A stretch of DNA of 36,663 nt from a virus. This document shows, piece after piece, positions 1 through 36,663 of the stretch (the first letter of the stretch is position 1; every line of letters starts with the position of its first letter). The stretch is taken from the IMG/VR virus record IMGVR_UViG_3300044846_001849, positions 1 through 36,663 of that record; one strand, 5' to 3'. Below the pieces are notes generated by a model. It did not search any database. It was not told the origin of the DNA and saw nothing but the letters and a program-made list of their open reading frames with translations. The translations under genes and the position numbers were made by a program.

Positions 1-1
1 A

Positions 2-94
2 GTGCAGTTATTTAAACAAGGTGAACGGTTTGGCGGTGGTGATGCGTCAGTCGATGACTTTGATTCTTATGATGAAAATGACGATGATTTTTAA
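2..94 (+). CDS. C-terminal end of DUF2815 ssDNA-binding protein (partial, duplicate of the 3' end at 36579)
   Basis: This frame is open from the window edge and encodes the last 30 residues of the protein annotated in full at 36055-36579, including the acidic tail ending in DENDDDF. It is not a second gene: it is the same locus seen again because the window overlaps itself. It shows that the early genes from 188 onward follow directly behind the ssDNA-binding protein gene on the circular map. Confidence 0.95.
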   Translation: MQLFKQGERFGGGDASVDDFDSYDENDDDF

Positions 95-124
95 TTGATG
101 TTTATTTGATGGTTATTTGATTTT

Positions 125-162
125 AACCAACTGTCAAGTAATCCTTGATAGTTGGTTTTTTT
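125..162 (+). terminator. Intrinsic terminator after the ssDNA-binding protein gene
   Basis: A 14-bp stem (125-138 with 144-157, one G.T wobble) closes a 5-nt loop and is followed by a T tract ending at 162. It lies 31 bp behind the stop codon at 94 and before the gene at 188. It should limit expression of the downstream early genes relative to the ssDNA-binding protein. The same element is repeated at 36610-36647. Confidence 0.85.
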
Positions 163-187
163 ATAAAAAAACTTATAGGTAAAAAAA

Positions 188-640
188 ATGTTTAAAATTT
201 TAGAAGAATTAAAAAAAGAAAAACCGTCTCAAGATGTAATACAAAATTTAATTAGAGATGAGCTTAGCCTTGATAATGAAAGTCATTATTGCTGGATTGC
301 TGATAACAGAAAGCAATTTTGTTTGTCGACAAGTAGACATAGAAAAGGTTTAGCGTTTGAAATGTCTGGTTATGGACACGGATGTCATGAATATAATCAA
401 TATTTATTGAACTACTTTGTAGACGGATTAGATTTATCCAAAAATATGCGTTTTTTCTCTTTAGATTTTTATAAAGGAGGTTGTGAATTTATTTATGAAT
501 ATTGGGAAGGGCATAATCCAACATATGTAAATGCAGAAATTAAACATTTTGGAGGAGAGTCAACATCAACCATTATTTATAAAATCATAGAAATATGTTT
601 AATCAACAATAAGCCAAAACACGATAGAAGACGGAGTTAA
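188..640 (+). CDS. Hypothetical protein, 150 aa, early region
   Basis: I do not recognise this protein. It starts at ATG 188 after a weak AGG-type ribosome binding site. It has a charged N-terminus with lysine and glutamate runs and is rich in Tyr, Phe and Cys, without a clear membrane segment or signal peptide. It lies between the ssDNA-binding protein and VRR-NUC genes. In many phages with the DUF2800-DUF2815-VRR-NUC-SNF2 gene order this slot holds a family A DNA polymerase, but this protein is far too short and shows no polymerase motif. The 3' end is 2 bp from the next start, so the two are probably translated from the same mRNA. Confidence 0.7.
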   Translation: MFKILEELKKEKPSQDVIQNLIRDELSLDNESHYCWIADNRKQFCLSTSRHRKGLAFEMSGYGHGCHEYNQYLLNYFVDGLDLSKNMRFFSLDFYKGGCEFIYEYWEGHNPTYVNAEIKHFGGESTSTIIYKIIEICLINNKPKHDRRRS

Positions 641-642
641 AA

Positions 643-939
643 ATGGTAGAAAAAGAAATTGAACAATACTTGTGCAAACAAGTAAAAGAGCTTGGTGGCT
701 TGTGTGAAAAGTTTACGTCACCGGCTAATCGTAGTGTGCCTGATAGATTAGTCACACTACCGCATGGGTTGATGTTGCTTGTTGAATTAAAAGCCAATGG
801 CGAATCACCAACAAAAGCTCAACTACATGACCACGCAACAAGATTTAAATTAGGTGTGCAGGTAAATGTTTTATCATCTAAAGATGAAGTAGATAAATTT
901 ATTTTTGATTGCAAGGAGTTCATTGACCATGAAAATTGA
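643..939 (+). CDS. VRR-NUC domain nuclease
   Basis: The 98-residue protein is a minimal VRR-NUC (PD-(D/E)XK superfamily) nuclease, the usual length for the stand-alone phage form. The active-site signature is visible: Glu at about residue 7, PD at 33-34, ELK at 48-50 and a following Gln at 60. Family members cut branched DNA such as Holliday junctions and flaps. The next complete gene but one encodes an SNF2-type helicase, a common phage pairing that suggests a joint role in recombination or replication-intermediate processing. The start at 643 follows a GGAG motif in the end of the previous gene. Confidence 0.88.
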   Translation: MVEKEIEQYLCKQVKELGGLCEKFTSPANRSVPDRLVTLPHGLMLLVELKANGESPTKAQLHDHATRFKLGVQVNVLSSKDEVDKFIFDCKEFIDHEN

Positions 940-1186
940 TGAAAGTTTTAAAAATTATTTTTACGACACTAATCTTTTTCCTGTTTTTTTATTTGATGAC
1001 TTTGTTCAATTTTTAGATCAAAAAGGAATTGAGCATCGAGAAGGCAAAGGAGCAACACAAGTGCTGCAAGTTAAAGTTAATGATGAAGATGGATTTAAAG
1101 TTATTTTTAGATCAAAACATGATTTAGAAAATTACACGTTTAACAAAGCACTAAACCCAATCTTCAATTTATTTTTTAATCAATAA
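929..1186 (+). CDS. Hypothetical protein, 85 aa
   Basis: I chose ATG 929 rather than the upstream in-frame ATG at 905 because AAGGAG at 913-918 is well spaced for it; the gene then overlaps the VRR-NUC gene by 11 bp. The product is small and rich in Phe, Asp and Lys, with no membrane segment and no motif I recognise. It ends 1 bp before the SNF2 helicase start, so nuclease, this protein and helicase look translationally linked. A helper of either enzyme is possible but only inferred from position. Confidence 0.7.
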   Translation: MKIDESFKNYFYDTNLFPVFLFDDFVQFLDQKGIEHREGKGATQVLQVKVNDEDGFKVIFRSKHDLENYTFNKALNPIFNLFFNQ

Positions 1187-1187
1187 T

Positions 1188-2510
1188 ATGAAAACGTTAA
1201 CGCGCTCACAAATGCACGCATATCAAGTCACAAGCGTTGATAAAATAAAATCAACGCCTAAGTGCGCATTATTTCAACAATGCGGCTTAGGTAAGACTGT
1301 AAGCGCGTTAACGGCTATTGCTGACATAAACCCGCAACGGGTTTTAATTGTTGCGCCTTTGCGTGTCGCCAAAACAGTTTGGCACAATGAGGCGCAAAAA
1401 TGGGAGCATCTTCAGCATCTCACATTTAGCATTTGCGTTGGTACACCAGCGCAACGGTTAAGCGCGTTGCAAAGTGATGCACAAATTCACGTTATCAATA
1501 TCGATTGTTTGTCTTGGCTTGTTAAAGATAGTGCAATAAAGCCTAAATATGACATGGTGATATTTGACGAATTTAGCCTTTTAAAAAGCCATTCAAGCCA
1601 ACGTTTTAAAGCAGCTAAAGCATTATGCAAAAACATTGAGCGCGTGGTTGGGTTGACAGGTTCACCCGCTGCAAACTCGGTTCATGATTTATGGTCGCAA
1701 CTTTTTTTGCTTGATGGTGGTGCGCGTCTATTTAAGACCGTTAGCGCGTTTAGATTGCAATGGTTTGACGTTGGCTATAATCAGTACACGTTTAAGCCTA
1801 AACCATCCGCCATGAGCGAAATAACAGCCAAAATTGATGATATATGTTTATCAATGAAAGCCGCTGATTATTTAGATATGCCGCCCGTTGTTCACAATGA
1901 AGTAATGGTTGATATGTCGCCAGCAGCTCACGCAACGTATAAAGAGATCCGCAAAGAGTTGATTGTTGAAGTTGGCAAAGAAACGATTGCTGTTGCTAAC
2001 GCGGCTGTGCTTGTTGGCAAGTGCATTCAGATCGCAAACGGCTTTCTTTATGATGAAAACAAAAACGCGCTACATTTACACGATGCAAAGATTGACGCAC
2101 TTGAATCAATCATTAGTGAAACCAACGCGCCTATTCTTTTGTTTTACACATTTAAAGCGGATTTAGAAAAGATAAAATCCCGTTTTGATTATGTGCAAAC
2201 GCTTCAGGACAATTCAGAGCAAAAAGTAAAAGACTGGAACGCAGGTAAAATCCCATTGCTTGCATGTCACCCTGCTAGTGCTGGGCATGGGCTAAACCTG
2301 CAGCAGGGCGGCAATGTTGTTGTGTGGTACGGGTTGACGCATTCTCTTGAACTGTTTGAGCAAGCTAACGCGAGAATTCATAGACAAGGACAAACAAAAA
2401 CGGTGTTTATTCACTACATTTTAGCCGATAAAACAATAGATTCGGCAGTGCTTGCCGCACTTAAAAACAAAGAAAAAGTACAAGATGCTGTTTTTAACTC
2501 GTTGAAATAA
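1188..2510 (+). CDS. SNF2-type superfamily 2 DNA helicase/translocase
   Basis: The 440-residue protein has the short phage SNF2 layout. The Walker A motif (QCGLGKT) is at residues 31-37, motif II (DEFS) at 127-130, a TGSP motif III follows, and motif VI (QANARIHRQGQ) is at about 392-402 with the arginine finger residues. Such proteins use ATP to translocate on double-stranded DNA and are found in phage replication and recombination modules next to VRR-NUC nucleases, as here. No additional DNA-binding domain is visible. The ribosome binding site is poor, so expression may rely on coupling to the gene ending at 1186. Confidence 0.93.
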   Translation: MKTLTRSQMHAYQVTSVDKIKSTPKCALFQQCGLGKTVSALTAIADINPQRVLIVAPLRVAKTVWHNEAQKWEHLQHLTFSICVGTPAQRLSALQSDAQIHVINIDCLSWLVKDSAIKPKYDMVIFDEFSLLKSHSSQRFKAAKALCKNIERVVGLTGSPAANSVHDLWSQLFLLDGGARLFKTVSAFRLQWFDVGYNQYTFKPKPSAMSEITAKIDDICLSMKAADYLDMPPVVHNEVMVDMSPAAHATYKEIRKELIVEVGKETIAVANAAVLVGKCIQIANGFLYDENKNALHLHDAKIDALESIISETNAPILLFYTFKADLEKIKSRFDYVQTLQDNSEQKVKDWNAGKIPLLACHPASAGHGLNLQQGGNVVVWYGLTHSLELFEQANARIHRQGQTKTVFIHYILADKTIDSAVLAALKNKEKVQDAVFNSLK

Positions 2511-2539
2511 TTATATTTTTGCTTTTTTATTTATTTATT

Positions 2540-2559
2540 TTGTAAATTATAATTTACAA
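2540..2559. promoter_or_regulatory. Operator-like palindrome O1
   Basis: TTGTAAATTATAATTTACAA is a perfect 20-bp palindrome in the 127-bp gap before the operon at 2638. The same 18-bp core recurs at 35978 and, with one mismatch, at 34374. It embeds TATAAT in both orientations, and its right half supplies TTTACA, a possible -35 box. A dimeric repressor bound here would block the promoter of the following small-gene operon. The likely binder is the HTH protein at 34161-34346 (inference). Confidence 0.75.
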
Positions 2560-2581
2560 GATTAAAAAGAACATTTAATAT
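2553..2581 (+). promoter_or_regulatory. Candidate sigma70 promoter for the 2638 operon
   Basis: TTTACA (2553-2558) and TAATAT (2576-2581) are separated by 17 bp. The -35 box is the right arm of palindrome O1. The predicted start, near 2588, lies one base before a 6-bp hairpin (2589-2604, loop CAAG), so the mRNA would begin with that stem. The -10 box matches the consensus only 4 of 6, so the TATAAT inside the palindrome is an alternative. Confidence 0.45.
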
Positions 2582-2637
2582 ATAACCACGCTTTCAAGAA
2601 GGCGAAACAATAATAAAATAATTTAGGAGTAAAGATC

Positions 2638-3048
2638 ATGAAATTAATTATTAAAGAAGTGAAGAAAGTTGAATTTTCAAACGCTGATGTATTCAGCGGA
2701 GCGTTTCAATCAAGAGGGGTGCTAGTTGAAGCAGTTGTGACAGACTGCCCAGACAGAGCTTGGCTGGAAATCGGGTTTAATGAAATGACCGTTATTGACG
2801 GCAAAGAAGTATCTTTGTTTTTAAAAGATGACGCGCAAGACACACTTGCTGCGTTGTGGAGAGTTCAACAGCAAGTTGCAACAGACTTGCCTTTAGTTAA
2901 AAAAATTGTATCCAGCAAGTTTATTGCTGAAGACACACATGGTAGGGATGTTGTGTGCGATACAATGGAAGAAGCGTTGGACGCACATAAAAGATTTGGC
3001 AATCCACGCCAAATCGATGACGTGCAATTTATTTCTGGAGAAATCTAA
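2638..3048 (+). CDS. Hypothetical protein, 136 aa, first gene of the operator-controlled operon
   Basis: I do not recognise this family. The start at 2638 has a clear AGGAG 9 bp upstream. The protein looks soluble and mixed alpha/beta, with an N-terminal strand-rich part and a C-terminal half containing a Lys-Lys-Ile-Val segment and an Asp/Glu-rich helix. It is the first gene after palindrome O1 and its promoter, so it is probably made early and under repressor control. Its stop codon overlaps the next ATG (TAATG), implying coupled translation with the acidic 107-aa protein. Confidence 0.75.
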   Translation: MKLIIKEVKKVEFSNADVFSGAFQSRGVLVEAVVTDCPDRAWLEIGFNEMTVIDGKEVSLFLKDDAQDTLAALWRVQQQVATDLPLVKKIVSSKFIAEDTHGRDVVCDTMEEALDAHKRFGNPRQIDDVQFISGEI

Positions 3049-3371
3049 TGGAAATACAACTTTACTTCGACATCGTATCAAACGATGGTGTTGACATTGG
3101 CGTTGCGGCTACAGCAACACTTAGCGGTAAATATATACCTGCTGATTTTCACCACGACATTGAAGATGATCGTGAGTGTTTAGTTGGCGACATTTCATTT
3201 ACCGATGAAGAAGGTGAAGAAATGATTGGTTCAGAAAAATTGACAGAAATAGTCTATGAACACGTTAACGACAACGACATTAATATTTACAAAGACGCTG
3301 AAAAAGGCGGTTATATTTTTTACATCGACAACTTCAAAAGCGATCACGATTACGCGGCATTAATGCAATAA
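3048..3371 (+). CDS. Strongly acidic hypothetical protein, 107 aa
   Basis: By my count the protein has about 26 Asp and Glu residues against about 6 Lys and Arg. It looks strand-rich and soluble, without Cys pairs or a membrane segment. Strong acidity at this size is seen in DNA mimics that inhibit host nucleases or repressors, but it also occurs in unrelated small phage proteins, and I see no match to Ocr or ArdA. It is coupled to the previous gene by a TAATG overlap and is followed by a terminator at 3390-3414, making a two-gene unit behind O1. Confidence 0.75.
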   Translation: MEIQLYFDIVSNDGVDIGVAATATLSGKYIPADFHHDIEDDRECLVGDISFTDEEGEEMIGSEKLTEIVYEHVNDNDINIYKDAEKGGYIFYIDNFKSDHDYAALMQ

Positions 3372-3389
3372 CAAACAACTCCTACCTCT

Positions 3390-3414
3390 GCCGCTAAGAC
3401 AAGTGGCTTTTTTT
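3390..3414 (+). terminator. Short intrinsic terminator after the two-gene operon
   Basis: A 6-bp stem (3390-3395 with 3402-3407, one G.T wobble) with a 6-nt loop is followed by seven T residues. It lies 19 bp after the stop at 3371. The stem is short, so some read-through into the tiny-gene cluster behind it is expected. Confidence 0.6.
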
Positions 3415-3426
3415 GAGATACAAAAA

Positions 3427-3582
3427 ATGAAAACTATATATGATTTTTTACTAATGCTAGACCAAACTGGTTTTGCTTATGCTATTTTTTTATTATGCTT
3501 TTTGATTATGGCTGATTACTATTTTAAAGCACAAGAAGAGATAATCAGATTGCGTAAAATATTGAAGCAGGTAATGAGATGA
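3427..3582 (+). CDS. Small single-pass membrane protein, 51 aa
   Basis: The frame from ATG 3427 encodes one hydrophobic segment (about residues 16-32: Phe, Ala, Ile, Leu, Cys, Met rich) followed by a Lys/Arg/Glu-rich amphipathic tail, so the tail is probably cytoplasmic or forms a coiled coil. No lipobox is seen. Its TGA stop overlaps the next ATG (ATGA), supporting that it is a real coupled gene. The function is unknown; its place among early genes argues against a lysis role. Confidence 0.6.
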   Translation: MKTIYDFLLMLDQTGFAYAIFLLCFLIMADYYFKAQEEIIRLRKILKQVMR

Positions 3583-3803
3583 TTACAAAAGAAATAGATA
3601 CGGTAGCAGAAATGGTTGAAAAAGCAATAAATTCTAATAATGGTGAAATTTTTGCATCGGTTTGCAGGTTACTTATAGATGGCTTGGTAATTCTTGCCAA
3701 TACATCTTCTGATGAAGATCATAAAGAACGCTTTGTTCAATTAGTTGTTAAACAAATGCGTGATGAGTTAGAAATAACACAAAAAACAATAAAACAATTT
3801 TAG
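3579..3803 (+). CDS. Hypothetical protein, 74 aa
   Basis: I do not recognise this small helical protein. It is mostly alpha-helical by composition, with an N-terminal acidic helix, a Cys-Arg-Leu-Leu-Ile hydrophobic centre and a C-terminal Lys/Gln-rich helix. It begins in an ATGA overlap with the membrane protein gene before it and is followed after 10 bp by the next gene. The central hydrophobic stretch is too short and interrupted to be a confident membrane helix. Confidence 0.65.
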   Translation: MITKEIDTVAEMVEKAINSNNGEIFASVCRLLIDGLVILANTSSDEDHKERFVQLVVKQMRDELEITQKTIKQF

Positions 3804-3813
3804 GAATAATATT

Positions 3814-4062
3814 ATGAGCGCAACATTAGCACTAACGCTGTCATTTTTGACAGTAGACACAAACATCGACAAGCGCGGCAGAACAACACAGGTTGAGCGC
3901 ATTGCCTACACAACAACGGCAATACCTTATGACACGCGACAAGCATGCGCTAACGCCAAAGAAGAATGGAATCTTGCTGTTGGTGCTTACCAAATGTCAA
4001 AACGCCCTGCACGGGTGATTATGGCGGTCTGCAATGACAGCGCAACGGGAGTGGTAGAATGA
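3814..4062 (+). CDS. Small two-cysteine hypothetical protein, 82 aa
   Basis: The protein has a moderately hydrophobic N-terminus, a central RQACANAKEEW segment and a C-terminal AVC motif. The spacing of two single cysteines around an alpha helix resembles the 67-aa protein at 6303-6506, which also starts with M-x-A-T and ends with a Cys-containing strand. They may be distant paralogues with one disulfide. A GGAATAAT ribosome binding site precedes ATG 3814, and the gene overlaps the next start by an ATGA. The function is unknown. Confidence 0.65.
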   Translation: MSATLALTLSFLTVDTNIDKRGRTTQVERIAYTTTAIPYDTRQACANAKEEWNLAVGAYQMSKRPARVIMAVCNDSATGVVE

Positions 4063-4259
4063 AAAAAGATTTAATTTGGGTGGCTATTTGTTCATTCTTG
4101 ATAGGTGCATTGCTTTGCTTTATTACAATAGCAGCAACACACAGACATCATTATGAAATTATTAAAACAAATATTGGCGAGTTTGTTTTAAGAGACGGTA
4201 AGATTTTTACTGTTTATGAGATGCAACGCAATGTTGCTGGGGATATGGTGGCGAGATGA
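4059..4259 (+). CDS. Small membrane-anchored protein, 66 aa
   Basis: Residues 4-26 form one strong hydrophobic helix after an MKKD start, followed by a His-rich turn and a short strand-rich domain with a GEFVLRDGK motif. The two N-terminal lysines suggest N-in, C-out topology, either as an anchored protein or with an uncleaved signal. It is coupled to both neighbours by overlapping start and stop codons (ATGA at 4059 and at 4256). Function unknown. Confidence 0.65.
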   Translation: MKKDLIWVAICSFLIGALLCFITIAATHRHHYEIIKTNIGEFVLRDGKIFTVYEMQRNVAGDMVAR

Positions 4260-4414
4260 AACAGATTGCATTAGAAGAACACCTGATTAACAGGCTTAAT
4301 GAATTAAAAGAAGAACGTAAAAGCCTGAAGCGTCAAAAACTGCGCAGCATTAAAGAAACCATTGATATTCAATTTATATTGGCAAAATTTATAGAGGAAC
4401 GTAAACATGGCTGA
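4256..4414 (+). CDS. Small charged coiled-coil protein, 52 aa
   Basis: ATG 4256 overlaps the TGA of the gene before it. The product is almost entirely helical, with Leu/Ile at heptad-like spacing in a Lys/Glu/Arg-rich background (for example LNELKEERKSLKRQK), typical of a short coiled coil. It ends at TGA 4412-4414 inside the next tiny gene. The function is unknown. Support comes from the coding overlaps and the regular amphipathic pattern. Confidence 0.55.
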   Translation: MKQIALEEHLINRLNELKEERKSLKRQKLRSIKETIDIQFILAKFIEERKHG

Positions 4415-4484
4415 GTTAATTTTTTGGACTGGCATTTTTGTTTTAATAGTTTGTTTTATGGTGGAGTACGCGAGTGGAGATTGA
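4407..4484 (+). CDS. Tiny membrane peptide, 25 aa
   Basis: ATG 4407 follows GAGGAACG and the frame runs to TGA 4482-4484. About 17 residues form a hydrophobic helix (MAELIFWTGIFVLIVCFMV) followed by a short acidic tail. At 25 residues it would not be called by most gene finders. It overlaps both neighbours, as the other tiny genes here do. It could be a membrane-active regulator or inhibitor, but this is only a suggestion. Confidence 0.4.
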   Translation: MAELIFWTGIFVLIVCFMVEYASGD

Positions 4485-4551
4485 CGACATTGCAGCATTA
4501 ATATTCTATGTGTTAGCACTCATATTAGCGGGGATATGGCTATGGCATTAA
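4474..4551 (+). CDS. Possible tiny membrane peptide with GTG start, 25 aa
   Basis: The frame from GTG 4474 encodes an acidic N-terminus (EIDD) and one hydrophobic helix ending in WLWH. It overlaps the gene before it by 11 bp and the gene after it by 10 bp. A GGTGGAG motif lies upstream. The GTG start and the very small size make this a low-confidence call, but its composition mirrors the tiny peptide just upstream. Confidence 0.3.
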   Translation: MEIDDIAALIFYVLALILAGIWLWH

Positions 4552-4703
4552 TTAAACCAGTTGAGAATGTAACACCAACGCCAAGCGCGACCAATTGCCA
4601 GCATAAAACATGGCGGCAATATGTAAGCAGAGGAATTAGGGAGTGTGATCGTTGTCATGAAATACGCCCTATTTTTGATTTAAAAATTGAACATCAAAGG
4701 TAA
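4542..4703 (+). CDS. Small zinc-ribbon-like protein, 53 aa
   Basis: The product contains a CQH motif at residues 19-21 and CDRCHE at 35-40, so four Cys/His ligands (C-x-H and C-x2-C) are spaced as in a short zinc ribbon or knuckle. The rest is basic and could contact nucleic acid. It starts inside the preceding tiny frame and ends 4 bp before the next ATG. Its small size fits phage zinc-finger proteins that modify host transcription or bind DNA, but no specific role can be assigned. Confidence 0.5.
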   Translation: MALIKPVENVTPTPSATNCQHKTWRQYVSRGIRECDRCHEIRPIFDLKIEHQR

Positions 4704-4707
4704 TAGC

Positions 4708-5349
4708 ATGGTGCAACCAATAAAAAGAGATTTAAAAGTTTCGCTTAAAGAGTTGGAAAGTATAAAAGAAAACATTATTTATTGTGGTGGAACAGGAACA
4801 TTTTACCGAAAAAGAACGCCTGACAAACCGTTGTCTTTTAACTACTCAAATCGGCAAGCCACCATTTGCGTTAAAAAAGAAAACGGTAAAAAATACTTTA
4901 CCGCATGGCGCATGGCTGTTTTCTTTTCATATGGTTATTATCCAAGCTTTGAAGATGCTGTTATTTTTAAAGACGGTGATAATTATAATTTTAGAATTAA
5001 TAACATCGTTGTTTGCCATCCAAACGAAGATGAACAGACCGTTTTAGACTTTGCTACTGAACATGGTTTATCGCCACAAACGGTTAATTATCGCATGAGA
5101 AATGCAATACGATTTGAGCGCATTGTAAAAAACTGGAGAGTGTTTTTTTATGATAAAAAAGAGTTTGCAAAATACTGCGGTGATCTGATTGGTAGAAGGT
5201 TGGTTGTTGATGATGAAGGAATTGAACACATACAAATTAAGCGCATTAATTTATCAGAAAGCCAGCGCGGAAATAAAACCGCACGGGAATTTTTAAAAAC
5301 GTGGATTGGCGACATGCCTACACAATGGGAGATGACATTATGCAGATAA
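4708..5349 (+). CDS. HNH-fold-like DNA-binding protein with apparently lost catalytic His
   Basis: I start the gene at ATG 4708, 7 bp after AAAGG; an upstream TTG at 4687 is less likely. The 213-residue protein resembles phage HNH endonucleases of the AP2/HNH_3 type: an N-terminal Tyr/Phe-rich sheet, an AWRMAVFFSYGYYP segment equivalent to the usual RLAW-Y-G-P motif, and DGDNYNFRINNIVV equivalent to the D-N-R-x-x-N-L end of the HNH motif. The catalytic Asp-His pair expected just before it reads FEDAVIF, so His seems absent. A helix-turn-helix-like part follows (about residues 115-140). I infer a former homing endonuclease kept as a DNA-binding protein. Confidence 0.55.
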   Translation: MVQPIKRDLKVSLKELESIKENIIYCGGTGTFYRKRTPDKPLSFNYSNRQATICVKKENGKKYFTAWRMAVFFSYGYYPSFEDAVIFKDGDNYNFRINNIVVCHPNEDEQTVLDFATEHGLSPQTVNYRMRNAIRFERIVKNWRVFFYDKKEFAKYCGDLIGRRLVVDDEGIEHIQIKRINLSESQRGNKTAREFLKTWIGDMPTQWEMTLCR

Positions 5350-5774
5350 AAAAAGCAAGACCAAGCGCGGTTATTCCGCAATTTCAAACCGAAGGCGCAG
5401 CCGCTATTGATTTATGCGCTTGTATTGAAGAAACCATGCTTTTAACACCAGAAACGCCCGTGCTAATTCATACAGGCATTGCAATCCACATTGATGATAA
5501 GTCTGTTGTTGGCTTAATTGTTCCGCGTAGTGGGCTAGGGTTTAATTATGGCGTTGGTTTGATGAACACGGTTGGCGTAATTGACAGTGATTATCAAGGC
5601 GAAATTATGGTTAAGTTGCGCATGACACATGGTGATAGTTATCGAATCCAGCCTAACGAGCGTATTGCTCAAATGTTTTTTGTGCCTGTATTGCGTCCGA
5701 TATTTGAAGAAGTTGAAGAATTTAGCGCAGTGACTGAGCGCGGTGTTGGTGGCTTTGGGAGTACAGGGAAATGA
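5340..5774 (+). CDS. dut: dUTP diphosphatase (dUTPase), trimeric type
   Basis: The enzyme hydrolyses dUTP to dUMP and PPi, supplying dTMP precursor and keeping uracil out of phage DNA. All five motifs of the trimeric family are present in order: GAAAIDL, PRSGLG, NTVGVIDSDYQGEI, RIAQMFF and the Gly-rich C-terminal arm GVGGFGSTG that closes the active site. The length of 144 residues is normal. I chose ATG 5340, which follows GGGAG by 8 bp; an upstream in-frame ATG would add 13 residues not typical of the family. It overlaps the previous gene by 10 bp. Confidence 0.96.
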   Translation: MQIKKARPSAVIPQFQTEGAAAIDLCACIEETMLLTPETPVLIHTGIAIHIDDKSVVGLIVPRSGLGFNYGVGLMNTVGVIDSDYQGEIMVKLRMTHGDSYRIQPNERIAQMFFVPVLRPIFEEVEEFSAVTERGVGGFGSTGK

Positions 5775-5890
5775 CACCTGAGCAATATGTAAAAGAACAA
5801 CAAGGAATATTGCGCCAATTAGCATGGTTAATCAATGCCGCTAGAATTGGTGAATTGCATACTTTAAAAATAAAAGAAGGTAAAAAATGA
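5771..5890 (+). CDS. Tiny hypothetical protein, 39 aa
   Basis: ATG 5771 overlaps the dUTPase stop (ATGA) and the frame ends in a second ATGA overlap with the next gene at 5887. The peptide is helical and basic at its end (KIKEGKK), with an aliphatic centre (LRQLAWLINAARI). The two overlapping junctions and a GGGAA motif upstream support translation. Function unknown. Confidence 0.5.
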   Translation: MTPEQYVKEQQGILRQLAWLINAARIGELHTLKIKEGKK

Positions 5891-6306
5891 GCTTATTAAC
5901 AAACGAACAAATTGCGGAATTGGTTGGCATTGCTAGTAACCAATCAACAAGTAAAGATTTATATGAGGAGTTTCGTGAATGGAACAAAAAGCAAACAGGG
6001 ATGCAAGTTGATCTCGATTGGAGTAAAGCACCAGAATGCGCAGACAGAGCAGAAATAAATTTTTATTGGGCTAGTGAAGATACATGGAGATTCTGTTTCC
6101 GAATAGCAAAATACCACCGACCAGAACCAGTAATCACACCACATCCACACGCAGAAATGATAGCTAAGTACGCAGAAGTAGCGCAAAGACGTGTTGACCC
6201 TTGGGTTGAGTTTGAAGTCAACCTCGATAATAATTGGGAGAAAATAATGGGTAACCCCGCATGGCTTGATTATAGAGAATACCGCTACATCGGAGAAACA
6301 AAATGA
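5887..6306 (+). CDS. Conserved phage protein with W-x-P-x-W-x-YR repeat-like domain, 139 aa
   Basis: The C-terminal half (PHAEMIAKYAEVAQRR, then VDPWVEFEV, NNWEKIMGNPAWLDYREYRYI) follows a pattern seen in many small phage proteins: a helix beginning with PHAE, then strands with spaced Trp residues and a final YR-I. The N-terminal half may be a diverged copy, since it ends in a similar W-RF-FRI-KYHRPEP pattern. No enzymatic motif is visible. It is coupled to its neighbours on both sides by overlaps. The function of this family is not known to me. Confidence 0.65.
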   Translation: MSLLTNEQIAELVGIASNQSTSKDLYEEFREWNKKQTGMQVDLDWSKAPECADRAEINFYWASEDTWRFCFRIAKYHRPEPVITPHPHAEMIAKYAEVAQRRVDPWVEFEVNLDNNWEKIMGNPAWLDYREYRYIGETK

Positions 6307-6506
6307 TTGCAACAACAGCTTACATTTTAATTACTACTATCATTCACGACGGCAATATTGCACAAACTAATACATCCTTTGCAGACAAGGCATCATGCGA
6401 AAGCGCGGCAGTTAGACAAGACTTTGTTTTAAAATCTATGGACACGCATTTAACGCGCTGGAATCTAACTTGCCACCCATATCAACTTAGTGAGATTAAA
6501 AAATGA
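6303..6506 (+). CDS. Small two-cysteine hypothetical protein, 67 aa
   Basis: The protein has a hydrophobic, Thr/Ile-rich N-terminus, a central DKASCESAA helix and a second Cys near the C-terminus (LTCHPY). The architecture is like that of the 82-aa protein at 3814-4062: N-terminal strand, helix starting with Cys, long linker, terminal Cys strand. This suggests a single disulfide and possibly export, although no standard signal peptide with basic N-terminus is present. It begins in an ATGA overlap and ends in one. Confidence 0.6.
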   Translation: MIATTAYILITTIIHDGNIAQTNTSFADKASCESAAVRQDFVLKSMDTHLTRWNLTCHPYQLSEIKK

Positions 6507-7006
6507 TCCAGCAAATTCTTCAGCGCGGAAACCGTCAAGGCATGACAATGCGCGAAATAACCGAGCTAACAGATTTAAAGCAACACCAAGTGGAATTTAA
6601 GGTTCAAAAGTTAATCAAGGAGGGCGTTGTGCATAAATCTGCTGATAGAATAGACAATGCGTATTTGTACACATTGACAAGCTATGAAGAATTGATGCCA
6701 TTTGTTGAATGTTCGCCAGTGCGATTGGATAATGTTATTAAACATTTAAACAAGCAGAAAGAACGAGTTAATGCAGGCGCACAGATTAAAACAAGCGACC
6801 CAGTAAATTCACCAAGCCACTATACTAACGGTTCTGTTGAATGTATCGATGCAATCGAATCAATGCTAACAAAAGAAGAATTTATCGGATTTTTACGCGG
6901 GAACATATTAAAATATCAGTGGCGTTATAAGCAAAAAAACGGTGCTGAGGATTTAAAAAAGGCGCAGTGGTATTTTGACAAGTTAAAAGAAAAAGAGGGC
7001 GTGTAA
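6503..7006 (+). CDS. Winged-helix/DUF3310 fusion protein
   Basis: Residues 1 to about 85 look like a winged helix-turn-helix (MTMREITELTDLKQHQVEFK, then VQKLIKEGVV). Residues about 100-165 match DUF3310 (SPSHYTNG at the start, then FLRGNILKYQWRYKQKNG and DLKKAQWYFDKL), a helical domain common in phage early regions and sometimes labelled nucleotide kinase without good proof. The family is usually a stand-alone domain of about 60-130 residues, so the N-terminal DNA-binding-like part is notable. It lies in the overlapping early gene chain (start 6503 within the previous stop, TAATG at 7004-7008). Confidence 0.8.
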   Translation: MIQQILQRGNRQGMTMREITELTDLKQHQVEFKVQKLIKEGVVHKSADRIDNAYLYTLTSYEELMPFVECSPVRLDNVIKHLNKQKERVNAGAQIKTSDPVNSPSHYTNGSVECIDAIESMLTKEEFIGFLRGNILKYQWRYKQKNGAEDLKKAQWYFDKLKEKEGV

Positions 7007-7137
7007 TGTATGAATTTAAAAGTGGTAAACCATCAGGCGGCTTGCGTTATCAAGCCATGCGCGATTATTTGATAAAATTAAAATGGTTTGCAGATAACCC
7101 CATGCAACCAGTGTTTATAAGTGAACGCAGTGCATGA
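7006..7137 (+). CDS. Tiny hypothetical protein, 43 aa
   Basis: ATG 7006 shares a base with the TAA of the DUF3310 gene. The peptide begins MYEFKSGKPSGGLRYQAM and is basic. Its TGA overlaps the start of the next tiny gene (ATGA at 7134). The nested overlaps match the pattern of the whole early block. I do not recognise the family. Confidence 0.5.
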   Translation: MYEFKSGKPSGGLRYQAMRDYLIKLKWFADNPMQPVFISERSA

Positions 7138-7262
7138 AACCACGACTTAAAAAGATAGGCAGAATTTGGTTATGCTATACGCAAACAACCATAGTTTGCA
7201 CTGGTTCAACACCTGAACAAGCCTATCAAAAATGGATGATTAAAAATAAAGCCGCTGAATAA
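7134..7262 (+). CDS. Small conserved phage protein, 42 aa
   Basis: The product (KPRLKKIGRIWLCYTQ, then GSTPEQAYQKW) has the layout of a widespread short phage protein: basic start, W-x-C strand, a TPxxAYxxW helix and a basic end. Its function is unknown. It is the last rightward gene; the stop codon lies inside the bidirectional terminator at 7248-7273, so the mRNA ends immediately after it. Confidence 0.6.
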   Translation: MKPRLKKIGRIWLCYTQTTIVCTGSTPEQAYQKWMIKNKAAE

Positions 7263-7273
7263 GCGGCTTTTTT
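7248..7273. terminator. Bidirectional intrinsic terminator between converging early and late arms
   Basis: A 9-bp stem (7248-7256 with 7262-7270) closes a 5-nt loop, with T residues to 7273 on the plus strand and a T-rich run (reading back across 7241-7250) on the minus strand. It separates the last rightward gene, ending at 7262, from the endolysin stop at 7275, so it can terminate both transcripts. Confidence 0.88.
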
Positions 7274-7274
7274 A

Positions 7275-7721
7275 TTATGGCGTTAAAAACAATTCCGCTT
7301 CAGCATTGCGCCTGCGCGTTAATCCAGCAAGCGGTTTTCCACCTGCTTTATCCCAACGCAAAAACTGTTTTGCTATTTCTGCCTTGTCGTCACCGGCTTT
7401 TAACATTTTAACAAGTGTTGATTTAAAAAAGTTACCTGCGCCAATGTTGTAGCATAAGCAAACAAGTGCATCATATTCATTTTGTGTTAATTCAACGCCT
7501 GTTGCATTAACCGCTTTTTCGTATTGCCCAATTGTTGCGGCTAATAATGCCATTGCTGCGCCTTCATTAGGCAACGTTCTATTTTTAGTAACTGGTGTGC
7601 CATCACCATAATGTGTTGAGCCAATGCCAATAGTCCAAACACCAGCTGGGCATTGGTACGCTTTGAGCTTGCAACCTTCAAATTCTTTAATCAATTTTAA
7701 ACCGCGTTCGCCTGTTTTCAT
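7275..7721 (-). CDS. Endolysin, GH24 lysozyme
   Basis: The 148-residue enzyme cleaves the glycan strands of peptidoglycan at the end of infection. The T4/P21-type catalytic triad spacing is intact: Glu15, eight residues, Cys24, five residues, Thr30 (EFEG, QCPAGVWTIG). The second position is Cys, as in several phage relatives, rather than Asp. The NIGAG and GLTRRR motifs follow. The N-terminus starts directly with the catalytic domain and lacks a signal-anchor helix, so export should depend on the holin genes directly upstream. It overlaps the next gene upstream (start at 7960) by 4 bp. Confidence 0.95.
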   Translation of the reverse strand: MKTGERGLKLIKEFEGCKLKAYQCPAGVWTIGIGSTHYGDGTPVTKNRTLPNEGAAMALLAATIGQYEKAVNATGVELTQNEYDALVCLCYNIGAGNFFKSTLVKMLKAGDDKAEIAKQFLRWDKAGGKPLAGLTRRRNAEAELFLTP

Positions 7722-7960
7722 TTTCGTGATCTCATAGAAAGTACCGTAATTAATTTTTGTGTTAAGCGAATCATATCATTATCAAGCAGGCGTATTTGGT
7801 CGATTAATTCAATCAGCGCGTCTGTTGTTTCAGTAAGGATTGGCTTAACAATTGTCGTTACCCATATCCACACAAAATAGACGATATACCCCATGCTACT
7901 TGATGCAATAATAGGGAATCCATACTGGTTGATATATTTAGCTAATGCGTCAACATCCAT
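7718..7960 (-). CDS. Putative holin-like membrane protein A (GFPI family), 80 aa
   Basis: One strong transmembrane segment (about residues 14-36, beginning GFPIIASSSMGYIVYFVW) is followed by a long amphipathic helix. The same layout, including the GFPI motif at the membrane entry, is found in the neighbouring 92-aa protein, so the two look like paralogues. Position directly before the endolysin and size support a holin or antiholin role. The gene overlaps the endolysin start by 4 bp, and its own ATG shares a base with the upstream stop. Confidence 0.7.
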   Translation of the reverse strand: MDVDALAKYINQYGFPIIASSSMGYIVYFVWIWVTTIVKPILTETTDALIELIDQIRLLDNDMIRLTQKLITVLSMRSRK

Positions 7961-8238
7961 TAATCAATTCTCTTTTCTTGCGGGTTATTAAAACGTGCCA
8001 CTTTTTCTTTCTCAATTGGCATATCAAGTGTTTCTGTCATGAGTACATCTATTTTTACAATATCCTCTGACATAGCCGTGACACGTTTATCAAGTTGCTT
8101 GATGATACCGATAAGGCTTTTAATCTTTTCAAGTACGCTATCAAGCAGGAATTTAATCGTCAGAAATACAAAGTACATTCCCACACACGCAGCGGCAATG
8201 GGGAAACCAACATCCGTTGCAAACTGTAGGAATTCCAT
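7960..8238 (-). CDS. Putative holin-like membrane protein B (GFPI family), 92 aa
   Basis: The protein has a GFPIAAACVGMYFVFLTIKF membrane segment at about residues 11-30, then a long helical, heptad-like region and a charged C-terminal tail (about residues 75-92). It resembles the 80-aa protein downstream in the GFPI motif, membrane segment and following coiled-coil. A pair of similar membrane proteins before an endolysin suggests a holin/antiholin pair. The roles cannot be separated from sequence alone. Confidence 0.7.
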   Translation of the reverse strand: MEFLQFATDVGFPIAAACVGMYFVFLTIKFLLDSVLEKIKSLIGIIKQLDKRVTAMSEDIVKIDVLMTETLDMPIEKEKVARFNNPQEKRID

Positions 8239-8453
8239 TACCGGCTACCTAGCCACCAAGATAGGAACGAAAATACTGCGCCCACTGTGAAAACAATTCC
8301 ACCGAGAAACCCCTTGTAACGAGTTTGCTCGTTCTTCATTTCTTCAAGGGTGGCAATTATGGCGTCGAGTTTCTTACCGCGATCTTCAAATATTTCTTCA
8401 AGGCTTTCAATTCGTTGCTCTACTTTAGCTAATCGGCAGGCTTCGTTTGGCAT
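8238..8453 (-). CDS. XhlA-like haemolysin/holin, 71 aa
   Basis: The N-terminal 48 residues form a coiled coil with Leu/Ile heptads (VEQRIESLEEIFEDR and onward). A C-terminal membrane helix follows (YKGFLGGIVFTVGAVFSFLS) and the protein ends in WLGSR. This order, coiled coil then one terminal membrane helix, is that of XhlA-type cell-surface haemolysins that act with holins in lysis of several phages. It is the first of three membrane proteins in the cassette, with GAGG as ribosome binding site and a TAATG junction at its end. Confidence 0.75.
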   Translation of the reverse strand: MPNEACRLAKVEQRIESLEEIFEDRGKKLDAIIATLEEMKNEQTRYKGFLGGIVFTVGAVFSFLSWWLGSR

Positions 8454-8455
8454 AG

Positions 8456-8602
8456 CTAATCCTCTTTGGTTTCTACAGTCTGACTTTCAGTTTGCTGTTT
8501 TAAATCCATAAGGATTGGAAATGCGCCTGACGAGGTGGGTAGATTTCCCAGTGTGTTTAAAATCGCGTTTGCCACTTCTTTTGTAATTGTCCAAGTAATC
8601 AT
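8456..8602 (-). CDS. Hypothetical protein, 48 aa, between tail and lysis genes
   Basis: I place the start at ATG 8602, which follows a TTGGAG motif; an upstream in-frame ATG lies inside the previous gene and is less likely. The peptide begins MITWTITKEVANAILNTLGN and ends in a Gln/Glu/Thr-rich tail. It is not clearly membrane-inserted. It lies 2 bp from the XhlA-like gene, so it could belong either to the tail-fibre group or to the lysis group. Function unknown. Confidence 0.6.
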   Translation of the reverse strand: MITWTITKEVANAILNTLGNLPTSSGAFPILMDLKQQTESQTVETKED

Positions 8603-8603
8603 A

Positions 8604-8909
8604 TTAGTTGCTCCAAGGTGTGCCGTTAGACAGTACAACTTTTTGATTTTCAATATGAGCCGCTAATTCCGAATCTGCTAACGCTTCAGATTGTGTACCC
8701 ACTAGATTTTTAATCCATGCAATGACGTCTGCTTTTGATAGTTTATCGTAATCAATGACTGTGCCTTTAGGTGCAGGCAAACCTGTAATAGAGTTAACCG
8801 TTACGCTATCTGTGCCGTTTGACGCGGTGATTGTAAATTGCACTTGATTCACAATACCGTTTTGGTCGCGTTGCAAGTTAATCGGTTCGTATGTGTATGT
8901 TGTTGTCAT
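8604..8909 (-). CDS. Hypothetical protein downstream of the tail fibre, 101 aa
   Basis: The protein starts at ATG 8909 after AAGGA. The N-terminal half looks like a beta-strand domain (residues 1-50), and the C-terminal half is helical (DYDKLSKADVIAWIKNLV onward). Small genes directly behind tail-fibre genes often encode fibre chaperones or accessory proteins, but I cannot match this one to a known chaperone family. It is 1 bp from the next gene's ATG. Confidence 0.6.
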   Translation of the reverse strand: MTTTYTYEPINLQRDQNGIVNQVQFTITASNGTDSVTVNSITGLPAPKGTVIDYDKLSKADVIAWIKNLVGTQSEALADSELAAHIENQKVVLSNGTPWSN

Positions 8910-8918
8910 GTTGATTCC

Positions 8919-10508
8919 TTAAATTGAAGTGATTGTTTGCCATGCTGCACCAGAGTACACGCATAACTTGCTTAATGTTGTATCAAAAACCATCAAACCT
9001 GCCGCAGGTGACGCAATGGCGTTTTTTTGCGTGGTTGTCATATTAGGCATTCTCACGCCTTTGGTAGTGCTTTGAACATCTAGCAGTGCTGAAGCATTTG
9101 CAGTAGTACCAATACCTAAATTGCCAGCCAAATAATTATCAGCCGTTCCTGCCATGTAGAGATTATAACGGCCTGTACCAGAAGCTATATTACCTCTAAA
9201 AGCGTAATTATTAGTAGCTGTTGTTAAAGAGCTTTCTGATACAAACCCAAATTGATTTGTAACGGAAGAACCTGCACCTAGACCTAAAGCATTGGCTAAA
9301 AAGTGATATACACCACTAGTAGTAAACGATGCCGCTTGGGTAGTTAATTGCGTTTGATACCCAACAAACGATGCTGTGACATCGCTATTTATTTGCGAGG
9401 TAATCAAAACACCAACAGAGTCTACATTACCAGTTGCTGCTTTACCAACCCTTATACTGTATCCAGTAAGGGCTGTAGAACCAATCCCCAAACTCCCAGC
9501 CAAATAATTATCAGCCGTTCCTGCCATGTAGAGGTTATATCTGCCTGTGCCAGAAGCTATACCACCATAGAAACCGTAGTTGTTTGTTGCGCCTGTGAGC
9601 GATGATGCCACATTAAAACCAGTTTGAGTGGTTACAGTAGACCCTGCACCAATTGTTGCCTGCTCTGCTGTGAAGTGGCTCAACGTGCCTAAAGTGAATG
9701 CCGCTGCTTGGGTGCCAATATACGAATCGTATACATCAACTCTGCTTGTAACATCGGACATCACCGTAGTAGCGGTGAACATGTTAATGAACGATGTTGC
9801 CCCTGTTATGCTTCTGCCAATGCTTATGTTGGAGCTAGCAGAAATGCTAGCCCCAATCCCCAATTTCCCAGCCAAATAGTTATCAGCCGTTCCCGAAGCA
9901 TAAATATTATAGCCAGAGTTTGCAGTAAGATTGATTTGCGCCGGAAAGGTTGGGTTTGATGCAAATACATTTGCCCCCGTGCCTGTTTCATCAGTTAATG
10001 CGGCAGCGAGGTTTGCAGAGGTAGGTGTTTGAAGGAATGTGGCGACGTTTGTACCAAACTGATTTGATGTGATATTAGTTATCCATGCACTACCTGACCA
10101 CACTTTAAATACGCCCGTTGCGCTGTTCCAATATAATGCGCCAGTTAGCAATGCGTTTCCGTCATTATCAACCGTTGGATCAGAAGTTTTTGCGCCTAAA
10201 TATCGATCATCAAATGAATCATAACTAGCCGCTGCCGCTGTTGCACTACTTGCTGCATTAGTAGCTGAGGTAGATGCGTTAGATGCAGATGTTGCTGCGT
10301 TAGTAGCTGATGTTGATGCTGCGTTTTTTGAAGATAATGCCGCTGTTGCACTGGCTACAGCGTTTGCAGCAACAGCAACTTCTTGTGTCAATGCCGGTAC
10401 AAACCGTGTACGCCAACCGCCATTTCTTAACCCGGTTGTTGCATCATCATCATCTGTTACTGTTGACCCATCGCCACCTACGGTTGTACTAAAAGTTACA
10501 CTACTCAT
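8919..10508 (-). CDS. Tail fibre protein with 124-residue repeats
   Basis: The 529-residue protein should form the host-contact fibre. Residues 1-40 are a likely virion attachment head. An Ala/Ser/Thr/Asn-rich helical stretch follows (about 45-95), then a YLGAKTSDPTVDNDGNALL segment common to fibres of proteobacterial phages. Residues about 200-460 hold beta-rich repeats with GTADNYLAG and LGIG motifs at intervals of 124 residues. The C-terminal part (GVRMPNMTTTQKNAIASPAA, then GLMVFDTT and YSGAAWQTI) is a common fibre tip or trimerisation segment. No S74 intramolecular chaperone is seen. Its ATG overlaps the upstream gene by 4 bp. Confidence 0.85.
   Translation of the reverse strand: MSSVTFSTTVGGDGSTVTDDDDATTGLRNGGWRTRFVPALTQEVAVAANAVASATAALSSKNAASTSATNAATSASNASTSATNAASSATAAAASYDSFDDRYLGAKTSDPTVDNDGNALLTGALYWNSATGVFKVWSGSAWITNITSNQFGTNVATFLQTPTSANLAAALTDETGTGANVFASNPTFPAQINLTANSGYNIYASGTADNYLAGKLGIGASISASSNISIGRSITGATSFINMFTATTVMSDVTSRVDVYDSYIGTQAAAFTLGTLSHFTAEQATIGAGSTVTTQTGFNVASSLTGATNNYGFYGGIASGTGRYNLYMAGTADNYLAGSLGIGSTALTGYSIRVGKAATGNVDSVGVLITSQINSDVTASFVGYQTQLTTQAASFTTSGVYHFLANALGLGAGSSVTNQFGFVSESSLTTATNNYAFRGNIASGTGRYNLYMAGTADNYLAGNLGIGTTANASALLDVQSTTKGVRMPNMTTTQKNAIASPAAGLMVFDTTLSKLCVYSGAAWQTITSI
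9124..9912. repeat. Tandem 372-bp repeats inside the tail fibre gene
   Basis: A conserved block of about 66 bp starts at 9124 and 9496, and a shortened form starts at 9868; the offsets are exactly 372 bp each time (124 codons). The blocks encode the YN-Y-x-A/SGTADNYLAG-x-LGIG motif. Sequence between blocks is more diverged. Exact spacing with near-identical cores suggests duplication with later drift, and recombination between units could change fibre length. Confidence 0.85.
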
Positions 10509-11353
10509 AATAATTCCTTGATTTCATACGTTGTTTGATACCGCGTGTTATACGGTTGAGATATTGGCGACAATGCGCGTAAACGCCCTAAAAATGCCCG
10601 TCTTTGTAAATTTAGCGCGTCTGCATCGTCCCAAATATATAAAATCTCAGCGTCTGTTCCACTGATTTTCATAATGTCATTATTTAAAATTGATTCGGCA
10701 TAGGTTAAATGGTCAAGCGTAAACTGTGCAACTCGATAACTTTCACGTCTATCAAAAAATTCTGCACCACTCATGGCTGTATCCACAACGGTGGATGATT
10801 CATAACCAATTGACGCGCCTAAGTTCATATTTAAAACTGGTTGATATTTAGTGCCGATAAAAATACGCCCAAACTCAACGTAAGTTGATACAGACTCAAA
10901 AAATTCAATTTGATAATATTGCTCAGAAACAACAACAGGAATAGATAAAATCAATGTTTTTGTGTAAAAATTAATTTCTTCGTCTGTTGGTGTCAAATCC
11001 CAAAAATGCACATCTTCCCATTCATAAGTTCCGTAAGGAGATTGAGGCCATACGTCTATTTGACCGCTGTCATAAACGAGTGTTGTGTATCCACTATCTG
11101 AATAAACACGATAACGCCACTTTGCTGACGATGTTAAGTTATGAGCAATGATGCCGACGGTTGAGATAATGCGTGCAATGTCTGTTGAAAATCGTAGACG
11201 CGTGCTTGCATTAGCATTATTTGTTGATCTTGCTACTTTAGATAATTGACGTGTTTTGATGTTGTCGAGCGGTAACGTAGCTGACCATGACCCGTATGCG
11301 CCAAACGTTGCCGCGTCAATTCTATTTTGATAACTGATAATAGTATTTGCCAT
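10505..11353 (-). CDS. Virion-associated tail protein, 282 aa
   Basis: This is a strand-rich protein with many Tyr and Trp residues and no enzymatic motif. It lies between the tail hub-like protein and the fibre, and overlaps the fibre start by 4 bp, which suggests a tail-tip or fibre-attachment role. The C-terminal part (residues about 215-282: RVAQFTLDHLTYAES, then YIWDDADALNLQRRAFLGRL) resembles the receptor-side domain of baseplate and tail-tip proteins that pack against the hub. I cannot name the family with certainty. A GGGGA ribosome binding site precedes ATG 11353. Confidence 0.7.
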   Translation of the reverse strand: MANTIISYQNRIDAATFGAYGSWSATLPLDNIKTRQLSKVARSTNNANASTRLRFSTDIARIISTVGIIAHNLTSSAKWRYRVYSDSGYTTLVYDSGQIDVWPQSPYGTYEWEDVHFWDLTPTDEEINFYTKTLILSIPVVVSEQYYQIEFFESVSTYVEFGRIFIGTKYQPVLNMNLGASIGYESSTVVDTAMSGAEFFDRRESYRVAQFTLDHLTYAESILNNDIMKISGTDAEILYIWDDADALNLQRRAFLGRLRALSPISQPYNTRYQTTYEIKELL

Positions 11354-11354
11354 G

Positions 11355-12878
11355 CTATCCCCAGAGCGTTAGCGTTGCGCGGTTTTTTGAATAATCTGAT
11401 TCAATACCAATAATTTTAAATAGTTTACCAGAATTTAAACCAAAACGATTCATTGTTATGTTTACAATATTATTTAAATCAGGCAATGTGGTTGTTAAAT
11501 CCAGCGCAATAGTTACTGTGTACAAATCACGGCTTGTTTTGTACAAATTAAGCAATCGAGTTGCTTCAGTTTGAGCTGCTGTAGCATCAACCAGTAACGA
11601 TTCTTTTTCGATTGTGGGCGCAAGTGTATATTGTGCTTTTATGGCCGTATCTTCTGCTGATTTTGTTAATGCAGGCAAAGACAAAACACTTCTACGCGCT
11701 GCGGTAACTGCACCAGCCAAATCAAAATCTTGCACGCTGTAATTTTTTTGATACGTTAAATTAACACGCCATGCTGGAATGCCTTTGTCGGTGTCATTGG
11801 TTCGACCATGTTCAATGCTTAAAATATTATTTATATCAATTTCAAGTGTTGCGCTACCTGTTGGCGCAGTAAATAAACCCATGCGCAATACGCCAAGCGC
11901 ATCAAATCCAAAGTAAGCACCAATCGATTGAGCCACTTTATCCATTGCCACCATCGCTGAATCTGCGCCATCAATCCAAATTCCAATAACACTATTATTT
12001 GCCGTGTCTAATGCGGTAACATCGCTTGCGCTAATATCACCCGATGCAATACCTGCCTTTAACGCCATCGCCTTTAAAACTTGCGCCACTGTGCGATTAG
12101 ATGATGCTGCGCCTTGTGTTGCATCACACGTTAATAATCCCGTTGGCACAGCACCTAAGCGAATATAGCCAAGTGTTAAACAAGTAATGAATGTGCCGCT
12201 TGCCGGTGACGCTGCATGTAGTGTCGCCACGTTTGCATAATCTGCACCAGCGGTTAATGCAATACCTTTATCGTAAACGTTGCTAACAGATTGGATTGCA
12301 CCATCATTAATTTGATAGGTAACTTTTGAGCTGTTAACCATAATTGGCGCAATATTAAACACTTGCCCATATAGTAATGGCTTAGGTGATTTTGCAATAT
12401 CAGCAACGCCTTCCACGCCATCAGGCAGTGCATTATTGCCAGCATAAAGCGTTGTCTGCAAAGGCATATCAACAATGGCGAGTTTATCCCGTGCTAATAT
12501 CGTTACTTTTGAAAATGTAAACTCTACCTGCTCCATTGTGCCATTTAAAATAGTTGTAAATGCAGAATAAGCGTCACCTTCATTTCCAATTTTAATAACG
12601 AGCGAACGCCCATCAAACGAATAATTGAGAATTGAATCCAAACCACCATCGACGTTTGATAATTCAACCGCGCCATAATTTACACGGCTTGCACCGCTTG
12701 TTGTTCCGTTGCTGTAAAGTGATCTGCTAATTGATGCAGGATTGGTTATTCTATCATCATAAAATGTATTAGCAGGCGTATCAGTGGGTTTTGTCGTGTA
12801 AGGCTTTGACGCATAACGCAGCACGGTTGTCGTGCCTGCTGCATCAATGGCCGCTGTAATTTCTACAATGTAAATCAT
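11355..12878 (-). CDS. Tail hub/tip protein, 507 aa
   Basis: The protein is coded directly after the tape measure gene, the usual place of the distal tail and central hub proteins in siphoviruses. The N-terminal part looks like a small beta domain (residues 1-90), followed by strand-rich domains and a C-terminal region (about 400-507) ending in YSKNRATLTLWG, a pattern seen in tail hub and gp27-like proteins where the last domain holds a conversion-and-integration motif. It overlaps the tape measure stop by 4 bp and ends 1 bp before the next start. The assignment is by position and overall fold pattern. Confidence 0.72.
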   Translation of the reverse strand: MIYIVEITAAIDAAGTTTVLRYASKPYTTKPTDTPANTFYDDRITNPASISRSLYSNGTTSGASRVNYGAVELSNVDGGLDSILNYSFDGRSLVIKIGNEGDAYSAFTTILNGTMEQVEFTFSKVTILARDKLAIVDMPLQTTLYAGNNALPDGVEGVADIAKSPKPLLYGQVFNIAPIMVNSSKVTYQINDGAIQSVSNVYDKGIALTAGADYANVATLHAASPASGTFITCLTLGYIRLGAVPTGLLTCDATQGAASSNRTVAQVLKAMALKAGIASGDISASDVTALDTANNSVIGIWIDGADSAMVAMDKVAQSIGAYFGFDALGVLRMGLFTAPTGSATLEIDINNILSIEHGRTNDTDKGIPAWRVNLTYQKNYSVQDFDLAGAVTAARRSVLSLPALTKSAEDTAIKAQYTLAPTIEKESLLVDATAAQTEATRLLNLYKTSRDLYTVTIALDLTTTLPDLNNIVNITMNRFGLNSGKLFKIIGIESDYSKNRATLTLWG

Positions 12879-15800
12879 GCTGCCGCCTCAAGTTTTGCTT
12901 TGCGTGAAATGGTGCTAAGTTCTTCTTTCATGCCTTGCATTTCGTTTATCAATGCTATGTTTGCACTAGATTGTAAATTAACCAATGCTTTCAATTCAAT
13001 AATTTGCTCTTTTAATAACACGCTTTGATCATCAATGGCATTTCCAATTGAATCGAATAAACCATTTGTTTGTTGGTGGCTTGTAACGTTTGCAGGTGAT
13101 GTGAAATTAATAAGCTCCGCTCCTTGTTCGCCTACAAGTGATAAACCACTTGCCATGCCGCCATTGGCGTAAGCCTTATATCCAACAGAATTTAAGTAAG
13201 ACTGCATAGCGTAAGTATCAGTATAATCACCGCTATAGCCTGCTTGAACTGCTATATTTTCAAGATTAACAAGACTTTGAGCGTCATTATTAAAACTATA
13301 TGTTTTATTATTTGCCGCGTCTGCCATAGCTTGAATTGCTGAGTTGGTTTCTATTACAGCATTTGATATTTTTGCAACACTTTCTATTGCAATACTTGTT
13401 GTTGCTTTTATTGCGTCAAGCTGCGCATCAGTGCTGTTTTTTCCCACTGAAACTGCTGCTTCAGCCGCTGCTTTTGCTGCCGCTTGTGCCGCCTCCGAAA
13501 TAACATACTCGTCATAGTTTCCTTGATAATTAGGATCATTCATTGCGGCAGTTTCGCGTCTTGCTATCTCACTTGCTGCTAAAACGGCTTCTGCCGATGC
13601 TTTATCGCGTGCCGCTTTATCTTCATCGGCTTTTATTAAATTTGCCGTGTTATTTGCAGCAATCTGGTTTAATTCAGTTTGCTTGTTTTGAATTTCAGTT
13701 TTAATTGTATTATCTACAGCGGTTACTTTTGCAACTTGCAGCGTGTAATTAGCCATTGCATTAGAAAAGTTATTAACCGCTGTTGATAATAATGCAATGC
13801 TACTATCAACATCCGTTGTTTTTGCTTTTACGCCAAGCAAATTCACGTTTGCTTTTTCAGCTTCAGCCAATTGCTTATTCATTATTTCAATTTGTCTATC
13901 TGCCGCGCTCATGCCTTTTTCTAACGCTTTTAAAACAGATACATAATCAGTTTGATAAGCGTTGCCAGTAGCGTTGTATTTTAAAGATGCTTCTAAAAAC
14001 GCTTTTGAAACTTCAGGCAATGATGCTAATGCACTTTCTGTTCCTTTTGCTGCCTCTGCTGCTGTGTCTTGAAATGATTTCTTAGCTGCATTATAAATTT
14101 CTTGTGGTGTTGCTTGTGGCTTGCCAACGCTCATTAGTTGATCGTAATACGTTTTTAAACCTTGACCTAATGTCACAAATTTATCGCGCATTGCGGTTAA
14201 GTTTTTGTAGGCTGTTTCAAGCGCAGTAGTTGTGCTTGTTAATTCCGCGCCAGCGTCAGATAACTGATTTAATGCTGTTGTGTATTTGCGCGTTAAATCA
14301 TCCATGCCTTGCATAGATTTTTCGCGCTCTAAACGCAACGCTTCTTCTTTTGCCACTGGATTTTGTTCGCCTAACTTTTTATAAATGGCAATGCGATAAT
14401 CTTCATAGGTTGATATTGTTGCTTTTATGGCGTCTGTGCGTTCTTTTACAATAGCCGCATAATCTTCTGCTGCGCTTGCAAAGTCGCTTGCCATGCCTAA
14501 TGCTGTGGCATAAATAGCTCTGCCTGTATCGCTTGTGTCATTTTTTAAAACATCTAGTAATTTTCTATATGATGTTTTTGATTCTTCAGCATTTGAAGTC
14601 ATGACTGGCAACACTAAACCAAGCTGCGTAAACTTATCAGTCAACAAACCTGTTTTATATGCAGATTGTTCTGATTTAGTTAAATAATTCTCAATATAAT
14701 CAGTTAACGTAGTATCAAATTTAGATATGCCACCAGCTACGTTAATTAAATCTTGCGATAAAGTTAAACCTGACGCGCCAATCACTGACAATCCTGCTTT
14801 GATGCTGTTTAAACCGTTAAACGCTTCAATAATATCGTCCGCTGTGCCAGGCAATTTTCCAATAATATCGTTAACGTCTGTAAATGCTGAGGCTAGTTGA
14901 AGTGATTGCGTAACCATTTCACGCTCAATATCGCCTTGTTTATTAATAATATCAGTATATTCAATGGCGTTAATCCCTAATACTTTTAATTTTGTTTGTG
15001 CTGTAGAAATAGCAATTGATACGCGGTTTAATGTTTGATAATACCCTTCGCCAATTTGTTGAAAATCTGCATAAGAATAATTAGCAATTATTGCCATTAA
15101 ATCAGCTTGTTTTGATAATGCGCCATTAATAATTTCAGTATTAGCTGCTGCATCTTTTCCAAGCGGCATTTTTCCTAAATCAACCTCAAATGCTTTTAAT
15201 TTTTCTAATGCTACTTCGCCAAAATCTCCCGCTAATGAAACAACATTTTCTTGTATTTTTCCAAGTGAGTAAGCAATTGACGCACTTATTTCATCATTTA
15301 ATGGCGACCATTTTGTTGATATATATTGTTTTGTTGACGCGCCAATTCCTAAAAAACCGCTTGATGTTTTAGTAACAAGTGTTTGTAAATAATTACGCCC
15401 CGCAATAATTCCACTTTCAACAATGTTGCCTAATGTATCTTTTACAAACTTAATGCCACTACCAGCAAATTCTTTTGTAGTTGTGGTTGTCATAAAGAAA
15501 CCACTTGTTGACGTGCCTAAGCCAAGTGATGAAGTATCAATGCCATAATTTTTTGCAATTGAATTTGCAACGCCTTTCATTGAATAAGATAAAACCTCAA
15601 GACTTCTAGCCATGCCTTTTGTGTAATCTAAATCCGCACTAGAATTTGAACTAATCGTATCAAGCGCATCAAGAATTGAATTAGACATTTCATCACTGCC
15701 TAATACTGTTCCACCTTGTGACGATTTATATTTATCTGTTTCTTTTGTAATGTAATCTGCACCTGTCATGGGTGATGCTTCAGCACTTCCACCACCGCCA

Positions 15801-18616
15801 CCTGACATTGCACCAATAGCGACCATGAATGCAAGCATCATTGCACCGCGCGCTAATCCTGTATATGGGTCACCTTGCGAAGCATCGGCAACAGCTTTAG
15901 TTGCTGATACTCCAGCTCCAGCAGTATCTGCCGCAATACCAACTGTTGATGAAGTTACTTTTGCAGTTGTTTTTGCGGTTTCGCCAAATAAATACATGGC
16001 AACAGTTTTTCCCATGTCTGCAATTTGTTTTGACATTGACATAGCAGATTGAACCATCTCAAACGCTCTAAATACTTTAGTTGCTGCTCCTAATACTTGA
16101 TAGCCAGTTGTCCCTTTTTTAAAGAAACCTTGAGCCGCTGACGCCATATCACCGTATGACTTAACCTGTAATTGTGATTGCTTTTGACTTGCTGTTGCAA
16201 TGGCTTTATCGGCTTTGGCTTGATCGCCTTTACCGTCATTTAACTTTTGAATTTCAAATAATTGATTTTGTAATCCATCCGTAATGGCCGCTTGTGATTT
16301 TTCATAAGATGCAAGCGCAACACCTAAGCCACCCACTGCACCACCAACACTTCCAAACGCATCAGCAAGCCCTGTAGCGGCTTCTTTTGCTGTTTCAAGG
16401 TTAGCTGTCAATATATCCATTTGTGCGCTTGCTGCTGTGTTAGCGGCTGTCTGAGCGTCACTAATGGCTTTAATCGATGCTAACTTATCATCATTGTATT
16501 TTTGTTCAGCGTCAGACTTTGCTTTAATATCAGATTGCGTTGATGTTTCTGCTAATACTGCTTTATCTGTTTGCAATCCTGCAATTTCAGTTTTTAAGCG
16601 TAATTGCTCAGCCAATGTTAAATTATATTTTCCCGCGTTATCTAATTCTGCCTGAGCCGCTGCAATTTTAGCGTCAATGGTTTCTGTGCTTTGATTAGTT
16701 AATGAATCGCGGATTTCTTTTTCTTTAGCTAATAATAAATTGGTCGCAGATTGTGATTCATTTAATATGCGTGATTTTTCTTCGTAAGTTTTTGCTGATT
16801 CATACTCAGTAGCTGCTTTATCTGATATAGATACGCGCTCTGCTTCAAGTGCTGCAATCTTGGTTTGTTGTTGTGCCGCAAATAGTTTGCCTGCGTTTTC
16901 TGCTGACGCTACCTGTGCATTAAGCTGTTCATTAAAATAACGCTCTGCCTCTGCTAAATCTTTAGTGGCTTTTGCTGCTTCTTTTTTGGCTTCAGATGTT
17001 TTTTTAGTTTTATCTGTTGAATCTGCTGTTGCAACTGCATTTGTTTTAGCTGCTTCAGTATGTTTTTCAGTTTTGGCGGTTGCGTCAATAGTTGCTTTTG
17101 TTGCCGCAAGTTGTTCTTCTTTAAATTGTTTTAACGCAGTTAATTTTGTGCGTTCTTTTTCAGTATCAAAACCAACTGCTGTACCAATTAAGTTTGGTAA
17201 GCCATATTTTTCCATTGCCGCAATGCGTTTTTCTGCCGTTTCAATTTGTTTATCAATGGTGCTTTGATTGTCTGCTATCTTTGCAAATGTTGCGCCTGCT
17301 GCTGCCGCAACAACTGTTGCGCCCATAATTAAAGGATTGGCACGGGTTGCAACATTAAACGCTAACATAGCCGCGTTAGCCGCCCATATTGCGCCAGTTA
17401 ATGCTGCAATACCACCAGCCGCACCTGCAACAATTTTTAATTCGTCTGCTACGCTTTTTAAATTATCGTATTGTTCTTTTGTGTAGTTATTAGATTCTGC
17501 AAATTTATCGCCCATGCCTTCGTAAATGGCAATAACGCCTGTTGCTTGTTGTATCACATCGGTCAATGCGCCTTTTAAGCCAGAATCGCCTAATTGCAAT
17601 GCTGCTTCACTAAGTGTGCCTTTTAATGCGTCAAACGCTTTTGCTAAACCTTGATTTAATGTATCAGCCATTTTTTTAGCTGAACCGTCTGCATTCTCTA
17701 ATTTTTTTGCATATTCATCTATTTTTGTAGAGTTTGCAGCTAAAATATTTCCTGCCGCTGCTGCATCGCTCCCAAATATTTTTAATGATTCTGCGCCTGT
17801 TAAATGTGCGTCTTGCAAAGTTTTCATTACTTTTGCTAAACCATAAACTTCAACATTTAATTGCTTATAAGTTACACCATGTTTTTTTAATATTTCTACG
17901 TTATCTTTTGTGTCATTACTCAATGCAACAAGCATTGTTTTTAAGTTGTTACCCGCTTCACTTCCTTTAATCTGATTATCTGCCAAAATCCCCAGCGATG
18001 CTGTCAATGTTTCAAGATTAATTCCAAAAGTTTTCGCTACTGGCGCAATGTTTTTCATTGCATCGCCAATTTGCTCAACGTTTGTACTGGAATCTGCTGC
18101 TGTTTTTGCAAAAACATCATTAATGCGCCCAAGATCGCCAAGTTGCAATCCTAAAGCTTTCATTGTACCTGTTGATATTTCAGCAGCTTTAGCTAAATCT
18201 AAACTACCGGCAGCCGCTAGTTGTAAAACTTTAGGCGTTGCCGTCAATATCTCATTTGTTTTCAAACCTGCTGACGCTAAAACACCTTGCGCCTCTGCTG
18301 CTTGCTGTGCTGAAAAAGCTGTGGTTGCGCCAAGTTCACGCGCTTGCTTTTCCATTGCTTTCATTTGTTGAGTGGTGGCATCAGTCAAAGACTTAAGCTT
18401 AATCATTTGAGTCTCAAACGATGCCATTTCACTAATTACAGTTTTAAAGCCAATGCCAAGTAACGCAGCACTAGCCGCTTTTGCCATGTTACCTAAACTA
18501 AGCAAAGCACGTTCACTGCGTCCAGTAGCTTGCTCCATTGCAGATAGATTGCGTGATGCTGTTACTGCACTGGTCGAATCAACTGCGACTTGAATAGAAT
18601 AGGTATCGGTGGTCAT
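12875..18616 (-). CDS. Tail tape measure protein
   Basis: At 1913 residues this is the longest gene; tape measure length sets tail length, and at roughly 0.15 nm per residue a tail near 290 nm is expected. The N-terminal 60-330 region is the TP901-type core (MIKLKSLTDATTQQMKAMEK, then AAEAQGVLASAGLKTNEIL and later IGDAMKNIAPVAKTFGI). Hydrophobic segments lie near residues 395-445 and 915-940 and may help DNA entry through the inner membrane. Most of the rest is Ala/Lys/Glu/Gln-rich coiled coil. No lytic transglycosylase or peptidase motif was seen. The start at 18616 overlaps the tail assembly chaperone stop by 4 bp, with GGAG upstream. Confidence 0.95.
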   Translation of the reverse strand: MTTDTYSIQVAVDSTSAVTASRNLSAMEQATGRSERALLSLGNMAKAASAALLGIGFKTVISEMASFETQMIKLKSLTDATTQQMKAMEKQARELGATTAFSAQQAAEAQGVLASAGLKTNEILTATPKVLQLAAAGSLDLAKAAEISTGTMKALGLQLGDLGRINDVFAKTAADSSTNVEQIGDAMKNIAPVAKTFGINLETLTASLGILADNQIKGSEAGNNLKTMLVALSNDTKDNVEILKKHGVTYKQLNVEVYGLAKVMKTLQDAHLTGAESLKIFGSDAAAAGNILAANSTKIDEYAKKLENADGSAKKMADTLNQGLAKAFDALKGTLSEAALQLGDSGLKGALTDVIQQATGVIAIYEGMGDKFAESNNYTKEQYDNLKSVADELKIVAGAAGGIAALTGAIWAANAAMLAFNVATRANPLIMGATVVAAAAGATFAKIADNQSTIDKQIETAEKRIAAMEKYGLPNLIGTAVGFDTEKERTKLTALKQFKEEQLAATKATIDATAKTEKHTEAAKTNAVATADSTDKTKKTSEAKKEAAKATKDLAEAERYFNEQLNAQVASAENAGKLFAAQQQTKIAALEAERVSISDKAATEYESAKTYEEKSRILNESQSATNLLLAKEKEIRDSLTNQSTETIDAKIAAAQAELDNAGKYNLTLAEQLRLKTEIAGLQTDKAVLAETSTQSDIKAKSDAEQKYNDDKLASIKAISDAQTAANTAASAQMDILTANLETAKEAATGLADAFGSVGGAVGGLGVALASYEKSQAAITDGLQNQLFEIQKLNDGKGDQAKADKAIATASQKQSQLQVKSYGDMASAAQGFFKKGTTGYQVLGAATKVFRAFEMVQSAMSMSKQIADMGKTVAMYLFGETAKTTAKVTSSTVGIAADTAGAGVSATKAVADASQGDPYTGLARGAMMLAFMVAIGAMSGGGGGSAEASPMTGADYITKETDKYKSSQGGTVLGSDEMSNSILDALDTISSNSSADLDYTKGMARSLEVLSYSMKGVANSIAKNYGIDTSSLGLGTSTSGFFMTTTTTKEFAGSGIKFVKDTLGNIVESGIIAGRNYLQTLVTKTSSGFLGIGASTKQYISTKWSPLNDEISASIAYSLGKIQENVVSLAGDFGEVALEKLKAFEVDLGKMPLGKDAAANTEIINGALSKQADLMAIIANYSYADFQQIGEGYYQTLNRVSIAISTAQTKLKVLGINAIEYTDIINKQGDIEREMVTQSLQLASAFTDVNDIIGKLPGTADDIIEAFNGLNSIKAGLSVIGASGLTLSQDLINVAGGISKFDTTLTDYIENYLTKSEQSAYKTGLLTDKFTQLGLVLPVMTSNAEESKTSYRKLLDVLKNDTSDTGRAIYATALGMASDFASAAEDYAAIVKERTDAIKATISTYEDYRIAIYKKLGEQNPVAKEEALRLEREKSMQGMDDLTRKYTTALNQLSDAGAELTSTTTALETAYKNLTAMRDKFVTLGQGLKTYYDQLMSVGKPQATPQEIYNAAKKSFQDTAAEAAKGTESALASLPEVSKAFLEASLKYNATGNAYQTDYVSVLKALEKGMSAADRQIEIMNKQLAEAEKANVNLLGVKAKTTDVDSSIALLSTAVNNFSNAMANYTLQVAKVTAVDNTIKTEIQNKQTELNQIAANNTANLIKADEDKAARDKASAEAVLAASEIARRETAAMNDPNYQGNYDEYVISEAAQAAAKAAAEAAVSVGKNSTDAQLDAIKATTSIAIESVAKISNAVIETNSAIQAMADAANNKTYSFNNDAQSLVNLENIAVQAGYSGDYTDTYAMQSYLNSVGYKAYANGGMASGLSLVGEQGAELINFTSPANVTSHQQTNGLFDSIGNAIDDQSVLLKEQIIELKALVNLQSSANIALINEMQGMKEELSTISRKAKLEAAA

Positions 18617-18879
18617 TTTGTTTTGCTCCGTTTTGCAATTTGCTCTGCTTGAATATTTAAATAAGCACTATCGAGCCGCATGATAGCACTTACTTCTAAT
18701 GGCGTTAATTCTATGTTGGTCAATCTTGACCATGCGTCAATTTCCGCGTAACTAATTGGATTTTGACCAAACCCATTGCTTGAGCGTGTTCGGCTTAATT
18801 CGCCAAACCACGCCCAGCAATGGGCGTAATTTTCTGGCATGGGCAATGATTTATAATCATCAGATATCTCATGCCCCAT
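18613..18879 (-). CDS. Tail assembly chaperone, second frame (T part of a G-T fusion)
   Basis: From ATG 18879 the frame gives 88 residues, but the same frame is open without a stop up to the slippery site at 18993-18999, so I infer that it is mainly translated as the C-terminal part of a frameshift fusion of about 257 residues that starts at 19385. The conserved pattern (WAWFGELSRTRSSNGFG, then ISYAEIDAWSRLTNIELTPL and EVSAIMRLDSAYL) is that of the T-frame chaperone of siphoviruses, which recruits tail tube protein and binds the tape measure during tail assembly. It directly precedes the tape measure gene, as expected. Confidence 0.88.
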   Translation of the reverse strand: MGHEISDDYKSLPMPENYAHCWAWFGELSRTRSSNGFGQNPISYAEIDAWSRLTNIELTPLEVSAIMRLDSAYLNIQAEQIAKRSKTK

Positions 18880-18977
18880 TGCAATAATCGCTTGAGCTTC
18901 ATCGCGTAAACTGCTTCCATTGTCGTTTGTTTTGCTGAGTTCAAATTCTCGTGTGCCAAAATCGACAATGTCATTGA

Positions 18978-19385
18978 TTAGGCTTTGGTGAAGTTTCCCA
19001 AGTTATTACTTGCCTCAAATACTTGTTCACGGATTTCGCTGTTGCGTTCCATTAACTTTGTGGCGTTCTCTGGTGAATATTCAAAGTTAGTAATTCCACG
19101 CCATCCGACAACACGAATTGCTGCTGCGTCAATGCCAAATTGTTCATCATCTTCGATTGTGCGCTCAATTTCTTTTCCGCGTTTAGCCGCCATCTTATCC
19201 TGAGTGCTGCGCTTGTTAAGCGCTTTGCGAACCCAGTCTTGTACTTTTGGTGCGTCTTTACCTAAAACCGTAATAAATATGCCCGTATCTGCGCCATCGG
19301 CTCTTAAATATTCAAACTCATAAGCGTTTTCTGATGCGCTAACTAAATCTAAATCATCAAATGATAAACCTGTTTTTTTGCTCAT
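18978..19385 (-). CDS. Tail assembly chaperone, first frame (G)
   Basis: I start the gene at ATG 19385 (MSKKTGLSFDDLDL), after AGGA; an upstream in-frame ATG would run through the terminator hairpin and is unlikely. The 135-residue protein has a central beta domain and a C-terminal region (GWRGITNFEYSPENATKL) typical of G-type chaperones that coat the tape measure before tube polymerisation. Near the 3' end, 5 codons before the stop, is a GGGAAAC slippery heptamer in the correct frame for a -1 shift into the T frame. It lies behind the terminator that follows the major tail protein gene, consistent with lower expression. Confidence 0.88.
   Translation of the reverse strand: MSKKTGLSFDDLDLVSASENAYEFEYLRADGADTGIFITVLGKDAPKVQDWVRKALNKRSTQDKMAAKRGKEIERTIEDDEQFGIDAAAIRVVGWRGITNFEYSPENATKLMERNSEIREQVFEASNNLGNFTKA
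18993..18999 (-). other. Programmed -1 ribosomal frameshift site GGGAAAC
   Basis: On the minus strand the codons read TTG GGA AAC, so the heptamer is G GGA AAC, a perfect X XXY YYZ slippery sequence close to the GGGAAAG used by phage lambda for gpG-T. Slippage by -1 enters a frame that is open through 18613. The first-frame stop is at 18978-18980, so frameshifted ribosomes bypass it. The fusion would have 131 residues from the first frame and 126 from the second. Confidence 0.88.
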
Positions 19386-19410
19386 GTTCGTATGTTCCTG
19401 TTGATTTATA

Positions 19411-19448
19411 AAAAAATACCCACGCCCGCATGATTGCAAGCGTGGGTA
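19411..19448 (-). terminator. Intrinsic terminator after the major tail protein gene
   Basis: A 9-bp GC-rich stem (19440-19448 with 19417-19425) is followed on the minus strand by seven T residues. It lies between the end of the abundant tail tube gene (19464) and the chaperone start (19385). It would reduce transcription into the chaperone and tape measure genes, matching the need for many tube subunits and few chaperones. Confidence 0.88.
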
Positions 19449-19463
19449 ATTGTAGCACTATTT

Positions 19464-20675
19464 TTAAGCGAGTGAATCTTGAACCATGATTGTTGTCGCT
19501 AAATTAGCCACAGCACTACCACCCGCTGTATTTTTAAGCGCGGTAAATGGGAATGTGCGAGTTAAACCAGACGCGCCATCAGTTACATCAGCACCGCCAA
19601 TTTTAACGCGTGACATAGTAAACGATACAAAATCAGCCGTTGCAGTGCTATCTGTTGTTAATGCCACAATGATAGACACTTCGGTTTCATTGATAAAATA
19701 ATCGCGGAATGTTGCGTCAGTGAAATAAGCACTAAATGTGCCTGTTGCGCCTACAACGCCTTGAAATACGTCTGGGCGTGTTAATGAACCAACAACTGCA
19801 TCAGCTACTGCAATATTGCCGTTGATGTCAAAGTCAATTGAAGTAACAATAGCAACGGGTGTGCCTGCAACAAGCAACAAACCATTTACACCAGCAGTTA
19901 CGCCACCAGTAGTGATCGCAGTTGGCGAAGTTAAAACTTGTGATGTGCCAGTGGTAACGTTTAAGCCGACTAATGGAAAATCAATGGTCGCCATACCATT
20001 AGCAGGGATTTTAACCTGAGCGTTGGTTTGCATAATGTCAGTATAAACCTCTGACTGTGCAACGTCTGAAAACCAATGTTCAACCGTGTAATAATCCTGT
20101 GTCTGTGAAGTTTCTGGCACATAAGTGTATTTGCCGGGAATAGCAACAGTTACACCAGTAACTGAGGTTGCATTATCTGCAAGCGCACTACCGTTTAACG
20201 TTTTAACCGTTAATGTGGTTGCTGTTACAGCAGTCACCAATAAGTTTTTATTTAAATTAGCCGCGTTAACGCTGCCTACTGTAATGCGAACCACGTTACC
20301 AATTTTAATACCACCAGTTAACGGGTTGCCTGTTTGGAATGTAATAACGCCAGTTGATGCAACAATAGTTACAGCAGCCGCTGTTAATGATGAAATCGCA
20401 ACAAAGTCTTTACGCAATACAGATTGCAGAAAGTCTTTATATGTTCCAGCAGATAATTCACCGCTTAATGTACCCGTTGATTGTCTTGAACCATGACGGA
20501 AATCAGCAACTTGTTGATCTGGGCGAATTTCGTTTGACTGGAATGTTTCTTTAGTTAAGTTAATTGTACTGGTAACACGTCTTAATTCTTGACCACCAGA
20601 ACCTGATGCAGGCGAACCCAAACCAGTTTGTTTTTTGTACGATACGACTTTTTTAACGCCTTGTGCAATTGTCAT
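19464..20675 (-). CDS. Major tail tube protein
   Basis: The 403-residue protein is beta-rich and starts MTIAQGVKKVVSYKKQTGLG. The order (terminator protein, tube protein, chaperones, tape measure) places it as the tube subunit that stacks in hexameric rings along the tail. Residues about 90-175 look like an inserted Ig-like or surface domain rich in Val, Thr and Ala, explaining the length beyond a simple tube fold. The GAGG ribosome binding site lies 7 bp before ATG 20675. A strong terminator follows, typical for the most abundant tail protein. Confidence 0.88.
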   Translation of the reverse strand: MTIAQGVKKVVSYKKQTGLGSPASGSGGQELRRVTSTINLTKETFQSNEIRPDQQVADFRHGSRQSTGTLSGELSAGTYKDFLQSVLRKDFVAISSLTAAAVTIVASTGVITFQTGNPLTGGIKIGNVVRITVGSVNAANLNKNLLVTAVTATTLTVKTLNGSALADNATSVTGVTVAIPGKYTYVPETSQTQDYYTVEHWFSDVAQSEVYTDIMQTNAQVKIPANGMATIDFPLVGLNVTTGTSQVLTSPTAITTGGVTAGVNGLLLVAGTPVAIVTSIDFDINGNIAVADAVVGSLTRPDVFQGVVGATGTFSAYFTDATFRDYFINETEVSIIVALTTDSTATADFVSFTMSRVKIGGADVTDGASGLTRTFPFTALKNTAGGSAVANLATTIMVQDSLA

Positions 20676-20686
20676 TTTGTAACCTC

Positions 20687-21094
20687 TTATGGATAAATAT
20701 CTGCTGAAAAATAAATTGATACCGGAATTTTATAAAGCACCCCGTCAATCAATGCCGGTGCAATTGATGGTGTCTTGTCAATAATAACAGTTACACTGCC
20801 GTTTGTTAAACTTGTACCGCGTTTAAAATGATTAACCAGTAAATCAACGCGGGTTGCTGCTGTTTTTGCGCCTACGTTAGCCGGATAACATAACATTACC
20901 TGCATAAATCCTTTTACGCGATAATGATTGCCGCCTAATGTTGGGTTTAATGTATCTGCAATCATTAAATTAACTTGCTGATATGCTGTACCAACGACGG
21001 GCGTAAAAGGTACGTTTTCCCACGCTGTCGCAATCGTAGGCGTTAGCGCATTAAGTTTTGTTTCTAATGCGGTACGGATTTCAACTAGTGCCAT
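20687..21094 (-). CDS. Tail terminator protein (DUF4128-like)
   Basis: The 135-residue protein (ALETKLNALTPTIATAWENV, then a FTPVVGTAYQQV segment and a C-terminal strand pair) fits the DUF4128/lambda gpU-type tail terminator, which caps the finished tube and connects to the head. Its place between the head-tail completion protein and the tail tube gene is the standard one. It overlaps the upstream gene by 14 bp and lies 11 bp before the tube gene start. Confidence 0.83.
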   Translation of the reverse strand: MALVEIRTALETKLNALTPTIATAWENVPFTPVVGTAYQQVNLMIADTLNPTLGGNHYRVKGFMQVMLCYPANVGAKTAATRVDLLVNHFKRGTSLTNGSVTVIIDKTPSIAPALIDGVLYKIPVSIYFSADIYP

Positions 21095-21488
21095 TTAATG
21101 CTCCTTCAAATAATGCAACAGATACACGCACCATACCTGCCGGTGCTTGCCTACTATGAAAATCATATTCTAATGCTCCAATATATGGCACGTTATTGGT
21201 TAAGTAAACAACACTGCCTGCCCTGCGTGGAATTGTTGATTGTATTTTTTCAACTGTACTTGTACGGTCTTCACCTACAAAAGGCGATCCGATTGTGCAG
21301 TGCCAGTTTCCGCGAGCATTGCCGCCAACATAACCTTCAGGTGCTGACGCTGGATTTTTCCATTGACTAGGATTTCCAACTGGTGTCATCATAATAATAT
21401 TCTTAAACACTTCACTTGTTGCAGCGCGTATTTTATTATCAACGTGACCATTAGCACGCGCCACAATTTGCGACATTGAACCTGTCAT
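21081..21488 (-). CDS. Neck/tail completion protein, HK97 gp10-like
   Basis: The C-terminal pattern (VVYLTNNVPYIGALEYDFHS, then QAPAGMVRVSV) is characteristic of HK97 gp10-like completion proteins: a conserved NNVPYA-x-LEYG-type strand followed by QAPAGM. These proteins help to join heads to tails or complete the neck. The length of 135 residues is typical. The gene overlaps the upstream adaptor by 4 bp and the downstream terminator-protein gene by 14 bp, so these small connector genes are translated together. Confidence 0.83.
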   Translation of the reverse strand: MTGSMSQIVARANGHVDNKIRAATSEVFKNIIMMTPVGNPSQWKNPASAPEGYVGGNARGNWHCTIGSPFVGEDRTSTVEKIQSTIPRRAGSVVYLTNNVPYIGALEYDFHSRQAPAGMVRVSVALFEGALNGTS

Positions 21489-21844
21489 TTTCTCACCTGC
21501 ATTTCATAAAGTGCGGGTAATTCACCCGACCATATATGACGAACCGCCACCACTTGATAAACTTCACTATCAACGGTTACTTTATCGGCTGGCTGTGGCG
21601 TTGGTGCACCTAATGCCGCGATCATTACCTTTCTGTCGCCTGCTTGAACTACGCCACTAATAAAATCAATTCCGTTATAGTCTTTGATAACGGCAGTGTG
21701 ATTGGTTGATGTTGTTGTTCCGCCCGATAACTCACCCGTTGTTGGGTCATAAGTGCCCTCAACAATTGACGTTAATGTAATTGATTTGCCAAACTTATCC
21801 AGCAATTTATCTGCTGTGGAGCGAGCGCGAGCATCAAGTGTCAT
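21485..21844 (-). CDS. Head closure/head-tail adaptor protein
   Basis: The 119-residue beta-rich protein begins with a helix (ARARSTADKLLDKFGKSITL) and ends with strands (KVTVDSEVYQVVAVRHIWSG). This layout, together with the gene order, fits the head stopper family (SPP1 gp16/HK97 gp7-like) that seals the portal channel after packaging. It ends in an ATGA overlap with the completion protein gene. No exact family is claimed. Confidence 0.7.
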   Translation of the reverse strand: MTLDARARSTADKLLDKFGKSITLTSIVEGTYDPTTGELSGGTTTSTNHTAVIKDYNGIDFISGVVQAGDRKVMIAALGAPTPQPADKVTVDSEVYQVVAVRHIWSGELPALYEMQVRK

Positions 21845-21847
21845 GTC

Positions 21848-22228
21848 TTATCCGTTAACGTCTGCTAAACTACTAAGTAACGGCAATAACGCATGAACCG
21901 TTTGGCGAAACAATTTATCTTTAATTTGCTGCTCTAGTGGAAGCTTATTAAATGGAACGATACACGGATGTGTTTTAGCTTCTGCGTCTTTTACTTCACC
22001 ATAAACCCACCCTTCCTTTACTTTTTCTGCCAACCATGAGTCATGTGACGCTGAATCGCTTGCATTTGGGTTATTGCGGTGAAATTCAACACCAATAATT
22101 GCCGAATTACGTTGCCAATCTGGTGTGTTTTCAAAATCAACTTGTGTGTTATCGCCAATGCTTTCGCAGTAGGCCTTGTTTAGCTGGTGGCTTACTCGTG
22201 CAATATCTTCATGTGTAATTTGTTTCAT
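21848..22228 (-). CDS. RyR domain-containing protein in the head-tail module
   Basis: Residues about 37-115 form a RyR domain, named after the ryanodine receptor but also found in bacterial and phage proteins: DWQRNSAIIGVEFHR, then HDSWLAEKVKEGWVYGEVKD, then HPCIVPFNKLP and a final helix. The domain is thought to bind ligands in other proteins; its role in phages is not established. It has its own AAGGAA ribosome binding site and lies between two connector genes, so it could be a virion component or a moron-like accessory gene. Confidence 0.85.
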   Translation of the reverse strand: MKQITHEDIARVSHQLNKAYCESIGDNTQVDFENTPDWQRNSAIIGVEFHRNNPNASDSASHDSWLAEKVKEGWVYGEVKDAEAKTHPCIVPFNKLPLEQQIKDKLFRQTVHALLPLLSSLADVNG

Positions 22229-22249
22229 ATAAATTCCTTTATTTTAAAA

Positions 22250-22780
22250 TTATGTTCTCACCAGCGATCTAGACATATCGTTGCCTTGTTGTTTAAAAAA
22301 CACGGATAACATGGCGTCAATTTGAGCATAGCGTGTTTGCTGTGGTGAATATTTGTCATATTCTACTTCAATCACGTCCACTTTTTCACGAATAACGCCT
22401 TGCGTTAAATCCTGCATTAAAATAGCTGTGTAAGATTTCAATGCTAATTCAGCACACGCATTTTTTACAGTGGTTGGCACAATGTCAAAATCCACATATT
22501 GCGGAAAAACATTTGCCGATAATGAATCAATTAATGGAACGTATAATCGCGGCCAGTCAAGCGACTGTGTCGAGTATCTGCGATAACCCGCATATTGCAA
22601 ACGATATTGCGCCACCATATAGTCTGTGGCTTTGCGTAGTAATTGCTCTTTTGTTGCATCGCTGGTAATTGCCGCCCACGCTGTGTTGCCAATGTTTGCA
22701 TGGTAGGTTGTCGCGTCTGCTACTGAAACATAGCTTTCAGCGTTTGCAAGTCCAGTGCCGTCTTCAACGATTAACGCCAT
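22250..22780 (-). CDS. Head-tail connector protein, DnaT-like family
   Basis: I use ATG 22780, directly behind GGAGG at a spacing of 6 bp; an earlier ATG 21 bp upstream lies inside the previous gene. The 176-residue protein starts MALIVEDGTGLANAESYVSV, a signature of the phage family annotated as DnaT-like ssDNA-binding. In phage head operons such proteins sit at the adaptor position (gp6/gp15-type), joining the portal to the neck, and the helical core (ATKEQLLRKATDYMV, DWPR) fits that. I favour a structural adaptor over a DNA-binding role. Confidence 0.75.
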   Translation of the reverse strand: MALIVEDGTGLANAESYVSVADATTYHANIGNTAWAAITSDATKEQLLRKATDYMVAQYRLQYAGYRRYSTQSLDWPRLYVPLIDSLSANVFPQYVDFDIVPTTVKNACAELALKSYTAILMQDLTQGVIREKVDVIEVEYDKYSPQQTRYAQIDAMLSVFFKQQGNDMSRSLVRT

Positions 22781-22781
22781 T

Positions 22782-23261
22782 TTAATCCTCCATCCATTCA
22801 ATCATGCCGTAAATTCCGCTTCCAGAAACAACTGAGTTATCTGCAAAAATAATAAAACCTTCATTTTTTGCCAATATAAAACCTTCACCATTATTGCCAA
22901 ACTCAATAGTTGACGCATTTCCAGTGAATTTAGAAATAACTGAGCGTTCCAAAAAATAAGGCTCTTGCGTCACGCCTGTCATATCTAAACCCGCTTGATT
23001 GCGTAAGCATAGCATTTTGCTAGGCTCGTTTTGATTATCGTACTTTGTTGCAGTTAATGTTGTACCGCTTGTTGGTGTGCCTTTAATGCGAGCAAACCCA
23101 TAAACTGAATTACCATTGCCGCCCGCGTCTGCGCTATCTAGCTGAATGTGCATTTTTGTGATACGCAGTGACGTTTCATCGGTATTAACAAACGCCTGAT
23201 AAACCGTACCCGCTGTGACCGTAGTTGGTTTTGTTGCTATTTTGCAAACGTAATGCTTCAT
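22782..23261 (-). CDS. Putative capsid-associated beta protein, 159 aa
   Basis: A strand-rich protein with many Gly, Thr and Asn residues, coded directly after the major capsid protein and before the connector gene. Size and location suit a head decoration or minor head protein, but I see no signature of a named decoration family. Its start, ATG 23261, has a weak GGCGGA ribosome binding site that falls inside a 5-bp GC stem (23266-23284). The direct repeats at 23287-23312 lie just upstream. Confidence 0.6.
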   Translation of the reverse strand: MKHYVCKIATKPTTVTAGTVYQAFVNTDETSLRITKMHIQLDSADAGGNGNSVYGFARIKGTPTSGTTLTATKYDNQNEPSKMLCLRNQAGLDMTGVTQEPYFLERSVISKFTGNASTIEFGNNGEGFILAKNEGFIIFADNSVVSGSGIYGMIEWMED

Positions 23262-23265
23262 AAGT

Positions 23266-23284
23266 CCGCCATAAATAAAGGCGG
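23266..23284 (-). promoter_or_regulatory. Small hairpin covering the ribosome binding site of the 22782-23261 gene
   Basis: CCGCC pairs with GGCGG around a 9-nt AT-rich loop. On the minus strand the 3' arm carries the only Shine-Dalgarno-like sequence, 5 bp before ATG 23261. It could damp translation relative to the capsid gene just upstream. The stem is short, so the effect is uncertain. Confidence 0.4.
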
Positions 23285-23286
23285 GA

Positions 23287-23312
23287 GAACGCGAACAGGA
23301 ACGAACGCGAAC
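23287..23312. repeat. Pair of GAACGCGAAC direct repeats after the capsid gene
   Basis: GAACGCGAAC occurs at 23287-23296 and 23303-23312, a 16-bp period, with extra GAAC units between. It lies in the 63-bp gap between the major capsid protein stop and the next gene. It is GC-rich compared with the surroundings. No function is evident. Confidence 0.6.
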
Positions 23313-23324
23313 CCCCTAGAAAAA

Positions 23325-24473
23325 TTAACCGAGCAACGTAGCAACGTGGTTTGGTTTCCATACTTTTACGCCATACAAACAACGCACTTCAAGCATAGTT
23401 TTCATATAACCTTTATAAACTGCAATTTCAAATACTAAACCGCTTGTTGGGTCTTGTACTGTCATCACGTCAACAGCAGAATCACCACCGTTTGGCATTG
23501 CAGGTGGGCGCATGCCTAACTCAACGGCTGATTTATGAAACGCAACGCTTGGTGTGTAAGAGTCGCCAACTGTTAAAGCGTTAGCTGTAGCAATAACTTT
23601 TTGTGCGCCTGGTGCATTTAATGAAATAGTACCAGCAGCTGCAACGCCAGTGCCAACAACATATTTGTTAACGGTATCCGCCGCAAATGTTACAACGTCA
23701 CCCGCTAATACTGTGCCTGTGCCTGTCACCAATGCAATATCAGTAACACCAACAGCAGTTGAGCCAGAAGTAACGTAAGAAGCACCACCGCCTTTTGTGT
23801 GCGTAGTAATACCAGCCGATTCTTTAATCATGATGCCTTGCAAATCAAGCAAAGTACCTTGGCGGAGTAACGCTTCATTGCCTGAAGTGTTAACTTGTTG
23901 AAGTGCTGCAAGGTTGCGCAATTTAACGCCAGCCGCTGTGTTCATAATCAATGAAATTTGATTATCAGTAGGGCAGCCGTTATCAACTAAGATTTGACGC
24001 ACTTGCGCAATAGTGTCGAAGTTAGACGCGAATGGTGTAGTGCCTGCTGAACCTACAGCGCGTGATGCGCCTTTGTAAGCAGCCGAGAATAAATCTTGTT
24101 CAATTTTGTTGCATAATGCGCGGATTGCTTGGGCAATTTGATCGCCATAAATGGTTTCATAGCCTGCGCCATTGTTGACGTGTTTAATATCTTCACCAGT
24201 CCAAGGAATCTGAACCGAAGCGTAAGAATCAAGCGTCATTGTTTTGTTGTCAACGGTTTGATCTGTACCTTCAGGAATTGTCATTGAAGGCGCAAACGAA
24301 GTGTTAACGCTTGGTGTGCGAGTAAATGCCGCACGGATTGTGTCGCCTTTTGCAGCGCGGATTGTTGCATCACCATTGATGGTAGATGAAGGGATAAAAC
24401 CAACTAATTCACGACCGACTACGTCTGCCGCTTTGTATATGTCACTAGCTAAATTGTTGAGCACATTACTCAT
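23325..24473 (-). CDS. Major capsid protein, P22 coat type
   Basis: The 382-residue protein matches the layout of the P22 gp5 coat family (HK97 fold with inserted domain): an N-terminal segment (NNLASDIYKAADVVGRELVG), a conserved core (LDSYASVQIPWTGEDIKHV, then IAQAIRALCNKIEQDLFSAA) and a C-terminal end (GYMKTMLEVRCLYGVKVWKP). The inserted domain lies around residues 225-300 and is Val/Thr/Gly-rich. There is no sign of an N-terminal delta domain for maturation cleavage, and a separate scaffold gene is present, as in P22. The ribosome binding site (AGAGGA) lies inside the end of the upstream homing endonuclease gene, whose stop overlaps the capsid ATG. Confidence 0.92.
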   Translation of the reverse strand: MSNVLNNLASDIYKAADVVGRELVGFIPSSTINGDATIRAAKGDTIRAAFTRTPSVNTSFAPSMTIPEGTDQTVDNKTMTLDSYASVQIPWTGEDIKHVNNGAGYETIYGDQIAQAIRALCNKIEQDLFSAAYKGASRAVGSAGTTPFASNFDTIAQVRQILVDNGCPTDNQISLIMNTAAGVKLRNLAALQQVNTSGNEALLRQGTLLDLQGIMIKESAGITTHTKGGGASYVTSGSTAVGVTDIALVTGTGTVLAGDVVTFAADTVNKYVVGTGVAAAGTISLNAPGAQKVIATANALTVGDSYTPSVAFHKSAVELGMRPPAMPNGGDSAVDVMTVQDPTSGLVFEIAVYKGYMKTMLEVRCLYGVKVWKPNHVATLLG

Positions 24474-25186
24474 GATAGTTCCTCTTTGATTTGAAGTTTT
24501 TTAGCGGCTATTGTCGCTAATCTTTTTGCAATTCGCTTTTCAACCCATTCGGGTGATTGCGCTTTACCTTTGTGAGCTATCGACATTTTTTCTTTTGTTT
24601 CAGCCGATAACACGTTTCCTAACGCTCTTTTATTTCCAATTAAACTAGCAGATACTTTTGCTTTTGTTTCATTGCTGTATTTTTTCCCTAAATTTGCTTG
24701 TCTCATTTTTTCAACATGAGACTGTGTTTTTTTTATTCCTGTATGTGCTAATCTTAGTTTTTCTTTTGTTTCATCACTATGTATTCTTCCTTTTCCGCCA
24801 TCAGATATAGCTTTTTTATGCTTATCTGATAGTTTCATTCCTTTTCTGGCAAGACTAATTTTATTTTTTGTTTCGTCTGAGCGTTTTACGCCTATCGCGC
24901 TACTTGCTCTAATAGTTGCATTATAGCCTTTATAATACGAATTATAAGCGTCTATAGCTTGTTGTTCATAAAATAATAAATCTTTAGGTTTGCAAATAAT
25001 AATAGGTTGAAATATAAAAGCATCTTCGCCATGCTTATTCCATGAGCGTTGAAGTTTTATTGAATGATGGGCGTTTTTAACTAAAACGTTTTTATGCTTT
25101 CGAAAACGTGTTTTAAATGATTTTGCTGAACCGATATAGCATTTACCATTAACAACATTTTGAATTTTATAAATTCCACCAATCAT
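24470..25186 (-). CDS. GIY-YIG homing endonuclease with NUMOD3 repeats
   Basis: Residues 1-90 are a GIY-YIG nuclease: GGIY at 3-6, YIG at 17-19, the catalytic Arg27 and Glu74, and a W-x-K-G/H motif around 49-54. Residues about 100-225 hold five to six NUMOD3 motifs (patterns like SDETKNKISLARKG), which wrap along DNA for recognition. The gene is free-standing between scaffold and coat genes, overlapping the coat ATG. Its AT-rich, lysine-heavy coding differs from its neighbours, suggesting an insertion. The ribosome binding site is in a perfect hairpin (25190-25218) and a promoter (25219-25227) is placed so that its transcripts would begin within that hairpin. Confidence 0.93.
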   Translation of the reverse strand: MIGGIYKIQNVVNGKCYIGSAKSFKTRFRKHKNVLVKNAHHSIKLQRSWNKHGEDAFIFQPIIICKPKDLLFYEQQAIDAYNSYYKGYNATIRASSAIGVKRSDETKNKISLARKGMKLSDKHKKAISDGGKGRIHSDETKEKLRLAHTGIKKTQSHVEKMRQANLGKKYSNETKAKVSASLIGNKRALGNVLSAETKEKMSIAHKGKAQSPEWVEKRIAKRLATIAAKKLQIKEELS

Positions 25187-25189
25187 GAA

Positions 25190-25218
25190 AACTACTCCAG
25201 CTAAGTTTAGGAGTAGTT
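25190..25218 (-). promoter_or_regulatory. Hairpin that hides the endonuclease ribosome binding site
   Basis: On the minus strand AACTACTCC pairs perfectly with GGAGTAGTT across an 11-nt loop; GGAG in the 3' arm is the Shine-Dalgarno site, 8 bp before ATG 25186. Transcripts reading through from the scaffold gene would contain the whole hairpin and translate the endonuclease poorly. This is the same arrangement as in T4 homing endonuclease genes such as I-TevI. Confidence 0.8.
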
Positions 25219-25227
25219 ATTATATCA
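25219..25227 (-). promoter_or_regulatory. Extended -10 promoter before the endonuclease and capsid genes
   Basis: On the minus strand the sequence reads TGATATAAT, a perfect extended -10 element (TGnTATAAT) without a good -35 box. The expected start, about 7 bases downstream near 25212, lies inside the 5' arm of the hairpin at 25210-25218. Transcripts from it would lack most of that arm and have a free ribosome binding site. It could also raise transcription of the capsid gene. Confidence 0.6.
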
Positions 25228-25272
25228 TAATTGGATATATCTAGCGGCTGTTTTTTATAAACAATCGCTTAA

Positions 25273-25893
25273 CTACTGCTCTGTAACTTTGCCGCCACTT
25301 TTTGCAAAACTTGCCCGCTCTGGGTGTGACATATTGTCAAACGTTGAACGGCTTACAACTTGTTGTCCAGTGCTATTACTTCCACCACTTGCGCCACCAC
25401 CATTATTTTGTGGTGCTGCAATATAATGTTTGCCGTCATCACTGGTCGCCCATTCTGTGACAAACGCGCTTAAATCTTTGTCGCCTATAACTGCCTTGCG
25501 TGTGTCGCCATCAATAGCAATTTTCGCCTGTGATGATAACATAGCTTTGACCGCAGGTAAAAATGGTGTGGCAACACCAGCCTTAACTAATGCGTCTGTC
25601 AAACCATTATCTAAAAGCAATTTAGATGTAAACCCACTTTCTGAATCTAATGCGGCTTTAGTTTGCTCAAATGCTTTTTGCTGATCTTTTATTGTTTTTT
25701 GTGATGCCGTTAGATTGTTTTCTAACTCATCAATTTTGTTTTGTAGTTTATCCAATTCCGCTGGATCTATTTGCTTTCCTTTTCGTGCCTCTTTCAGCTC
25801 TGCTAAAAGTTCACCGTTTTTCTTTGCAAGTCCGCTTGTTGCTTCATCAACTGCGGCTTTAATTTGCTCTGCAATACTTAATTCTTCTGACAT
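25273..25893 (-). CDS. Capsid scaffolding protein
   Basis: The 206-residue protein is mainly charged helix and coiled coil (residues about 25-85, Lys/Glu/Gln/Leu heptads), followed by a domain with SGFTSKLLLDNGLTDALVKA and a FLPAVKAML helix, then a Gly/Asn/Ser-rich linker and a basic C-terminus. This is the usual layout of scaffolding proteins encoded upstream of P22-type coat genes; the basic C-terminal helix would contact coat protein. The gene was originally next to the capsid gene, but the homing endonuclease now lies between them. A GAGGG ribosome binding site precedes ATG 25893. Confidence 0.85.
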   Translation of the reverse strand: MSEELSIAEQIKAAVDEATSGLAKKNGELLAELKEARKGKQIDPAELDKLQNKIDELENNLTASQKTIKDQQKAFEQTKAALDSESGFTSKLLLDNGLTDALVKAGVATPFLPAVKAMLSSQAKIAIDGDTRKAVIGDKDLSAFVTEWATSDDGKHYIAAPQNNGGGASGGSNSTGQQVVSRSTFDNMSHPERASFAKSGGKVTEQ

Positions 25894-25895
25894 AT

Positions 25896-25908
25896 AACCC
25901 TCTGGGTT
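25896..25908 (-). promoter_or_regulatory. Small hairpin over the scaffold ribosome binding site
   Basis: On the minus strand AACCC pairs with GGGTT around an AGA loop, and the stem includes the GAGGG ribosome binding site 4 to 5 bases before ATG 25893. Such a short stem would give mild translational control. Scaffold synthesis is controlled after transcription in P22, but no link is shown here. Confidence 0.35.
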
Positions 25909-25940
25909 GTGGTTGACGGCTCTGCCATCGTTAATAAAAT

Positions 25941-26123
25941 CTAAATTGCGTCTTTAATAATTTCAATCGCTGTATCTTGTGGGATTTCACGGATATTTTC
26001 AACGTGTTCTGCCGCACCGATAATGTCACCGTGTGAAATATCATCAACTGCATTTGTTGCTTCATCGACTGCTTTTTTAGCACCGTCTGAAACCTTATGA
26101 ACAATATTATCAAAAAATGACAT
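25941..26123 (-). CDS. Small helical protein before the scaffold gene, 60 aa
   Basis: The frame from ATG 26123 has an AAGGAA ribosome binding site. The peptide (FFDNIVHKVSDGAKKAVDEA and onward) is an acidic amphipathic helix pair, somewhat like the Ala/Lys/Asp-rich repeats of small envelope-stress proteins, but without a membrane segment. It is the first gene behind the promoter at 26213-26241, in a transcription unit with scaffold, endonuclease and coat. It may be a minor assembly factor; I do not recognise it. Confidence 0.6.
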   Translation of the reverse strand: MSFFDNIVHKVSDGAKKAVDEATNAVDDISHGDIIGAAEHVENIREIPQDTAIEIIKDAI

Positions 26124-26212
26124 GACTATTTCCTTGCAAATTAAGGTGTGCCGCTGATGAAAGGTGTAACACCAACGACACTAGAATAAACACATGGCGA
26201 GTGTTTGTCGCA

Positions 26213-26241
26213 TTTATACAGCATAAGATAATAAACATCAA
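26213..26241 (-). promoter_or_regulatory. Candidate sigma70 promoter for the capsid operon
   Basis: On the minus strand TTGATG (26236-26241) and TATAAA (26213-26218) are separated by 17 bp. It lies in the 204-bp gap between the MuF-like gene and the 60-aa gene, the largest gap inside the late arm. A start near 26206 would give a leader of about 80 nt before ATG 26123. It would give the abundant head proteins extra transcription. Confidence 0.55.
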
Positions 26242-26327
26242 TTAAAAAAAATAAACACCTTGAAAATATTTTAACTAACTAATTGATTTATAAATGTTCA
26301 GCTGTCAAGGATTACTTGACTACTGGT

Positions 26328-27359
26328 TTATTTTTCAATTTTCTTTAATTGTTCAAGTGTGTAAGTATGACCGCTTGCATCAACAAACCTATCTAATGGC
26401 GTTCCATCACGAAATAATTGCGCTTTTTCTTTTCCTAGCACTTCATCTTGAAACGCCTCTGGTTTTTTCTTTAGCCATGTTTGATAAGTTTCGGTTTGCG
26501 CAACTTGCCCATCCATCGATGCGCGTGTGCGACCATCAGGGTTTTTAATGCCTAACGCTTGCCATGATTTTAAAACGCTGACCATTGCCGATCTACATCT
26601 AAAATGTGCAGGAGGTCTAACGCCACTATCAAGCGGATAGACTTTACCGTCACGCGCTTGGCATATTGAAGTAGTCCGACCATCGAGTGTGCTTACCCAT
26701 TGCAATCCGCTAAACAAATCATTATTGTTTTGATAAAACTCATCACGCGCTGTATTGGTGGCGTGTGCCATTGCAGTTGATACCAATGCCTGCGTTTGAC
26801 GTGCGTTAAGTGAGTTAATGCCATCAGTGTATTGCAGTGCTTTCGTGCCGGTGATACGCTTAACCACGTCACTGTAAGATTGCCCTTCAACTAAGCCGAT
26901 ACGCACAGCGTCCTGTATGCGCGTGTAACTATCTTGATCTAATTTATCAATCCATTCTTTGATCAGTTTTCCCTGCAGCGGTTTTGATTCAATCGCAGCA
27001 AATAACGTCACAGGCGCAACCGCTACCATATCAAGCACAACAGGCGTTGAATCATCAATAGCTTTGATTTGCCATTCTTGTTCGTAAACTGCCGCGTCTT
27101 TCATGTTACTAATTAACTCTTTACCGGCTAAATCATAACCTTCATTTAAAATCGCCCGCACTGATTCCAAACGCGCGTCAATCTGTGGAATTGTCATTTG
27201 GTTATCAAGGTCGAGCGTTTTTAATTGCTTTACTAAATCCTTTTCAACAACACGCAACAAGTCCATGACCTTTTTACTTGTTGATGAATAATATCGCTGC
27301 AAATAAATTTCATGTGCAATCGTTTTATCGCGCAGTTGCGTGTTTGCTGATTCTTCCAT
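26328..27359 (-). CDS. MuF-like head morphogenesis protein
   Basis: The C-terminal half holds the Mu protein F-like domain: NARQTQALVSTAMAHATNTA, WVSTLDGRTTSICQARDGKV and PPAHFRCRSAMVSV. The Cys and His residues (residues about 240-265) match the conserved pattern of that family. The N-terminal 200 residues are helical. MuF-type proteins are minor head components encoded right after the portal and thought to act in capsid assembly or to be ejected with DNA. Length (343 residues) is normal and there is no toxin domain fused at the C-terminus. Its ATG overlaps the portal stop (TAATG). Confidence 0.9.
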   Translation of the reverse strand: MEESANTQLRDKTIAHEIYLQRYYSSTSKKVMDLLRVVEKDLVKQLKTLDLDNQMTIPQIDARLESVRAILNEGYDLAGKELISNMKDAAVYEQEWQIKAIDDSTPVVLDMVAVAPVTLFAAIESKPLQGKLIKEWIDKLDQDSYTRIQDAVRIGLVEGQSYSDVVKRITGTKALQYTDGINSLNARQTQALVSTAMAHATNTARDEFYQNNNDLFSGLQWVSTLDGRTTSICQARDGKVYPLDSGVRPPAHFRCRSAMVSVLKSWQALGIKNPDGRTRASMDGQVAQTETYQTWLKKKPEAFQDEVLGKEKAQLFRDGTPLDRFVDASGHTYTLEQLKKIEK

Positions 27360-28750
27360 TACATTAACCCACCAGTAGCAGGCATAACTGCAATGCGCTC
27401 CATCTCATCATCAAACGATACGTCCTGCGTGATAATGTCACCAGCGACAAGGTTATCGAATAAAGTTTGATGTGAAATAGCTCCGCTTTGCCAACTTTTA
27501 ACTAAACTATCCAAGTCCTGAGCTGTCATTGAGTTTGGAATAAAATCACGGTTTAGCTCAACTTTAACATCACCAGTTACGCCCGACCAATCGCGCAAAT
27601 ACTCCATGACGTGCGTCAATCCAATGCTAATTGATTGTGAAATTGAAGCAAGTACGCTATTTTCACTTGAGCGGTGAATATTAGCCGTTTGCGCTGATTC
27701 TGCTGCGCGTTTTTCAGGTGCTAAGATTCGCGCTCCAAGCGTTGCCATCATTGCTTCTTTTGATCGCAATGCTTCACGCAATTCGCCTAAGCCTTGCCCT
27801 GTAAATTCAAGATAAAATGCTTTTGATTGCGGGTCTGGCAATAACCATGCCGTGCCGCTACCGATACGAAGTGACGCGCTTTTATCGTCTGAATAATAGC
27901 CTGTCACAACGGGTGTTGGTAGTCCAGTAAAGTGCAAGCCATGTTCATAATCGGCTGTGGTTCTGTAATGCGATAAATTCACATCGACAAGATCAAGCAA
28001 TGGAGGTTTATCCACGCATGGTGAATTGTCACGCACGCCAAAAAACTCAAACGGTATTTTGTTTAATGCTTTGCCGTTTATTTGTGGGTAAATTTCATCC
28101 ACTAAAATAAACTCACCGCGTTTGTCTTTTCTGAAAACACGTTGACGATAAATTCCACCATCGCCTAAATCAAGAACGCGCCATTGCGGTTCGCATTTAG
28201 ATTCAAACTCATCAACTGCAATCTCGTTTTCTTCTTCAAGCACAACAAGCGTTACCTGTTCAACGTTGTTAATACGTCCAGTTTTCCAATTAATGATTGA
28301 TTCGGCATTGTACATTGTTGCGTAAGGTCTTGCGCCTTGTGCTTGTGCTTGGGCTAATGTAACCGCATTTATAATAGGCGGAAAATCGACAAGCACGGCA
28401 CAACGTCCAATGGTGATAACTTCTTCGCTAATGATTTCAGCAAATTGATGCAGTGATAACCCGCCCATTGTCACGTCTGCAATAATATTATCCATTGCTG
28501 CAGGTGCTGTGATGACTTCGGGTTTTAGGAATAGCATGCCCGTTAAGCCGTCAATCGTTCTTGCTGTAGCGTTGTAATATAACGCGCGTTGTTTGTAAGC
28601 GTAATATTCAGCGTCATTTTGACCGCTTAGGCGTGGAAGGTATTTAATACCATATTCGTGGATCTCGTCTTGCCCTTCTGCTGCGTGTTCGCATCGTTTC
28701 CACTGCTCATAATATTCGTGATACTCGCTGTGTTTTGTATCGACTGCCAT
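27359..28750 (-). CDS. Portal protein, DUF4055 type
   Basis: The 463-residue protein lies directly after the large terminase and before the MuF-like gene, the canonical portal position. It matches the DUF4055 pattern: an N-terminal YLPRLSGQNDAEYYAYKQRA motif, then ARTIDGLTGMLFLKP, ITIGRCAVLVDFP, and LAGARILAPE-like text (LGARILAPEKRAAESAQTAN) toward the C-terminal helices. The portal forms the dodecameric ring for DNA entry and tail attachment. The AGGAA ribosome binding site is at the end of the terminase gap (2 bp between genes). Confidence 0.9.
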   Translation of the reverse strand: MAVDTKHSEYHEYYEQWKRCEHAAEGQDEIHEYGIKYLPRLSGQNDAEYYAYKQRALYYNATARTIDGLTGMLFLKPEVITAPAAMDNIIADVTMGGLSLHQFAEIISEEVITIGRCAVLVDFPPIINAVTLAQAQAQGARPYATMYNAESIINWKTGRINNVEQVTLVVLEEENEIAVDEFESKCEPQWRVLDLGDGGIYRQRVFRKDKRGEFILVDEIYPQINGKALNKIPFEFFGVRDNSPCVDKPPLLDLVDVNLSHYRTTADYEHGLHFTGLPTPVVTGYYSDDKSASLRIGSGTAWLLPDPQSKAFYLEFTGQGLGELREALRSKEAMMATLGARILAPEKRAAESAQTANIHRSSENSVLASISQSISIGLTHVMEYLRDWSGVTGDVKVELNRDFIPNSMTAQDLDSLVKSWQSGAISHQTLFDNLVAGDIITQDVSFDDEMERIAVMPATGGLM

Positions 28751-28752
28751 TT

Positions 28753-29991
28753 TTAAATTCCTGTAATTGCTGCAAATGTTGGTCTATTGTGCAGTACCGG
28801 ATATTTGAACGCAATAAAATATCCACTGCTATCAACCCAATCATCAATGGCTGGGTGAGCTGTAAACTTTTCTGGCTCTAATTTATCATCATAGCCTTGA
28901 GTTTCAAGCGCATTGGTTAAGTTTGGGCATTTATCTGTGTTAATAAATAACTTATGGTGTGAAAGCAATCCATTATACGCGTTAATTCTATCCCGTACTG
29001 CTGGATTAGCTGGATTATATTGCAGTTGATAACCTGCTTGTCTAATCATGCCAATATCAGATTGGCTTGAATTTGTTTTTCCTGCTTTGCCGCTTGCGTC
29101 AGGATAAACGATTATTTTTCTATCACCATAACGCGTTAAATTATTAATAAAGTCTTGCGTATCATGCGAAACAAATTCGTCAACAGCGATAGGAATATTA
29201 TTATCAATGACAAAAGTAACAGCACAACAACCACCAATATTGAAATCAATTGAAACATGAATGAATGTATCGCGTTCATTTAGTTCTCGCTGTGTGTGGT
29301 GTCGCTTACGATCAAAGAAATGATAAACCTTGTTTTTATTTAGTGATACAAAATCACCAAGCAAATAAAGTTCGGCTAATATTGGGTCGTAGTTTGCTAA
29401 AATCTGCTCTGCATAATCTTTAGGTAAAAAAGGGTTGCTATAGGTGCTTGCCTTGTATAAAACATAGCCTTTTTGCTGTAGCTTTACCCATTTATGATAA
29501 ACAAACCCATTGATTCCATTATCAGGTGTTGTCACCACGCCAATAGTATTTTTACCGTCAAACTTTTGCCGTGTTCTTTCTGTAATTTTTCGCCATACTA
29601 AAGCCGCTTTATCCATTGGCAATGTATCAATTTCATCAACGATTGAGTGAGCTACTTCAAAAGATACAATTTTAGACGGGTTATCATAACTGCGAAAAAT
29701 AATAAAACCATAGCCAGCGACGTCAATTTTAAATTCTGATTTATTGACATGGAATTTTAAACCCATCATTGCTAAATCTTCTTCAACTCCGGGCATTGCT
29801 CTTAACCGTAATAAATCATAAGTTGGTAAAAATATACCAACGTTTACGCCTTTATTTTGAAGAAGTAATAACACCGCCCGCATTGTTCCTGCTCGTGTTT
29901 TTCCGCTACCCAATCCACCAACAATAGCTGGATAAGGTTCTTCAGAAAACACAAATTGTCTCTGCGGTAGCGTTAAAGGTATATCTGGCAT
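28753..29991 (-). CDS. terL: Terminase large subunit
   Basis: This is the DNA packaging motor with ATPase and nuclease domains. Walker A (GGLGSGKT) is at residues 25-32 and Walker B with the catalytic Glu (SIVDE) at about 116-120. The C-terminal RNase H-like nuclease domain follows, with Asp residues in the HVSIDFNIGG strand, in VYPDASG and near IDDWVDSSG. At 412 residues it is near the small end of the family. The start overlaps the stop of the small-subunit-like gene (TAATG). Confidence 0.95.
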   Translation of the reverse strand: MPDIPLTLPQRQFVFSEEPYPAIVGGLGSGKTRAGTMRAVLLLLQNKGVNVGIFLPTYDLLRLRAMPGVEEDLAMMGLKFHVNKSEFKIDVAGYGFIIFRSYDNPSKIVSFEVAHSIVDEIDTLPMDKAALVWRKITERTRQKFDGKNTIGVVTTPDNGINGFVYHKWVKLQQKGYVLYKASTYSNPFLPKDYAEQILANYDPILAELYLLGDFVSLNKNKVYHFFDRKRHHTQRELNERDTFIHVSIDFNIGGCCAVTFVIDNNIPIAVDEFVSHDTQDFINNLTRYGDRKIIVYPDASGKAGKTNSSQSDIGMIRQAGYQLQYNPANPAVRDRINAYNGLLSHHKLFINTDKCPNLTNALETQGYDDKLEPEKFTAHPAIDDWVDSSGYFIAFKYPVLHNRPTFAAITGI

Positions 29992-30251
29992 TAAAGCTCC
30001 ATTTCTTCGGCTTTAATAATGTGAATTTTTATAGGCGTTGTATCTTGCAGATTAGTGTTAACCGTCATCGGCAACACTTTACCAACCAACGTTAAAAATG
30101 CCGTTGGGTTTTCATCAGCTTGCCTTGCTAAATAAGCCTGCCCTCCAACTTCATCTAACGCCCCTAGAATCATCTCTTTTAATTCTTTGGTAACTTTGTT
30201 AGGTACGCCTTTAACACGTCCTACGCCCCTATTTCCTGCCTTTTTTTCCAT
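29991..30251 (-). CDS. Putative terminase small subunit, short form
   Basis: The 86-residue protein has a basic N-terminus (GVGRVKGVPNKVTKELKEMI) and a helical core with the AYLARQADENPTAFLTLVGK motif. Proteins of this kind precede the large terminase in many phages and are annotated as small terminase subunits, although DNA binding has rarely been tested for them. The gene has a strong GGGGG ribosome binding site and overlaps the terL start. It should recognise the packaging site, which could lie in the non-coding region further upstream. Confidence 0.7.
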   Translation of the reverse strand: MEKKAGNRGVGRVKGVPNKVTKELKEMILGALDEVGGQAYLARQADENPTAFLTLVGKVLPMTVNTNLQDTTPIKIHIIKAEEMEL

Positions 30252-30259
30252 ATTTCCCC

Positions 30260-30703
30260 CTACTGTGCGGAAACCCTATAAGGTATTTTAGCTTTTAAGC
30301 ACATTCTAACCATTGCCAATATTGTCGGTTTTAACTCAACTGGTTCATTGGCAAATTTTAAACGATTTAAAACAGCGTTTTCGCCTTTTGTTACCGCATA
30401 TAAATTTTCAATATTAAAATTTTGTTTGTCGTTATCATAAAACCTGACAATCGTTTCACCTGTTATTTCGCCATAATGCTGTGCATAAATCAATCGATGC
30501 TTTAATTTCCAACAATGGTGTTTGTTGCCACCTTCAGAAACTTTAACATAAATATAACCATCTCTATCTATTCTTTCATCGCCAATTTGTCTAGTTCTAT
30601 AACCAGTATGACCTTTTTTAAATCTGCTTTCCGATTCCCCATTGACGCCTTTTAATCCTTTATTCCAAGGCGTAAACCCTTTTTCAAACTGCCCGCTGTT
30701 CAT
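30260..30703 (-). CDS. HNH endonuclease near the terminase genes
   Basis: The 147-residue protein begins with an F-x-KG-x-PWNKG DNA-contact motif repeated twice (FEKGFTPWNKG, FKKGHTG). A single HNH_3-like domain follows (GYIYVKVSEG, WKLKHRLIYAQHYGEITGE, then DNDKQNFNIENL and KGENAVLNR). The His in KHR and Asn in QNFNIENL are present, so it could be active. HNH nucleases next to terminase genes assist cleavage at cos sites in several phages, but a homing role is equally possible. It sits upstream of the terminase genes. Confidence 0.82.
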   Translation of the reverse strand: MNSGQFEKGFTPWNKGLKGVNGESESRFKKGHTGYRTRQIGDERIDRDGYIYVKVSEGGNKHHCWKLKHRLIYAQHYGEITGETIVRFYDNDKQNFNIENLYAVTKGENAVLNRLKFANEPVELKPTILAMVRMCLKAKIPYRVSAQ

Positions 30704-30924
30704 TTTAAAATAGCAGGTAGCTCTTTGCGTTCTGGGATGTCATTGATGCGTGTTTGTGCATCAAGGACTAAACGTGCATTATCCACGATTGTACGCGCAA
30801 TAATCGTCAAACTTTTTGAGCGTTCTGCTTCAAAAGCAAGTTGTTCAACGCTTAATGATTCTTCGCTCAATCTTTCCATTTGAGCAAATAAATGATTGTT
30901 TAAATCTGTCAGTGTATTTTTCAT
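30700..30924 (-). CDS. Small helical phage protein upstream of HNH and terminase, 74 aa
   Basis: The pattern LNNHLFAQMERLSEE at the start and an ARTIVDNARLVLDAQ helix is found in many phages directly before terminase genes, so the family is conserved, but I know of no proven function. The helices would suit a dimer or a DNA-packaging accessory. It is the first gene of the late arm behind the long non-coding region, with an AGGAA ribosome binding site. Its 3' end overlaps the HNH start by 4 bp. Confidence 0.7.
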   Translation of the reverse strand: MKNTLTDLNNHLFAQMERLSEESLSVEQLAFEAERSKSLTIIARTIVDNARLVLDAQTRINDIPERKELPAILK

Positions 30925-30960
30925 TCTTGTTCCTGTTTAAGTTAACCATCAAGTAATTAA

Positions 30961-30988
30961 ACCATAACACACCGAAGAAGCGTTGCAA
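30961..30988 (-). promoter_or_regulatory. Weak candidate promoter for the packaging genes
   Basis: On the minus strand TTGCAA (30983-30988) and TATGGT (30961-30966) are 16 bp apart, each matching the consensus at 4 of 6 positions. It lies 37 bp before the first packaging gene and after the terminator at 31065, so some promoter is needed here. Confidence 0.35.
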
Positions 30989-31064
30989 GAAACACGATGC
31001 GATAACTGCTCCCGTCTTTTTTTCGTGCGAGAGGACACGCGTTAGGGTTTAATTCTTCATGGTT

Positions 31065-31101
31065 AAAAAACCACCACGCCATAAACTGCAATGAGTGGTG
31101 G
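31065..31101 (-). terminator. Intrinsic terminator of the candidate ncRNA
   Basis: On the minus strand CCACCAC pairs with GTGGTGG (31095-31101 with 31071-31077); a CAT/ATG extension inside the loop can strengthen it, and six T residues follow at 31070-31065. It ends any minus-strand transcript from the region above before the packaging genes. Confidence 0.88.
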
Positions 31102-31355
31102 CCGTGTTTTGGTTGATAATAATCTCAGTATTCGTTGGCGTACTTTCAGCCAATCCCAAGTCTCCTATTTCTGAGCGTCGTGCCATTACCGGTGCGCTAT
31201 GCGCGTACTATCAAGTCATAGCATCTAAGCCTGCCTTGGCACTTATAACACATAAGCTCAAACGCTATGCTTGATAGTGCTTGTCTTTCCAAGCTGTCAC
31301 CAACCAACCCAGTTATTGATAAATCGCCATAAAGTGATTTCTGAGTTGGTTGGTT
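31065..31355 (-). ncRNA. Candidate structured non-coding RNA, about 290 nt
   Basis: No reading frame of useful length exists here, but the minus strand has a full RNA gene layout. A promoter lies at 31362-31391, a predicted start near 31355 and a terminator at 31065-31101. From its 5' end the RNA can form: P1 (31341-31354 with 31299-31312, 14 bp), P2 (31290-31294 with 31279-31283), P3 (31256-31278 with 31207-31230, 23 bp with one bulge), a small GCGC stem (31201-31204 with 31194-31197), and P5 (31171-31175 with 31124-31128) enclosing P4 (31149-31153 with 31135-31139). All four imperfect pairs in P1 and P3 are G.U on this strand but C.A on the other. I recognise no known RNA family. Confidence 0.7.
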
Positions 31356-31361
31356 AAAAAG

Positions 31362-31391
31362 ATTATATTCTAAAAAGTAAAAAAATGTAAA
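31362..31391 (-). promoter_or_regulatory. Promoter of the candidate ncRNA
   Basis: On the minus strand TTTACA (31386-31391) and a perfect TATAAT (31362-31367) are 18 bp apart, a strong sigma70-type promoter by sequence. The expected start near 31355 coincides with the first base pairs of hairpin P1. The -35 box is the left half of a degenerate copy of the operator palindrome. Confidence 0.7.
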
Positions 31392-31403
31392 TAATAATTT
31401 ACC
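31386..31403. promoter_or_regulatory. Degenerate operator-like palindrome O4
   Basis: TGTAAATAATAATTTACC matches the 18-bp operator core at 16 of 18 positions. It covers the -35 box of the ncRNA promoter. Binding by the same regulator would couple ncRNA synthesis to the early operons. Confidence 0.5.
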
Positions 31404-31417
31404 ATTGTTTTTTTAAA

Positions 31418-31688
31418 AGGTAACAGTTGCAAATTTTATCTGTTACCTTCCTAAAACCTATGCAGTTATTGGGCTTAAGTGTGTTTTTATATCAAAAAGG
31501 TAACAGATAAAAATTTAATTTACCTCTCCAACATTTTTATAATAAATTTATAATTTATAATTTATTCTATAGACTTATTATTATCTGTTACCTGTTACCT
31601 TTGGTCTAATAAACATATATAAATAGCGGACTGCAATAGGTAACAGATAGATTTTTATCTGTTACCTTTTAGGCTTTATCTGTTACCT
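31418..31688. repeat. Iteron array, candidate replication origin
   Basis: The element AGGTAACAG (consensus AGGTAACAGATAAAA) occurs eight times: plus orientation at 31418, 31498 and 31638; minus orientation at 31440, 31585, 31592, 31659 and 31680. A very AT-rich tract (31507-31584) lies between copies. The pair at 31638-31667 forms a 12-bp inverted repeat with a 6-nt loop. The array directly follows the primase-polymerase/helicase gene. In satellite phage P4, a primase-helicase of related domain composition binds iterons at its own origin, so this is the best origin candidate. The spacing is irregular, which excludes a CRISPR array. Confidence 0.7.
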
Positions 31689-31690
31689 TT

Positions 31691-34171
31691 TTAAAAATCA
31701 TCATCAACTGCAAGCGTTTCATTGAGCAACTGCCTGCAACGTTCCGCATCTAAATCACGCGATCTTTTTACCCAAACTCGATGCGGTTTACCTTGCCACT
31801 TTACCTGCTTATCAAATTTCATATATCCTAAACCTTCTAAAATACGTCTAATGGTCTTGGTGTTTAACTCTGGAAATTCATAGTCACTAAAACTATTTGC
31901 TCCCATTGCACTGGTAAGCGCAGAGCTGGAAATAATACTATCGCTATACCCAACACCGCCTTTTTGTATAAACGTATTTAAATCGCAAATCTCTGCGCCT
32001 TTTTCAGCACTAATCATTGATAGTTTTTCTGCTGTCAATGGCGCGTGTCCATAAGGCTTAAAATCCTCACTGATTTTAAAATCAAGAAAAAAGCGTCTAA
32101 TTGAACCGCCATGATATGTAATAGCGTTTTTTAATTTATCAAAATACTCATATATGTCGCCAACATCGCGTTCCATATCTTGACGATTTAAGTAAGGCGC
32201 AAAAATAACCCACCATCTTCTATCGTGGTCATTAAGAGGCAAAGCGTCACGGTGATTTGTAAAAGCAATGTAATTAGTTACGTTCACAATAGAATAGTTA
32301 TCCCTATTCATACGTCTAATGTCTATTGTGGCGTTGGTTATCATCGGCTTTATGGTATCTAGTACATCAAAACGATTATGTCCAGCCACGCGCAATTCTT
32401 CAAGAACAACAACGCAACTCCCCTCTGCCCAGCCGGTAAACTTGTCCTGAAGTGCTGTAGGTGGCAGCGGTTTTACGTTACGCCCACCAAGGCAACACGC
32501 GATAACCTCAGCAATGGTGCTTTTTCCATCCCCCTCAAAACCTTGAATCAAAGGTGCAAAATTAATTTTTTTGCCAATGTTTTGAGTGTTGTACGCAATA
32601 AAATCAAGCAAAAAACGCGTTTCTTTTTCACGTTTTCCGCAAATATTTCTAATATGCTTAATAACTAAATCAACAGCTAATTTTCCGTCATCGCTTATTT
32701 TATATTCTGCTTGTGGTAAACTATCAACCGAAAAAGCGTTAACGCATTCAAGACCTTCATGTGGAAAAAACTGCAAATTTTGAGGCATATAAATTGCTCG
32801 GCTAAAGCACTTTATAAAATTATTGTTTAACGCAAAATTTGCAGCCCCTCTGCTTGCTCCTTCATCTTCGCCATTATCTAAAATTTCCCTTGTGTAATTA
32901 GCATCAAACGATTGCTTACTAATTTCTTCTTTTGTGTATAAATGATAAAACTTATCACGATCATTAAGCCAAACCCATGGCAAACAAAAAGCAGGGGTTT
33001 CTGGTGATAATTGACGCAACTTTGTTGGTGTTAGTAGTTTTCTTGCAATGCCAACAGATATAATTACATTACCTAAAATTTTAAAACGATTGCGCCATTC
33101 ACCAATAATGGTTTCACGCCCAATAGCAGATAAATTTAAATCACTTCGTATAGTATCAGCAACAACACCTTCCATATCCGTTACATTTGAACAGCTTGAA
33201 ATTAATTGTGAAAGCGTTTGTGATGACTGAATACTGAGCGCGGTGGCATTGCGTTTTCTTACCTTATTTGCTTCATAACGCAGAGATGCAACAGTTAATT
33301 TTTTTTCACTAGTATCGCGCAAACCGTCCCAAACTTTTACCGTGCAAGCGTCTGGATGCTCAGGACAAGCTGACCATTCTCGCCACAAAACATAGCCTTT
33401 ATCATAATCCCAACGCTTTAACATAAAGCCAACATGAACCCAGTCATCATGTTGGGTTTTATCCCACTTTTCTTGTATAACTAAATCAGCTCTTATGCCT
33501 TCGATTTCATCTTCTATTTGAAATTCTTTAAAATCATCTTCTTCATCGTCAATAACACCAACAACTACTGGCAATACTTTCTGCACGTTGTCAGGCGTAA
33601 ACCCATCAAACGTCACATCATGCGCCCCGAATTTCTCAAGCATCGGCTTAAGTGATACAAGCCACGCACGAACCTGCTTAACATTAACGCTTGGCAATTC
33701 ATCAACTTTGGTGTTGATTGGCTCGTCACCTGCGTTTAAATCCCATACATAAGGCTTTTTAGTATCTGGGTGTGTGCCATACGCAATAAACTGTTGACCG
33801 TTTGCAAGAATCTCAATAGCTGGGTTTTCCAGTCCATCAAACTTAAATTTTATTTTGTGCTTAGTCATTGCTTCATTAATTCTAATCAGCATCAAGCATT
33901 TAGGCTTATTGCCAAACCGAACAGGCGCAAAGCCAAAAGCCGATTGCGCACTAGCCAGAACGCTTTTAGCCATGTCCTCGTTTAATATATCAATATCAAT
34001 AGCGATTAAACGATCACCCAGCACGATACCGACATTTTTATCAGCCGCATATTTCTTCCAAGACGGGTCATTTTCTCGATGTTGCCAACCGTTGCCAAGT
34101 GGTCGCTTACCATTTGCTGGCGTAATGGTGTAACCGTTTTTATCTAAATCATCATAAACGCTACTTAACAT
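31691..34171 (-). CDS. Primase-polymerase/SF3 helicase replication protein
   Basis: The 826-residue protein combines an N-terminal archaeo-eukaryotic primase-like domain (DID at 59-61, GTHP with His134, preceded by a NGKRPLGNGW motif) with a middle region of unclear function and a C-terminal superfamily 3 helicase. Its Walker A is GFEGDGKST at 544-552, followed by a VVVLEEL Walker B and an FTNHRDALPL sensor motif. A winged-helix-like C-terminus may bind the origin. No separate DNA polymerase gene is seen in the window, so this enzyme may prime, unwind and perhaps polymerise. Its start overlaps the HTH gene by 11 bp, and iterons lie just behind its stop codon. Confidence 0.9.
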   Translation of the reverse strand: MLSSVYDDLDKNGYTITPANGKRPLGNGWQHRENDPSWKKYAADKNVGIVLGDRLIAIDIDILNEDMAKSVLASAQSAFGFAPVRFGNKPKCLMLIRINEAMTKHKIKFKFDGLENPAIEILANGQQFIAYGTHPDTKKPYVWDLNAGDEPINTKVDELPSVNVKQVRAWLVSLKPMLEKFGAHDVTFDGFTPDNVQKVLPVVVGVIDDEEDDFKEFQIEDEIEGIRADLVIQEKWDKTQHDDWVHVGFMLKRWDYDKGYVLWREWSACPEHPDACTVKVWDGLRDTSEKKLTVASLRYEANKVRKRNATALSIQSSQTLSQLISSCSNVTDMEGVVADTIRSDLNLSAIGRETIIGEWRNRFKILGNVIISVGIARKLLTPTKLRQLSPETPAFCLPWVWLNDRDKFYHLYTKEEISKQSFDANYTREILDNGEDEGASRGAANFALNNNFIKCFSRAIYMPQNLQFFPHEGLECVNAFSVDSLPQAEYKISDDGKLAVDLVIKHIRNICGKREKETRFLLDFIAYNTQNIGKKINFAPLIQGFEGDGKSTIAEVIACCLGGRNVKPLPPTALQDKFTGWAEGSCVVVLEELRVAGHNRFDVLDTIKPMITNATIDIRRMNRDNYSIVNVTNYIAFTNHRDALPLNDHDRRWWVIFAPYLNRQDMERDVGDIYEYFDKLKNAITYHGGSIRRFFLDFKISEDFKPYGHAPLTAEKLSMISAEKGAEICDLNTFIQKGGVGYSDSIISSSALTSAMGANSFSDYEFPELNTKTIRRILEGLGYMKFDKQVKWQGKPHRVWVKRSRDLDAERCRQLLNETLAVDDDF

Positions 34172-34346
34172 TTTTTAATCCTTTTTTAATTTTGTTATAG
34201 GTAAATAGCGTCACGTTGTCGGTTTTGCCGTTCTTGATGTTGTAGATGGTCATAAAACTGACATGACATAGCGCAGCTATCTTGCGCAATGCTATCCCGT
34301 CATGCTGTTTGAGTAAGTCTTGAAGCTCATTTATAAAATCTTGCAT
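34161..34346 (-). CDS. Small HTH transcription regulator (Cro/C1-like), 61 aa
   Basis: The protein is little more than one helix-turn-helix domain: LRKIAALCHVSFMTIYNIKN contains the turn and recognition helix. There is no C-terminal oligomerisation or cleavage domain, so it resembles Cro rather than a LexA-type CI. It is the first leftward gene, directly beside the imperfect palindrome at 34374-34391, and its end overlaps the replication gene start. I infer that it binds the four palindromes listed here and controls the divergent promoters and its own operon. An AAAGG ribosome binding site precedes ATG 34346. Confidence 0.83.
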   Translation of the reverse strand: MQDFINELQDLLKQHDGIALRKIAALCHVSFMTIYNIKNGKTDNVTLFTYNKIKKGLKNVK

Positions 34347-34373
34347 TTTTTCTTTACCTTTTGTTGTTTATGT

Positions 34374-34391
34374 TGTAAATTATATTTTACA
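34374..34391. promoter_or_regulatory. Operator-like palindrome O2 in the divergent control region
   Basis: TGTAAATTATATTTTACA is the 18-bp palindrome with one mismatched pair. It sits in the only divergent intergenic gap, between the HTH gene (start 34346) and the rightward gene at 34429. TATAAT boxes occur on the minus strand within it (34379-34384) and next to it (34391-34396), so binding would cover the leftward promoter; rightward promoter elements are less clear. Confidence 0.7.
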
Positions 34392-34428
34392 TTATAACAA
34401 ACTTTTTTAAAAGCAACGGAGTTATTTT

Positions 34429-34866
34429 ATGAACAAAGAAGAATTATCAATCAGAACCGCGTCAATATTGCGCTTGCAGCTTGAGTATGACCAACTAATC
34501 ATTAAAGCAGAGTTTCTGCAAACGCTGATTATTAAAGAGCGTTTTGCGCTTGAATCAATTAACAATCCGACTATTGAGGAGCATTTGGGCGTTGATGTTG
34601 TGGCGGTGGATAATACGCCACCACAGCCGCAAACGCAAAAACGTAAACAGGTAGCAGTTGAAAGTGAAGAAACGCTAGAAGGCGTAAAAGATTGCCTGAA
34701 GCAACTGAGCATTAAAACAAACAGCCGTAAAATATCACTGGAAATATTGCGCAAGTTTAACGTCGAAAAAACGGTTGATTTAGATCCGCGTGATTATGGC
34801 AGAGTTTGCAGGATGGCAGTTGAAGCTTTAAACGAAATGTTAAAGGCTAAAAAAAATGACAACTAA
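34429..34866 (+). CDS. Hypothetical early replication-module protein, 145 aa
   Basis: The N-terminal 50 residues are helical and likely coiled coil (EELSIRTASILRLQLEYDQL onward). A Pro/Gln-rich linker follows. The C-terminal 60 residues (TLEGVKDCLKQLSI, then LEILRKFNVEKTVDL and DYGRVCRMAVEAL) resemble a short domain attached to several phage recombination and replication proteins, where a helix is followed by the 'LKKFG-x-x-x-x-x-DL' pattern. It is the first rightward gene, after the control region, with a CGGAG ribosome binding site, and overlaps the nuclease gene by 11 bp. A partner role with the nuclease is likely but unproven. Confidence 0.65.
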   Translation: MNKEELSIRTASILRLQLEYDQLIIKAEFLQTLIIKERFALESINNPTIEEHLGVDVVAVDNTPPQPQTQKRKQVAVESEETLEGVKDCLKQLSIKTNSRKISLEILRKFNVEKTVDLDPRDYGRVCRMAVEALNEMLKAKKNDN

Positions 34867-35977
34867 ACACGCAAAATTAGGCGCATCATCGAGTGAACGC
34901 TGGATTAACTGCCCAGCGTCAGTTCGTATGTGTGAGAACCTGCCAAACACGTCCTCTACATTTGCTGCTGAAGGAACAGCTGCGCATGAGCTTTCCGAAA
35001 AATGCTTAATGACAGCTAAACCCGCAGCGCATTATTTTGGATTAAAATTTAATGGTTTTGTCGTAACAGATGACATGGCTATGCACGTTCAAAAATACGT
35101 TGATTATGTTAACGCTGTTGGTGGCGTGTTGCTATTTGAGCAACGTGTGGACTTTAGCCGTTGGGTGCATGAAGGATTTGGAACGGCTGACGCAATTGTT
35201 ATTGATGAAAGCAATAAAACCATTCATGTTATTGATTTGAAATATGGCAAAGGCGTTGCTGTGTATGCGCGGCATAACACACAGGCGCAACTTTACGCGC
35301 TGGGTGCGTATGATTTATTTGCCCATATTTATGATGTTGAGTACATAAAAATGCACATTCACCAGCCACGCATTGATAACGTAACGAGCTGGGAAATTAC
35401 AGTTGATGAATTGCTTGCGTTTGGAGATGAAGTAAAACTACGAGCTGAAGCAACACTTGATGTTAATGCGCCATTTAATCCAACTGAAAAAGGCTGTATG
35501 TGGTGCGCAGCTAAACCCACTTGCGCAGCATTAGCACAAAAAACGTTTGAGGTTGTCACGTCTGATTTTGAAATAACAAATGAACCGCAATTACTTGCGG
35601 TTGAGAGTTTAACGCCTGAGCAGATTGCGCAAATACTCCCTAATTTGCCATTGATTGAATCATGGATTAAGAGCGTAAAAGAACACGCTTATGATTTGGC
35701 TAATGCAGATCAGCTCAAAGGCTATAAACTGGTAGCTGGCAGAAACTCACGCAAGTGGAACGCTGACGATGATGCAATTAAAAGCGCATTAACTGCTATG
35801 AATATCAACCCAATTAAAAGCGAATTAATTAGTGTTGCGCAGGCTGAAAAACTAATCAGCAAAGAAGATAAGCCAATGTTTTCAAACCTTTACGCAACAC
35901 TATCAGGAAGTCCAACACTTGCAACTATTGACGATAAACGCCCAGAATTAAAAAATGTGCTTGACGATTTTGATTAA
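34856..35977 (+). CDS. DUF2800 PD-(D/E)XK nuclease with Cys cluster
   Basis: The 373-residue protein has the RecB/Cas4-like core: FEQRVDF, GTADAIVI, IDLKYGKG (Asp127, Lys129) and the QAQLYALGA motif. Cysteines at residue 19 and in the C-terminal CMWCAAKPTC stretch are arranged like the Fe-S cluster of Cas4/AddB-type nucleases (one N-terminal and three C-terminal Cys). DUF2800 genes are commonly paired with DUF2815 ssDNA-binding genes, as here, in phage recombination modules. It probably resects DNA ends. The stop codon abuts palindrome O3 at 35978, and the ssb promoter -35 box lies inside its last codons. Confidence 0.9.
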   Translation: MTTKHAKLGASSSERWINCPASVRMCENLPNTSSTFAAEGTAAHELSEKCLMTAKPAAHYFGLKFNGFVVTDDMAMHVQKYVDYVNAVGGVLLFEQRVDFSRWVHEGFGTADAIVIDESNKTIHVIDLKYGKGVAVYARHNTQAQLYALGAYDLFAHIYDVEYIKMHIHQPRIDNVTSWEITVDELLAFGDEVKLRAEATLDVNAPFNPTEKGCMWCAAKPTCAALAQKTFEVVTSDFEITNEPQLLAVESLTPEQIAQILPNLPLIESWIKSVKEHAYDLANADQLKGYKLVAGRNSRKWNADDDAIKSALTAMNINPIKSELISVAQAEKLISKEDKPMFSNLYATLSGSPTLATIDDKRPELKNVLDDFD

Positions 35978-36012
35978 TGTAAATTATAATTTACACGCCT
36001 TAACAGTAAGGC
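35961..36012 (+). promoter_or_regulatory. Promoter, operator O3 and 5' hairpin for the ssDNA-binding protein gene
   Basis: TTGACG (35961-35966) and TATAAT (35985-35990) are 18 bp apart. The -10 lies in the perfect palindrome TGTAAATTATAATTTACA (35978-35995, operator O3). The predicted start near 35997 is the first base of a hairpin with a 6-bp stem GCCTTA/TAAGGC and ACAG loop (35997-36012), so the mRNA would start with a stem-loop that can protect its 5' end. Repressor on O3 would block RNA polymerase. Confidence 0.72.
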
Positions 36013-36054
36013 AATAAATTCTTAAATTTCTAAATTAATAAAAGGAAAAATATC

Positions 36055-36579
36055 ATGGCTGCAATTATGTTAAAAAACGTTCGTCTTTCTTTTGCTTCAC
36101 TATTTGAATATGAAGAATACAACCAAGAAAGCACCGGCAAATATGCCGCAACGTTTCTCCTCGATAAATCTCAACACGCTGACACCATCAAATTGATTGA
36201 AAAAACAATTGCTGATTTTGCCGTTGAAAAGTTTGGCGCAGGTAAAGTGCCTAAACTTTACAAACAGCCGTTAATGGACGGTGATATGCAAGATTATGAC
36301 GGTTATGCAGGGTGTATGAGCATCAAAGGGTCAACAAAAAAACGCCCTATTGTTATTGACCAACAAAAGGTCACACTCACCAAAGAAGATGAACGCATTT
36401 TTAGCGGTGATTATGTCAATGCTAAAATTGACTTTTGGTTTCAAGATAACTCATATGGCAAACGCATTAACTGTAATTTGATCGCAGTGCAGTTATTTAA
36501 ACAAGGTGAACGGTTTGGCGGTGGTGATGCGTCGGTTGATGACTTTGATTCTTATGATGAAAATGACGATGATTTTTAA
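36055..36579 (+). CDS. Single-stranded DNA-binding protein, DUF2815 family
   Basis: The 174-residue protein matches DUF2815, a phage ssDNA-binding family unrelated in sequence to bacterial SSB: MLKNVRLSFASLFEYEEYNQ at the start, KYAATFLLDKSQHADTIKLI, then GYAGCMSIKGSTKKRP and a strand SGDYVNAKIDFWFQDNSYGK. The C-terminus is strongly acidic (DDFDSYDENDDDF), the usual tip for docking partner proteins. It coats replicating or recombining ssDNA and should work with the DUF2800 nuclease upstream and the VRR-NUC and SNF2 enzymes beyond the circle junction. AAGGA precedes ATG 36055. Its 3' end is repeated at 2-94. Confidence 0.93.
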   Translation: MAAIMLKNVRLSFASLFEYEEYNQESTGKYAATFLLDKSQHADTIKLIEKTIADFAVEKFGAGKVPKLYKQPLMDGDMQDYDGYAGCMSIKGSTKKRPIVIDQQKVTLTKEDERIFSGDYVNAKIDFWFQDNSYGKRINCNLIAVQLFKQGERFGGGDASVDDFDSYDENDDDF

Positions 36580-36663
36580 TTGATGTTTATTTGATGGTTA
36601 TTTGATTTTAACCAACTGTCAAGTAATCCTTGATAGTTGGTTTTTTTATAAAAAAACTTATAG
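36486..36663. repeat. Terminal direct repeat, right copy
   Basis: This is the second copy of bases 1-178, with differences at 36534 and 36537 only. It contains the 3' end of the ssDNA-binding protein gene and its terminator. It marks the circular junction of the assembled genome. Confidence 0.95.
36610..36647 (+). terminator. Intrinsic terminator after the ssDNA-binding protein gene (right copy)
   Basis: The same 14-bp stem, 5-nt loop and T tract as at 125-162. It belongs to the same physical locus on the circular map. Confidence 0.85.

Follow-up and report, generated by a model that had tools for sequence, protein, structure and literature searches.

An 18-bp palindrome recurring in a virus record of 36,663 nucleotides (IMGVR_UViG_3300044846_001849; "the window" below denotes this whole stretch) raises the question whether its copies are the operators of a single regulon, and whether the small helix-turn-helix (HTH) protein encoded beside one of them is their regulator, as a preliminary description had proposed. 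A search of the whole window with TGTAAATTATAATTTACA, allowing up to three mismatches, returned exactly four places, at the positions and with the mismatch grades previously reported (0 at 2541 and 35978, 1 at 34374, 2 at 31386):

Site A, 2541-2558: no mismatch to TGTAAATTATAATTTACA, a perfect copy
Site B, 31386-31403: two mismatches, degenerate arms
Site C, 34374-34391: one mismatch, letters TGTAAATTATATTTTACA, the same in every relative aligned here; lies in the gap where the HTH-primase operon and the operon of gene 34429 and the exonuclease diverge
Site D, 35978-35995: no mismatch to TGTAAATTATAATTTACA, a perfect copy

By chance, 0.16 sites would be expected in this search, and none of 100 shuffles gave four; a search with the arms only (TGTAAA-N6-TTTACA, at most one mismatch) found the same four sites against 0.5 expected, and about 0.003 sites were expected in sequence simulated at intergenic composition (GC 33%). 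The earlier observation that the sites occupy only intergenic gaps holds for all four, in a window of which 6% is intergenic (2.2 kb of 36.7 kb; p ~1e-5). The next-best match to TGTAAATTATAATTTACA, at 31549 and likewise intergenic, has four mismatches, and the best matches within gene interiors have at least five; the genes of the window therefore hold no sites of equal quality, let alone the many against which the preliminary description had guarded. Across all of IMG/VR, the exact 18-mer occurs in 29 stretches; those outside the window family each have a single copy and code for no protein related to the HTH protein, primase, exonuclease, ssDNA-binding protein or helicase, and are therefore regarded as background.

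Queries with the HTH protein and the exonuclease retrieved about a dozen related IMG/VR contigs, among them 3300046002_003891 (L031), with 83-90% protein-level identity to the window, and a 39-kb contig in a Methylomonas MAG (L087); a profile search with a three-sequence HTH profile gained no further relatives. Exactly four sites, in orthologous places, are present in four near-complete genomes (the window, G002, G003 and G001:C25). In a set of five representative genomes, A, C and D have arms that are 100% identical, against 85-91% in their flanks, and B has arms that are 87% identical, against 58%. The DNA around B has been largely replaced between two types of genome (primase ~72% identical), and the site is still present; it reads TGTAAATAATAATTTACC, or a variant ending in ACT, in one type and TGTAAATTATAATTGTCA in the other, the latter form occurring in most relatives together with TTGACA-17-TATCAT. 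The palindrome is a real and conserved feature. The mismatched pair of site C falls in the central 6 bp and is identical in all 12 relatives' loci aligned there (12/12), and L087 shows the mirror image of this change at its ssDNA-binding protein site; the asymmetry of C therefore marks nothing special. It had been suggested that this imperfect copy beside the regulator gene is a weaker site that gives ordered repression; that assignment fails, the degenerate arms being those of B. Ordered repression is possible, with B, not the site at the regulator gene, as the predicted weak site.

What the sites could control is indicated by the genes and transcription units around them:

31691-34171, minus strand: primase-polymerase/helicase (Prim-Pol, PriCT_2, DUF5906), immediately downstream of the HTH gene and co-oriented with it
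34161-34346, minus strand: 61-aa HTH regulator with a predicted XRE/lambda-repressor-like fold, candidate binder of all four sites
34429-34866, plus strand: 145-aa protein that opens the divergent arm and matches no family
34856-35977, plus strand: DUF2800/Cas4-like exonuclease; site D begins right after its stop codon
36055-36579, plus strand: Enc34-type ssDNA-binding protein (ssb), behind D
2638-7262, plus strand: accessory/nucleotide-metabolism run behind A (HNH-like protein, dUTPase, DUF3310 protein)
31058-31350, minus strand: structured RNA (ncRNA) between B and the late operon; fold z -6.4, terminator-like hairpin at its end
7275-30924, minus strand: late operon; leftward from 30924, phrog_2044, HNH endonuclease, terminase, portal, head, tail, lysis

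An intrinsic terminator follows the ssb gene at 36610-36642. The ends of the window form a repeat of ~180 bp with a few mismatches (1-178 vs 36486-36663), which probably means a circularly permuted record or one assembled from a mixed population.

Promoters were scored as the best score within 138 bp around each site, with 150 random window segments as control (median 6.9, maximum 10.8). Site D scored 14.0 and site B 13.6-14.2 on the minus strand, followed by A (9.8-9.9) and C (about 9); B and D, with 11 of 12 consensus matches each, were the two best promoters that the scan found in the last 6 kb. At D, the centre of the palindrome is the -10 box of TTGACG-18-TATAAT, reading into the ssb gene; at B, the minus-strand arm TTTACA is the -35 box of TTTACA-18-TATAAT, a promoter that points leftward toward the ncRNA and the late operon; at A, the right arm TTTACA is the -35 box of TTTACA-17-TAATAT, ahead of the 2638 operon. 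Measured against the consensus, C has a weak promoter; its clearest feature is a minus-strand extended -10, TGTTATAAT, which ends at the first base of the operator and is kept in all relatives, and the start site at C would fall inside the operator. The claim that every copy overlaps a -10 or -35 box is clearly borne out at B and D and moderately at A, but C offers only a weak or extended -10.

Such overlap could mean that the palindromes are promoter elements and nothing else, symmetric -10 or paired -35 boxes that fire both ways with no regulator involved. At the centres of A and D, ATTATAAT reads TATAAT on both strands, and bidirectional promoters based on -10 symmetry are common in E. coli (PMC12825309). 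This symmetry is, however, broken at C and at the window's B, where the TGTAAA arms remain; A and D have a sense gene in one direction only; and neither arm of D is a -35 box, its TTGACG lying upstream, yet both arms are invariant. Near-identical 18-mers at four loci would also be needless for promoters, and an explanation by promoter function alone is unlikely.

The relation of B to its downstream genes differs from what had been described, where the palindrome was said never to occur in the late arm and the ncRNA was counted as a member of the regulon. B stands at the head of a leftward unit, and the first conserved ORF in that unit is the gene that opens the late operon. In L001, L002, L046 and L087, B lies 215-238 bp upstream of the first late ORF; no ncRNA and no stronger promoter intervene, and B therefore heads the leader of the late arm. 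The ncRNA is an insertion, absent from L002, L046, L001 and L087, with the window and L052 carrying an insertion at this spot; since several relatives do without it, the ncRNA was rejected as a conserved target, and its membership in the regulon has to be given up. An Rfam scan of the window and the ncRNA region yielded nothing at gathering score, and plant miRNA families at chance level only.

Several other features of this region were observed. The ncRNA insertion sits between the B-promoter hairpin and the late leader; a different insert occupies the spot in L052, apparently also in L031 and L003, and this succession of differing inserts gives the place the look of a mobile RNA slot. Within the ncRNA, 41 bp (31129-31169) are 93% identical to the Erwinia jumbo phages pEa_SNUABM_37/48, where the counterpart lies next to a tRNA-Asn gene, in a gap without annotation. 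In L087, the first leader hairpin runs directly into a T run, like an intrinsic terminator, which would leave room for antitermination. The first late gene belongs to phrog_2044, annotated as 'RNA polymerase beta subunit'; 67 bp within it (30859-30925) share 82-88% DNA identity with Staphylococcus and Lysinibacillus phages, an unusual likeness between such distant phages. From site B to the primase end (31410-31690), GGTAACAG/CTGTTACC recurs several times in direct and inverted orientation, an iteron-like arrangement and a possible origin; in L002, whose primase is of another type, the repeat motif reads GGTACCAG.

At the opposite end of the window, five different first genes were found among nine genomes, 76-82 bp behind the same operator A, and the position looks like an accessory slot. 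With its variable first gene, the stretch at 2559-2640 and its counterparts in relatives could be a hot spot for genes of accessory or anti-defence function.

The HTH gene lies beside the 34374 copy, as noted before, at 34161-34346 on the minus strand, and the primase gene starts before it ends. The protein matches phrog_7126 (E=3.8e-7) and phrog_13059 (E=1.8e-6), both HTH DNA-binding proteins, and is 43% identical to FtMidnight gp33. With this family it shares the HTH similarity over ~61 aa, the overlap of the gene with the primase start in divergent orientation to a replication/recombination arm, and the 18-bp palindrome TGTMAA-N6 upstream, the last being proposed here as a family character. 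An AlphaFold model predicts a compact, all-helical domain (pLDDT 88), for which the closest matches among solved structures are XRE regulators, HipB, restriction controller proteins, P22 c2 and 434 Cro; Z scores of 6.8-8.4 against XRE proteins over 55-59 residues indicate a lambda-repressor-like fold. The Foldseek E-values were weak (0.04), so that the likeness is that of a common fold, and a search with the HTH profile against the sequences of solved structures found nothing significant. The predicted XRE/434-Cro-like fold fits operators of this kind.

Homologs of the HTH protein, 31-43% identical, occur in Septimatrevirus, KL1-like phages, FtMidnight and the IMG/VR contigs L072-L076, and in Septimatrevirus, Burkholderia phage KL1, Variovorax phages and coliphage FtMidnight the gene occupies the same place, again running into the start of the primase gene. 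For genomes with an intact gap, the stretch of 170 bp that precedes the HTH gene was compared, with further contigs added by profile; the PSV3 clone assemblies, with a duplicated and probably chimeric upstream stretch, were left out, as was L084 (74% over 23 residues), a partial match inside another protein. Every upstream region with an intact gap contained TGTCAA-N6-TTGACA, in perfect form and ~66-76 bp before the HTH gene in Septimatrevirus, the KL1-like phages, FtMidnight and L072-L076. The central six bases differ (CAACAA, CAAGCA, TAGGCA, TAGCAG), and the arms and their spacing are therefore the part that is kept. The recognition helix reads SHEL(I/V)RKL in these phages (SHELVRKV in FtMidnight) and SFMTI(Y/H)NI in the window family, where one letter per half of the palindrome is changed to give TGTAAA arms; this covariation of helix and arms comprises two states only. 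Comparative genomics ties the palindrome to the HTH family, though on just these two operator states. Of the proposed single regulon centred on the HTH protein, one palindrome family placed on intergenic promoters and comparatively linked to this protein stands, and the ncRNA drops out.

The same comparison returns to the reading by promoter function alone: each arm is a perfect -35 box in Septimatrevirus, KL1 and FtMidnight, and in the TGTCAA phages it serves one of two divergent promoters with a 17-bp spacer, so that promoter selection alone could keep that palindrome. The window family answers this caveat in part, through the arms of D and C.

Five Casjensviridae with the same gene order (Nazgul, JS26, phiAxp-2, SS2019XI and iEPS5; L090-L094) have a different small protein in the HTH slot, belonging to phrog_7401 in four cases and without a match in the fifth; within one mismatch, no such palindrome is present in their gap. 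In iEPS5, the gap upstream of the primase holds another palindrome, CTTGACAGATGTCAAG. Outside the window family, phage 73, KL1 and FtMidnight each yielded only one convincing site, and the four-site regulon is therefore specific to the window group; a multi-site regulon in these three phages was considered and discarded, since the two-mismatch matches mostly share only one TTGACA, a -35 box.

Other proteins could in principle bind the sites. AT-rich palindromes are typical of several bacterial regulators, and the phage might borrow a host regulon by way of a host protein. In the 4.3-Mb Methylomonas MAG, however, the four sites lie on the phage contig, with one two-mismatch match elsewhere and one arm-only match on another contig; this near absence of other matches makes a host regulon unlikely, although a MAG bin is no proof of the host. 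Moreover, phages of several host genera, among them phages of Pseudomonas, Burkholderia and E. coli, have the related operator next to an HTH gene of their own, and a host regulator is a very improbable binder. Equally little credit is due to another phage protein such as the DUF3310 protein at 6503-7006, a potential second DNA-binding protein that is conserved in G001, G002 and G003; it weakly matches phrog_1123 in its N-terminal half, which may form a winged helix. It has no positional link to the sites, whereas the palindrome goes with the HTH gene in four phage groups.

The HTH protein, as the preferred binder, resembles 434 Cro and P22 c2 in size (~60-70 aa) and predicted fold (Z 6.8 for 434 Cro, 6.8-6.9 for P22 c2), and the system shares with lambdoid Cro/C2 repressors the palindromic operators on divergent promoters. 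Operators of the 434 type have a 6-bp centre. Lambdoid phages have a clustered three-site switch, in contrast to the window's four single operators at separate loci, one per promoter; unlike Cro/C2, the window's HTH gene overlaps and precedes a primase gene. Among the ~40 window proteins scanned, no CI-type or prophage repressor and no integrase family was found; with neither an opposing repressor nor an integrase nor clustered operators, this is not a lambdoid genetic switch. The Cro protein of PY54 binds a 16-bp palindrome (PMC4488713). Restriction-modification C proteins and HipB antitoxins are similar to the HTH protein in predicted fold and single-domain size, but differ in gene context, the window protein having no restriction or toxin gene as partner. 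Further close counterparts are the HTH proteins of Septimatrevirus, Kilunavirus KL1 and FtMidnight (phrog_13059), which agree in position, size, primase overlap and palindrome geometry; this group, which includes KL1 gp36 and phage 73 gp35, differs in its recognition helix, its TGTCAA arms and its one site per genome. The KL1 and DLP1/DLP2 papers annotate this protein only as 'transcriptional regulator', and the word 'promoter' is absent from both (PMC3483164, PMC4559383). The regulon of the window, which is most probably that of the HTH protein, has spread unusually to four promoters in this group.

Judged by sequence comparison and the modelled fold, the HTH protein is quite likely a Cro-like repressor of the phrog_7126/13059 family that controls its own and three other promoters through four operators; dimerisation, binding, the sign of control (repression, not activation) and the sequence of events are presumed. 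It would act as a Cro-like dimer, each monomer reading one TGTAAA arm, and the 6-bp centre would not be read directly, as in the operators of phages 434 and P22. Since every site covers or abuts a -35 box, a -10 box or a start site, the bound dimer is proposed to block RNA polymerase. The protein would repress its own HTH-primase operon at C, the ssb promoter at D, the accessory operon at A, and at B the leftward promoter that heads the late arm with its virion genes. Autorepression would limit the level of the HTH protein, and B, with the poorest arms, would be held least tightly; the protein could in this way serve as an early shut-off and timing device in the lytic cycle. A bolder version, rather doubtful at this point, makes it the master switch of a strictly lytic phage, freeing the late operon via B, whose promoter would feed a leader with a terminator-like hairpin, and licensing a hypervariable cassette via A; were it true, new genes inserted behind A would come at once under phage timing.

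For the HTH family that stands before the primase in many lytic phages, including common phages of Pseudomonas aeruginosa, the palindrome supplies a concrete candidate operator. The comparison also suggests how one operator may have spread: a site at one divergent promoter would have become four, one of them before a swappable accessory slot in which new phage genes turn up and another at the head of the late genes.
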